Shown piece by piece: positions 1-47,975 of a DNA stretch of 47,975 bases (its first letter is position 1; the number at the start of each line of letters is the position of its first letter). Origin of the DNA: Defluviitaleaceae bacterium. GTDB lineage: Bacteria; Bacillota; Clostridia; Lachnospirales; WQUN01. The notes beneath the pieces are model-generated. The model searched no databases, was not told the origin of the DNA, and saw only the letters and a list, made by a program, of their open reading frames with translations. The translations under genes were made by a program, and so were the position numbers. The stretch spans positions 1-47,975 of the forward strand of contig WQVX01000003.1 of assembly GCA_009785615.1 (NCBI GenBank). Reading direction: 5' to 3'.

Positions 1-684
1 ATCTGCCCTTAGATCCTCATCTCGATAACATTTGGTTATTTGGAAATATTTATCCAAACCTGAGATCATAAGTAGTTGTTTAAATAACTGTGGAGATTGG
101 GGCAAAGCATAAAATTGTCCCGGGTGAGTACGAGATGCTACCAGATAATCCCTTGCTCCTTCAGGTGAACTTTTGGTCAAAACCGGTGTTTCTACTTCAA
201 TAAATCCGCCTTCACTTAAAAATCGGCGTACAGTTTGAGATACATGGTGACGCATACGCAAAATTTCCTGAGCTTCGGGGCGACGCAAGTCAATATAACG
301 GTATTTCAGCCGCAGATCTATACCTACATCAGTATCAGCAACCTGAAAAGGCGGAACCTCTGCTTCTGATAACACACGCAGCTCATGTACATCCAGCTCT
401 ACAGTGCCGGTAATCATGTCAGGATTTATATTTTCCGGTGTTCTGGCTATTACTTGTCCGGTAGCAGCTACAACATATTCACCTCTTATGGCTTTAGCTT
501 TTTGATAAAGCTCTTGTGTTTTACCTACTGCTATTTGGAATATACCTGTCCTATCTCGCAGTACTATAAAAATTACATTGCTTAAATCTCTTTGCTTATT
601 TACCCAGCCCATTACTGTTATGGTTTGGCCTATTAAAGATTCATTTACATCGCCACAGTAGTGGGTTCGTTTCATACCTGTCAT
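1..684 (-). CDS. aspS: Aspartate--tRNA ligase, N-terminal part (truncated by window edge)
   Basis: Class II aspartyl-tRNA synthetase, which charges tRNA-Asp in the cytoplasm. The 228 codons visible run off the left edge without a stop. They cover the N-terminal OB-fold anticodon-binding domain (MKRTHYCGDV, GWVNKQRDL, FIVLRDRTG) and the start of the catalytic domain with class II motif 1 (RRFLSEGGFIEVETPVL), then SPEGARDYLV, FYALPQSPQ and the motif 2 region KCYRDEDLRAD. I chose the ATG at 684 because GGGAG lies 5-6 bases upstream; the ATG three codons later is an alternative. It lies 125 bp downstream of mtnA on the same strand and may be read through from it. The family is recognised from these motifs with high certainty. 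Whether it is the discriminating or non-discriminating type cannot be told from this part. Confidence 0.96.
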   Translation of the reverse strand, partial: MTGMKRTHYCGDVNESLIGQTITVMGWVNKQRDLSNVIFIVLRDRTGIFQIAVGKTQELYQKAKAIRGEYVVAATGQVIARTPENINPDMITGTVELDVHELRVLSEAEVPPFQVADTDVGIDLRLKYRYIDLRRPEAQEILRMRHHVSQTVRRFLSEGGFIEVETPVLTKSSPEGARDYLVASRTHPGQFYALPQSPQLFKQLLMISGLDKYFQITKCYRDEDLRAD

Positions 685-758
685 GCTTTCTCCCAATGTT
701 GTTAACCCCTTTCCGGTTTCATGCCGATTACGGCGGCAAAGATTTACACTTATATGCA

Positions 759-778
759 ATTGAGAAATCATTCTCAAT
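759..778. promoter_or_regulatory. Palindrome ahead of aspS (stem-loop or Fur-like operator)
   Basis: ATTGAGAA at 759-766 and TTCTCAAT at 771-778 form a perfect 8-bp inverted repeat around ATCA, in the mtnA-aspS spacer. No T-run follows on the minus strand, so it is not a standard intrinsic terminator. The TGAGAAnnnATTCTCA pattern resembles Fur-family operators, but spacing is one base off the usual 7-1-7 form. Function is inferred only. Confidence 0.35.
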
Positions 779-809
779 GATAATGGCTATTGCCAGACCT
801 GTTTTTACA

Positions 810-1850
810 TTATTCAAATAATGCTGCTATGCTTGACGTATATGGGGGCCGGCATATTCCCTTTTGGGTTATAATTGCAGTTATAAGAGAGTGATCCGTA
901 ACATCAAAAGATGGGTTGTAGCACTTCACACCTTCAGGAGCTGTTGGTTTTTCAAATAAATTATTTTTTATCTCTTGTTGATCCCTTAGCTCTATTTTTA
1001 TGTCATTACCGGTCTTACATTCAAGATCTATTGTCGATGTTGGCCCAAATACATAAAATGGTATATTATAGTGCTTTGCAAGTATTGCAACACCCAGCGT
1101 ACCTATCTTATTTGCAGTATCTCCATTGGCAGCTACTCTATCACAACCAACAAAACAGGCATTGATTTTACCATCCTTCATTACCATAGCTGCCATATTA
1201 TCACATATTAATGTTACATCAACACCGGCCTTGTATAATTCATAACTTGTTAGCCTTGCCCCTTGAAGTAATGGCCGTGTTTCATCGGCAAAAACTTTAA
1301 AGTTAATACCTCTTTCAACACCAAGGAGTATTGGGCCTAACGCTGTACCATATTTAGAAGTAGCAAGAGGCCCGGCATTACAATGTGTTAAAATGCCATC
1401 ACCATCTTTTATCAAAGAAAGTCCATGCTCAGATATTGCTTTGCACATCGCTATATCTTCGGTCTTTATATCAACACTCTCTTTATAAAGCATCTGTTTA
1501 ATTTCTGCAATATTGCAATTTTTATTGCTTTCTGCTACTTTAAGCATTCTTGATAAAGCCCAACTCAAATTTACTGCGGTAGGCCGAGAAGAGTTAAGAT
1601 AATCAGCATCTTTCTTTAGTATTGAAATAAACGTATCAATGTTATCCGCCTCAATTTTATTCGCAAGCACATAAAGGCAAAAAGATGCAAAAATACCTAT
1701 TGCAGGTGCCCCTCTAACTCTGAGTTTGTATATAGCATCATACATCTCTTCTATTGTTGTAAGAGTGATTGTCCGTTCTTCATTTGGCAATAGTGTTTGA
1801 TCAATTATCACAACACCGTCCATTTTTGTACTAAAAGCAACATTATCCAT
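810..1850 (-). CDS. mtnA: S-methyl-5-thioribose-1-phosphate isomerase
   Basis: Converts 5-methylthioribose-1-phosphate to 5-methylthioribulose-1-phosphate in methionine salvage; the fold is shared with eIF2B subunits. The 346-aa length is normal for the family. Visible signatures are RVRGAPAIG (44-52), the catalytic Cys157 in [23 protein letters not shown] (189-201), the catalytic Asp237 in [11 protein letters not shown], and NKIGT (247-251). ATG at 1850 has AAGGAG six bases upstream. No other methionine-salvage gene (mtnK, mtnB, mtnD) is in the window, so it could work in the shorter DHAP-type route with partners elsewhere; that is inference. It lies downstream of the C39-like peptidase gene and upstream of aspS, all on one strand. 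Confidence 0.95.
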
Positions 1851-1904
1851 TTTTTGCTCCTTATGCTAAGCCAACTTATTTGACCCATTATTGACCGCAG
1901 GTTC

Positions 1905-2819
1905 TTAATAACTCATTGCAATCCTTGGTGGATAAATACGATTTAATATCGTATCTCGTATTGGATCTTCCCACATAGCTAAAAATTCTTCATAAGTGAT
2001 AAATTCATTTATACCTCCAAGCCATGGATCATTGTAAAAAAATCCATACTGATTAAACCCTGTAAGGGTAATAACATGAACATTAAAGTTAAACATTCCC
2101 CTAAGCCAAGTTAAAACCGGGCGGCCTATAGCTAACTGTGCTTGAACATCTTCTATTGAAGCACCTGTCATGTCTATTGCAGAACCCATATATTGTTCCA
2201 TCATATCCATAAGTGCAGACGGAAGAATGGTAAATCCACCTCCGGAAAAAGGATCTCCTCTAAAACCTAATAAAGGATCCTGAGATCTCGGCATTTCATC
2301 TATTAAAGTAAAGACATCTACATCAACATAATTTTGCACTAACATAGCAAAAGCTACTATTTCACAACCGGTAGGAAGTCCTAATGTCTGCTGATTAAGG
2401 CTTGGAATGTGCATCAGTACTTCTTCCGGTTTCCAGTTTGTGTCAATCCATTTTTCCACGCCATTATTGTTAATTAACATCCACTCGTTACGCTCATTAA
2501 GAATTTGTACTATATGTAAGGAAACTATATCTTTTGGTACTTCATCCCCCATATTACGAAATACGGGGGTGTACCGTCCTATAAAATGTAGATTTGAAGC
2601 AGATCCGGCCGCTGCTGAAAGTGCAGCAAATTGAGCACGGGATGAATCGCTTGTATTAGTATTCATAAAATAAGCATGTGCCATTTCTCGGTAAAGGGCA
2701 AGTGTTGCTGCTCTTTCTTCTATTAACCTTGTAAGTGCGATAAACAACAAAGCCATAAAACTTAACACAATAGTTGCAACCAGTATAATAAAAAAGGTTA
2801 AAAATCTTTTTGAAACCAA
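1905..2819 (-). CDS. Membrane-anchored C39-like cysteine peptidase
   Basis: A 304-aa protein with one N-terminal membrane segment (about residues 7-31), then an extracytoplasmic papain-like domain of the C39-like (Peptidase_C39_2) type. Candidate catalytic residues are Cys152 in GLPTGCEIVAFAM, His248 in NVHVITLTGFN, and Asp264 in FFYNDPW, in the order C-H-D expected of the family. The start is TTG at 2819, chosen because GGGGGG lies about six bases upstream and the hydrophobic anchor begins right after. There is no ABC transporter domain, so it is not a bacteriocin leader-cleaving exporter; the substrate is unknown. Its gene follows glyA by 55 bp and precedes mtnA, probably in one transcript. 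Confidence 0.8.
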   Translation of the reverse strand: MVSKRFLTFFIILVATIVLSFMALLFIALTRLIEERAATLALYREMAHAYFMNTNTSDSSRAQFAALSAAAGSASNLHFIGRYTPVFRNMGDEVPKDIVSLHIVQILNERNEWMLINNNGVEKWIDTNWKPEEVLMHIPSLNQQTLGLPTGCEIVAFAMLVQNYVDVDVFTLIDEMPRSQDPLLGFRGDPFSGGGFTILPSALMDMMEQYMGSAIDMTGASIEDVQAQLAIGRPVLTWLRGMFNFNVHVITLTGFNQYGFFYNDPWLGGINEFITYEEFLAMWEDPIRDTILNRIYPPRIAMSY

Positions 2820-2874
2820 AAATATCCCCCCAATAATGTATCAATCCAACATTTCAAGAGTTGAATACAGCTTT

Positions 2875-4104
2875 TTAATATAATGGATATCTTGAGGTAA
2901 CTTCCTCTGCAAGTTTTTTTGCCTTTTCTACCTCATTATCTTTAATTATCATAGCAATAATATTTGCAATTATCTTCATATCTTCTTCTACCATGCCACG
3001 TGAAGTAACCGCAGGTGTTCCCAAACGAATGCCACTGGTTACAAATGGGCTTTTAGGATCAAAAGGTATGGTATTTTTATTGCAGGTGACGCTTGCGGCA
3101 TCCAAACGCTTTTCTGCTTCTTTTCCTGTAATATCCATGTTTTGTAAATCTACCAGCATAAGATGGTTGTCTGTGCCACCGGATACTAAATTAAAGCCAT
3201 GGTTCATAAGTGATTCGGCTAAAACAGCAGCATTTTTGATAACTTGTCCACTATATTCTTTAAAGCTATCTTCAGATGCCTCTTTAAATGCAACTGCCTT
3301 TGCTGCAATAACATGCATTAAAGGCCCTCCCTGAATACCCGGAAACACTGCTTTATTTACTTCTTTTGCATGTTCTTCCTTGCAAAGAATTAAGCCACCT
3401 CGGGGGCCTCTTAAAGTTTTATGTGTAGTAGATGTAGTAAAGTGAGCATGGGGTACAGAACTTGGATGGTGCCCTGCGGCTATAAGTCCTGCAATATGTG
3501 CTACATCTGCAAGAACGTAAGCTTCTATTTCGTCCGCGATAGCTCTAATTTTTTCAAAATCTATAATCCGTGGATATGCACTTGCTCCGCATACAATCAT
3601 TTTAGGACGATTTTTAAGGGCAATATCACGCATTTCATCATAGTCAATACGTTCTGTATCCTGACGGACACCATAATCTACTACTTTGTAGTAAGTTCCG
3701 GACATACTTACAGGGCTTCCATGGGTCAAGTGTCCGCCATGAGAAAGGTTCATGCCCATAATGGTATCTCCGGGTTTAAGATATCCAAAATAAACTGCCA
3801 TATTGGCTTGTGCTCCGGAATGGGTTTGCACATTTGCATGTTCGGCATTAAACAGTGACTTGGCTCTGTCTATAGCCAATTGCTCTGTAATATCTACCAT
3901 GCTGCACCCGCCATAATAACGCTTACCCGGATATCCTTCAGCATATTTATTAGTAAGGGGCGAACCCATAGCAGCCATAACTGCTTTACTTACAAAATTT
4001 TCTGATGCAATCAATTCTATGTGGCTACGCTGGCGGTTAAGCTCTAAATCTATAGCTTTAGCCAACTCCGGATCGTATCCCTGAATCTCTTTAAAGTCAT
4101 ACAT
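2875..4104 (-). CDS. glyA: Serine hydroxymethyltransferase
   Basis: PLP enzyme interconverting serine and glycine with tetrahydrofolate, the main source of one-carbon units. The 409-aa length is typical. Conserved blocks are [10 protein letters not shown] (30-39), [11 protein letters not shown] (56-66), [11 protein letters not shown] (95-105), [13 protein letters not shown] (199-211), and the PLP lysine Lys229 in [18 protein letters not shown] at 4104 has a weak AGAGGCG site about six bases upstream. An extended -10 promoter lies at 4169-4177. It is the first gene of a likely minus-strand operon with the C39-like peptidase and mtnA. Confidence 0.97.
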
Positions 4105-4168
4105 GCTATCGCCTCTTTCTGTATGGTGAATAAATCAAAAGTTCGGTAAATGATACTGGGTATAGTTC

Positions 4169-4177
4169 ATTATATCA
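4169..4177 (-). promoter_or_regulatory. Extended -10 promoter for glyA
   Basis: On the minus strand TGATATAAT (TATAAT at 4174-4169 with an upstream TGn) lies about 65 bases before the glyA start. No good -35 is visible 17 bp further up, which fits an extended -10 promoter. Confidence 0.5.
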
Positions 4178-4347
4178 TATACATTGAAATTTTCTATACA
4201 TTGATTCAAGATACTTTTGTGGCATTTTACACCATTCTATCCACTTGATTCCGGCATCTTTTGTATGCATTGGTTGTCGCCTTACAAATGTTGTGGTAGT
4301 ATAGGTTTGCATAATTCCACAAAATTTGATAAAGAAAGGTGTTTAAC

Positions 4348-5316
4348 ATGGCAAGAAAAAAAACGGGAGATGGAGCTAAAACTCCAAAAAAAGCTACAAG
4401 TAATAAAGATAATGCCACCAAAGCCAAAATAGTAAACAAAATCAAAGGAAAGAAAAAACCAAATGCTACAATAAGAAATGGAATTTTGTCTTTACTCTGC
4501 GTTGTTGTTGCAATTGTTTTCTTTATGTGGCAGCAATCTACCCAAGAATCTGTACCAATCCCTGAGGGTGAAATATCTATACATTTTATAGACGTAGGGC
4601 AGGGGGACAGTATTTTGATTCAAAGTGCAGACCACGCTGTGTTAATAGACGCAGGCCCATCTTCAGCCGCCCAAAACATAATAAATCACCTGGAATACGT
4701 GGGCGTTAGTACAATAGATTTTGTAGTAGCTACACATCCTCATGCAGATCATATTGGTAGTATGCCCGGCATACTGGACCGTTTTGATGTAAGAGAAGTA
4801 TGGATGCCTGACCGTTACCATACTACAGCTACATTTGACAGATTTTTAGATGCGATAGAACGCAATGGCTTGCAATACACGGCGGTAATGGCAGGCGATA
4901 TTTTATCCGCAGGAGATATTCAAATGACTGTTGTAGCTCCCAACAGCAGCGGGCATGGTGGTTTGAACGATTACTCTATTTCGCTACATATGCAATTTGG
5001 ACAAACTTCCTTTTTATTTACCGGTGATATGGAAGCCATATCAGAAGTAGAAGTACTTGAAGCCGGCTGGAATATACAGTCTACCGTATTGGAAGTATCT
5101 CATCATGGTAGCCGTACTTCTACTACAGAAGCTTTTTTAGATGCAGTAAACCCGGAAATTGCAGTTATTAGCGTAGGTGCAGGAAATCGGTATAATCATC
5201 CGCATAGAGAAGTTATGGATAGACTTTATGAACGCGGTATACAAGTATTACGCACAGACGAATTGGGAACAATTATACTTGTAACTAATGGCGAAACTGT
5301 ATATCGCTATAACTAG
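4348..5316 (+). CDS. ComEC/Rec2-like metallo-beta-lactamase-fold hydrolase, membrane anchored
   Basis: A 322-aa protein. Residues 1-42 are very basic and cytoplasmic, 44-62 form one membrane segment, and the rest is a metallo-beta-lactamase fold like the hydrolase domain of the DNA-uptake channel ComEC. Metal-binding motif THPHADH is at 129-135, followed by FTGDMEAISE and the late LEVSHHGSRTST motif typical of ComEC-type enzymes. It lacks the ComEC channel, so a direct role in DNA uptake is not shown; the substrate is unknown (nuclease or phosphodiesterase activity is plausible). I chose ATG 4348 over an in-frame GTG at 4339 because AAAGG stands at the right distance from the ATG. It is followed 36 bp later by the DUF3006 gene, a pairing common in Firmicutes. 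Confidence 0.85.
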   Translation: MARKKTGDGAKTPKKATSNKDNATKAKIVNKIKGKKKPNATIRNGILSLLCVVVAIVFFMWQQSTQESVPIPEGEISIHFIDVGQGDSILIQSADHAVLIDAGPSSAAQNIINHLEYVGVSTIDFVVATHPHADHIGSMPGILDRFDVREVWMPDRYHTTATFDRFLDAIERNGLQYTAVMAGDILSAGDIQMTVVAPNSSGHGGLNDYSISLHMQFGQTSFLFTGDMEAISEVEVLEAGWNIQSTVLEVSHHGSRTSTTEAFLDAVNPEIAVISVGAGNRYNHPHREVMDRLYERGIQVLRTDELGTIILVTNGETVYRYN

Positions 5317-5352
5317 CAGAATGTTCCTAAAACGAATTGAAGGGGGATTTAA

Positions 5353-5571
5353 ATGGCATTAGTAATAGATCGGTTTGAAGAAGGTTTAGCAGTACTGGAA
5401 GATACCGAAACTTTTGAATGTATTGAGTGCCCTGTAGCAAATTTGCCAAAAGGTGCCCGAGAAGGTGACGTACTTACTAAATCAGGCGAGGGTTATTTGC
5501 TTGATCCAAAAGAGACGGAAGCTCGTATTTTAAGGATAAAAGAAAAAATGAAAAGATTAAAAAAGAATTAG
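5353..5571 (+). CDS. DUF3006 domain protein
   Basis: A 72-aa soluble protein that begins ALVIDRFEEGLAVLED and continues with a small beta-rich domain ending in a basic helix (RILRIKEKMKRLKKN). The opening matches the DUF3006 family, whose members are usually encoded next to ComEC-like hydrolases, as here. AAGGGGG lies about seven bases before the ATG. Biochemical function is unknown. Transcription with the upstream hydrolase gene is likely, ending at the terminator at 5605-5629. Confidence 0.8.
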   Translation: MALVIDRFEEGLAVLEDTETFECIECPVANLPKGAREGDVLTKSGEGYLLDPKETEARILRIKEKMKRLKKN

Positions 5572-5604
5572 AAGCTGTATGTAACTCTTGAGATACCGGA
5601 TTGT

Positions 5605-5629
5605 GGCCCTACCATCAGGGCCTTTTTTT
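5605..5629 (+). terminator. Intrinsic terminator after the ComEC-like/DUF3006 pair
   Basis: Stem GGCCCT (5605-5610) / AGGGCC (5617-5622) with a 6-nt loop, followed by seven T. Confidence 0.92.
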
Positions 5630-5639
5630 GTAACAGGAT

Positions 5640-5668
5640 TTGACACGTGGTTAATCTCATAGTAAACT
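5640..5668 (+). promoter_or_regulatory. SigmaA promoter of murC
   Basis: TTGACA at 5640-5645, a 17-bp spacer, and TAAACT at 5663-5668. It sits directly downstream of a terminator and 36 bp before the murC start. Confidence 0.75.
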
Positions 5669-5704
5669 CAATCTACCAATAATATCCATAAAAAGGAGAT
5701 ACAT

Positions 5705-7099
5705 ATGCACAAGGTTAACTTAGGAAAAGGGATAAAAAATGTTCACTTTATAGGAATAGGTGGTATAAGTATGAGCGGCCTGGCAGAAATCCTTCATCGT
5801 GAAGGATATACTGTATCCGGCTCTGACTGGATGGCTTCTGATATTACAAAACACCTGTCCGGTTTAGGAATAAAATTTAAGTTGGGAAATGATGCTGCCC
5901 ATATCACAGAGGATATTGATTTAGTTATACACACTGCTGCTGTTAAACCTGATAATCCGGAATTATCTGTCTCTCGCAGTAAAAATATTCCTATCATAGA
6001 TAGAGCTAAACTTTTAGGCATCATTATGGAAGGTTATAAGTATTCTGTGGCGGTAGCAGGAGTGCATGGTAAAACTACAACTACTGCAATTATCTCAGAG
6101 GTGTTAATGGCAGCACAGCTAGATCCAACTATATCTATTGGAGGATTTATCGAATCTCTTGGCAGTAATTTTAGAATAGGCAATTCTCCTTATTTAGTAT
6201 TGGAAGCATGTGAGTACTTCGACAGCTTTTTGCAGTTTTATCCCAATATAGGTGTTATACTAAACATTGACAGTGATCATTTGGATTACTTTGGTTCATT
6301 AGAACGACTGATGGATTCTTTTCATCGTTATGCTAAAAATATTCCGAAAGAAGGCACTTTAGTCATTCACAAAAATACTGAATTTTTTGATGATGTTACT
6401 TCCGGCTTGGAATGTAATATTATAACCTATGGCACATCTTCTGCTCACTTTTGGGCTAAAGATATTCGATATGACAGCCATGGGATGCCAACTTTTTATA
6501 TTATGAATGGTACTGAGCCTTTGGCAGAGGTAACATTACAACTACGAGGCACACATAACATAGATAATTCTTTAGCAGCAATTGCTGTGGCATCAGCTTT
6601 GAATATTCCTATCAACTCCATAATTAAAGGACTTTCCCAAGCTACCGGTGCCAAAAGACGTTTTGAGCACAAAGGAACATTTAAAGGCATGACTGTAGTT
6701 GATGATTATGCCCACCATCCTACTGAGATAAAGGCCAGCTTATCCGCTGCGGCAAACGGTACTTATAAACGAATAATATGTGCTTTTCAGTCGCACACTT
6801 ACACTCGCACCCAAAACTTACTTGCAGAGTTTGCGGCATCTTTCGAGTATAGTGATATTGTACTGATATTGCCCATCTATGCTGCAAGAGAAGTTTCCAC
6901 AGGCCCTTATCCTAACTATTTAGCTGAACTTTTAACAGATGGAATCCAAAAACATGGCAAAACAGCGCGTTTTATGGAGAATTTTGAAGCCGCTGCTCAA
7001 TGGCTGGAAGATAATGCCCAACCTGATGACCTGTTGATAACTATGGGAGCCGGAGATATTCATGTTTTGGGTGAAAACTTGATATCTACGGGACTTTAA
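5705..7099 (+). CDS. murC: UDP-N-acetylmuramate--L-alanine ligase
   Basis: Adds L-alanine to UDP-MurNAc using ATP, the first amino-acid step of peptidoglycan stem-peptide synthesis in the cytoplasm. The 464 aa show the three Mur-ligase domains: an N-terminal Rossmann domain (HFIGIGGISMSGLAEIL, 14-30), the central ATPase with P-loop GVHGKTTTT (119-127), and the C-terminal domain with VVDDYAHHPTEI, AFQSHTYTRT and MGAGDI. RBS AAAGGAG precedes the ATG by about six bases. It has its own promoter (5640-5668) and terminator (7192-7240), so it is monocistronic here and not in a dcw cluster. Confidence 0.97.
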   Translation: MHKVNLGKGIKNVHFIGIGGISMSGLAEILHREGYTVSGSDWMASDITKHLSGLGIKFKLGNDAAHITEDIDLVIHTAAVKPDNPELSVSRSKNIPIIDRAKLLGIIMEGYKYSVAVAGVHGKTTTTAIISEVLMAAQLDPTISIGGFIESLGSNFRIGNSPYLVLEACEYFDSFLQFYPNIGVILNIDSDHLDYFGSLERLMDSFHRYAKNIPKEGTLVIHKNTEFFDDVTSGLECNIITYGTSSAHFWAKDIRYDSHGMPTFYIMNGTEPLAEVTLQLRGTHNIDNSLAAIAVASALNIPINSIIKGLSQATGAKRRFEHKGTFKGMTVVDDYAHHPTEIKASLSAAANGTYKRIICAFQSHTYTRTQNLLAEFAASFEYSDIVLILPIYAAREVSTGPYPNYLAELLTDGIQKHGKTARFMENFEAAAQWLEDNAQPDDLLITMGAGDIHVLGENLISTGL

Positions 7100-7430
7100 C
7101 GGATATAACATTAAGTTTTTATTGAGTTATCCACATTATCCACAGGGATAACTTCATTTATTCTTAAAAAATTTTACAAGAGGTTTTAAAAGTCTACAAT
7201 TACGTTAGTTCTCCACAATCCCGTAATTGTAGGCTTTTTTAAGATTTTTACTTCTAAGGCTGTGGATAACTAATTTGAGATTGCCCAAAAATCAAGGAAT
7301 TCGTCAAAATTTTTTCCACAGAGTTATGCACATTTTTCAAAAAAGCTGTTGATAAATTTTCGCTACACAAGTTCTCTGGAATATTGTAGACTAGTGTCAG
7401 TAACTACAATTTAGAAAAGAGGAAATCCTT
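7100..7430. other. Intergenic region with seven DnaA-box-like sites
   Basis: A 331-bp spacer between murC and the dnaD-like gene. TTATCCACA occurs as an exact head-to-tail pair at 7127-7135 and 7136-7144 and again on the minus strand at 7261-7269. TTATGCACA is at 7324-7332. One-mismatch sites are TTCTCCACA (7209-7217), TTTTCCACA (7312-7320) and, on the minus strand, TTATCAACA (7347-7355). The sites surround the murC terminator and lie next to A/T-rich stretches (about 7150-7190). A TACAAT -10-like hexamer is at 7405-7410. The sites are seen directly. Whether they serve replication initiation, DnaA titration or DnaA control of dnaD-dnaI is inference. Confidence 0.8.
7192..7240 (+). terminator. 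Intrinsic terminator after murC
   Basis: CTACAATTACG (7194-7204) pairs perfectly with CGTAATTGTAG (7222-7232), extended by G-C and T-G pairs, and is followed by TTTTTT. The 17-nt loop contains a DnaA-box-like TTCTCCACA. Confidence 0.88.
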
Positions 7431-8534
7431 ATGCGACCCATTACTTTTAAAATATCATATGAAGCATCTATATCCTTGCCATTGATTTTTATTGACAGGT
7501 ATATGTCGTCTTGCACACCGGTATATGCTTTAATTTACATATATGGTTTGCGTCATACTTTAGCTAATGGACAGGGCTTATCTACCCAGGCTATTAGCGA
7601 GACTTTTCATATTTTAGAGACAGATGTGCTTAATGCTTGGAAGTATTGGGATGACCAAGGATTAATTAAAATGGATACTCAAAATGAAGGGATGTCCATT
7701 GAATTTTTACCTTTTCCTGAACAACAGCAGCAACCTGTTAAAAAGCCATTATCCAAACCTGTTGACATAATGCATCCGCAAGAAAAGCCATTGTCTAATG
7801 CTGTTGATGTAATTCAGCCACCAACTTTCAATCTATCGCTTAGGCCACAATACACGCCGGAAGAATTAGCTTTTTATAAAAATCAAAGTGAAGATGTAGC
7901 AAACCTTTATAAGCATGGAGAGCAGACTTTAGCTAAAATGCTCGCGTATCATGATATGAACATACTCTTTGGTTTTTATGATTGGCTTCGCTTACCAATG
8001 GATGTTATATTTTATATGATGAGTTATTGTGCAGAAAATGGTCATCGTGATCTTAGATATATAGAAAAGGTCGCTTTGGATTGGGCAGAACGTAGCATAA
8101 ACACTGTAGAAACTGCCAAGGATTATGTCCAAACCTTTGATAAGGACTTCCGCGAGATAATGAGAGCATTAGGGAACCCGTCAGCTTTTCCATCTCCAAC
8201 ACAGCGTAAATTTATGCAAAAATGGCTTGAAGAAATGGAAATTCCTCTGTGCTTAATACTGGAAGCTTGTGATCGATCGGCTGTTCAGCTAGGAAAACCT
8301 AATCTAAAATATGTACATAGTATTGTTGAAGCTTGGTACAATAAAGGAATTAAAACTTTGGAAGAGGTAGATGTTGCTGAGGCAGATTGGCATAAAGAAG
8401 AATCAGATAAAAAACGGACAGGCAGGCCGGTAAAACGTCGTAATCGTTTTGCTAACTTTAAACCACGTGAAAAAGATTTTGCGCAATTAGAAAAAATGGA
8501 GAGAGAATACCTGATGAAGAGTATTGAAGGATGA
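7431..8534 (+). CDS. DnaD-like replication initiation protein with two DnaB_2 domains
   Basis: A primosome protein of the DnaD/DnaB type that in Firmicutes bridges DnaA at the origin and helicase loading. The 367 aa comprise an N-terminal winged-helix region (about 20-90), a linker, and two tandem DDBH2 (DnaB_2) domains: about 155-233 (FYDWLRLPMDVIFYMMSYC, YIEKVALDWAERSINTVE) and about 238-313 (KWLEEMEIPLCLILEAC, YVHSIVEAWYNKGIKTLEE). The linker holds a duplicated segment, KPLSKPVD (107-112 area) and KPLSNAVD (119-126). The C-terminus is basic. RBS AAGAGGA precedes the ATG. It overlaps the dnaI-like gene by 4 bp (ATGA), so the two are translationally coupled, and it lies directly behind the DnaA-box cluster. 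Confidence 0.9.
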   Translation: MRPITFKISYEASISLPLIFIDRYMSSCTPVYALIYIYGLRHTLANGQGLSTQAISETFHILETDVLNAWKYWDDQGLIKMDTQNEGMSIEFLPFPEQQQQPVKKPLSKPVDIMHPQEKPLSNAVDVIQPPTFNLSLRPQYTPEELAFYKNQSEDVANLYKHGEQTLAKMLAYHDMNILFGFYDWLRLPMDVIFYMMSYCAENGHRDLRYIEKVALDWAERSINTVETAKDYVQTFDKDFREIMRALGNPSAFPSPTQRKFMQKWLEEMEIPLCLILEACDRSAVQLGKPNLKYVHSIVEAWYNKGIKTLEEVDVAEADWHKEESDKKRTGRPVKRRNRFANFKPREKDFAQLEKMEREYLMKSIEG

Positions 8535-9541
8535 GTTATAAAACGGTTTTTAAAGATATTATGCGGGAGTACGAATCCGACAGAGATCGTGCTGCCAACC
8601 TTTTAAAAGAACGAAGAGAGGAAGTATATCGCTATCTTCCCGGAGTAAAAGAAATAGATGAAGAACTTTCTCAGATAGGTATCAGTGTAGCAAAACGACT
8701 TTTAAAAGAGGGTGCTGATACCAAATCACTTATTGAAAATATGAAAAAGCATTCTGAAAAACTGAAAGCAGAAAAGGAACATCTTCTTTCCGAAATTGGT
8801 GTGTCTAATAATTATTTTAACGCCATTTATCGTTGTAATTTATGTGAAGATACCGGGTATCTGACTAAAGAATTATCTCGCACAAATAGGTGCCAATGTC
8901 TTAAACGACGGTTAATAGATAAATATTACGATTTATCAAGTATCAGAGGACTTCTTGAGGCAGAAAATTTTGATACATTTGATATACGTTACTATAGTGA
9001 TGAGATACTTCCTTCTGAAGGAATATCCCCCAAAAACAATATGGAACTTATCTTTAAAAATGCTATGAAGTTTGTGGATGATTTTGGACAAACATTCCAA
9101 AATCTTCTGTTTTACGGAGAGACCGGAATGGGCAAAACATTCTTATGTAATTGTATCGCAAAAGATTTGTTGGACAGAGGGCATACAGTACTATATGTAA
9201 CAGCCCCAAGGATTTTTAAGCTGGTAGAGGACTATCGCTTTAACCGTGATGAAATGGAAGATCCTAATTATGCAATAGATGCCGTAACAGATGTTGACCT
9301 GCTTATATTAGATGACTTGGGAGCTGAATTTAGTACACTTGTCACCAATAGTACTTTATTTGATATAATTAACCAAAGATTACTTGCCAAACTACCCACG
9401 GTTATTTCAACCAACCTTCAGCTTGCAGAGCTTGAGACACACTATACAGAGCGGATAATTTCGCGCTTTTTTGGCAATTACAAAATATCCAAGTTTTTTG
9501 GCGATGATATTAGGCTTAAAAAGAAATATAAAAATGCCTAG
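8531..9541 (+). CDS. dnaI: DnaI/DnaC-like helicase loader ATPase
   Basis: AAA+ ATPase expected to load the replicative helicase. The 336 aa have a coiled N-terminal part, a Cys cluster (Cys102, Cys105, Cys121, Cys123) resembling the zinc-binding module of DnaI, then the ATPase core with Walker A GETGMGKT (196-203) and Walker B LLILDDLG (257-264). Sensor-like STN and the arginine-rich RIISRFFG follow. The symbol follows the Bacillus name; DnaC is used in many clostridial annotations. Its ATG is inside the dnaD-like stop (ATGA). The pair forms a primosome operon. Confidence 0.92.
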   Translation: MSYKTVFKDIMREYESDRDRAANLLKERREEVYRYLPGVKEIDEELSQIGISVAKRLLKEGADTKSLIENMKKHSEKLKAEKEHLLSEIGVSNNYFNAIYRCNLCEDTGYLTKELSRTNRCQCLKRRLIDKYYDLSSIRGLLEAENFDTFDIRYYSDEILPSEGISPKNNMELIFKNAMKFVDDFGQTFQNLLFYGETGMGKTFLCNCIAKDLLDRGHTVLYVTAPRIFKLVEDYRFNRDEMEDPNYAIDAVTDVDLLILDDLGAEFSTLVTNSTLFDIINQRLLAKLPTVISTNLQLAELETHYTERIISRFFGNYKISKFFGDDIRLKKKYKNA

Positions 9542-9554
9542 GGAGGGATGTTAT

Positions 9555-10691
9555 ATGTTTAAGAGGCTAGTTTTTATACTATTAACATGTACATTGTTAG
9601 TAGTGCCTGCATGGGCGCAAGACACCCAAGATGAATATGAAGAATACCCGGATGAGTATTACGAGTATCAGAGTGACGAAGTTCAAAGTCCTCATAGAAT
9701 ACCATACCTTGTAGCAGTCCGTGGAGCTACCCGCAATGTAGCTTCTGTTACAGCTTTTGATAACATGATTACAGATTTACAAGAGATGCGTACAAGTTTG
9801 CAAAATATGCGTGAGCACATGCGCAGGTCAGGTACTCACAGCCGAGATGAAATACTACGGATAGACCGTCAAATTGGAGACATAAGTGCTAATATAAATA
9901 CCATGCGTGTGTCCCAAGAAATGTCTCGTATTGCAACAGAATTTTCTATGCGCAATACTATGACAACTATTGCTAATACCCATTTAGATATTCAATTGCT
10001 GGAAGCTACTTTGGAGCAAGACCAAACTAATTTGCATATAGCACAATTGCGCTTTGACGCCGGTTTAATCAGTGAAAGTGATCTGCGAGCTATTGAGCTA
10101 AATGTTCAGCAAAGAGAATCCGGCTTGGCAACTTTGCAAGTATCTTTAGCAACAGAGCAACAAAATTTAAATCGAATTTTACAGAGACCATTAACCGGTT
10201 ATTACTATGTGTATCATAATAGGGAATTAATTGACCTTCCTGCTAATATTGATGATCACATCCGTAATACAGTTAGACAACAGCCAAACGTTCGTCAAAG
10301 GGATATTTCCAGAGGGCGAGCAAGAGCTGTTCTCAATAGCTATGGAGCACCATTCGGATCTCCGGAACGCCAAGAGCAAGAGCGCAACTACAATCAAGCA
10401 ACACGAGAATATAATGAGGCAAGGCGTAACGTAGAAACTGCATTGCGCAATCAATACAATAGCCTAACTATGCTGTTACAACAAAATGAATCTTTAGCAA
10501 TAGATTTGCAACGTGCAAAAGAACGTATTGAAACCATAGAACTTAACTATCAAGCAGGTCTTGCTACTCCTTTTGATATAGAAGCTGCCGGACTTGGAAT
10601 TTTAAGTGCAGAAATCGCAATTGAACGGAATTTAAATACTTTTTGGAATGCACAATTTATGTTTGAATACCCATTTTTACTTGGGAATTAG
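9555..10691 (+). CDS. Secreted TolC-family-like coiled-coil protein
   Basis: A 378-aa exported protein. Residues 1-21 form a signal peptide (cleavage likely after AWA, 19-21), followed by a very acidic, tyrosine-rich linker (DEYEEYPDEYYEYQSDE). The rest is long amphipathic helices with two repeats of the outer-membrane-efflux type: LRFDAGLISESDLRAIELN and ELNYQAGLATPFDIEAAGLG, each followed by a coiled coil. That pattern is the mark of TolC-like proteins. In a single-membrane organism it cannot be an outer-membrane channel, so the role (wall or envelope scaffold) is unknown. I chose ATG 9555 because GGGAGGG lies seven bases upstream and the signal peptide starts there; a longer in-frame opening at 9471 lies inside dnaI. 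It follows dnaI by 13 bp and may be co-transcribed. Confidence 0.75.
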   Translation: MFKRLVFILLTCTLLVVPAWAQDTQDEYEEYPDEYYEYQSDEVQSPHRIPYLVAVRGATRNVASVTAFDNMITDLQEMRTSLQNMREHMRRSGTHSRDEILRIDRQIGDISANINTMRVSQEMSRIATEFSMRNTMTTIANTHLDIQLLEATLEQDQTNLHIAQLRFDAGLISESDLRAIELNVQQRESGLATLQVSLATEQQNLNRILQRPLTGYYYVYHNRELIDLPANIDDHIRNTVRQQPNVRQRDISRGRARAVLNSYGAPFGSPERQEQERNYNQATREYNEARRNVETALRNQYNSLTMLLQQNESLAIDLQRAKERIETIELNYQAGLATPFDIEAAGLGILSAEIAIERNLNTFWNAQFMFEYPFLLGN

Positions 10692-10710
10692 AATAATTTT
10701 GTTATATTTT

Positions 10711-10816
10711 ATAGCACCTCCACTTCGCACTAACGTGCTTCGTGTCGGTGAAGGGGGCGCAATTTCCGCTTGCATCAACACGTAAACGTGTTAATGTCAA
10801 TCGGAATTGCTATATA
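10711..10816 (+). repeat. Structured intergenic repeat, copy A
   Basis: About 100 bp that recur, reverse-complemented, at 47354-47451 with only three differences in the shared core (10716-10813). Two hairpins can be drawn. The first is CCTCC(A)CTTC with GAAGGGGG, enclosing GCAC-TAAC-GTGC. The second pairs GCAATTTCCG with CGGAATTGC and encloses AACACG-TAAA-CGTGTT. In copy A the ends also carry ATAGCA (10711-10716) and TGCTAT (10808-10813) as a short terminal inverted repeat. No convincing coding capacity is present. Confidence 0.8.
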
Positions 10817-10822
10817 ACAAAA

Positions 10823-10866
10823 AACGCCTATAAGTTCCATATTATTGGAATTGTAGGCGTTTTTTC
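10823..10866 (+). terminator. Intrinsic terminator downstream of the TolC-like gene
   Basis: AACGCCTA (10823-10830) pairs with TAGGCGTT (10854-10861), with inner stem TTCCA/TGGAA, followed by a T-run. An upstream A-run would allow function on the minus strand too. Confidence 0.85.
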
Positions 10867-10872
10867 AATACG

Positions 10873-10899
10873 CATTAATATCAATCGGAATTGCTATAT
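10873..10899 (+). repeat. Partial third copy of the repeat's 3' end
   Basis: The segment ending TCAATCGGAATTGCTATAT repeats the last 25 or so bases of copy A (10791-10815) with one change. It lacks the rest of the element. The terminator at 10823-10866 lies between the two. Confidence 0.7.
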
Positions 10900-10901
10900 G
10901 C

Positions 10902-10933
10902 AAAAAAACAAGCCCATCTTTTGGACAGGCTTG
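10902..10933 (-). terminator. Intrinsic terminator of the small P-loop gene
   Basis: On the minus strand CAAGCC (10933-10928) pairs with GGCTTG (10914-10909), followed by seven T. It lies 46 bp beyond the stop of the gene at 10979. Confidence 0.75.
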
Positions 10934-10978
10934 CTACAAGATAGTTCATTCATCGAATTCACGTTAATTACATAGGTC

Positions 10979-11392
10979 TTAACTACATAAATCAGCAATT
11001 TCTTGAGGAAATTCATCTTTTTTCCAGTTTACACAGATAATAAATTCTACATCATTTTTCTCTGATAAAACCTTGAGACGTTTGGCTAACTTTACTAAAC
11101 AATCAGCATCCAATGTTTCTAAGATATTGGTAAGTCCATCAATGTAGACGGTTTTGATGTCACTGTCCATTGCAAGTATCCCAAGAACAAACCCCGCAAA
11201 TTCACGATAATTAGATAAAACTCCCCGACCTGCCTCTATAAAACGAATACTATAATGCAAATCGGATGTAGTTCGACGGTCATCGTCAATAAAAACTAGG
11301 TTTCCGTCTGTTGATTTTAATTGTTGATTAGCCTTATCAATGAGCAGCTTGGTTTTGCCTTCACCTTTACCGCCGGCAATAAACTGTACCAT
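10979..11392 (-). CDS. Small P-loop ATP-binding protein of unknown role
   Basis: A 137-aa protein that starts MVQFIAGGKGEGKTKLL, with Walker A GGKGEGKT at residues 7-14 and Walker-B-like strands TVYIDGL (about 86-92) and VEFIICVN near the C-terminus. No DNA-binding or membrane segment is seen. Similar short P-loop proteins occur in clostridia and are often named PilT-like or ATP-binding without proof. GGGAGGAGA lies about eight bases before the ATG. It is monocistronic, with its own promoter (11437-11465) and terminator. Nucleotide binding is likely; function is not known. Confidence 0.75.
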   Translation of the reverse strand: MVQFIAGGKGEGKTKLLIDKANQQLKSTDGNLVFIDDDRRTTSDLHYSIRFIEAGRGVLSNYREFAGFVLGILAMDSDIKTVYIDGLTNILETLDADCLVKLAKRLKVLSEKNDVEFIICVNWKKDEFPQEIADLCS

Positions 11393-11436
11393 AAGAAAAT
11401 CTCCTCCCGTTTATCAGGTTTTAACTGGTTTGTTTT

Positions 11437-11465
11437 AGTATATCATAAGAATTAACAATGGTCAC
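11437..11465 (-). promoter_or_regulatory. Promoter of the small P-loop gene
   Basis: On the minus strand GTGACC (11465-11460), a 17-bp spacer, and TATACT (11442-11437) with an extended TGA. It abuts the divergent promoter beginning at 11466. Confidence 0.55.
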
Positions 11466-11494
11466 TTGAAAATTTCCTTATATTTTCATAATAT
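11466..11494 (+). promoter_or_regulatory. Promoter of the glyoxalase-II-like gene
   Basis: TTGAAA at 11466-11471, 17-bp spacer, TAATAT at 11489-11494. The predicted start of transcription coincides with a hairpin AAGCTGT/ACAGCTT (11501-11518). Confidence 0.5.
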
Positions 11495-11570
11495 ATAAAG
11501 AAGCTGTACTCACAGCTTTTAAATTTGAAAAGGATGAAAAATATTAAAACAGATAGGGGAAGATTTAAAG

Positions 11571-12200
11571 ATGTTGATAAAAACGCTAAACAGCAACAAT
11601 ATGGGGCAAAACATATATTTGTATTATGATGAAAAATCCGGCGAAGGCGTATTAATTGATGCCGGATGTAGCGAAGCCGACCACGAAAAAATTTCTACTT
11701 TCATTAATGAAAACAATATCACAATTAAGGCAATTTTACTTACCCATGGTCATTATGATCATATCATTTCTGTAGATACAATGAAAAACTTAACTTCGGC
11801 TGTGGTTTGTAGCCATGAGTTGGAAAAGCAAGTACTGGAAAACCCGGATCTAAACATTTCTACTCGCATAGGTTTAAAATTAACGATTACTCCGGATCGA
11901 CTTTTTAATGATGGGGATGTTTTTAGATTTGGGAATGCCGCGTTAAAAGTATTGCATACACCGGGCCACACTCCCGGCGGAGTATGTTATTACGATGAGG
12001 AAAATGGTTATTTATTTTCAGGTGATACTTTGTTTAAAGAATCTATAGGCCGCACAGATTTCTTATTAGGAAATTTTCAAGTTCTTCTTAAAAGCATATC
12101 AGAAAAACTCTTTACATTGCCTGATAGCACTCAGGTGTATCCCGGTCATGGATCAAGCACAACAATAAAGCACGAGGTGCAGAACAATCCGTTTGTGTAG
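11571..12200 (+). CDS. Glyoxalase-II-like metallo-beta-lactamase-fold hydrolase
   Basis: A 209-aa cytoplasmic hydrolase with the complete binuclear metal site: THGHYDH (58-64), His133 in HTPGHTPGG, Asp152 in FSGDTLF, and His193 in YPGHGS. The overall layout matches the short YcbL/glyoxalase-II-like group that cleaves thioesters such as S-lactoylglutathione; members in Firmicutes probably use other thiols. The exact substrate cannot be read from sequence. An AGGGGAAG site precedes the ATG. It has its own promoter and a strong shared terminator downstream. Confidence 0.88.
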   Translation: MLIKTLNSNNMGQNIYLYYDEKSGEGVLIDAGCSEADHEKISTFINENNITIKAILLTHGHYDHIISVDTMKNLTSAVVCSHELEKQVLENPDLNISTRIGLKLTITPDRLFNDGDVFRFGNAALKVLHTPGHTPGGVCYYDEENGYLFSGDTLFKESIGRTDFLLGNFQVLLKSISEKLFTLPDSTQVYPGHGSSTTIKHEVQNNPFV

Positions 12201-12204
12201 ATTT

Positions 12205-12255
12205 AAAAAACGTGAGTTTGATGAACATTTTTTGTTCATCAAACTCACGTTTTTT
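12205..12255. terminator. Bidirectional terminator between the hydrolase and phoR
   Basis: A perfect 23-bp inverted repeat (12205-12227 with 12233-12255) around a TTTTT loop. Its arms begin with A6 and end with T6, so it can stop transcription from both converging genes. It ends one base before the phoR stop codon. Confidence 0.93.
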
Positions 12256-12256
12256 A

Positions 12257-13606
12257 CTACCCTTGCGGGAATTTTATATAAACCCTGGTGCCTTGGTCGG
12301 GTTCACTTTCCAATTCAATTGTACCATCATGATAACGTACAACATGCTTAACTATTGAAAGTCCTAAACCTGCCCCACCTGTTTTTTGGTTGCGGGAATG
12401 CTCCACTCTATAGAAACGTTCAAATATTCGGTATTGTTCTTCTTTAGGAATTCCAATGCCTGTATCGGTTACAGTTATGTAAATAGCTTTGCCTCTACCG
12501 GAAACCGCTACTTTAACTTCCCCTTTAGGCTTATTGTAGCGGATAGCATTAGAAATCAAGTTAGTAAACATCACATAAATAAGATGGCGATTACCTTTAA
12601 CAACACAAAGAGGGTTGTTTACTAAAACCAGTTGCACTTGTGCCGCCATTGCTGCGGCTCTCATGCTTTCAATAGCTTCTGTAGCTACTTTGTATATATC
12701 AAAGCGTACAAAAGCATCCTTTCCGTCCATTTCATCTATTTTAGACAAAAACACAATATTTTCTATCATATCTATCATTCGCTGAGATTCAAAATGTATC
12801 TTTTTAGCAAAATAAATTACATCTTCTGACGTGGACTGCCCCTTGCTGATTATTTCTGCAAATCCTGCTATACATGTAAGAGGGGTGTTAAGTTCATGAG
12901 AAACGTTTGCAGAAAATTCGCGCCGCATTTTTTCAGCAAGCTGACGTTCTGTGATATCTGCAATTAGAACAATAGCACCCTTATCTGCGGAAGGAATAAA
13001 TGAGATTTGATAAATTTGATCTGTTTTTGCAACTTCCATAACCAGTTGGCCACCATGCCCTTGCAAGGCTGCTGTTACCTTGTCTAAAAAGCTAATATTA
13101 CGAGATATATAGTTTATGTTTTTGCCCTCAACTTCTTCATTTGTATCAAAAAGAATATGGGCACGAGAGTTTGCTGTTATTATAGCACCAAAACGATCTA
13201 ACATAATAAAACCCTCTTGCATATTTCCAAAAATAGAACGTATAGTCTCTGCCAACTCTGATAATTCGGATACCTTAGATTCAATTTCATTTTGCTGGCG
13301 CAAAATTGTGCGCACAAAAGAAGATAATTCGTCGTAGGTGTCTATATCTTCCGGCGATTCAAAATCAATTTTGCTTACAGATTCAGTAATTTTTTTTGCT
13401 ATACTAAAAGCCAGTCCATAATTAATTGTTACTACAATAACCGCAAGTACTGCAATTGTAATTACCAGTACAAAAGTTGGCAAATTTATTAAAATATTAA
13501 TAAAAGCCACCATCTCATTGTAAAAAAAGACAGCCAATGCTATAGCCGTCGCTGCCAATATTAAAAGTGTGGATAGGCACATGCCTATAAAAATTTTTCT
13601 GCGCAT
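12257..13606 (-). CDS. phoR: PhoR-type sensor histidine kinase
   Basis: Membrane histidine kinase of the phosphate two-component system. The 449 aa contain two membrane segments (about 7-30 and 42-63), a HAMP-like linker, a PAS domain (about 118-222), HisKA with phospho-accepting His237 in FSANVSHELNTPLT, and an HATPase with N box LISNAIRYNKPKG, G1 DTGIGIPKEE and G2 TGGAGLGLSIVKH. There is almost no extracellular loop (about 10 residues), which fits signalling through PstSCAB-PhoU rather than direct ligand sensing. ATG 13606 has AGGGGTG upstream. It is last in the pst-pho operon, 49 bp after phoP. Confidence 0.9.
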   Translation of the reverse strand: MRRKIFIGMCLSTLLILAATAIALAVFFYNEMVAFINILINLPTFVLVITIAVLAVIVVTINYGLAFSIAKKITESVSKIDFESPEDIDTYDELSSFVRTILRQQNEIESKVSELSELAETIRSIFGNMQEGFIMLDRFGAIITANSRAHILFDTNEEVEGKNINYISRNISFLDKVTAALQGHGGQLVMEVAKTDQIYQISFIPSADKGAIVLIADITERQLAEKMRREFSANVSHELNTPLTCIAGFAEIISKGQSTSEDVIYFAKKIHFESQRMIDMIENIVFLSKIDEMDGKDAFVRFDIYKVATEAIESMRAAAMAAQVQLVLVNNPLCVVKGNRHLIYVMFTNLISNAIRYNKPKGEVKVAVSGRGKAIYITVTDTGIGIPKEEQYRIFERFYRVEHSRNQKTGGAGLGLSIVKHVVRYHDGTIELESEPDQGTRVYIKFPQG

Positions 13607-13655
13607 GTTACAACACCCCTCGTATTTTGGAACATAGTTAGACTTGTCCAGTCTA

Positions 13656-14348
13656 TTATAACGCAGTGCTAACCTTATATCCTACCCCGCGCACAGTTTT
13701 TATTAACTCGCCACAAGATCCAAGCTTTTTACGCAAAGATCTAATTTGCATGTCTACATTACGATCAGCAGGCCCGCCGTCGGCACTAGCTTTCCAAACT
13801 AAATCCAAAAGCCGCTCTCGGGACATAGCTAAGTCTTTGTGGCAAAGCAAACAATACAGCAGTTCAAATTCCAGATACGTTAAACAAACATCTTGACCCT
13901 GCACAGAAACTATCCGCCTTTTAGTGTCCATAAAAAGCTCGCCAAATATTAATTCTGTTGCAACAATCTCTTCATGGGTGCGACTACGGCGCAAAACTGC
14001 TCGTACACGAGCCAAAAGCTCATCTACCGAAAAAGGCTTAGTAATATAATCATCTGCCCCGGCGTCCAAGCCTTCAATCCTATTTTGTTCATCACGGACA
14101 GCAGTCAGCATAATTACCGGAATAAGCTCGGTATCTTTAGAACGTTTAAGACTTCGTAAAATGTCTAATCCATTCTCTTTTGGTAACATAATATCCAACA
14201 AAATAATAGCAGGTTTTTCTAATTGAATTTGCTTCCAAAAAGTCTGAGAATCCTCAAAAGCTACTACGCTGTAACCTTCAGATTTAAGGGCATAATAGAC
14301 TAACTCTCTAATCCCGTCTTCATCTTCTACTAAGAAAACACTTGCCAC
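13656..14348 (-). CDS. phoP: PhoP/PhoB-type response regulator (OmpR family)
   Basis: A 230-aa response regulator: receiver domain with Asp52 in ILLDIMLPKENG and lysine in DYITKPFSVDELLARV, then a winged-helix DNA-binding domain ending RNVDMQIRSLRKKLG and TVRGVGYKV. It should bind the Pho-box-like repeats before pstS. I chose GTG 14348 (MASVFLVEDE) because AGGGAG lies eight bases upstream; an in-frame GTG at 14357 is too close to that site. The assignment to phosphate control rests on its position between phoU and phoR. Confidence 0.9.
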   Translation of the reverse strand: MASVFLVEDEDGIRELVYYALKSEGYSVVAFEDSQTFWKQIQLEKPAIILLDIMLPKENGLDILRSLKRSKDTELIPVIMLTAVRDEQNRIEGLDAGADDYITKPFSVDELLARVRAVLRRSRTHEEIVATELIFGELFMDTKRRIVSVQGQDVCLTYLEFELLYCLLCHKDLAMSRERLLDLVWKASADGGPADRNVDMQIRSLRKKLGSCGELIKTVRGVGYKVSTAL

Positions 14349-14375
14349 ACAAACCACTCCCTAATAGGCATAAGG

Positions 14376-15035
14376 TTATAATGTACTCTGCATCTTTGGA
14401 TGATGGCCCGTGATAGAAAACTCAACCCATTCTGCAATATTTTCTGCATGGTCGCCAATACGCTCAAAGTATTTAGCTATCATCAATAAATCAATAGCTT
14501 GACCTATATTGTCAGGATTACTACAAATCACACCTGTTAAATCTGATTTTGCGGCATAAAAAAGCTCGTCTACCTCGTTATCAGCTTCCAGTACAGTTTG
14601 GGCAAGAGCTAAGTCCCTTTTTACATAAGCATCAATGCTATTTGTTACCATTTTGGCAGTAGCCTGTGCCATTTTTGGAATATGTTCTACTGTCTTAATA
14701 TAGGTTTGGTCTAACATACCAATTATAATTTCAGAAATATCAGCGCATTGATCGCCAATACGCTCCATGTCAGTAATCATTTTAAGTGCAGCAGATACCA
14801 CTCGCAAATCTTTTGCTACAGGCTGGTGCAAAAGAAGCAACTTTAAGCACATGGATTCAATTTCTTTTTCCAGGTCATCAATTTCATGATCACAATCAAT
14901 AGCTTCTTGGGCAATTTCAGCATTTTGGGTAACTAATCCCTTATGGGTAAGGGTTATAGCTTTTTCTACAAGAGTCCCCATTTCTATTAAATGCTGGTTT
15001 AGTTCGTTCAATTTTTCGTCAAAATTTTTTCTCAT
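14376..15035 (-). CDS. phoU: Phosphate transport regulator PhoU
   Basis: A 219-aa all-helical protein with the duplicated PhoU domain; each half has the metal-binding E/D-rich helix (CDHEIDDLEKEIE; ADNEVDELFYAAK) and the DMERIGDQCADISE / YFERIGDHAENIAE signatures. It links the Pst transporter to PhoR and damps the response when phosphate is plentiful. ATG 15035 is chosen over TTG 15044, because GGGAGG lies ten bases before the ATG but only one base before the TTG. It lies one base after the pstB stop. Confidence 0.95.
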   Translation of the reverse strand: MRKNFDEKLNELNQHLIEMGTLVEKAITLTHKGLVTQNAEIAQEAIDCDHEIDDLEKEIESMCLKLLLLHQPVAKDLRVVSAALKMITDMERIGDQCADISEIIIGMLDQTYIKTVEHIPKMAQATAKMVTNSIDAYVKRDLALAQTVLEADNEVDELFYAAKSDLTGVICSNPDNIGQAIDLLMIAKYFERIGDHAENIAEWVEFSITGHHPKMQSTL

Positions 15036-15036
15036 A

Positions 15037-15786
15037 TCAACCAAACCTCCCTCTTATATAATCATCCGTAGATTTTTCCTTTGGATAACTAAATAACTGT
15101 TCTGTGTCGTTACATTCTACCATTTTTCCCAATAAAAAGAAAGCGGTTCGATTGCTTATTCTGGCAGCCTGCTGCATATTATGAGTAACTATTATTATAC
15201 TGTATTTCTCACTTAAATTGCTAACAAGCTCTTCTATTTTACCGGTAGAAATGGGATCTAGTGCAGATGTAGGCTCGTCCATTAAAAGTACTTCCGGCTC
15301 TACTGCTAAAGCTCTGGCAATGCATAACCGCTGCTGTTGCCCACCGGATAGACCCAATGCCGATTTTTTTAAACGATCTTTTACCTCATCCCAAATAGCA
15401 GCATCTTGCAATGCCTTTTCTACAATTTCATCCAGCATATGTTTTTTACGTATACCATGAGTGATAGGCCCAAAAGCGATATTATCATAAATACTTAGAG
15501 GAAATGGGTTTGGTTTTTGAAATACCATCCCTACCCGCTTACGCAATACATTAATGTCCATATCTTTGTAAATATCTACACCATCCAGCAATATATCACC
15601 CGTGATGCGACAGCCGTCTACCAGGTCATTCATGCGGTTAAGAGATTTAATCAAAGTGGACTTTCCACAACCGGACGGCCCAATAAATGCCATAATTTCA
15701 TTTTCATTTACAGTTAAGTTAATGTCTTTAAGAGCCTGAAAATCAGAATAGAACAGATTCATATTTTTAATTTCAAAAGTATTCAA
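15037..15786 (-). CDS. pstB: Phosphate ABC transporter ATP-binding protein
   Basis: Cytoplasmic ATPase of the high-affinity phosphate importer, 249 aa. Walker [10 protein letters not shown] (36-44), Q-loop [18 protein letters not shown], signature LSGGQQQR, Walker [14 protein letters not shown], and the switch His in [10 protein letters not shown] are all present. The PstB-specific QKPNPFP motif fixes the assignment. The start is TTG 15786 ([13 protein letters not shown]), with AAAGGA eight bases upstream; the beginning matches PstB N-termini. It follows pstA by five bases. Confidence 0.96.
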
Positions 15787-15791
15787 GGTAT

Positions 15792-16616
15792 TTATCCTTT
15801 CGCAATTTTCTTTGCTAAAAATGCCGAAACTGTATTAATAAAAAACACTACTAACAAAAGAACTACACCGGTTGCATATGCCTCATTAGTATGGAGAGCT
15901 TCCCCGGAAAGTACCCACATATGTACTGTCAGGGTTCTAACAGAATTGCTTAAAGATTCCGGGAGTTGGGCAATTGTTCCGGCGGTAAATATCAATGCTG
16001 CTGATTCGCCTATAATTCTGCCAATGGCTAAAATCACACCGGCAAATATTCCCGGCATGGCCGATGGTAAAACTATACGAAAAACTGCCCTCAATTTCCC
16101 TGCACCCAACGCAAAAGCTCCCTCACGATAACCATCGGGCACCGACTGCAAAGCTTCTTCTGTAGTACGTATAACCAAAGGCAGTATCATAATTGAAAGA
16201 GTTAAACTGCCCGCTAAAAGAGAGAAGCTCATTCCTAAAAACACAACAAAAAACAGCAAACCAAATAATCCGTATACAATAGAAGGTATCCCGGCTAAAA
16301 GATTTGCTGCAGTGCGTATCACCATTACCACTTTACTACCCCTTTTTACATATTCCACCAGATATATCCCTGTGAATATACCAAGAGGTACAGCAAAAGT
16401 CAATGTTAAAAATACCATTACAATGGTGGATACAATAGATGGAAACATAGATACATTATCTGTAGTATACCGTATCTCAAACAAAGTTGGTGTAAGGTGC
16501 GGTACTCCATTAACTAAAATATAAAGTATGATAAACATTAACACAAAAATCGTAAATCCTGCAAAAATCCAGGTTAAACTTGCAAGTATTGTATCTGAAA
16601 TTTTTGTACGACTCAT
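15792..16616 (-). CDS. pstA: Phosphate ABC transporter permease PstA
   Basis: Inner-membrane permease of the Pst importer, 274 aa with about six membrane segments. It shows the permease EAA-type loop ([32 protein letters not shown], given here as [12 protein letters not shown] plus VLPSAMPGI) and the PstA-like [14 protein letters not shown]. Its start lies two bases past the pstC stop. It pairs with PstC to form the channel energised by PstB. Confidence 0.94.
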
Positions 16617-16618
16617 AT

Positions 16619-17527
16619 TTACATACCACTCTTTCTAGCTATAAAGGTAAATGTTAAATTAATAAGGAGGATAAATACAAACAACACCACTGCTGAAGCT
16701 ATCAGCGTTTCACGGTGCAATCCGGATGCATAACCCATCTCCATTACAATATTAGCCGTAAGAGACCTTGCCCCGCGCAACGCATGTATGGGCATACGCG
16801 CATGATTGCCCGCTACCATAACAACTGCCATAGTCTCCCCTATAGCCCGCCCAATCCCTAAAATTACTGATGCCAAAATCCCGGATTTTGCAGCCGGAAC
16901 TATTACAAAAAAAACACTGCGTGTGTGGCTTGCACCAAGGGCTAATGCACCTTCATAGTAATTTTTAGGTACGGCACGGATAGCACTTTCAGATATGGCA
17001 ATTATAGTGGGCAATATCATTATACCCAAGAGTATAGAAGCGGACAATATGGACATACCGCTTGCCCCTCCCGGTAAGTGCCCTGTAAATTGGATTGCCA
17101 GTACTCTAACGATGGGAACTATTACAACTATTCCAAAAAAACCATATACTACAGATGGGATACCTGCAAGCAGATTTACCACAGGCTTTAAGAAAAAATA
17201 CAACTTATCAGGGCACATATATGCAAAAAAGATAGCTGTAAAAATACCAACAGGTACTCCAATAATTATGGCTCCTATCATAAAATAAATACTTCCTACA
17301 ATCATTGGAAGAATACCAAATTGAGGAGTAGCAGGATATTGGCGCAAAGGTGCCCATTCTGTGCCCAGTAAAAATGCACGCACACCTACTTCTTGTATAG
17401 CAGGTATTCCATTAGCAAATAGAAATATGCATATTAATAGTAAAGCCAAAATAGAGGTACTGGCACAAAACAAAAAAAACTTTTCCATTACTGCTTCCCT
17501 AACATTAATCAGAGTTTTATCTGACAT
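16619..17527 (-). CDS. pstC: Phosphate ABC transporter permease PstC
   Basis: The second permease subunit, 302 aa, about six membrane segments. It has the PstC-typical RAFLLGTEWAP region in the first outer loop, LLAGIPSVVYGFFG, and the coupling loop NYYEGALALGASHTRSVF followed by IVPAAKSGI. ATG 17527. It is separated from pstS by 87 bp that hold a stem-loop (17568-17596), which may lower expression of the permease genes relative to pstS. Confidence 0.94.
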   Translation of the reverse strand: MSDKTLINVREAVMEKFFLFCASTSILALLLICIFLFANGIPAIQEVGVRAFLLGTEWAPLRQYPATPQFGILPMIVGSIYFMIGAIIIGVPVGIFTAIFFAYMCPDKLYFFLKPVVNLLAGIPSVVYGFFGIVVIVPIVRVLAIQFTGHLPGGASGMSILSASILLGIMILPTIIAISESAIRAVPKNYYEGALALGASHTRSVFFVIVPAAKSGILASVILGIGRAIGETMAVVMVAGNHARMPIHALRGARSLTANIVMEMGYASGLHRETLIASAVVLFVFILLINLTFTFIARKSGM

Positions 17528-17559
17528 AACTTTATCCCTTTCCGGTTGCTTTAAATTTA

Positions 17560-17596
17560 CAGCAAAACAGAATGTGGAAATTCAATCCACATCCTG
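17560..17596 (-). terminator. Stem-loop between pstS and pstC (partial terminator or RNA-stability element)
   Basis: On the minus strand CAGGATGTGG (17596-17587) pairs with CCACATTCTG (17577-17568) with one G-T pair, followed by TTTTGCTG. The T-run is short, which fits partial termination or protection of the pstS message. Position is seen; effect is inference. Confidence 0.55.
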
Positions 17597-17614
17597 CTTA
17601 TATGAAAATATTCC

Positions 17615-18496
17615 CTAATTAAGAAGATCACTCCAATTGTGTATGTTACCCATAAATACCTGCCGGATTTCTTCTACAGATAGATTTTCCAGAGGGTTAT
17701 TGTTGTTTACAATAATTGCAAGACCATCGTGAGCCACAGTAATACTGTCAACTACCTCTAGTTCATGAGCATGAAGCGCACGAGAGGACATACCAATATC
17801 AGCAGTACCATCCCTGGCGGCAGTAATGCCGGCACCGGAACCACTTGAATGCACTTCAACATTTGCACTTGGGTTAACTGTCATATAAGCTTCTGCTATT
17901 CTTTCCATAACAGGTGCAACAGAAGTGGAGCCTGTAATTACAACATTGCCACTAGCTCCACCACCCGCAAATGCCGGGGCAGTAGCATCTACGCTTATGT
18001 AGCCACCTGCAACCACAATTGCCTGCCCTTCCGCAGAAAGAACAAAATCAAGGAAGTCTTGGGCAACAGCATTCAAATTACCAATAGCCAAATTAAAGCT
18101 ACGGAAGATTGGATAAGACCCATCTTGTACAGTTTCAGGAGAAGCAGGAACACCTTCAATGCTAACAGCAGATACAGTATTATTCAAAGAACCTAAAGAG
18201 ATGTATCCTATTGCATAAATATTTCCTGATACACTTGTGATTACAACACTGGTTCCATTAGCAATATCCGCTTCGCTGGATGTATGGTCAACGCCATCTA
18301 TTTCAATACCCAGCAATTCAATAAATGCACCTCTTGTTCCGGAACCATCTTCCCTAGATATCACATTGATTGCTCTGTTAACATTAAAACCCGACACAGA
18401 TTGTTGAGACGCTTGTGAATTTGAACCTCCACATCCTGTTAATAACATTGCTCCAGTTAAGGCAGTCACAATTCCTAATAATCTAAATTTTTTCAT
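17615..18496 (-). CDS. pstS: Phosphate-binding lipoprotein PstS, halves in permuted order
   Basis: Surface phosphate-binding protein of the Pst importer, 293 aa. Residues 1-21 are a lipoprotein signal with lipobox LTGC (Cys22). Unusually, residues 43-168 look like the usual C-terminal half of PstS (VISREDGSGTRGAFIE, AIGYISLGSLN, FVLSAEGQAIV, GGYI), whereas 184-293 look like the usual N-terminal half (VVITGSTSVAPVMERIAEAY, SSGSGAGITAARDGTADIGM, NPLENLSVEEIRQVFMGNI). A Gly/Ala-rich linker joins them. All phosphate-contact motifs remain. I chose ATG 18496, since GGGAGGA lies eight bases before it; an upstream in-frame start at 18535 would put extra residues before the signal peptide. It is first in the pst-pho operon, behind a Pho-box-like promoter. 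Confidence 0.92.
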   Translation of the reverse strand: MKKFRLLGIVTALTGAMLLTGCGGSNSQASQQSVSGFNVNRAINVISREDGSGTRGAFIELLGIEIDGVDHTSSEADIANGTSVVITSVSGNIYAIGYISLGSLNNTVSAVSIEGVPASPETVQDGSYPIFRSFNLAIGNLNAVAQDFLDFVLSAEGQAIVVAGGYISVDATAPAFAGGGASGNVVITGSTSVAPVMERIAEAYMTVNPSANVEVHSSGSGAGITAARDGTADIGMSSRALHAHELEVVDSITVAHDGLAIIVNNNNPLENLSVEEIRQVFMGNIHNWSDLLN

Positions 18497-18524
18497 TAAA
18501 AGTATCCTCCCTTTTTTCGTACAA

Positions 18525-18569
18525 AGTATACGCAATAATTCATTACAAATGCATTACATATATATTATA
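18525..18569 (-). promoter_or_regulatory. Pho-box-like promoter of the pst-pho operon
   Basis: On the minus strand, -10 TATACT (18530-18525) is preceded at 10 bp by direct repeats TGTAATG at 18547-18541 and 18558-18552, exactly 11 bp apart. A weaker third unit TATAATA (18569-18563) is another 11 bp on. No -35 hexamer is present. This arrangement, 11-bp-spaced repeats replacing the -35 and set 10 bp from the -10, is that of PhoB/PhoP-activated promoters. Confidence 0.75.
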
Positions 18570-18612
18570 AAATTACTTTGTAAAAGAAAAAAGTAGAAAA
18601 TATAAATTTTCT

Positions 18613-18636
18613 GTAAAATTTTGCAGCTTATGCTGC
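18613..18636 (-). terminator. Weak stem-loop after dapB
   Basis: GCAGC (18636-18632) / GCTGC (18627-18623) with loop ATAA on the minus strand, followed by AAAATTTT rather than a clean T-run. Confidence 0.4.
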
Positions 18637-18653
18637 ATTAGTAAACTCCCCCC

Positions 18654-19421
18654 TCACTGCTTCGCAAGAATAACATCTTGCATCGTATAGAATCCCGGTG
18701 CTTTACCTTTCATAAAACAGGCAGCTTTTAAAGCTCCTACCGCAAATACTTCCTTGGAAAGAGCTTGGTGGCTAAACTCAATTACTTCGTCAGTGCCGGC
18801 AAATACAACAGAGTGTTCTCCCACTATAGTTCCTCCACGTAAGGCGTGAAAGCCTATTTCGTTAACACCCCTTTTGTTGCGCATGGTTGATCGGTCATAC
18901 ACATAATCCATTTGATTATCCAGAGATTGGTTAATAGTGTCAGCCAACAACAATGCTGTACCACTTGGGGCATCTACTTTTTGATTATGATGTTTTTCAA
19001 TAATTTCAATGTTAAAGTTTGAATCATGCAGCAATTTAGCCGCTTGTTGAACCATATTAACCAATAAGTTAATACCTAAAGACATATTTGCCGATTGGAG
19101 TATTGCAACTTTTTTTGAAGCATCATAAACATCCTCAATTTGTTCTTTAGAAAGCCCTGTGGTACAAATAACTAAAGGCATCTGTCTTTTTATTCCAAAA
19201 TTCAATAAAGATGGTATAGTTTCTACTACAGAGCAATCCACTATCACATCAGCATCCAAGTCACAATTATCAAGGTCAGAATAAGTGGGAAAGGCAAGGC
19301 CGCTCCCACTTCCAACAATATCTATACCTCCAACAATTTCACAATGCTTATCATATTGCGCTAAATTACTTATTGCATTGCTTAGTTTACCCATACATCC
19401 ATTTAAAATAATCTTTGTCAT
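18654..19421 (-). CDS. dapB: 4-hydroxy-tetrahydrodipicolinate reductase
   Basis: NAD(P)H-dependent reductase of the diaminopimelate/lysine pathway, 255 aa. It has an N-terminal Rossmann motif NGCMGKLSNAI (8-18), CTTGLS for cofactor binding, SANMSLGINLLVNM, and the catalytic signature EKHHNQKVDAPSGTAL with the adjacent histidines and lysine. The ATG overlaps the dapA stop by one base (TAATG), so the genes are translationally coupled. Confidence 0.95.
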   Translation of the reverse strand: MTKIILNGCMGKLSNAISNLAQYDKHCEIVGGIDIVGSGSGLAFPTYSDLDNCDLDADVIVDCSVVETIPSLLNFGIKRQMPLVICTTGLSKEQIEDVYDASKKVAILQSANMSLGINLLVNMVQQAAKLLHDSNFNIEIIEKHHNQKVDAPSGTALLLADTINQSLDNQMDYVYDRSTMRNKRGVNEIGFHALRGGTIVGEHSVVFAGTDEVIEFSHQALSKEVFAVGALKAACFMKGKAPGFYTMQDVILAKQ

Positions 19422-20311
19422 TAAAGTAACCCGTATCCCCTCATTTGTAAAATTAGCTCATCCTTTAAATCATTGTCAATACAAGTAAGGGGTCGCCTGC
19501 AAGAACCCATCTCAAAGCCTAATAAATTAAGAGCCTCTTTTACAGGCATAGGGTTAACATCAGCAAAAAGTGAACGCACAAGCCCCAACATTTCTAACTG
19601 CATTTTAGCACTTCCCTTTACATCGCCTTCTAAGTATTTTAAAACCAAGTCATGCATCTGCTGAGGCGCAATATTAGCAATAGTAGAAATGACACCTATG
19701 CCCCCCAAAGAAAGAATCGGCACAACATGATCATCATTTCCACTATATACGTCTATATTAGAGCCACAAAGCTCAATAACCTGCGCAATCTGTACAATAT
19801 CGCCGCCGGCCTCTTTTACAGCAACAATATTATCTATTTTAGATAGTTGAGCAACAGTTTTTGGCAGCATATTAAGAGATGTACGAGAAGGCACGTTGTA
19901 TAGCACAATAGGTAAATCTATAGAAGATGCTATCATAGAAAAATGTTCTATAAGTCCTCGCTGGGATGTTTTATTGTAATAGGGGGTAACTAACATAAGG
20001 GCATCTACACCTGCAAGCTGCAATTCTTTCCCTAATTCAATAATATGTCGAGTATCATTGCCTCCTGCACCGGCAATAACAGGAATTTTACGAGAACTGG
20101 ATTTAACTGTCTCTACCGCTGTACGAGCTACCTCTACATGTTCGTTAAAATATAAAGTAGAAATTTCACCTGTGGTACCACAAGTAATAATAGCATCTGT
20201 ACCATTTTCAACTTGAAAGTGAATCAATTTTTCATATGCAGTAGGGTTAAAACTTCCGTTTTCGTTAAATGGGGTACATACGGCTGTACCTGAACCTATA
20301 AAAATAGACAT
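19421..20311 (-). CDS. dapA: 4-hydroxy-tetrahydrodipicolinate synthase
   Basis: Aldolase condensing pyruvate with aspartate semialdehyde, entry step to diaminopimelate (cell wall) and lysine; dipicolinate for spores derives from the same product. The 296 aa show CGTTGEISTL (44-53), YYNKTSQRGL (111-120), Tyr138 in VLYNVPSRT and Schiff-base Lys166 in VAVKEAGGD. AAAGGAGG precedes the ATG by nine bases. A terminator-like hairpin (20330-20355) lies just upstream of that RBS, so the operon's own promoter is unclear. No lysine riboswitch is present. Confidence 0.96.
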   Translation of the reverse strand: MSIFIGSGTAVCTPFNENGSFNPTAYEKLIHFQVENGTDAIITCGTTGEISTLYFNEHVEVARTAVETVKSSSRKIPVIAGAGGNDTRHIIELGKELQLAGVDALMLVTPYYNKTSQRGLIEHFSMIASSIDLPIVLYNVPSRTSLNMLPKTVAQLSKIDNIVAVKEAGGDIVQIAQVIELCGSNIDVYSGNDDHVVPILSLGGIGVISTIANIAPQQMHDLVLKYLEGDVKGSAKMQLEMLGLVRSLFADVNPMPVKEALNLLGFEMGSCRRPLTCIDNDLKDELILQMRGYGLL

Positions 20312-20329
20312 ACTAATGTCCTCCTTTTG

Positions 20330-20355
20330 AAAAAAATAGTCGGCTTATGCCGACT
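20330..20355 (-). terminator. Terminator-like hairpin between the unknown paralogue gene and dapA
   Basis: On the minus strand AGTCGGC (20355-20349), loop ATAA, GCCGACT (20344-20338), then A and seven T. It ends about six bases before the dapA ribosome-binding site. Confidence 0.85.
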
Positions 20356-20393
20356 ATAGTGTGTCTAATTTAAAAATTAGGAAATTTAGCGTT

Positions 20394-21662
20394 TTACCAT
20401 ATTAAATTTCCAAGGAGTTCCCCAAGTGGGGAATTTAGTGCTCTTACAGTTATTGCACCCAGATCCAATAAATTCAATCTAGTCAAAAGACGTTCATTTT
20501 CACGATCGATAACAATTGGAGATGTATCTGTATATATTGCATACCTAACATTAATGGTGGCATTCATGTCATCATTAACAAGGTTCAACTCCCTAATGTG
20601 GGCTTCTATTCTATTGCGTTCAGGCAATAGCGTAAATACACTATTCATCCTTACAAAGTCATCAAAATTAAAATTAAGGGATATGACATTACCGAACCAA
20701 TCTCCCCAAATATCAAGCTTATTAAACATTTGATGTTCTGCATTTACAGATATTTCAAATTCAAAAACATTTCTATCTGAAAAAGTCAAAGCTCCATCAA
20801 ATAATCCCGGGCCTCTAAAATTTGCACGTATTAAGCGACTTCCATCTATGAACAAGCTTATAGCCAAATCACCATTCAAAGCCACCTGGACAGGCATATT
20901 TACAGTATCTGTTATAGTTTCTTGAAAAATCCTTAAACTTTCGTTAATGCGTTCCATTGGTATTGTCACAAGATATTCATCATAAATATCCTGCCCCACA
21001 TACTCAAAAGTAATATATTCCGGCAATGACCTTAAAGATTCCAAAAATTTAGAAAAATCAATATCTTGCAATTCGTCTCTATGGTCAAAGAATATAGCCC
21101 TATATGTTTCGTAGAAAGTGTCATCAGTTATAAAAAATGATGACAGATTTCCAAATACAGAGTCATTCCAATCACTTACCAGACTATGAGGATTTGCAGC
21201 AATGTAGTAATCAAACAACATTGGAATATTGGCAGCAATCCTACCACGATCCAATTGAAAGCTTGCACTTGCCAATGTTGTTACTGCTACTTGCAGAGAT
21301 ATTTCAGCAGCATAAGCTTCTTGAACATTGTCCCAACGCAAAGCTGACCTAAGAGAAGCGAGCGAAGCTGCTGATAACATAGTTGAGTCGATATTCTGAG
21401 TTATGTTACCACTTAAATGACTAAGACCAAAAGTAGCATCCTGCCGCCAAGGGTTCTCCTGAAGTCCAACTACTAAATTTTGCATAGTTTCTATATCTGA
21501 CATGATCTCTTGAGCAATAGGAATTACTGCTCGGGCTATAAAAAATTCAGGCACTATATTTTTAGCCAAAGGAGGGCCATATACCGCTGCCACTCCTGTA
21601 CACACGACCCCGGCCGCTGCTAATGCAATCCAAATCATTCTTATGCCAGCTATATTAAACAT
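20394..21662 (-). CDS. Membrane-anchored protein of unknown function, paralogue of the preceding gene product
   Basis: A 422-aa protein with one N-terminal membrane segment (about 8-30) and a long, beta-rich extracytoplasmic region without cysteines. I do not recognise the family. It is clearly related to the protein encoded just upstream (21667-23283): shared positions include NPWRQDATFGLSHL / DSWRQEIELGFNNY, FQLDRGRIAANIPMLFDYY / FYFDRGTAAFKVPQAYDNF, HSLVSDW / QSLITEW, and near the end PIVIDRENERLL / PISFDRARNTIL. The neighbouring copy is about 115 residues longer. Start ATG 21662 lies five bases after the preceding stop, with GGAG ten bases upstream. It is last in the operon led by a chemoreceptor and may work with it at the cell surface; that is inference. 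Confidence 0.7.
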   Translation of the reverse strand: MFNIAGIRMIWIALAAAGVVCTGVAAVYGPPLAKNIVPEFFIARAVIPIAQEIMSDIETMQNLVVGLQENPWRQDATFGLSHLSGNITQNIDSTMLSAASLASLRSALRWDNVQEAYAAEISLQVAVTTLASASFQLDRGRIAANIPMLFDYYIAANPHSLVSDWNDSVFGNLSSFFITDDTFYETYRAIFFDHRDELQDIDFSKFLESLRSLPEYITFEYVGQDIYDEYLVTIPMERINESLRIFQETITDTVNMPVQVALNGDLAISLFIDGSRLIRANFRGPGLFDGALTFSDRNVFEFEISVNAEHQMFNKLDIWGDWFGNVISLNFNFDDFVRMNSVFTLLPERNRIEAHIRELNLVNDDMNATINVRYAIYTDTSPIVIDRENERLLTRLNLLDLGAITVRALNSPLGELLGNLIW

Positions 21663-21666
21663 TTAA

Positions 21667-23283
21667 TCAAGCTCCAATCAAGGCAACCATCATATCTTCT
21701 AAAGCTTCAAACCAAATTATTAATCTTTCTATCATTTCATTCAAATTTTCTTCTGTTAAATCTGACAAAATTGTATTTCTTGCTCTATCAAATGATATAG
21801 GCGAATTATCAGCCTGTAATGAATACCGTGCATTAAGGGAGAGTTCAAACCTGAATTCTTCTTTACGGACTATTTCACTTATAATATCAACTCTATATTC
21901 TGCAAAACGCAATTGGCTAAAGTCTGCTTCTATGCGACGTTCTTCTGTCAATCCTCTAATGGAGCCATTTACACTAAAGATTGAAAGTTTTGCCATGCTC
22001 GCATCATCTGTTTTCAACTCAAAAGCAAAATTGTCCCCGGTTGGCTGATGAATATCCCAATCAAGCATTAACAGCACATTTGTAGTATTACTAGGGATAT
22101 ACGAATGTCGCCGTCCCCGATATTCATCTAAAGTAATATTTAGATTATAGGACACACGGTCTGTGTTATCGTATGTCAAAGATCCATGAATATGCCAGGC
22201 ATCAGGTTCTTCTTCAGCATTAAGTTTTATATCAAAAATAACTCTATTATCATCTGTAAAACGAATTTCACCAACTACATTAATATCCATCAGATTTTCA
22301 TCGTCCCAAGGATCAAATGTGATAAATTGCAAAGTAAAATCAACACCAAGAAGCTGCGAAGCTGATATATAGAATGTGAGTTCTATACCCGAATATTGAG
22401 AACTTTCACCACCATTTGTATCAAACAGTTCTAAAATATATAAGATGCTCCAAGGCAAGGCATTCCAAGGTAAAATTAGGTTTACCCCCGGTTCTCTAAG
22501 AATATCATAAAAAGCATCTACAACAGAATTCACATGAACATCAGAGATGGTTGCATGGTACACATCAACTAAAGGAGGTACACCTTCAATGTCAACTGCA
22601 CTTCTACCACCAAATCGAATGTTCATATTCTGAACAAGGTCATCAAAAGCTATATTTAAGCTTTCATAAAAGTTAAAGTTTCCATTATTTTTGTTAACCA
22701 AGATATCTGAAAGCCATTTATAAAAATCTGCATCTTCCTCCCAAAAATCTTGTACAAAGACTAAACTGTCTAAAGGGGATGATCTCCATTCAGTAATCAA
22801 GCTTTGAGCATTTCCAAAAATGAAATTATCATAAGCCTGTGGGACTTTGAAAGCCGCTGTACCTCTGTCAAAATAAAAATCAATATCAAATATTGAATTC
22901 CCTAACATTTGAATGGATGAATTTGATAACATTGCATCTTGTTCATTATTCCATCCGGTAGTGTTATTAGCTGAAATCGAAAACAAACTGAAAAATTCAT
23001 TAATCTGATCAGGATCCGGGTCTGAAAAAAGAAGAGTACTGCGAGAGGAATCATAGTTATTGAACCCCAACTCAATTTCTTGACGCCACGAATCTGCAAA
23101 GATTTCACGAGCTAAATCACCCGGTTCCCCGGTTTGGGGGCGTATTTCATTAATAGTATTGGAAGCAGCATGTCTTACATAATATTGCGGAAATACAGTT
23201 TTTAAAATATCTCCGGCAAACCACGAGCCAAATATGGCTAAAACAGCCAAACCAACTGCAAGAGTTATCCAATTTTTTTTCAT
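21667..23283 (-). CDS. Membrane-anchored protein of unknown function, longer paralogue
   Basis: A 538-aa protein with a single N-terminal membrane segment (about 5-25) and an extracytoplasmic region made largely of alternating strands; no known domain is recognised. It is a tandem paralogue of the product of 20394-21662, with an extra region in its second half (about residues 300-440). The start is uncertain. ATG 23283 has AGAGGGG eight bases upstream and gives a clean signal-anchor (MKKNWITLAVGLAV). ATG 23313 overlaps the chemoreceptor stop as ATGA and would add ten residues. Operon position directly after the MCP gene suggests a linked role in sensing, but there is no direct proof. Confidence 0.7.
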   Translation of the reverse strand: MKKNWITLAVGLAVLAIFGSWFAGDILKTVFPQYYVRHAASNTINEIRPQTGEPGDLAREIFADSWRQEIELGFNNYDSSRSTLLFSDPDPDQINEFFSLFSISANNTTGWNNEQDAMLSNSSIQMLGNSIFDIDFYFDRGTAAFKVPQAYDNFIFGNAQSLITEWRSSPLDSLVFVQDFWEEDADFYKWLSDILVNKNNGNFNFYESLNIAFDDLVQNMNIRFGGRSAVDIEGVPPLVDVYHATISDVHVNSVVDAFYDILREPGVNLILPWNALPWSILYILELFDTNGGESSQYSGIELTFYISASQLLGVDFTLQFITFDPWDDENLMDINVVGEIRFTDDNRVIFDIKLNAEEEPDAWHIHGSLTYDNTDRVSYNLNITLDEYRGRRHSYIPSNTTNVLLMLDWDIHQPTGDNFAFELKTDDASMAKLSIFSVNGSIRGLTEERRIEADFSQLRFAEYRVDIISEIVRKEEFRFELSLNARYSLQADNSPISFDRARNTILSDLTEENLNEMIERLIIWFEALEDMMVALIGA

Positions 23284-23309
23284 TGTTTTATCCCCTCTAT
23301 AAATACAAC

Positions 23310-25604
23310 TCATTTCTTCATTTTGAATACACTAACCAAATTTCTTAGTACCTCAGACTGACTAGCCAATTGCTGAGATGCCGATGCAGCAATTTCTGAG
23401 CTGGTGGAATTTTTTTGCACTACCTCGGTAATCTGTGAAATACCTGTAGATACTTGTTCAATTGCATCAGCTTGCTTTGAACTGGCATCAGAAATACCAT
23501 TAATTATTTCTGCTACCTTGTTTACATCACCAACGATATTACGTAAAGTTTCGGCAGTAGCTTCTGCAATCTGAGTTCCATCGTTTACACGACCTATGGA
23601 TTTTTCAATTAATCCTGCTGTTTCCATGGCCGCTTTTTTACTGCGCCCGGCTAAGTTACGCACTTCTTCCGCTACTACAGAAAAACCTTTGCCATGCTCC
23701 CCGGCACGAGCCGCTTCCACTGCTGCATTAAGAGCAAGTAAATTAGTTTGAAAAGCAATATCGTTAATAACCTTAATAACAGCCGATATTTGCCCAGAAG
23801 AGTCTCTAATCCCTTCCATTGCTGTAAGCATAGCATTTATATCTTGGTCGCCTCTTGCAGCATTTGTGCTGGAAGTATCAGATAAAACTTTAGCTTCAAA
23901 TGCATTTTCGGCATTTCTATGGGTAGCTTCGTTAATTGTGTGTATAGTCTTGTTTAACTCTCCTACCGATGCAGCTTGGTTAGCTGCGCCCGTTGCCATG
24001 CGTTCACTATTTTCTGAAATCCTTTGTGCTACTCCCGACACTTCTTCTGCTGCATATAATATATTTGCTATAACTTGGTTAAACCTATCAATGATATGGT
24101 TAAGTGCATCTTTAATTTCGGTAAACTGTCCTACATATTCACGGGTAATACCTTGATCCAGGTCATCTTTTGCCAATGCTCCCAACACTCCGGATATTTC
24201 TGTAATATATGAGTCTACGTTAGTAATCATATAATTTAAAGATTCCTTCATGTTTAGGAATTCGCCTTTATAATTGCCTTTTACCTTTTCACTAAAATCA
24301 CCTTCAGCAACTGCTCTTAAAACGCTTTCCACTTCTGCTATAGGGGTTGCAGTGGCTTGTGCTAAATAATTTAAACTATCTACCAAAGAAACCCAATCTC
24401 CACTATATTTATTAGCATTAACTCTAATGTCCAGCTTGCCTTCTGCTGCTGCTGTTGCTAAACCGCTAATATCTTCAGTAATCGCAAGTATAGTATCTCT
24501 AAAATCTTCAAGTGTCTCATGCATAATTGCCTTTGTACCAACTTGACGAGGAATCTCCTCAGTGAAAGTACCAAGGCTAAAAGCATTTACTGCATTTAAG
24601 AATACTAATAAATCCCTTACAAGCGATTCTATCAGCTCATTGAAGTTTTCTACAATTTTATTGTAACTACCTTCATAATGTGACGAATCCATTCGAGCAT
24701 TAAGATCACCCTCTTTATTGAATGCATATAAAACATCATGAATATCATCCATTAATCGCAAAAGAGTGTCTGCCATATGGGCAACAGCTTGAGTAAGATC
24801 ACCTATTTCATCGTTAGTGATCTGTGAGCGATCAATGTTGACATTTAGATTGCCTTCGGCTAAATCATTCACTAACACAGATAATCTTTTGATAGGTACA
24901 ACAATAGAATTATTCATCAGGAGCATAAGTCCAATGACAAACAATATAGCTACTACTGCCACCACACAAAATATTATCACTACTTGAAATGCAAAAGCGG
25001 TTGTTTCTTCAGCACTTGCGTTTATGTAACCCGCAGTTACGGCTTTCAACGCATATAGCCTGTTAATTATCTGGTCGGACAGTGATGCGTACCCTAATAA
25101 GATATCCGCAGCTAAAATATAGTTATCTGCTAAAAATGCCTGGGTAGCGGGATTTGCAGCATGTTCAATCCATGATTCAGCCAAATTTATTATCTGGTCA
25201 ATGTCTCTAATAAGTGCATCTCCTTCTATGGAAGCATATCTGGGATCCACAATAATTGAATCTCTATACGCTCCTAAAAGGGTAAACAACCTGCCGGACT
25301 CATCAGAAATAGACTGACCAAGTTGATGAGCATTACCTTCCATGCTTTGGCTGTGCATGTGCAAATTCATTTCAAACAAGTGATGTTGAACCATCCTAAA
25401 ACTGATCGTCGCTTCGTTCAATTGCTGATGACGGGTGCGAGGATATGTTTCTAAATACGTAAAATTTTCGGTAGCAAGTATCATCATGAAAAACATTATC
25501 GCTACTAACGCAGCTATTATAATTATGATCATCCCGATGCCTACGCCAAATTTAGCCCTAATTTTTAAATTTGAATACAATTTCACAGCTTTATTCTCCT
25601 TCAA
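23310..25604 (-). CDS. Methyl-accepting chemotaxis protein with tandem HAMP-like repeats
   Basis: A 764-aa chemoreceptor. Membrane segment 1 is about residues 20-43, followed by a helical, four-helix-bundle-like sensor domain (about 45-205), and segment 2 about 207-230 ([17 protein letters not shown]). A HAMP domain ([21 protein letters not shown]) and several HAMP-like units follow ([52 protein letters not shown]), then the signalling domain with the conserved tip [21 protein letters not shown]. No C-terminal CheR/CheB-tethering pentapeptide is visible. It is the first gene of an operon with two unknown paralogous surface proteins, behind a consensus promoter (25654-25682). No che or flagellar genes are in the window. 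Confidence 0.95.
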
Positions 25605-25629
25605 TCCAATGCTCGTACTTTTCAGCTTG

Positions 25630-25649
25630 CCATAATCAAAGAATTATGG
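25630..25649. promoter_or_regulatory. Palindrome at the start of the MCP transcript
   Basis: CCATAAT (25630-25636) and ATTATGG (25643-25649) form a 7-bp inverted repeat with a 6-base spacer, immediately downstream of the -10 of the MCP promoter. It could be an operator or a 5'-end RNA hairpin. Confidence 0.4.
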
Positions 25650-25653
25650 AATA

Positions 25654-25682
25654 AATATAGTAAACTGTTCCTATATTGTCAA
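25654..25682 (-). promoter_or_regulatory. SigmaA promoter of the MCP operon
   Basis: On the minus strand TTGACA (25682-25677), 17-bp spacer, TATATT (25659-25654). This is near-perfect vegetative consensus, not a SigD motility promoter. Confidence 0.85.
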
Positions 25683-25705
25683 TGTACTTTTTTAAAGGAG
25701 CCTCC

Positions 25706-26893
25706 ATGAATATTCAATTACCTGAAAATGTCAAGTCTATTTTAACAATTTTATCCAAATTTGGGCACTCTGCTTATATAGTAGGTGGGTGTGTACGCGA
25801 CCATTTAATGGAAAAAAAACCTAAAGATTGGGATATTGCTACATCTGCTTTGCCTCACGAAATAAAAAAAATTTTTAGACACACTATTGATATAGGCATA
25901 AAACATGGCACCGTTACAGTAGTAATGCAACGTTGCAACTACGAAGTAACTACTTTTCGCATAGATGGCGTTTACTTAGATGGACGCCGTCCAAAGGATG
26001 TAACATTTACTTCCGATTTAGAAAAAGATTTAAGCAGACGTGATTTTACTATTAACGCAATAGCATATAATCCCAACACCGGTATTGTAGATCCCTTTAA
26101 CGGCTTAAAAGATATTCAAAATAAAATTATTTGTTGTGTAGGTGATGCTTCATTTAGATTTCAAGAAGATGCACTTAGGATGATGCGTGCCATACGTTTT
26201 AGTGCTCAATTATCTTTTAATATTGATCAAAATACATTACAAGCTATTTCCTTGTTATCAGAACGCTTAGGAATGGTCAGCATGGAACGAATTCGAGAAG
26301 AACTTACAAAAATTCTATCATCACCTAATCCTAAAGCTTTAACTCTACTGGAAAAAACAAATTTATGGACTCATATTCAGCGTGAAAAATCTTTTTATGG
26401 CAATTTAGAACAAGCCTCTGAATGGCTTAAACTTTGTCCAAAAGAACCTGCCATGATGTATGCTTTACTTTTTTGTGATAAAGCATTTATGTGTCATATG
26501 AAATTTGATAACCATACAGTCAAAGAAACGGCCATTTATGTTAATTGGTTAAAAAAATTCATTGCAAATAAACGTTACTCGGTGAAACTTGCCTTAAACG
26601 AACTGGGGCATCGACAATTAAATAATTTGCTTATTTTAAAAAAAATCATTAATCCGGAAGAATCCGGTCATTGGGAAGATGTACAAGCAATCGCAGAGGA
26701 TATCATCGAATCAGGCGAATGCTTTACTCTTAAAGACCTGGCAATTGATGGGCAAATTCTTATAAACGCGGGGATTCCTCCGGGTGAAACTATGGGACAG
26801 ATTATGACAGGTTTGCTTAATAAAGTAATGGACGATCCATTACTTAACCAAAAAGAAATTCTAATTAAAATTGCCTTAAATTTGTTAGACTAG
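25706..26893 (+). CDS. cca: CCA tRNA nucleotidyltransferase
   Basis: Adds or repairs the 3' CCA end of tRNAs, using CTP and ATP without a nucleic-acid template. The 395 aa match the class II bacterial enzyme without an HD domain. The head domain shows GGCVRD (27-32), the metal-binding Asp pair DWD (41-43), TTFRIDGVYLDGRRP, and RRDFTINAIAYNP; the neck shows EDALRMMRAIRFSAQL and ERIREEL. I chose ATG 25706, since AAAGGAG lies five bases upstream; an in-frame start at 25676 lies inside the divergent promoter. It could also be called poly(A) polymerase family by homology, but length and motifs fit CCA addition. Confidence 0.93.
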   Translation: MNIQLPENVKSILTILSKFGHSAYIVGGCVRDHLMEKKPKDWDIATSALPHEIKKIFRHTIDIGIKHGTVTVVMQRCNYEVTTFRIDGVYLDGRRPKDVTFTSDLEKDLSRRDFTINAIAYNPNTGIVDPFNGLKDIQNKIICCVGDASFRFQEDALRMMRAIRFSAQLSFNIDQNTLQAISLLSERLGMVSMERIREELTKILSSPNPKALTLLEKTNLWTHIQREKSFYGNLEQASEWLKLCPKEPAMMYALLFCDKAFMCHMKFDNHTVKETAIYVNWLKKFIANKRYSVKLALNELGHRQLNNLLILKKIINPEESGHWEDVQAIAEDIIESGECFTLKDLAIDGQILINAGIPPGETMGQIMTGLLNKVMDDPLLNQKEILIKIALNLLD

Positions 26894-26971
26894 TCTCGTC
26901 CTGATACTCATTGCATACGATAAGGTAGGTGTGTGTTAAAAATAAATGTAAGTTGGTATTAGGAGGACGTC

Positions 26972-27940
26972 ATGAGCGGCTTACACCATTCGGTAACTAT
27001 GGCATTTGGTTTATCTGGAACTGTAAGAGAAAAAGGCTATTATAAAACAACGGATGGTATGCGGATTATCCGTAAAACAAAAGACGGACGCAGCCAAATC
27101 TTGGCGTGGCATCAAATAAAAGAACATTGTAATACTTCCGGTTATCCCTGGATGGATCGATACCATTTAACTAATAGTGGTAATCCCTATGCTTTTGCAG
27201 ACGGTGAACATTATGTAATGACCGACAATTTTCATAACAGAGAAGTGGATTTTACAGATAATCAAGAATTTTTAAAAATTGTAAAAGCTATAGCCCATTG
27301 GCACAGTTGTGCAAGAGGCATTAGCTTTAGTAACGAGGCTTCCCTAAATAAAAATCAATTACTTGAGCCTCTTACAGAAATTTTTAAAGCTGAAGGCAAA
27401 GCTTTGGATATTATTCGTAAGCGTATCCGTAAACAGTCCCAACTATCAGATTTTGATGTGCTGTTTGTTAAACACTATCCTAACTACAGAGAACGAGTCC
27501 AAAAAGCTCATCAGTTGTTAGAAAGTACAGGCTACCTTAAACGTTTTAATCAAGCTCACAAAATGTCGCATATATGCCACGGCAACCTAAAAGAAGATTA
27601 TTTATATTTACATGGAGATCAAGTGTATATCACAAAATTAAACCATGCTACTTTAGATTATCAATTAAACGATTTATGCAGTCTGATACGCAGAAGGGAA
27701 AAAAAACGACGCCATCAAAAAGATCAAAAAGAACTAAGCCATAATATAATTTTAGAAGCTTATAGCCAAGTAATGCCTCTTGAAACTGATGAAGAGGTGA
27801 TTTTAGAGGCCATACTTCTATACCCCAGCACCTTTATTAAGATTGTAACGGAGTATTATAAGAAAAAGCGGTCTTGGACTCCGGTATCCATGGCTAATAA
27901 AATGCAAGAAGTACTTAAACTTGATGAATCATTCACTTGA
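26972..27940 (+). CDS. CotS-like spore coat protein, probable pseudokinase
   Basis: A 322-aa protein of the CotS/YutH group, which has an aminoglycoside-phosphotransferase-like kinase fold and is found in spore coats. Recognisable parts are RIIRKTKDGR (31-40; N-lobe), AHWHSCARG (108-116), CHGNLKEDYLYL (202-213) at the catalytic loop, and ITKLNHATLDYQLNDLCSLIRR (spanning 220-241; given here as YITKLNHATLDYQLNDL). The catalytic Asp of HGD is Asn205, and the metal-binding DFD position is LN, so kinase activity is unlikely. RBS AGGAGG precedes the ATG. The gene supports an endospore-forming host. The 91 bp to the PEGA-domain gene contain no terminator, so both may belong to one transcript. Confidence 0.78.
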   Translation: MSGLHHSVTMAFGLSGTVREKGYYKTTDGMRIIRKTKDGRSQILAWHQIKEHCNTSGYPWMDRYHLTNSGNPYAFADGEHYVMTDNFHNREVDFTDNQEFLKIVKAIAHWHSCARGISFSNEASLNKNQLLEPLTEIFKAEGKALDIIRKRIRKQSQLSDFDVLFVKHYPNYRERVQKAHQLLESTGYLKRFNQAHKMSHICHGNLKEDYLYLHGDQVYITKLNHATLDYQLNDLCSLIRRREKKRRHQKDQKELSHNIILEAYSQVMPLETDEEVILEAILLYPSTFIKIVTEYYKKKRSWTPVSMANKMQEVLKLDESFT

Positions 27941-28031
27941 TTATTTCACCATAACCAAGTATACTGTCGTTCAAAAGCATTCTAATATTTTATGGCAATA
28001 TTGATTTGCATAAACGTAAGGAGGCGGAGAC

Positions 28032-29696
28032 ATGACAGACGGTTTTGACAATGATGACAAAAGACATAGCAGCCCTCCTAATGATAGAGATGACGATAGG
28101 GCTGACAGTAGAGAATATGAAAAAAAAGATAGAAAAAAAACTCCTGCTAAAGGAAAAAAGCGTAAAGGCAGTGGGGGTAAAAGTAATTTTGCACTTTTTT
28201 ATGTAATAACAATGATTGTAGGGATAATAGTTTGTGTCGCTTTGTTTGCTATAGCATATCAATCTCTTGTACCGGACCGTATAACCGGCACACCAAATTC
28301 AGGACAACAAGCTAATCCTGTGGATTTTGTAAGACCGGTTCAGGAACAAGTATTAGGTATGGTAACAGGAGTAAGTACCTCCGGCACTCGTTCTCTTACG
28401 CTTTTAATTTTAGAGACCGGGCGGACTGAGCAATTTACGACAACAGAAACAACCGGTGTTCAAAATCGTTTTGGATCACCCATTGGTTTTGGTGAACTTA
28501 ACTTGGGTCAAATTGTTGAGGTAACTTTTGATGCCAATACTCAAGAGATGTCTGCTATTTCACTTAGCGGACGGGCATGGAACCAACAACACAGAGGTAG
28601 TGTTAATATTAATTTAGAATCTGCAACTATAACCATAGGCAACCAGGTATACACTTATAGCAGCCGTACTTTGGTATTAAACCAAAATCAGCCTTTCTCA
28701 ATTGCGCTTGTTAACCCCAATGATGTTTTAACACTTTGGGGATACGGAGATAAAGTGTGGAGCATTACTGTAGACACCGGTCATGGCTTTATAAGATTTG
28801 AAAATGCAGACCGCGTGGTTAATGGTACTGTAGCTATTGGCAATTCTATTTTTACACCATTAGAAGGATCTGATGCTATATCTGCCTTAGAAGGCACCCA
28901 CCGCGTAATAATAGATGGCAGAAATATTGAAACTTTTATTGCCGATGTGGTAGTACGTCAAAGCGAAACTATAGTGGTAAACCTTATGGATGTAACCTTT
29001 AGAACCGGAACTCTGCAGCTTGTTATAAATGACTCAGATACATCTGTATTTATAAACGGTGATGCAGTAGAGTTGGTTAATTCTTTAGTTGAAGTAGAAT
29101 ATGGTACTCATATGTTACGGCTGGAACGTCCCGGATTTTTGCCTGTACAACAGGAATTTGAAATGTCTCAGCCTTTTATGAGGCTGGAAGTAGATTTGCC
29201 TAGAGGAGCACTACTGTTTCAAGTTATAATTGAAACTTTCCCTTCTAATTCTCAGGTGTTTTTAGATGGTGTATTCCAAGGAAATTCTCCTCTTACGTTA
29301 GAATTAGAACAGGGTACCTATCAGGTTATTGCACGTAGAGCAGGCTATGAGGATCGTGCGCAAAATGTGTTTGTAGGTGAACGCGCATCAAATCAGGTTT
29401 TATTACAACTGACGCAATTGCCAAACCATTTACTGCCATCACCTTCCCCTACACCGTCTGCAACTACACCACCGGAGCAGGAAGTTCTTCCGCCACTACC
29501 ACCGGGTTGGGCACCAATACCTACGCCCACTCTTCCTCCAAGCTGGGATCCACCTTTGCCTGATGATATATTTCAGCAACCGGTTGCTCCGGTTTGGCCA
29601 CCTGACCCACCGGAAAACATTTTGCCTGAAACTTTGCCGGGTGAAGTTCCGTGGCCACCTTTGCCGGAACATTTACCACTTCCGCCCGGATTTTAA
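28032..29696 (+). CDS. PEGA-domain membrane protein
   Basis: A 554-aa protein. A highly charged cytoplasmic N-terminus (1-50) is followed by one membrane segment (about 52-76) and a large extracytoplasmic part. That part ends in two PEGA-like domains (about 320-385: LVINDSDTSVFINGD, GTHMLRLERPGF; about 393-460: IETFPSNSQVFLDGVFQGN, LEQGTYQVIARRAGYED) and a proline-rich tail of about 90 residues that probably spans or contacts the wall. PEGA domains are wall- or surface-associated; the function here is unknown. RBS AAGGAGG precedes the ATG. Its TAA overlaps the ATG of the TelA-like gene (TAATG), which couples the two. Confidence 0.82.
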   Translation: MTDGFDNDDKRHSSPPNDRDDDRADSREYEKKDRKKTPAKGKKRKGSGGKSNFALFYVITMIVGIIVCVALFAIAYQSLVPDRITGTPNSGQQANPVDFVRPVQEQVLGMVTGVSTSGTRSLTLLILETGRTEQFTTTETTGVQNRFGSPIGFGELNLGQIVEVTFDANTQEMSAISLSGRAWNQQHRGSVNINLESATITIGNQVYTYSSRTLVLNQNQPFSIALVNPNDVLTLWGYGDKVWSITVDTGHGFIRFENADRVVNGTVAIGNSIFTPLEGSDAISALEGTHRVIIDGRNIETFIADVVVRQSETIVVNLMDVTFRTGTLQLVINDSDTSVFINGDAVELVNSLVEVEYGTHMLRLERPGFLPVQQEFEMSQPFMRLEVDLPRGALLFQVIIETFPSNSQVFLDGVFQGNSPLTLELEQGTYQVIARRAGYEDRAQNVFVGERASNQVLLQLTQLPNHLLPSPSPTPSATTPPEQEVLPPLPPGWAPIPTPTLPPSWDPPLPDDIFQQPVAPVWPPDPPENILPETLPGEVPWPPLPEHLPLPPGF

Positions 29697-30622
29697 TGAG
29701 AGAAGCACTACACAATTTAGAGCCTGAAGAACAACAAATAGTACAAAATTTAGCTCAAAAAATAAATTTAGAAGATCCTATCGCAATAATGCAGTACGGT
29801 TCTGCTATTCAAAATAAAATTGCTCAAATTTCTGATTCTGTACTTCAAAGTGTCCGTACAAATCAGATGAGCAGAGCAGATAAAAGTTTATCTGATTTAG
29901 TTATGGAAATAAAATCCTTTGTTGCAATCGTAACAAAAGAGCGCAAAGGATTGCTTGGCAAGCCGGATAATTCCAAGCGGCGTACAGAAAAAATATTGGC
30001 TAATTATCCTAAAGTTGAGGCTAACATAAACAAGATACAAACTGAGCTTGAAGCACATCAACGGCAATTAATAAAAGATATACACAAATTAAATTTGTTG
30101 TATGATAAAAATCAGGTCTATTTTAAAGAACTAACCATGTTTATAATTGCCGGTGAAGAGAGATTTGCTAAATTTTGCAATCAAGAAGTTGCTGTTCAAC
30201 GTCAAAAAGTAGAATCAACCGGCGATGAACCGGAGACTCAAAAATTAAACAACATGCTGCAACTGGCAAATCGCTTTGAAAAGAAACTTCACGACCTAAA
30301 ATTAAGCCGTACTGTCAGTATGCAAATGGCTCCTCAAATTCGACTTTTACAAAATAATGATGGGATACTGCTGGAAAAGATACAATCCAGCATCGTTAGC
30401 AGTATCCCTCTTTGGAAAAACCAGATGATATTAGCTATAGGATCGGCCAACAGCCATGTTGCTTTAGCAACTCAAAACCAAGTAGTGGATGTGGCAAAAT
30501 GCAATAACAGCCTGATTACTACTATTAACGAGGTGCTGCAACTACATGAAAGAGGCCGTCAAGACAGGACACAGGCAGAAACTGAACTGCTGGTTCTAAA
30601 AAGTAAGGGAGAAGCTATTTGA
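29696..30622 (+). CDS. TelA-like (toxic anion resistance family) protein
   Basis: A 308-aa, nearly all-helical cytoplasmic protein. The segment DPIAIMQYGSAIQNKIAQIS, the LSDLVMEIKSF stretch and PQIRLLQNNDGILLEKIQSS with VVDVAKCNNSLI are hallmarks of the TelA family, first linked to tellurite resistance. In Firmicutes the family is more often tied to envelope stress and transport clusters. ATG 29696 is preferred to an earlier in-frame start at 29651, because it overlaps the PEGA gene stop by one base. It is followed by an ABC exporter whose TTG start overlaps its TGA. Role in this operon is unproven. Confidence 0.85.
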   Translation: MREALHNLEPEEQQIVQNLAQKINLEDPIAIMQYGSAIQNKIAQISDSVLQSVRTNQMSRADKSLSDLVMEIKSFVAIVTKERKGLLGKPDNSKRRTEKILANYPKVEANINKIQTELEAHQRQLIKDIHKLNLLYDKNQVYFKELTMFIIAGEERFAKFCNQEVAVQRQKVESTGDEPETQKLNNMLQLANRFEKKLHDLKLSRTVSMQMAPQIRLLQNNDGILLEKIQSSIVSSIPLWKNQMILAIGSANSHVALATQNQVVDVAKCNNSLITTINEVLQLHERGRQDRTQAETELLVLKSKGEAI

Positions 30623-31539
30623 CTTTATCACTAAAAAATATCTGCAAAAGCTTTGGCTCTAAGCAGGTTCTTAAAGACGTGGATTTTACCGTATCTGCCG
30701 GTGAATCCCTTGGATATTTAGGGCGCAATGGTGCCGGAAAGACTACTACTATCCGCATAATAACAGATATCTTTCGACCTGATAGCGGACAAGTATTATT
30801 AGACGGAAAGCCAATTGATCGTAATAAAGTATCTGTTGGCTATCTGCCTGAGGAACGAGGATTATATCCCAAAACCAAAGTTGGAGAGCAAATGATATAC
30901 ATCGGCGAACTTAAAGGCATGACTCAAGCCGATGCAAAAAAACGTGCAATGCAACTGCTGGAGGAAGTAGAAGGGGCAGAGTATTGGTCTAAGAAGCTGG
31001 ATACTTTGTCTAAAGGCAATCAGCAAAAGATACAGTTGGCAATTGCCGTTCTTAACGACCCGGATATTGTAATTTTAGACGAGCCATTTTCAGGATTAGA
31101 TCCTGTTAATGCAACTATCTTAAAAAGGCTTATTCTTAAACAGGTAAGTTTAGGTAAAATAGTCCTGTTTTCCAGCCATCAAATGTCTTACGTAGAGGAA
31201 TTTTGTGAAGATATAGTTATTCTCAACCAAGGGCAGATAGTGGTAGGTGGCAAGATAAGAGATATAAAACGCACATACCCGCGTAATCGTCTAGCTGTTT
31301 CACCTGAAGGAGATATAGAAACTTTTCTGGCTTCTTTAACAAACATGGAATTGTGGCATAAAATAACATCCAATGCAGCACTAAAAGGTGAAGAGCTAGA
31401 GATCACGTTAAAGGATCCGGAAAATAAAAAAGACCTTATACAAATGCTTACAGCATTACCTATGGGTGTTGATAAGATACATGTTATAGAACCCACGTTA
31501 GAAGAGATATTTGTTGAAAAGGCAGGAGATCAAGTTTGA
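30619..31539 (+). CDS. ABC-2 type exporter, ATP-binding subunit
   Basis: A 306-aa ATPase of the NatA/CcmA-like exporter group. Walker A GRNGAGKT (35-42), PEERGLYPKTKVGEQ around the Q-loop region, signature LSKGNQQK (QK-type), Walker B IVILDEPFSGLDP and the switch SSHQMSYVEE are present, with a C-terminal DUF4162-like tail (HVIEPTLEEIFVEKAG). The start is TTG 30619, inside the TelA-like stop (TTGA), with AGGGAG upstream. The partner permease follows with the same TTGA overlap. The substrate is unknown; NatAB-type sodium export is possible. Confidence 0.92.
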   Translation: MTLSLKNICKSFGSKQVLKDVDFTVSAGESLGYLGRNGAGKTTTIRIITDIFRPDSGQVLLDGKPIDRNKVSVGYLPEERGLYPKTKVGEQMIYIGELKGMTQADAKKRAMQLLEEVEGAEYWSKKLDTLSKGNQQKIQLAIAVLNDPDIVILDEPFSGLDPVNATILKRLILKQVSLGKIVLFSSHQMSYVEEFCEDIVILNQGQIVVGGKIRDIKRTYPRNRLAVSPEGDIETFLASLTNMELWHKITSNAALKGEELEITLKDPENKKDLIQMLTALPMGVDKIHVIEPTLEEIFVEKAGDQV

Positions 31540-32783
31540 ACAAAATATGGGCAGTAATCCGCTTTGAATTTCTTACCTTCACCAAAAGCAGCAGTTTTAT
31601 AGGCATGACTCTTTTAATGGTGGCTATATCAGTAATTGGGCCTACAATACCTACTATCATTCATTTATTTCAAAATGCAGGGTTAACAGAAGAAAGAATT
31701 ATTGCTGTAGTAGACAATACGGGGCGTTTTGATGAATATGCTTTAGAATATAACCTTACGCCAAGGGTTATTATATATGATGACATTTCTTCTGCACGGT
31801 TAGCTGTTGGAGAAGGCCGCTTTAGCTATGCAGTAGAGTTAAACCACTACCAATATACCTTATATACTACTGCCATGGGTGCGCGAGTGGTGAACTTGAT
31901 GAATCAATTGGATAATTTAGTGCGCACTCAATACCAACTTGAGCAGTTTGATGCAATGGGGATAGATTCATATCAAGTACATTTTATAATGGACTTTGAG
32001 CCTTATGGTAAAATTATGACAGTTGGCTCTAATGGAGAAGTAGGCGCAGGTTCAATTGATGACTTTTGGGGTAACGCAGTTTTTGCTTATGTACTTAGTT
32101 TTATGCTATATTTCTCCCTTCTAACAGGAAGCCAGTATATACTTACTTCAGTAGTACGGGAAAAATCTACTAAAACCATGGAAATTTTGATAACCTCCTG
32201 CAAGTCTGACCATCTTATTAATGGTAAAGTTTTAGGGGTGGGAGCCGCAAGCTTACTTCAATTGCTGTTGGTAGTGGCATTGGGCAGTATCTCTTTATAT
32301 ATAAATGGGATTTTAATGTTGGCTAGAAACCCGGTTGATATAGAAACTTTATTTGTTACAAGTACTGTGCCAATGGATATTATTATATTGATGTTGGTGT
32401 ACTTTGTACTTGGCTTTGCTATGTACGCTTATATGCAAGGAGCTTTGGCCTCTACAATTAGCCGTATGGAGGATGCAAGCAGTGTGTCCGGGCTTCCTGT
32501 TATGCTTGTTGTAATAGGCTTTTTAGCAGCTATGGTTGGTTTTTCAAATCCTAATGCAGGATGGTATGTAGCTCTTTCTTATGTGCCGTTTTTCGCGCCT
32601 TTTGTAATGTTTGTACGCATCTGTGTTAGGGACGCTGCGGCCTGGGAAATAGGACTCTCTATTGCAACCCAAATTATTACAATTGGGATACTGGCTTGGT
32701 TGGGTAGCCGCATTTACAGAATGGGTACTTTAGCATATGGAAACAGGCCAAAGTTAAAAGATTTTATAGATGCAATAAAATAA
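31536..32783 (+). CDS. ABC-2 type exporter, permease subunit
   Basis: A 415-aa membrane protein with one N-terminal membrane segment (about 20-40), a large extracytoplasmic domain (about 45-185) and five more segments, the layout of NatB/YhaP-like permeases. The segment SVVREKSTKTMEILITSCKS is the typical ABC-2 coupling region. It starts at TTG 31536 (overlap TTGA with the ATPase gene) with AGGAG upstream. It is the last gene of the PEGA-TelA-ABC run; no terminator is visible right after it. Confidence 0.9.
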   Translation: MNKIWAVIRFEFLTFTKSSSFIGMTLLMVAISVIGPTIPTIIHLFQNAGLTEERIIAVVDNTGRFDEYALEYNLTPRVIIYDDISSARLAVGEGRFSYAVELNHYQYTLYTTAMGARVVNLMNQLDNLVRTQYQLEQFDAMGIDSYQVHFIMDFEPYGKIMTVGSNGEVGAGSIDDFWGNAVFAYVLSFMLYFSLLTGSQYILTSVVREKSTKTMEILITSCKSDHLINGKVLGVGAASLLQLLLVVALGSISLYINGILMLARNPVDIETLFVTSTVPMDIIILMLVYFVLGFAMYAYMQGALASTISRMEDASSVSGLPVMLVVIGFLAAMVGFSNPNAGWYVALSYVPFFAPFVMFVRICVRDAAAWEIGLSIATQIITIGILAWLGSRIYRMGTLAYGNRPKLKDFIDAIK

Positions 32784-32816
32784 TGGCAATAACTCTGTTA
32801 ACTCACTGGAAATTTG

Positions 32817-32845
32817 TTGACAGATAGAATAACCCGTGATAATAT
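32817..32845 (+). promoter_or_regulatory. SigmaA promoter of the cold-shock gene
   Basis: TTGACA at 32817-32822, 17-bp spacer, TAATAT at 32840-32845. The roughly 55-nt leader holds a small hairpin, CGTCC/GGACG at 32865-32878. Confidence 0.65.
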
Positions 32846-32904
32846 GGGAATTGCAACGGAAGTGCGTCCCCTTGGACGATTGATACCCCAGTAGGAGGAT
32901 TTAA

Positions 32905-33105
32905 ATGAAGACAGGTACAGTGAAATGGTTTAACGCAGAAAAAGGCTATGGATTTATCTCTATCCAAGGCGAAGATGATGTATTTGTACACTTTTCAGCT
33001 ATCAATGCAGAGGGTTTTAAAACCCTTGAAGAAGGACAGGAAGTTCAGTTTGATGTTGTTCAAGGTGCAAAGGGGCCACAGGCTGCCAATGTAGTTCGCG
33101 CTTAA
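32905..33105 (+). CDS. Cold-shock protein (CspA family)
   Basis: A 66-aa single cold-shock domain that binds single-stranded RNA and DNA, acting as an RNA chaperone. RNP1 KGYGFISI (14-21) and RNP2 DVFVHFSAI (27-35) are intact, and the start [18 protein letters not shown] is characteristic. AGGAGG lies about seven bases before the ATG. It has its own promoter (32817-32845) and a terminator (33197-33229). Which numbered csp paralogue it is cannot be told. Confidence 0.96.
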
Positions 33106-33196
33106 CTCGTTCGTATATTCAATGATGCGCTGCCGCCGCATTTAATATATATGTTATTTGCTAGGCAATCTGCAATCCTATGGCTTGATATGAACG

Positions 33197-33229
33197 AAAA
33201 ACCTCTCATTCTTATGAGAGGTTTTTTTT
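33197..33229 (+). terminator. Intrinsic terminator after the cold-shock gene
   Basis: AACCTCTCAT (33200-33209) / ATGAGAGGTT (33214-33223) with a TCTT loop, then T6; it lies 95 bp past the stop codon. Confidence 0.92.
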
Positions 33230-33285
33230 GAGGGACAGCAAAAAATTTATGCAGAGGAATTAGTGTCAGAAAAGGAGATATTACA

Positions 33286-33513
33286 TTGGGACGACATATG
33301 CGTTGTAGCCGCTGTAGAGAAATGCACGAGCATGAAATAGGAGATATACCTTTCGTGTGCAATTCCTGTAAAGAATCAGACAAAGATAATTATGAAAAAA
33401 TTAGAGAAATCCTAAAAAATAATTCTAGCGGTCTTAGCCCAACAGAAGTTGGTGAATTGGCGGGGATACCCGCTACAAAAGTATTAAGTCTAATGAAAGC
33501 GTTTGCACATTAG
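33286..33513 (+). CDS. Small zinc-ribbon plus helix-turn-helix protein
   Basis: A 75-aa protein. Two Cys pairs (CSRC at 7-10 and CNSC at 25-28) form a zinc ribbon, and residues about 37-75 form a helix-turn-helix (GLSPTEVGELAGIPATKVLSL). The layout resembles the short TIGR03826/YvyF-like proteins found near flagellar genes, but no such genes are nearby, so the role is open; a small DNA-binding regulator is plausible. The start is TTG 33286, since AAAGGAG lies eight bases before it, while the ATG at 33298 is too far from any site. Two terminators isolate it from both neighbours. Confidence 0.7.
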   Translation: MGRHMRCSRCREMHEHEIGDIPFVCNSCKESDKDNYEKIREILKNNSSGLSPTEVGELAGIPATKVLSLMKAFAH

Positions 33514-33544
33514 TGTTTAAAGTATTTTTTTGTAAAATTTGCGT

Positions 33545-33596
33545 AAAATAACCCCCATGCCAATTATGTAATTTGATTAGCGAGGGGGTTATTTTT
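33545..33596. terminator. Bidirectional terminator between the zinc-ribbon gene and uppP
   Basis: AAAATAACCCCC (33545-33556) pairs with GGGGGTTATTTT (33584-33595), 12 bp, around a 27-nt loop; A- and T-rich ends allow use in both directions. Confidence 0.85.
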
Positions 33597-33607
33597 GTGA
33601 AGCAGTA

Positions 33608-34399
33608 TTATCCAAAAACAAAATTGGTAAAAGTTTGATCAATTATTATCAAAACAGCAACAATAATGAGATAGTAAGCGAAGTAACGCAGTTTACTTGC
33701 TGCAACTATTTTAAGCATTAATTTTATTGCAAAGTAGCCGGATATCATTGCGGCAAAAAATCCAACTATAACCGGCATGGTAAAAAAGAAATTAATATCA
33801 GCTTGCCCAATAAGCAATTGTCTTATTTCTAGGACAGTAGCACCGGCTATAGCAGGTATAGATAATAAAAATGAAAAGTTTACTGCCGATTTTCGGTCAA
33901 TCCCTTGAACTACCGCCCCAAAAATGGTACTGCCTGACCTCGAAATCCCCGGCATAATAGCAACAGCTTGGGTAAGACCTATAAGCAAAGCGTCTTTTCC
34001 GGTTATTTCGTCAACGTTTTTTGAGCCATCTTTGTATTTGTCAGTTATTATCAAGATGATCCCCGTTATAATAAACCCAATTGCCAAAAAATTTCCTGTA
34101 AACAATGTGTCTATGATGTCTCCAAAAAGGAGAACTGCTACTACGGTAGGTAAGGTTCCCAAAATAAGCAGCAAGGTCAATTTTTGAAATGGATTTCTAA
34201 GAAGAGGTTTTATTCTGTCGAAGTATATAAACAACACCGGTATAATGGTTGCTATATGTACTACAACGCTAAAAGTAAGCAAACCTTCCTCAATTCCAAA
34301 AATACGTTGCAAAAGCAGTAAATGACCTGAACTTGATACAGGTAAAAATTCTGTTACTCCTTGCAGTAATCCTAAAATTATAGCTTCTAAAATTGTCAT
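33608..34399 (-). CDS. uppP: Undecaprenyl-diphosphatase
   Basis: Membrane phosphatase of the BacA type that recycles undecaprenyl pyrophosphate to the lipid carrier for wall synthesis; gives bacitracin tolerance. 263 aa with about eight membrane segments. Both family motifs are present: LQGVTEFLPVSSSGHLLL (14-31) with the catalytic Glu and Ser-rich turn, and MPGISRSGSTI in the second half. It follows the cation efflux gene by 36 bp and probably shares its riboswitch-controlled transcript. Confidence 0.95.
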   Translation of the reverse strand: MTILEAIILGLLQGVTEFLPVSSSGHLLLLQRIFGIEEGLLTFSVVVHIATIIPVLFIYFDRIKPLLRNPFQKLTLLLILGTLPTVVAVLLFGDIIDTLFTGNFLAIGFIITGIILIITDKYKDGSKNVDEITGKDALLIGLTQAVAIMPGISRSGSTIFGAVVQGIDRKSAVNFSFLLSIPAIAGATVLEIRQLLIGQADINFFFTMPVIVGFFAAMISGYFAIKLMLKIVAASKLRYFAYYLIIVAVLIIIDQTFTNFVFG

Positions 34400-34435
34400 A
34401 AAAATCAGTGTCCCTTCAAATAATAACTTGATATG

Positions 34436-35323
34436 TTATAACTTTTCAGCAGATGGATTTACATGTACCATACAATGCTTTACCTTGGGGAACCCTTCCT
34501 CAATAGCATCATGCACCCGTTGCGCGGTTTCGTGAGCCTTTTGCAAGGTATCTAAAGGGTTTGTGTGAATTTCCACGTCTACATAGATTTTGTTACCAAA
34601 AAGCCTTGTTTTTAAGCGATCTATCCCATCTACAGATTCTTGTGCTAAAATCACCTTACGCATTTCATCAATTACTTCATCATCGCAAGCTTTATCAGTC
34701 ATTTTTCCAATAGCGTCTATAGCTATGCCTACAGCAGTTTTAAGTATAAATAAGCAAATTATAATTGCTGCAATTGAATCAAAAATGGGAAAACCCATCC
34801 TTGCACCTAAAATGCCAATAAAACTTCCGATAGATGAAAGGCCGTCTGCGCGGCTATGCCATGCATCAGCCATAAGCGCACTTGAGTCAATTTTTTTTGC
34901 TGTTGCACGTACGTACCAGTACAGGGCTTCTTTTACCCCAATAGAAATAACGGCCGCAACCAATGCCAACAAACCCGGCACAGCAATTTCACGGTATTCT
35001 CCGGATAATATTCTTTGAATACCGGCCCAGCCAATTCCGGCCCCCACTGTAAATACAAGTGCTGCTAATATTAAGGTGGCAACACATTCAAACCTTTCGT
35101 GTCCGTAAGGATGTTCTTTATCAGGTTCTTGATTAGCCAACTTTACACCTATAATTACGATTACCGTACTAAAAAGGTCGGTTATAGAATGGATAGCATC
35201 AGAAATCATTGCGGCAGAGTTTGCAACTATCCCTGCAAACAGCTTAAACGCAGATAAAATAATATTAACAATAATACTGTTACGTGCTACTTTAATTGCC
35301 ATTTGCTCGTTAGCTCGGTTCAT
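34436..35323 (-). CDS. Cation diffusion facilitator (probable Co/Ni or Fe/Zn efflux)
   Basis: A 295-aa CDF-family antiporter with about six membrane segments. Metal-site motifs SDAIHSITD (41-49), HPYGHERFE (70-78) and ADAWHSRADGLSS (in the fifth helix) are present, followed by a cytoplasmic ferredoxin-like domain (about 205-290) with MVHVNPSAEKL at the end. GAGGAGGT lies eight bases before the ATG. Its leader carries a NiCo riboswitch with an expression terminator, which points to Co2+ or Ni2+ efflux; that is inference from the leader, since the motifs alone do not fix the metal. Confidence 0.92.
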   Translation of the reverse strand: MNRANEQMAIKVARNSIIVNIILSAFKLFAGIVANSAAMISDAIHSITDLFSTVIVIIGVKLANQEPDKEHPYGHERFECVATLILAALVFTVGAGIGWAGIQRILSGEYREIAVPGLLALVAAVISIGVKEALYWYVRATAKKIDSSALMADAWHSRADGLSSIGSFIGILGARMGFPIFDSIAAIIICLFILKTAVGIAIDAIGKMTDKACDDEVIDEMRKVILAQESVDGIDRLKTRLFGNKIYVDVEIHTNPLDTLQKAHETAQRVHDAIEEGFPKVKHCMVHVNPSAEKL

Positions 35324-35363
35324 TAAAAATTACCTCCTCATTCAACATAACCAAAAATAATAC

Positions 35364-35407
35364 AAAAAAGCACACCTACGGAACATACACTGTCCCGCAG
35401 GTGTGCT
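35364..35407 (-). terminator. Expression-platform terminator of the NiCo riboswitch
   Basis: On the minus strand AGCACACCTGCGGGAC (35407-35392) pairs along its length with GTTCCGTAGGTGTGCT (35384-35369), two G-T pairs, followed by six T. Its 5' arm is also the 3' strand of aptamer helix P4, so the structures are mutually exclusive. Confidence 0.88.
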
Positions 35408-35485
35408 TTAATTTCACCTGCTGCTGCAAAATCGCAGCCCGGCCCCATAAACTCTGTTAAAGTTTATCGCCTGCTCAGTTTGTAT
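35385..35485 (-). promoter_or_regulatory. NiCo (czcD-type) riboswitch aptamer
   Basis: On the minus strand the order is P1 strand AUAC(AA)ACUG, GAGCAGGC, hairpin AUAAACU/AGUUUAU, GGGCCGGGCUGCGA, a UGCAGC hairpin strand, GCAGGUG, AAAUUAAAG, CACACCUGC, GGGACAG and the P1 return CAGUGUAU. The conserved GAGCAGGC, CCGGGCUGC and GGGACAGU blocks match the NiCo riboswitch as I remember it. The terminator overlaps its 3' end. Metal binding should block termination and switch on the efflux gene. Confidence 0.87.
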
Positions 35486-35554
35486 TGTTAGACTTCTTAT
35501 GCTTGTTTACAGCATAAAAATGTCAAATGCAATAGAATGCTAAATACAGTTTGT

Positions 35555-35583
35555 AATATATCATATGTGATTACTGCTGTCAA
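35555..35583 (-). promoter_or_regulatory. SigmaA promoter of the riboswitch-controlled efflux operon
   Basis: On the minus strand TTGACA (35583-35578), 17-bp spacer, TATATT (35560-35555). Transcription would start near 35548, about 60 bases before the aptamer. Confidence 0.85.
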
Positions 35584-35609
35584 TATTTTTGTAAAGTTTT
35601 AACAGGTTA

Positions 35610-36644
35610 TTAATTTCCTATGAGAGCTTTAGCAAATATTTCCGGATCAAAGGGCTGCAAATCGTCAATCCCTTCGCCTACGCCAACATATCTTACAGGA
35701 ATATCCAGCTCGTTTTTAATGGACACAATAACGCCACCTTTAGCGGTACCATCCAACTTAGTAAGTACTATCCCTGTAATATCAGCAGTTTCCTTAAATA
35801 GTTTTGCTTGCTGTACCGCATTTTGGCCGGTTGTGGCGTCAAGTACCAAAAAAACTTCTCGCCGTACTTCGCCATAATGTGTTGAAATAATACGAAATAT
35901 CTTGTTTAACTCTTCCATCAGATTCTTTTTGTTATGCAAACGCCCTGCGGTATCTACAATCAGGACATCCACATTGCGCGCCTTTGCCGCCTGAACCCCA
36001 TCATATACTACTGCTGCCGGGTCTGAATTGCTTTCGTGCTTAATAAGCGGCACATCAGACCGTTGACACCATATTTCCAACTGCTCTACTGCTGCCGCAC
36101 GGAATGTATCTGCCGCAGCAATTAATACAGACTTTCCTTCTGATTTTAGACGCTTGGTAAGCTTGCCGATAGTGGTTGTTTTTCCTACTCCATTTACACC
36201 AATGATTAAAATTACCGCAGGGCTTTCCAAGTTAAAGGATGCATTGTCCCCTTTTAGCTTCTCTTTAATAGCATCTGCTAATAATTCTTTTATCTTTTTG
36301 GGATCTGAAACCTTTTCCGCTTTAACCCTATCTCTTAAAGTTTCTACCAACTCCATAGCGGTTTCTACGCCAAGATCTGCTAAAATCAGTATTTCTTCTA
36401 AAGCCTCAAAAAGCTCTTCGTCTATAACACCAAATTGTTTTGCAATATTATCTACCCCGGCCATTAAATTTTCTCGGGTTTTTGATAGTCCTTTTTTCAT
36501 TTTATCAAATAGGCTTAGTGGTTTTTCAATTTCGGTGTTATCAGATTCAGTTTTTTCAACTTTGACATCAGATTCCTGATTATCATTTATATCTTGGACA
36601 ACAGTCTCTTCTACTTCAACGTTTTTCTTTTTGAATAGAGGCAT
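35610..36644 (-). CDS. ftsY: Signal recognition particle receptor FtsY
   Basis: SRP receptor GTPase that docks ribosome-SRP complexes at the membrane. 344 aa: an acidic N-terminal A domain (1-45), the helical N domain, and the G domain with G1 GVNGVGKTTT (149-158), the DTFRAAA segment, G3 DTAGRLHNKKNL, G4 TKLDGTAKGG and the closing GVGEGIDDLQPFDPE. GAGGGA precedes the ATG. It lies 33 bp after metY with no terminator between, so it may be transcribed from the cysK promoter. No ffh or smc gene is adjacent. Confidence 0.97.
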   Translation of the reverse strand: MPLFKKKNVEVEETVVQDINDNQESDVKVEKTESDNTEIEKPLSLFDKMKKGLSKTRENLMAGVDNIAKQFGVIDEELFEALEEILILADLGVETAMELVETLRDRVKAEKVSDPKKIKELLADAIKEKLKGDNASFNLESPAVILIIGVNGVGKTTTIGKLTKRLKSEGKSVLIAAADTFRAAAVEQLEIWCQRSDVPLIKHESNSDPAAVVYDGVQAAKARNVDVLIVDTAGRLHNKKNLMEELNKIFRIISTHYGEVRREVFLVLDATTGQNAVQQAKLFKETADITGIVLTKLDGTAKGGVIVSIKNELDIPVRYVGVGEGIDDLQPFDPEIFAKALIGN

Positions 36645-36677
36645 AATAATATTTTTCCCTCGCTTTATTACAACTTC

Positions 36678-37961
36678 CTAAACTTTTAATGCCCGGTCTA
36701 AATCGGCAATAATGTCATCTATATGCTCGGTTCCAATAGAAAGACGGATGCTGTTTGGTTTAATCCCTTGATCCAAAAGCTCTTCGGCATTAAGCTGAGA
36801 ATGAGTAGTACTTGCCGGATGGATAACAAGTGATTTACTGTCAGCTACGTTTGCAAGCAAAGAGAACAATTGCATTTTGTCAATAACAGCCATTGCTCGT
36901 TTTGCATCTCCCTTTATTTCAAATGTGAAAATAGCCCCTGCACCATTAGGAATATACCGTTTATATAAAGCATGGCTGGAATGGGTAGGTAAAGACGGAT
37001 GATTAACCGTTTCTACCTCCGGATGCTTCATCAAGAAATCTACAACTTTAAGCGAATTTTCAACATGGCGTTCTACACGCAATGATAATGTCTCAAGACC
37101 CTGTAAAAACAAGAAGGAATGAAAAGGGCTGAGTGTGGCTCCGGTATCACGCATTAAAGTAATCCGCATTTTAACGATATAAGCCAAATCTCCGGCAACA
37201 TCTGTCAGTATTGCTCCGTGATAGCTTGGATTAGGTTGAGAGAGTCCCGGAAATTTATCATTGGCAGCCCAGTCAAAATTACCGCTGTCTATAACTACAC
37301 CACCTATGCAGGTTCCATGGCCACCGATAAACTTAGTAGCTGAATGAATAATAACGTCTGCACCATACTCGATGGGTCTAAGCAAATATGGCGTGGCAAA
37401 AGTATTGTCTGCAAGCAAAGGAATTCCATGTTTATGAGCAATATTTGCAATTTCAGCTACATCTAAAATAGTTGAATTTGGATTTCCCATTGTTTCAATA
37501 AAAATAGCTTTTGTATTGTATTTGATAGCTTTTTCAAAATTAGTTGGGTCACTTCCATCTACAAAAGTAGTGCTAATGCCCATATCAGGCAGAGTTTGAG
37601 CCAGCAAATTAAAAGAACCGCCATATAGACATTTGTCACTTACTATATGGTCGCCGGCTTTAGCAATATTTAAAATTGCATATGTTAACGCTGCTGAGCC
37701 GGAGGCCGTTGCTAAAGCTGCAACACCACCTTCTAATGCTGCTATTCTTTGCTCAAATACATCAGATGTTGGATTCATCAGACGAGTATATATGTTACCC
37801 GGTTCTGATAATGCAAACCTGCCTGCTGCCTGCGCAGTATCTTTAAACACATAAGATGTAGTAGCGTATATAGGAACCGCACGAGAATCTGTAGTTGGAT
37901 CTGCGTTTTCCTGCCCTGCATGAAGTTGCAAAGTTTCAAATTTGTAATTTTCGTTAGACAT
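36678..37961 (-). CDS. metY: O-acetylhomoserine aminocarboxypropyltransferase (sulfhydrylase)
   Basis: PLP enzyme making homocysteine from O-acetylhomoserine and sulfide. The 427-aa length and the N-terminal FETLQLHAGQENADPTT block are typical of MetY rather than of MetB/MetC. Other signatures are PIYATTSYVF (30-39), ETMGNPNST (156-164), ADNTFATPYL, the PLP Lys210 in IHSATKFIGGHGT, and SIGTEHIDDIIADL near the end. ATG 37961 with a GGAGAAA site. It follows cysK by 20 bp; both use sulfide, making a sulfur-assimilation pair. Confidence 0.94.
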   Translation of the reverse strand: MSNENYKFETLQLHAGQENADPTTDSRAVPIYATTSYVFKDTAQAAGRFALSEPGNIYTRLMNPTSDVFEQRIAALEGGVAALATASGSAALTYAILNIAKAGDHIVSDKCLYGGSFNLLAQTLPDMGISTTFVDGSDPTNFEKAIKYNTKAIFIETMGNPNSTILDVAEIANIAHKHGIPLLADNTFATPYLLRPIEYGADVIIHSATKFIGGHGTCIGGVVIDSGNFDWAANDKFPGLSQPNPSYHGAILTDVAGDLAYIVKMRITLMRDTGATLSPFHSFLFLQGLETLSLRVERHVENSLKVVDFLMKHPEVETVNHPSLPTHSSHALYKRYIPNGAGAIFTFEIKGDAKRAMAVIDKMQLFSLLANVADSKSLVIHPASTTHSQLNAEELLDQGIKPNSIRLSIGTEHIDDIIADLDRALKV

Positions 37962-37981
37962 TTTAAATCATTTCTCCTTTT

Positions 37982-38944
37982 TTAATATGAAAGTCCACCA
38001 CGAATAACTTGAAAATCATTAAAAACTGTTGTAGATAAATATCTTTCCCCGGTATCAGGAAATACTACTACAATCGTTTTGCCTTTATATTCCGGTTCTT
38101 TTGCTGTCACTGTAGCTGCAAAAAGAGCAGCCCCGGAAGATATACCTACTAAAAGCCCTTCTGTTTTAGCTAATTCTCTTGTACATGCAAAAGCCTGTTC
38201 GTTTTCTACTAAAAAAGTATCATCTATTACATGGCCATTATAGTTTTTAGGTATAAACCCGGCTCCTATACCCTGTATTTTATGAGGACCGGGAGGAAAA
38301 CCTGATAAAACTCCGGAATCCGCCGGTTCTACTGCAATAACTTCTATTTCAGGTTTTTTCTGTTTTAATACTTCGCCAACACCGGTTATAGTTCCGGCTG
38401 TGCCAACCCCACTTATAAATATATCTATATCGCCTTGAGTATCGTTCCATATCTCCAGTGCTGTAGTGCGGCGATGCATTTCCGGATTAGCCGGGTTAGA
38501 AAACTGGTCTAAAATAATACTCCCCGGTGTGGTTCTTTGAATTTCTTCTGCTTTTGCTATGGCACCTTTCATGCCTTTTGCTCCATCTGTTAATACTAAC
38601 TTTGCGCCTAAAGCTTTTAGCATGTTGCGACGCTCTACGCTCATGGTATCCGGCATAGTCAAGATTAATTTGTAGCCTCTTGATGCTGCAACAAACGCAA
38701 GAGATATACCCGTATTGCCGCTTGTAGGCTCAATTATTACTGTATCCGAGGTAAGTTTGCCGGATTCTTCCGCAGCTTTAATCATTGCGTATCCGGCACG
38801 ATCTTTTACACTTCCTAAAGGATTAAAATATTCAAGCTTAGCAATTATTTTACCTTCTATGCCGTGCTTTCGATTGTAATTAGATAGTTCTAACATAGGT
38901 GTATTGCCTATTAAATCGGTTAAGCTTTTTGCTATGGTTGCCAT
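37982..38944 (-). CDS. cysK: Cysteine synthase A (O-acetylserine sulfhydrylase)
   Basis: PLP enzyme converting O-acetylserine and sulfide to cysteine. The 320 aa contain IGNTPMLEL (12-20), PLP Lys47 in NPLGSVKDRAGY, the substrate loop EPTSGNTGISLAF, and the glycine-rich phosphate loop GVGTAGTITG, with SSGAALFA near the end. GGAGGGG lies a few bases before the ATG. A consensus promoter (38990-39018) stands directly upstream; no S-box or T-box leader is seen, so control is probably by a DNA-binding repressor. Confidence 0.96.
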   Translation of the reverse strand: MATIAKSLTDLIGNTPMLELSNYNRKHGIEGKIIAKLEYFNPLGSVKDRAGYAMIKAAEESGKLTSDTVIIEPTSGNTGISLAFVAASRGYKLILTMPDTMSVERRNMLKALGAKLVLTDGAKGMKGAIAKAEEIQRTTPGSIILDQFSNPANPEMHRRTTALEIWNDTQGDIDIFISGVGTAGTITGVGEVLKQKKPEIEVIAVEPADSGVLSGFPPGPHKIQGIGAGFIPKNYNGHVIDDTFLVENEQAFACTRELAKTEGLLVGISSGAALFAATVTAKEPEYKGKTIVVVFPDTGERYLSTTVFNDFQVIRGGLSY

Positions 38945-38989
38945 AAGACCCCTCCATCTCTATAAATAGAACAAAATATTTAGTCATTA

Positions 38990-39018
38990 ATTATAAAGCT
39001 AGTAGGGCTTGAAGTCAA
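38990..39018 (-). promoter_or_regulatory. SigmaA promoter of cysK-metY(-ftsY)
   Basis: On the minus strand TTGACT (39018-39013), 17-bp spacer, TATAAT (38995-38990), 46 bases before the cysK ATG. Confidence 0.85.
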
Positions 39019-39088
39019 AACCGGGAAATGATACCATGAAGCGATAATGATAACACATCATAATATTTAGGATAAAGGGAGCCACATA

Positions 39089-39112
39089 ATGGGTGTGATA
39101 TTTGAGACATGA
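39089..39112 (+). CDS. Seven-codon leader ORF overlapping the radical SAM gene
   Basis: ATG at 39089 with the site AAAGGGAG (39074-39081) seven bases upstream encodes MGVIFET and stops at TGA 39110-39112, which overlaps the radical SAM start as ATGA. The radical SAM ATG has no Shine-Dalgarno of its own, so ribosomes probably reach it by termination-reinitiation on this leader. Real translation is untested. Confidence 0.5.
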   Translation: MGVIFET

Positions 39113-40116
39113 TTAAATCAGATACATTAGGTGTAATAGGGCGGTTAAACCATTGTGGTATTATGACCAATTATCAATGTAATGCAGCTTGCAGACACTG
39201 CTTATATGCATGTTCGCCGGATAGGAGCGGGGGATATATAAGCAAAGAAACTGCGCAGGACATATGTACTTCATTAGTTAAAGGCGGCTGCAAATCTGTA
39301 CATATAGGCGGCGGCGAACCATTTTTAAATTTTAACGGCTTAATAAATTTGCTGGAAGCAACTCGAAAAACAGGCATTCAAGTAGATTATATAGAAACCA
39401 ATGGATTTTGGGCCGCAGATGAAAATTTAGCCACAAGCTATTTACATGAGCTATCCAAAGCGGGGGTAGATGCACTTTGTATATCTTTGGATCCATTTCA
39501 TGCAGAATATATTCCGTATTCCTTGCCCTTGCGTTTAGCAGAGATATGCAAAAATAACCATTTTGGATATTTTTTATGGCAGGAGCATTTTTCAAAGATC
39601 CTTGCTTCTGTACCACAGCACAAAATCCATAACAGAAAAAAGTTAGAAAAATTGATATCCCCAAATTATGTATTGGAAACCGCCCGCAACTATGGCGTTA
39701 AAATGGGTGGGCGAGCCATTAATATAGAAAAAGAATACATGGAACCAAAAGACTTGGCTGATTTATTAAATTCTACTCCCTGCCGTAATCTTTTATCTAC
39801 GGATCATTTTCACGTGGATTTATATGGAAAATTCATACCTCCGGGATGTACAGGCATTGCTATCCCTTTAGAAGAAGCCTTAAATGGCATACCTGAAAGA
39901 AAATATCCTGCTTTTGAATCGCTCCTTTTTGGCGGAGTGGCAAAGTTATATGAATATGCAAAAAAGAGGGGCTTTGCGAAATCTGAGAAAAAAATTAAAA
40001 ATGAATATACTTCAAGTTGCGCGCTATGCTTTCATATACGAAAATGGCTTAGCGAGCGTGCCGGATGCCCGGAATTGAATGCTGAACATTATAAAGCTTC
40101 ACTTAGCTGTTATTAG
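39109..40116 (+). CDS. Radical SAM protein of unknown substrate
   Basis: A 335-aa radical SAM enzyme. The [4Fe-4S] motif is CX3CX2C at Cys24, Cys28, Cys31 (YQCNAACRHCLY), followed by the SAM-binding HIGGGEPFLN (65-74) and ETNGFWA. The second half holds further cysteines (225, 247, 304, 307, 320, 334); CRNLLSTDHFHVDLYG with PPGCTG resembles a shortened SPASM/twitch layout that could hold an auxiliary cluster. No peptide substrate, RRE-domain protein or transporter lies next to it, so a RiPP role is not supported here. An in-frame stop precedes ATG 39109 by one codon, which fixes the start. Its translation probably depends on the overlapping 7-codon leader. Confidence 0.85.
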   Translation: MIKSDTLGVIGRLNHCGIMTNYQCNAACRHCLYACSPDRSGGYISKETAQDICTSLVKGGCKSVHIGGGEPFLNFNGLINLLEATRKTGIQVDYIETNGFWAADENLATSYLHELSKAGVDALCISLDPFHAEYIPYSLPLRLAEICKNNHFGYFLWQEHFSKILASVPQHKIHNRKKLEKLISPNYVLETARNYGVKMGGRAINIEKEYMEPKDLADLLNSTPCRNLLSTDHFHVDLYGKFIPPGCTGIAIPLEEALNGIPERKYPAFESLLFGGVAKLYEYAKKRGFAKSEKKIKNEYTSSCALCFHIRKWLSERAGCPELNAEHYKASLSCY

Positions 40117-40165
40117 ATCGGACAGATCTGCTGAAATAATCTCACCAAAAATTTGATAAAGCGGC

Positions 40166-40212
40166 AAAATAAATGTGCGCAATCGGTGGCAAAATGAGAC
40201 CGGTTGCGCACA
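40166..40212 (-). terminator. Intrinsic terminator of the DUF4364 gene
   Basis: TGTGCGCAATCGGT (40174-40187) pairs with ACCGGTTGCGCACA (40199-40212), 14 bp with one G-T pair; on the minus strand TTTATTTT follows. Confidence 0.8.
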
Positions 40213-40247
40213 CTTGCTGCGCCAAAAAACGTTGATATTTAAGGATT

Positions 40248-40838
40248 TTAATCTTCTATGTTATGATTTGCGGCAGCAGTAATACCGTTAGCACTACCGG
40301 TATCATTGCTTGGACTTTTAGCCAATATGCCTATAATATCACCATACAATGTTTTAGCATTAGCTTTCCAATTATTTTGTATAATACGCGCCTGATCCCT
40401 TGTATCAACAGAGATAGACAGCTCCATTAAAACTCGTGCTTCTTCATAAACGCCGCATTTTACCATAAACTCATCGTTTTCTGCATTAGGAAAAAATGTA
40501 GCAGTGTTTTCAAATGATCTTTTGATGTCTTTTCGGTTTTCTTTGATGTACTGATTGATTTTGCTACGGATATTTAGTGGTATATGTTCTTCAAAATATT
40601 CTAAAGTTTGAAGCCCCTCGTCGGTAATAGTATATATAGTATTGTTATTGTCTGTTGTTACATCCAAATAACCACCATCTACCATGTCTGCCAAGGACTG
40701 TTGGAGTGTATAATAGTCCATATAGTCATCTTCTCGAATATAGTCCGTTATTTGACTGCGAGATAGTGGCAAATCCATTTTTTCTATCAAATATAGCAAC
40801 AGCAACTTGTTTTCCGGGCTTTGGCCGTCCGCTGACAT
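40248..40838 (-). CDS. DUF4364 family winged-helix regulator
   Basis: A 196-aa cytoplasmic protein. The N-terminal 75 residues form a PadR-like winged helix (LLLLYLIEKMDLPLSRSQIT, YYTLQQSLADMVDGGYL, YTITDEGLQTLEYF). A helical and beta C-terminal domain follows, with ENRKDIKRSFENTATFFP and EFMVKCGVYEEARVLMELSISV typical of DUF4364, a family common in clostridia. DNA binding is likely; targets are unknown. I chose ATG 40838 over GTG 40850, because AGAGGTG stands nine bases before the ATG and the GTG is part of that site. It is transcribed alone, with a terminator downstream, and lies 55 bp downstream of the RDD gene. Confidence 0.85.
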   Translation of the reverse strand: MSADGQSPENKLLLLYLIEKMDLPLSRSQITDYIREDDYMDYYTLQQSLADMVDGGYLDVTTDNNNTIYTITDEGLQTLEYFEEHIPLNIRSKINQYIKENRKDIKRSFENTATFFPNAENDEFMVKCGVYEEARVLMELSISVDTRDQARIIQNNWKANAKTLYGDIIGILAKSPSNDTGSANGITAAANHNIED

Positions 40839-40892
40839 TTCAAGTTTCACCTCTTTAATAGACTTCTTGCATAATTGGACAATGCCGGAGGT

Positions 40893-41639
40893 CTAATAGT
40901 CACCTTCATTTAGTTGAAGTAATCCTGTAAGCAATGCATCATCTATCCACTCAGCATCTATCTGCCATTTGTCGGAAAAATACTTTGCCCACTGTTTTTG
41001 TAATTTTTCGCCGTCATCGGGCAAATACATTTTACGGGCAAAATAAGTTTGAAGCAAGTCTTGTTCTTCTAAAGATAATGTTAGATGCGACAATTGTTCT
41101 GTGCTAAGTTGCCCCGCTTTCTTGGAAGAATTTATAACGGGTCTTAAAGATGGGCCTGTTTTGCCATAGTGTTCTGCTACTACTATAGTACCGGCTACCA
41201 TGTCGCCAATTCGTTTATGTTTGTCAGAAAACAAAATAAAAAACAACCCAATATACAAAATATCCAGCACTGCACGAAACAGATTACGGGCTAAAGATTG
41301 AGGAAATTCTATTGGCTGCCCGTTATCTCTTATAACCCTAAGTCCAAAAAGCTTTTTACCAACGGACTGACCATTCATTGTCATTTCGCAAACAATAAAA
41401 TAACAGAAATAAATTACAAACCATGATATAATCAAGAAGCCAAGAGCAAACCCTTCAACATCTGCTAAAGTGGCAAAACGATAATCATATATTCCAAATA
41501 AAATTACAACTGCAAGCATCAGACAAAAAATGATTTGCAAAAAAAAGTCGATTACAAAGGCTGCCAGGCGCGAGCCTGCCCCTGCTAATCGGTATTCTAT
41601 TTCTATATTGGCCGGAGTTAAAATAATATGAGTTTTCAT
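40893..41639 (-). CDS. RDD family membrane protein
   Basis: A 248-aa protein with an RDD domain: four membrane segments (about 30-50, 63-83, 114-133 and nearby), with the family's RLAAFVIDFFLQ (22-33), GQSVGKKLFGLRVIRDNGQP and DKHKRIGDMVAGTIVV. A soluble C-terminal tail of about 80 residues follows. Function is unknown; some members transport Na+ or compatible solutes. I chose ATG 41639 (MKTHIILTPANIEIEY), with AAGGAAG nine bases upstream, over a longer frame that would overlap the divergent SpoIIM-like gene. It is encoded head-to-head with that gene, 47 bp apart, as often seen in MoxR clusters. Confidence 0.88.
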   Translation of the reverse strand: MKTHIILTPANIEIEYRLAGAGSRLAAFVIDFFLQIIFCLMLAVVILFGIYDYRFATLADVEGFALGFLIISWFVIYFCYFIVCEMTMNGQSVGKKLFGLRVIRDNGQPIEFPQSLARNLFRAVLDILYIGLFFILFSDKHKRIGDMVAGTIVVAEHYGKTGPSLRPVINSSKKAGQLSTEQLSHLTLSLEEQDLLQTYFARKMYLPDDGEKLQKQWAKYFSDKWQIDAEWIDDALLTGLLQLNEGDY

Positions 41640-41686
41640 AAAAATACACTTCCTTTTTGAGATGTAGGAACATTCAGGAGAAAAAT

Positions 41687-42625
41687 ATGACAGAAACAAA
41701 ATTTATAACGCAAAACGAAGAGCGTTGGCAACAGCTGGAAGCCTTTAACCAAACCCTCCGGCGCAAAGGTATAAGAGCCTTGTCTCAGATCGAAGTACGG
41801 GCTTTTGCAGAAACTTTTAGGGCAGTGGGATATCATCTGGCCTATGCTAAAACACATTTTCCCGATGGAACAAGTCTGCCATATCTTACCCATATAGTTG
41901 GGGTTGCCCACAATTACTATTACGTAAGAGAGCAGGGTAGTTTTTCAACAGTTAAAGAATATTTTCTGCACCAATTTCCACAGGCCACAAGAGCTGTTTG
42001 GCATTATGCGGCTGTATCAGCAATTTTATTTTTTGTTGGCATGTTTTTTGCCTATATCTATGTTGCCAACGATATCCAAAGATTTGATCAAATATTTCCC
42101 TTTGAACTTGCAGGCGATGGTGAAATGGGCGAAGGCGAAGTAATATGGGACTATGCTCTTATGAGTGCTGTTATAATGACTAACAATATTAGGGTGTCTA
42201 TTATGGCACTTGCCTTTGGAATCACTGCCGGAATCGGAACAATCTGGATACTTTTTTACAATGGAATGATTGTTGGTGCGTTAGCCTCTTTTATAGCTGC
42301 AACCGGTGGCTCAAGGGATACTTTGATTTTTTGGTCACTAATTTTGCCTCATGGAGTGCCGGAACTGGCAGCTATTTTTTTGAGTGGTGCCTGTGGTCTA
42401 ATGATTGGCAAGGCTCTTATTATGCCCGGTAACTACAGACGCAAAGATGCTGTAGTAAAACAAGCCAAGCAAGCTGTTTTATTAATGCCCGGTATTGCCG
42501 CTATACTAATAATTGCAGCTTTAATTGAAGGGTTTTTTACTCCTATGGGCATTTCCCCTTATTTTAAGCTTGGGTTTGCATTTTTAACTTTTGTAGGGCT
42601 GTACTTATATTTTGCGAAGCAATAG
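41687..42625 (+). CDS. SpoIIM-like (DUF95) membrane protein
   Basis: A 312-aa protein of the stage II sporulation protein M family. A helical N-terminal domain (1-95: FNQTLRRKGIRALSQIEVRAF, given as RRKGIRALSQIEVRAF) precedes about six membrane segments, with ILPHGVPELAAIFLSGACGL as the family signature. True SpoIIM is about 200 aa and works in engulfment with SpoIID/SpoIIP; longer forms like this one usually sit with MoxR/DUF58 genes, as here, and their role is unclear. ATG 41687 has AGGAG six bases upstream. Its 3' end overlaps the end of the convergent DUF58 gene by 21 bp, leaving no room for a terminator. Confidence 0.85.
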   Translation: MTETKFITQNEERWQQLEAFNQTLRRKGIRALSQIEVRAFAETFRAVGYHLAYAKTHFPDGTSLPYLTHIVGVAHNYYYVREQGSFSTVKEYFLHQFPQATRAVWHYAAVSAILFFVGMFFAYIYVANDIQRFDQIFPFELAGDGEMGEGEVIWDYALMSAVIMTNNIRVSIMALAFGITAGIGTIWILFYNGMIVGALASFIAATGGSRDTLIFWSLILPHGVPELAAIFLSGACGLMIGKALIMPGNYRRKDAVVKQAKQAVLLMPGIAAILIIAALIEGFFTPMGISPYFKLGFAFLTFVGLYLYFAKQ

Positions 42626-43900
42626 ATACTGATTTACTGCTGTTGTGGAGAAATTTTCCGCAGTTGTTTCTACATTAGGGATAGCCATAGTATTTAAAGT
42701 GCGAAACAACTCGCGACGTTCATCTAAAAATGACCGGGCTACCTCTTGTACAAAAACATCATAATGAGATGTTAAAGCAATCAGCTCTTCATTTTTCATA
42801 AAAACAACAATTGGAAAATGGAAGCGTTTAAGATGAGCAACATGATTAGTTAGTTCTCGGGCTTCCTCTAAGGTTTCAAAATCCGTAAAAATAAACACCA
42901 GGCTACGGCGTTTTTGCTTTTGACATAGGGCTAAAAACGCCGCTTCATAGTTAGAAGTATCTTTTGTATCATGAATATGATATAGGGTTTCCATTAAATT
43001 ATTACGATGAACCTCACCCTTACCGGGCATTACTAAGCTTCTTATTTCACGATCAAAAACCAATAAACCGCTTTGATCACCTTTTTGATTGACTATATCA
43101 GATAAAACCAATGCTGCGTTAATGGCATAGTCTAATTTTTTATATCCTTTGACACTATAGCTCATTGGCCTGCCCCCGTCTATCATCATAAAAACAGGCT
43201 GATTTTTTTCTATCTGATAATCGTTGACTATCAAACGCCTTTCGCGAGCAGTAACAGGCCAGTTGATTTTACGGTAATCGTCTCCTTCTACATAAGTTCG
43301 TAAGCTTTCAAATTCGGTACCTGCACCAAATATTTTAACCGTCTTATCCCCTTGTGGCAGTAGACGGTTTTTTTGCATCATAATCCTAAATCGCCTTAAA
43401 TCTTTTAAGTTGGGGTAAACTTTAAATTCGCAGGGGCAGTGATGAGAATAATATTTTGTAGCCAGTCCTAATATACCTTGTACACGCAAATGGATGTATT
43501 CAAAGGTAAATGCACCTCTTTTAGAGGGAATAACTTCATAGGAAAAAATTTTTTCTGTATGCGGCGCAATCGTATGCATTAAATTTTTTGCAGCTACTTT
43601 AAAATGTCTGCCACTAACCTGATCCAAGGCATGTACTTTAATAATATACATTGAGGGATTATGCACTGTAAAAGATATTTGATTAAGTGCGTAATGAGAT
43701 AATTTTTCCGTATTAATCCGCTGTACTGTAAAGTCAGAAGCTTTTGGCGTTAAAATAAAATCTACAACCAGCAATGCAAATATAATCAAATTGTACATCC
43801 AAAAAACGAATTCCGATAAAAAAGAAGGAAGCAAAGCGGCGGCTAAAAGTAGAAATATGCCGGATACAGCTAAAATAACAAAGCGTCTGGTAACTCCCAT
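42605..43900 (-). CDS. DUF58 domain protein (VWA-like fold)
   Basis: A 431-aa protein: two N-terminal membrane segments (about 6-25 and 29-48), a beta-sandwich region, and the DUF58 core with EGDDYRKINWPVTARERRL and a degenerate von Willebrand A domain (VFMMIDGGRPMSYS, FTDFETLEEA). DUF58 proteins work beside MoxR ATPases, possibly as metal-binding adaptors or chaperone clients. The ATG is three bases beyond the MoxR stop. It is last of the minus-strand part of the cluster and overlaps the SpoIIM-like gene tail-to-tail. Confidence 0.9.
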   Translation of the reverse strand: MGVTRRFVILAVSGIFLLLAAALLPSFLSEFVFWMYNLIIFALLVVDFILTPKASDFTVQRINTEKLSHYALNQISFTVHNPSMYIIKVHALDQVSGRHFKVAAKNLMHTIAPHTEKIFSYEVIPSKRGAFTFEYIHLRVQGILGLATKYYSHHCPCEFKVYPNLKDLRRFRIMMQKNRLLPQGDKTVKIFGAGTEFESLRTYVEGDDYRKINWPVTARERRLIVNDYQIEKNQPVFMMIDGGRPMSYSVKGYKKLDYAINAALVLSDIVNQKGDQSGLLVFDREIRSLVMPGKGEVHRNNLMETLYHIHDTKDTSNYEAAFLALCQKQKRRSLVFIFTDFETLEEARELTNHVAHLKRFHFPIVVFMKNEELIALTSHYDVFVQEVARSFLDERRELFRTLNTMAIPNVETTAENFSTTAVNQYLLLRKI

Positions 43901-43903
43901 AAC

Positions 43904-44842
43904 TCACCTTGGAACCTTTACTTGAGACAGGATATTTTCTATAACTGTATCCGTTTTTACTCCATCAATTTCTGCTTCCGGTTTAAGTATTATGCGATGT
44001 TGTAAAATTGGCACAGTAAGCTTGCGTACATCGTCCGGGATTACAAAATCTCTGCCTTCCATAGCAGCACAAGCCTTAGAAGCCAGCATCAATGCTACAG
44101 AACCCCTTGGGCTTGCTCCATACATAATGGCACTTATACGGCGGGTAGTTTCTACAATGCTGACAATATAGTTCATTACACTATCTTCTACAGTAACTTG
44201 TGCAATCTCAGCCCTACAAGTTGCAATATCTTCTGAATTGCATATGGGTGATTTTGATAAATGAACATTGTTGAAGCCTTCGTGGTGCATTTGAAGCACT
44301 TGTTTTTCTGCTGCTATCCCGGGATAGGTAAGCAAAATTTTCATCATAAAGCGATCCATCAAAGCTTCCGGCAGTGGATATGTGCCTTCGTATTCAACGG
44401 GATTTTGCGTAGCCATTACAAAAAAAGGCTCTGCCATTACATGGCGATTGCCATCTATAGTTATAGCTCGCTCTTCCATTACCTCAAGCAATGCAGATTG
44501 CGTTTTTGGCGGGGTGCGGTTAATTTCGTCCGCCAAAAAAAGTTGAGTAAAAAGAGGGCCTTTGCGTAATTCAAAATCACCGGATTGCTGGTTGTATATC
44601 TTGGTACCCAAAATGTCGGAGGGCATAAGATCTGATGTGAACTGAACCCGCTTAAAATCCATATCCATAACTTGTGCTACTGTTCTTGCCCATAAAGTTT
44701 TAGCCAGCCCCGGTACACCTTCTACCAATACATGCCCACCTGCCAATAAGGCCGTAATGGCAAGGTCTGTTAGTGTCTCCTGCTGTTGAATTATTGAGTT
44801 AATTTCTGTTTTTAGATTTGTAGTAAGGGTTTTTGTATCCAT
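43904..44842 (-). CDS. MoxR family AAA+ ATPase
   Basis: A 312-aa AAA+ ATPase of the MoxR group, chaperone-like proteins that activate or assemble partner proteins. Walker A EGVPGLAKT (41-49), RVQFTSDLMPSDILG, Walker B LFLADEINRTPPKTQSALLE, sensor 1 FVMATQNPVEYEGTYPLPEA and sensor 2 SPRGSVALMLASKA are all intact. ATG 44842 with AGGAGAT nine bases upstream. It stands between the DUF58 and DUF4350 genes, the standard partners. Confidence 0.95.
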   Translation of the reverse strand: MDTKTLTTNLKTEINSIIQQQETLTDLAITALLAGGHVLVEGVPGLAKTLWARTVAQVMDMDFKRVQFTSDLMPSDILGTKIYNQQSGDFELRKGPLFTQLFLADEINRTPPKTQSALLEVMEERAITIDGNRHVMAEPFFVMATQNPVEYEGTYPLPEALMDRFMMKILLTYPGIAAEKQVLQMHHEGFNNVHLSKSPICNSEDIATCRAEIAQVTVEDSVMNYIVSIVETTRRISAIMYGASPRGSVALMLASKACAAMEGRDFVIPDDVRKLTVPILQHRIILKPEAEIDGVKTDTVIENILSQVKVPR

Positions 44843-44847
44843 TTATA

Positions 44848-45618
44848 TTATCTCCTAGCTTTCTTATATAATCTGGCCAGTACTAATACCTGTTCATTTT
44901 CTTCTCGTTCCAATTCTTCATACAATGGGATAGGATATCCAAATCGTTTACCAAAGTGCCATGCTGCTATAATTCCGCCGATTATCAATTGTATTGTTAT
45001 TAACCTTAGTCCCACAGGCATTTGACTAAATGTGCCGGGAGTATTATGAAAACCATGATAATACTCTGCAAAAAGAATACGGTCAGAATTCCAATATGAT
45101 AAAGCATTTGCAATACCTTCACCATGTACAGGATAGTACATTAAATTGATATTGGTTATTAAGTCTGCACGGCCTGTCAATATCTCGCCCATTCCAAGAT
45201 GGTACCAGCGCATACCGCCAAATGAAGAGGCATAGTGATTAGAAAGAGCCAGGTCTATGCTGTTAGGAATGCTGTTTTCCAGGTAAATTATCCGCCCACC
45301 TTGATATACCCATGACAGAATGTCCTCTGTTACCGCTCTTGTTGGCCCGGGGTTGGTAGGTTGTATTATAAGCACTACATCATTAAGAGACGCTTCTCTG
45401 ATAGGGCGGCGCATTGTAGAAACAGGATATTGCATATGGTTTAAAGTATCAAACAATAAGCTTACCCCATAATCTCCATTAGAAAATGATGTAAAGTCCG
45501 GATATCTAAGACTATATGACTGTTGATTAGCCCCCCAGACTATGCCAAGCAAAAGGGCTACCAGTAATAGTATAATTACAATTTGATTGTAATTTCTATT
45601 TTTAGATCTATTTTCCAT
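44848..45618 (-). CDS. DUF4350 domain membrane protein
   Basis: A 256-aa protein with an N-terminal membrane segment (about 10-30), a periplasm-facing GATase-like DUF4350 domain (SYSLRYPDFTSFSNGDYGVSL; VLIIQPTNPGPTRAVTEDIL, shown here as segments) and a C-terminal membrane segment (about 205-222) before a charged tail. I chose ATG 45618 (MENRSKNRNYNQ), with GAGGAG upstream, over a start at 45708 lying deep in the preceding gene. It overlaps the DUF4129 gene by 11 bases. The family co-occurs with MoxR and DUF4129 proteins; role unknown. Confidence 0.82.
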   Translation of the reverse strand: MENRSKNRNYNQIVIILLLVALLLGIVWGANQQSYSLRYPDFTSFSNGDYGVSLLFDTLNHMQYPVSTMRRPIREASLNDVVLIIQPTNPGPTRAVTEDILSWVYQGGRIIYLENSIPNSIDLALSNHYASSFGGMRWYHLGMGEILTGRADLITNINLMYYPVHGEGIANALSYWNSDRILFAEYYHGFHNTPGTFSQMPVGLRLITIQLIIGGIIAAWHFGKRFGYPIPLYEELEREENEQVLVLARLYKKARR

Positions 45619-46249
45619 ATAGAAGAATCTCCTCTGCAACGGCTGCAAAATGCTGATATTGTTCCTCTTCCAGTCCTTTTTTACCAAACCACGTCTGATG
45701 AAATACATCTACAATTGCTATAAAAGGCTCCGACAGAAGCGGGGAGGCTAAAGCTAATTCCCGTGCAAGTTGATCGTTAGTTTTATATTTATCTACCTTA
45801 ATGGTTTTTTTATCATGCAAAGCAACTAGTACGGCAATATATAAATGGCGTACTGCGTCTCTAAACCGGCCGTTTTCGGCATATTTTCGGGCATCTTCAA
45901 GCAAATCTGACAAAGTAAAACGCTTGCGGGCAATATCATCAAAAAGGGTGGATATGGAGGACATTTCTTGCGCCGCTTTTTGCCCTCTACGCTTTAATAT
46001 CATATAAGTTACACCTATAGAAGTAGCTAAAAGGAGTAGTGCTGTCGCAATTACAAAGATGAATGTTATAGTTTCCGGGTTATAAGTTGGCTCATGTGGA
46101 GTAGCTAAGTTTATTCTTTCAAGAAGGTTAAGGATTGCCCGTCCAAAAGCTTCAATTATGACTTGCTGATAATCTATTGCTCGCCCGGTTAAAATATCAT
46201 ATCCGGGACGTTCCAGCACCTCATGCATGGCCCGGTAAAAAGGTGTCAT
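45608..46249 (-). CDS. DUF4129 domain membrane protein
   Basis: A 213-aa protein with an outer N-terminal part, one membrane segment (about 62-84: ETITFIFVIATALLLLATSI) and a cytoplasmic DUF4129 domain (RDAVRHLYIAVLVALHDKKT, TNDQLARELA, VFHQTWFG). DUF4129 is also found fused to transglutaminase-like proteins in related clusters. Its ATG overlaps the preceding stop as ATGA. Confidence 0.85.
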   Translation of the reverse strand: MTPFYRAMHEVLERPGYDILTGRAIDYQQVIIEAFGRAILNLLERINLATPHEPTYNPETITFIFVIATALLLLATSIGVTYMILKRRGQKAAQEMSSISTLFDDIARKRFTLSDLLEDARKYAENGRFRDAVRHLYIAVLVALHDKKTIKVDKYKTNDQLARELALASPLLSEPFIAIVDVFHQTWFGKKGLEEEQYQHFAAVAEEILLYGK

Positions 46250-47199
46250 AATTGTGCTCCCTGCCCACGGGTTCCGGCAAGGCGTTCCAGACTAATTTCT
46301 ATATCTAACCCCTCTTTTTTAATTTTCTGGTTAAAGTATATAAGTGCTGTCATAATTCCATCCATGGGACCCATTAAAATACCTACAAGCAGTGCTATAT
46401 AAAATTGTAAAGTTCCTGTGTTTATCCAAAGAGCACCCAAATCTATCAAGTTTCCTGTAATCATAGATATTACAGCAATTACAGTTACTATTAAGCTTTG
46501 TGTGCTATATGAAAAAAGGTAAACGATTAATGCCCATAAAAGGCGAAGTCCAAGTATTTTCCAGAAATAACCTTTGAGCAGTTCAAATGACCTGGTTACA
46601 GTTGATAAAAAGAGCCGCTTTTCAAAAATTGCTACAGGAATAGATAAAGCAAAAATGTTAGAGTAGACTACATAAAAGATAGTAAAAGCCAAACCAATTA
46701 TCGTTATATAAAAAGGATGCAACGACCCTAAAAAAGCGAAGCCATCTCCTACAGAAAAATAGATAACAACAGCCATTAATATTAACCAAGGCAATGTTAA
46801 AAGCAACTGAGCTATGGCAGATGTTAATACTCGTAATAAAGCATTAAACGTGTCTCTAAAAGGTAATTCTACAGGTTGGTTATAAAAAGCTTGTTTGGAT
46901 ATAAGAATATGCCCGGAAGCTGATAAATACATCCAGATAATATAAGGTGGAAGAATAATAGCAAAAATAAGCAAGACTACCATTATTATATAGTTATCAT
47001 AATCATAAGAGCCTCCGGCAATAGAATAGACATACACCACCCCAAATGCTAAAACAATACTTAAAGTCATTATCAGCATAAAAGAGATGATACCTATAAT
47101 TAAAGCAAAAGCTATTTGGGTTTTAAACGTGGCCTTGTATAAATCAAAGACTCTGTCCATTAAAGCGGCTGCATTCATTGGAAGATAATCGCGATGCAT
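46246..47199 (-). CDS. Multi-spanning membrane protein, first gene of the MoxR cluster
   Basis: A 317-aa protein with about six to seven hydrophobic segments (around 29-60, 73-97, 128-153, 160-185, 213-240, 270-290) and an N-terminal amphipathic stretch MHRDYLPMNAAALMDRVFDL. Such proteins, sometimes called glycerophosphodiester-phosphodiesterase membrane-domain-like, often open MoxR/DUF58/DUF4129 operons. No catalytic motif is seen. I chose ATG 47199 because AAAGGA lies eight bases upstream; an in-frame start at 47223 is less well placed. The gene has an extended -10 promoter at 47292-47300 and a stem-loop in its leader. Confidence 0.75.
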   Translation of the reverse strand: MHRDYLPMNAAALMDRVFDLYKATFKTQIAFALIIGIISFMLIMTLSIVLAFGVVYVYSIAGGSYDYDNYIIMVVLLIFAIILPPYIIWMYLSASGHILISKQAFYNQPVELPFRDTFNALLRVLTSAIAQLLLTLPWLILMAVVIYFSVGDGFAFLGSLHPFYITIIGLAFTIFYVVYSNIFALSIPVAIFEKRLFLSTVTRSFELLKGYFWKILGLRLLWALIVYLFSYSTQSLIVTVIAVISMITGNLIDLGALWINTGTLQFYIALLVGILMGPMDGIMTALIYFNQKIKKEGLDIEISLERLAGTRGQGAQL

Positions 47200-47291
47200 A
47201 AAACAGTCCTTTCTGACCCTCATGATTGGAGGGTATGCAACTTAGAAGCTGAATTTACAGCTTCTGAAACACTGACGCAAGAAGCCTACTG

Positions 47292-47300
47292 ATTATATCA
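47292..47300 (-). promoter_or_regulatory. Extended -10 promoter of the MoxR-cluster operon
   Basis: On the minus strand TGATATAAT (TATAAT at 47297-47292). The -35 region is poor. The same nonamer forms the glyA promoter. Confidence 0.55.
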
Positions 47301-47353
47301 TATAAAATGTCCTTGGAACATATGTGCAGAAGGGTTCCCGGGGAATATGTCTT

Positions 47354-47451
47354 ATAGCAATTTCGATTGACATTAACACGTTTACGTGTTAATGCAAGCG
47401 GAAATTACGCCCCCTTCACCGACACGAAGCACGTTAGTGCGAAGTGGAGGT
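47354..47451 (-). repeat. Structured intergenic repeat, copy B (inverted relative to copy A)
   Basis: The reverse complement of 10716-10813, with three base differences in the shared core. Both predicted hairpins are kept; the CATTAACACG-TAAA-CGTGTTAATG arm is perfect here, while copy A has one mismatch in it. One end (TGCTATAA on the minus strand) matches copy A; the other end lacks copy A's ATAGCA. Confidence 0.8.
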
Positions 47452-47461
47452 ACCATACTTC

Positions 47462-47501
47462 AAAAAAAGACCGCCTCAATTATTATGAGAGCGGCTTTTT
47501 T
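47462..47501. terminator. Terminator of the M3 peptidase gene (A/T-flanked, possibly bidirectional)
   Basis: ACCGCCTC and GAGAGCGGC (47470-47495) form a stem with one bulge, flanked by A7 to the left and T7 to the right, so it can act on both strands. It lies about 70 bp past the end of the peptidase gene. Confidence 0.75.
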
Positions 47502-47504
47502 CTT

Positions 47505-47558
47505 AGAGCCTGTTTAAAATTTTTTTATATGGTGAAAAGGAGATTTTGGATAGGCTCT
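47505..47558. repeat. 54-bp element with imperfect terminal inverted repeats
   Basis: The left end reads AGAGCCTGTTTAAAATTT; the right end, read on the minus strand, is AGAGCCTATCCAAAATCT, with about 14 of 18 positions alike. This looks like the two ends of an insertion sequence or MITE joined with almost no interior. No clear target duplication is visible. Confidence 0.5.
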
Positions 47559-47567
47559 TTATGATGT

Positions 47568-47975
47568 CTACCGGGTTGATTGGTTATCCAGCCACCGGAT
47601 AGCAGCGTCAGCAACAAGCTTAATATTGTCAGTTTCAAAAGGCGTGGGAAGCCCTGCATCAGCAATAAGCTCTACAAATGTTTTGGTTCCTGCAAAGCCT
47701 ACAAATCTTCTGTATTTTTCCCAAGCGGCGGCAAAATCTTTTTGACTTTCTGCCCAAAGGCTTAATGCCATAATTTGCGCTAAGCAATAATCAATGTAAT
47801 AGAAAGGTACATCGTAAATATGCATTTGCGCTTGCCAGCGGCGGCCTTCCCCATAAAACGGGAAGTCTTTAACGTTAAGATAAGGTCTGTATTTTGCTTC
47901 AAGAGTTAGCCATAAATCATTGCGCTCTTTTGGGGACATCTCCGGTTTTTCGTAGATAAGATGCTGAAATTCGTC
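47568..47975 (-). CDS. M3 family oligoendopeptidase, C-terminal part (truncated by window edge)
   Basis: The last 135 codons of a zinc metallopeptidase of the M3 (PepF/thimet-like) family; the frame is open to the right edge, so the HEXXH motif lies outside the window. Residues visible include DEFQHLIYEKPEMSPKERN, then LEAKYRPYLNVKDFPFYGEG, and RWQAQMHIYDVPFYYIDYCL, which carries the conserved substrate-binding Tyr residues of the C-terminal lobe. ALSLWAESQKDF and FVELIADAGLPTPFE close the domain. The TAG-type stop is at 47568 and a terminator follows. Confidence 0.9.
   Translation of the reverse strand, partial: DEFQHLIYEKPEMSPKERNDLWLTLEAKYRPYLNVKDFPFYGEGRRWQAQMHIYDVPFYYIDYCLAQIMALSLWAESQKDFAAAWEKYRRFVGFAGTKTFVELIADAGLPTPFETDNIKLVADAAIRWLDNQSTR

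Follow-up and report, generated by a model that had tools for sequence, protein, structure and literature searches.

A conserved DnaA-box cluster between murC and dnaD, a candidate DnaA-binding locus outside oriC in Lachnospirales-like bacteria

To our knowledge, DnaA-box clusters outside oriC have been studied closely in only a handful of model bacteria, and what they do in Firmicutes is under debate. Bacillus subtilis has six such clusters, whose joint deletion leads to early initiation of replication (PMC5295017), and it lacks datA and DARS loci (PMC13220808). Some of its clusters are associated with promoters, and one lies between the converging genes gcp and ydiF; B. subtilis DnaA activates sda directly and seems to repress other operons (PMC4447404). 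Here we describe a cluster of DnaA boxes in the spacer between murC and dnaD, for which we found no published description in the open-access literature.

The window (the whole stretch analyzed, 47,975 bp) is the entire contig C3 of a 3.29-Mb draft assembly of 240 contigs. On its forward strand, murC (UDP-N-acetylmuramate--L-alanine ligase; 5705 to 7099; NCBIfam TIGR01082, 451 bits) is followed by dnaD (DnaD-domain primosomal protein; 7431 to 8534; TIGR01446 and PF07261) and by a gene for a dnaI-like helicase loader ATPase (8531 to 9541; NF005304, 370 bits; PF01695). The box-bearing spacer is bounded by the murC stop at 7099 and the dnaD ATG at 7431. The open reading frame after dnaI (9471 to 10691) matches an outer-membrane efflux (TolC-like) domain, PF02321, a surprising match if the host is a Firmicute with a single membrane. 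Named relatives were collected with the DnaD alignment as the query. They are mostly termite-gut metagenome-assembled genomes labelled Defluviitaleaceae and, further out, Petrocella, Anaerotignum, Vallitaleaceae, and Lachnospiraceae, and from these names we infer that the order under comparison is Lachnospirales or close to it.

DnaA boxes in the murC-dnaD spacer and their conservation

A preliminary description of this DNA had counted seven DnaA boxes, four exact and three with one mismatch, between 7127 and 7355. All seven were found there: exact TTATNCACA sites at 7127(+), 7136(+), 7261(-), and 7324(+) and one-mismatch sites at 7209(+), 7312(+), and 7347(-). The cluster is organized in two modules, one at the stop codon of murC and the other downstream, whose boxes either abut or are spaced by 12 bp. 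Module A (7127 to 7144, forward strand) starts 27 bp past the murC stop and consists of two abutting head-to-tail exact boxes, TTATCCACA-TTATCCACA, the sole such pair in the 3.29-Mb host draft genome. Module B (7312 to 7355, forward strand) combines TTTTCCACA (7312) and TTATGCACA (7324), which are 12 bp apart, with an inverted TTATCAACA (7347) located 35 bp from the first. Between the two modules lies an inverted exact box (7261 to 7269, reverse strand), and many relatives in the window's family have an inverted box at a similar place. A search of the host for direct pairs of exact boxes with gaps of 0 to 30 bp gave only one further pair, on contig C58 (L006:3532-3561), where two boxes 21 bp apart lie between an unnamed open reading frame and an AAA ATPase gene.

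Could this arrangement be an artifact of chance or base composition? The box count of the window as a whole is compatible with such an artifact: five exact boxes are present versus 2.75 expected, and at least five were reached in 14 of 100 shuffles, so that the window is not enriched. The unusual part is the clustering, with four exact boxes within 206 bp. At most two exact boxes per 230 bp turned up in six simulated genomes of 3.29 Mb (window composition; Markov order 1 and 3), which bears out the high density claimed in the preliminary description. Likewise, the 76 distinct murC 3' ends carried 2.20 exact boxes per 310 bp versus 0.03 in dinucleotide shuffles. The exact abutting 18-mer was present in 52 of 118 genomes from the order, in which the abutting pair matched about 80 times, whereas a reversed control pattern matched once; in a comparison by hand, 32 of the roughly 80 matches (in 23 genomes) were located at most 700 bp upstream of dnaD. 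Box positions, moreover, are kept in many families. We consider an artifact of chance or composition to be refuted by this conservation and give it practically no credence.

An alignment of the spacers of 20 relatives revealed conserved islands that correspond to the boxes, the terminator, and the promoter-like block described below. Module A is conserved at the murC stop in relatives, where it frequently begins directly after the stop codon, and outside the window's family modules A and B are mostly 140 to 167 bp apart. Direct spacings within the cluster are nearly all 9, 12, or 21 bp (62, 49, and 30 counts, respectively), in the pattern TTATCCACA-TTATCCACA-N3-TTATNNACA; oriC loci of the same organisms favor the 12-bp spacing. 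These data, as raw counts over loci and genomes with phylogeny uncorrected, show that the cluster is strongly conserved across this Lachnospirales-like order.

Another conserved site, TTATCAACA(-) about 61 bp ahead of the murC stop, was left out of account, as it coincides with the codons for a conserved LLITMG motif. The abutting-box pattern was also observed about 100 to 480 bp upstream of hpf/raiA, which encodes a ribosome hibernation factor, in three other families of the order (L250, L251, L253, and L254, from genomes G156, G107, G142, and G056; in G156 the other neighbor is secA). These boxes are possibly a second conserved DnaA cluster; the pattern is absent from the hpf locus of the host (L257).

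The replication origin in the host and its relatives

Is the murC-dnaD spacer an ectopic, second, or bipartite origin of replication, as the preliminary description had suggested? Its box density and tandem pairs are comparable with those of oriC, and the dnaD-dnaI gene context also speaks for an origin. However, when we looked for dnaA-dnaN and for other box clusters in the genome, as had been proposed, we found dnaA on contig C59, apart from the window's contig, in the standard order rnpA-rpmH-dnaA-dnaN and with oriC at L005:5860-7760. This oriC has boxes of its own, five exact ones upstream of dnaA and more in the dnaA-dnaN spacer, and the latter spacer carries TTACTACTACTACTACTACTA, a seven-unit DnaA-trio run at about L005:7690-7712.

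A strict CTA-type scan for DnaA-trios found none in the window's cluster, and among the clusters of 76 relatives it detected not a single run of three CTA. The scan used the strict CTA-type rule, which is narrower than the published permissive one, and roughly one in three dnaA loci fail it too. Because several dnaA loci also fail, the absence of trios counts against an origin in a supportive rather than conclusive manner.

GC skew in the window itself tracks gene strand and is uninformative on the origin. The skew check that had been proposed was run in a complete, one-contig relative (G057), in which the skew is negative to the left of dnaA and positive to the right, with the change of sign at dnaA (about 1.058 Mb). 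No skew inversion was seen at the G057 cluster (1.012 Mb), which lies 45 kb from dnaA inside the negative arm. In complete relatives with the cluster, it is located about 1 to 27% of the genome length from dnaA, usually in the origin-proximal part. The 45 kb in G057 and a distance of 18 kb in Petroclostridium X23, a genome without the cluster, had suggested tight linkage to oriC; this idea was dropped, as the distance in other complete genomes is about 0.2 to 1.3 Mb. A separation of 0.8 to 1.3 Mb, as seen in some of them, argues further against an origin at murC-dnaD. With a separate, trio-bearing oriC in the host, a cluster devoid of trios by the strict scan, and a relative whose skew flips at dnaA, the proposal of an ectopic or bipartite origin does not hold up, and we regard it as very improbable.

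In genome G137 of family f17, about 14 boxes, abutting pairs included, were observed within 270 bp directly upstream of dnaA (L256:703-965).

Transcription signals and genes flanking the cluster

Folding predicted a strong hairpin after module A (stem 7192 to 7204 and 7222 to 7234; z = -5.9), a probable intrinsic terminator of murC (7192 to 7240, forward strand) with a 13-bp stem, a 17-nt loop, and T6. The one-mismatch box at 7209 to 7217 sits inside its loop, as the preliminary description had pointed out, and DnaA binding there might modulate termination of murC transcription, as it had gone on to propose. In the alignment of 20 relatives, however, conservation extends to the hairpin and the flanking boxes but not to the loop box. 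For this reason, we find no support for an effect of DnaA on murC termination, and we hold such an effect to be highly unlikely.

Conservation among the same 20 relatives points to a promoter-like block for dnaD with a weak -35 (7364 to 7392, forward strand). Its family consensus is T.T.CAagcc....aaaaT.gg.TAttaT, and the window has TAGACT at 7387 to 7392. A consensus promoter scan did not call this block; the consensus promoter and terminator scans were uninformative, and the terminator came from folding. In the region that corresponds to 7240 to 7320, between the inverted box and module B, many family members have a conserved TTGACA about 26 nt before GATAAAATC, a spacing too long for a sigma-70 promoter.

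We then asked whether the cluster is tied to murC or to dnaD. The comparison covered the named dnaD loci with enough upstream sequence, 41 preceded by murC and 31 without it. At least three boxes (one mismatch or fewer) were present at 40 of the 41 murC-adjacent loci, which settles in favor of conservation the question that the preliminary description had raised about relatives. Only 3 of the 31 loci without murC had at least three boxes, and 0 of 31 had two exact boxes. The boxes do not travel with dnaD when it moves: every moved dnaD was without a box pair.

In genus g16 (G028, G015, and G025), the cluster is independent of dnaD: dnaD is elsewhere and without boxes, and murC is still followed by the cluster, in which module A and the +35 geometry of the inverted box are unchanged. 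The MurC proteins of this genus are only about 65% identical, and the spacers are otherwise diverged. In G028 and G025 the cluster serves no promoter, because the next gene, for tRNA-Glu, converges on murC. Two exact boxes are kept behind murC in G046, where a translation-factor-like gene comes next, and in G084 the cluster is beside murC though the dnaD start lies several hundred bases further on. In families f17, f15, and f19, murC and dnaD are no longer adjacent and the cluster has disappeared as well. None of 26 murC loci from outside the order had dnaD or a box pair.

Within the window's family, but not elsewhere in the order, the boxes keep a constant distance to the dnaD start. In this family, 16 of 19 loci have module B between -113 and -135 relative to the start of dnaD, mostly at -117 to -122 (about 119 bp). 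In other families, its distance to murC is steady (quartiles 139 to 164 bp), whereas its distance to dnaD is not (quartiles -266 to -160). Some murC stops were mis-set in these measurements, so that the spread of murC distances in the window's family is overstated; the dnaD distances are unaffected. Judged from neighborhoods and distances, these data show that the cluster is anchored to the 3' end of murC and that module B has, in the window's family, a second fixed point in the dnaD start.

Possible function and comparison with known systems

The order-wide conservation of a cluster that is not an origin makes a DnaA sink, DnaA control of the helicase-loading genes, or both, probable, and titration and control of dnaD-dnaI each appear viable as its meaning. 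The reading that we favor, with some reservation, is that the murC-dnaD spacer is an extra-oriC DnaA-box cluster of the B. subtilis kind, acting by sequestration, and that in the window's family it probably also controls dnaD-dnaI. DnaA would bind cooperatively at the two modules, one with tandem boxes at the 3' end of murC and the other with tandem boxes and an inverted box in front of dnaD. Several DnaA molecules would be kept from oriC by the locus, which would be doubled when the fork passes, as proposed for the B. subtilis clusters. In the window's family, the same complex would probably tune dnaD-dnaI transcription to the level of DnaA, because module B there keeps a constant position immediately before the dnaD promoter. 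That DnaA binds, that it is sequestered, and that it controls transcription, in whichever direction, are predictions from sequence. The position in complete chromosomes, usually origin-proximal but without tight linkage to oriC, is a point against this reading.

Alternatively, the cluster might be primarily an operator through which DnaA activates or represses dnaD-dnaI, such that loader supply follows DnaA activity and titration is incidental. We judge this unlikely but a serious contender. An operator would predict what is seen in the window's family, a module B fixed about 119 bp ahead of dnaD and adjoined by the conserved promoter-like block, and B. subtilis offers precedents in sda and in the operons that DnaA appears to repress (PMC4447404). 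The cluster is lost where dnaD and murC are separated, except in g16 and partly in G046; its loss together with the adjacency in f17, f15, and f19 also fits a mainly dnaD-linked function, and the g16 copies, whose second modules are partly decayed, could be slowly eroding remnants. However, an operator does not readily explain a cluster that persists without dnaD in three species of one genus, in two of them between converging genes, nor the absence of box pairs at every moved dnaD, nor a module B that outside the window's family holds its distance to murC and not to dnaD. Overall, the data fit a DnaA-binding locus that is independent of dnaD and has, in addition, a family-specific connection with the dnaD-dnaI promoter.

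Tentatively, and as a rather doubtful extension of the sequestration reading, the two-module array of abutting boxes may be a DnaA nucleoprotein element in its own right that the order inherited from its ancestor: a dedicated controller of DnaA level outside oriC that in some families is wired to the helicase-loader operon. If so, it would be a Firmicutes counterpart in role to datA/DARS, and in some families one locus would couple DnaA availability to helicase-loader supply. DnaD counteracts cooperative DnaA binding in B. subtilis, and control of dnaD by DnaA would for that reason, speculatively, complete a feedback circuit. A cluster that is kept across the order at a fixed position beside helicase-loading genes, and that follows a clear spacing rule, predicts DnaA sites in many gut Lachnospirales, and the natural separations of cluster and dnaD make a DnaA sink versus a dnaD operator directly testable.

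How does the locus compare with known systems? With oriC and its basal unwinding system of DnaA boxes and DnaA-trios, it shares tandem boxes, some of them 12 bp apart; unlike oriC, it has no DnaA-trios, no dnaA or dnaN, and no skew inversion (as read in G057). Escherichia coli datA and DARS are likewise non-coding DnaA-box loci outside oriC; they act on DnaA through its nucleotide state with IHF/Fis, and the cluster is compared with them by its boxes alone. Similar to DnaA-regulated promoters (sda and dnaA autoregulation), it places boxes close upstream of the promoter of a replication-linked gene; unlike them, it persists without a downstream promoter in part of genus g16. Most similar are the B. 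subtilis clusters at gcp-ydiF, ywlC, ywcI-vpr, yydA, sda-yqeG, and trmE: like these, the murC-dnaD cluster has several consensus boxes, is intergenic, and lies away from oriC and dnaA-dnaN. It occupies another locus, as murC, dnaD, dnaI, and dnaB are absent among the strong B. subtilis regions compared (PMC4447404). Unlike the B. subtilis clusters, it follows a strict grammar of abutting 9-bp and 12-bp spacings in two modules, at one locus kept through the order.
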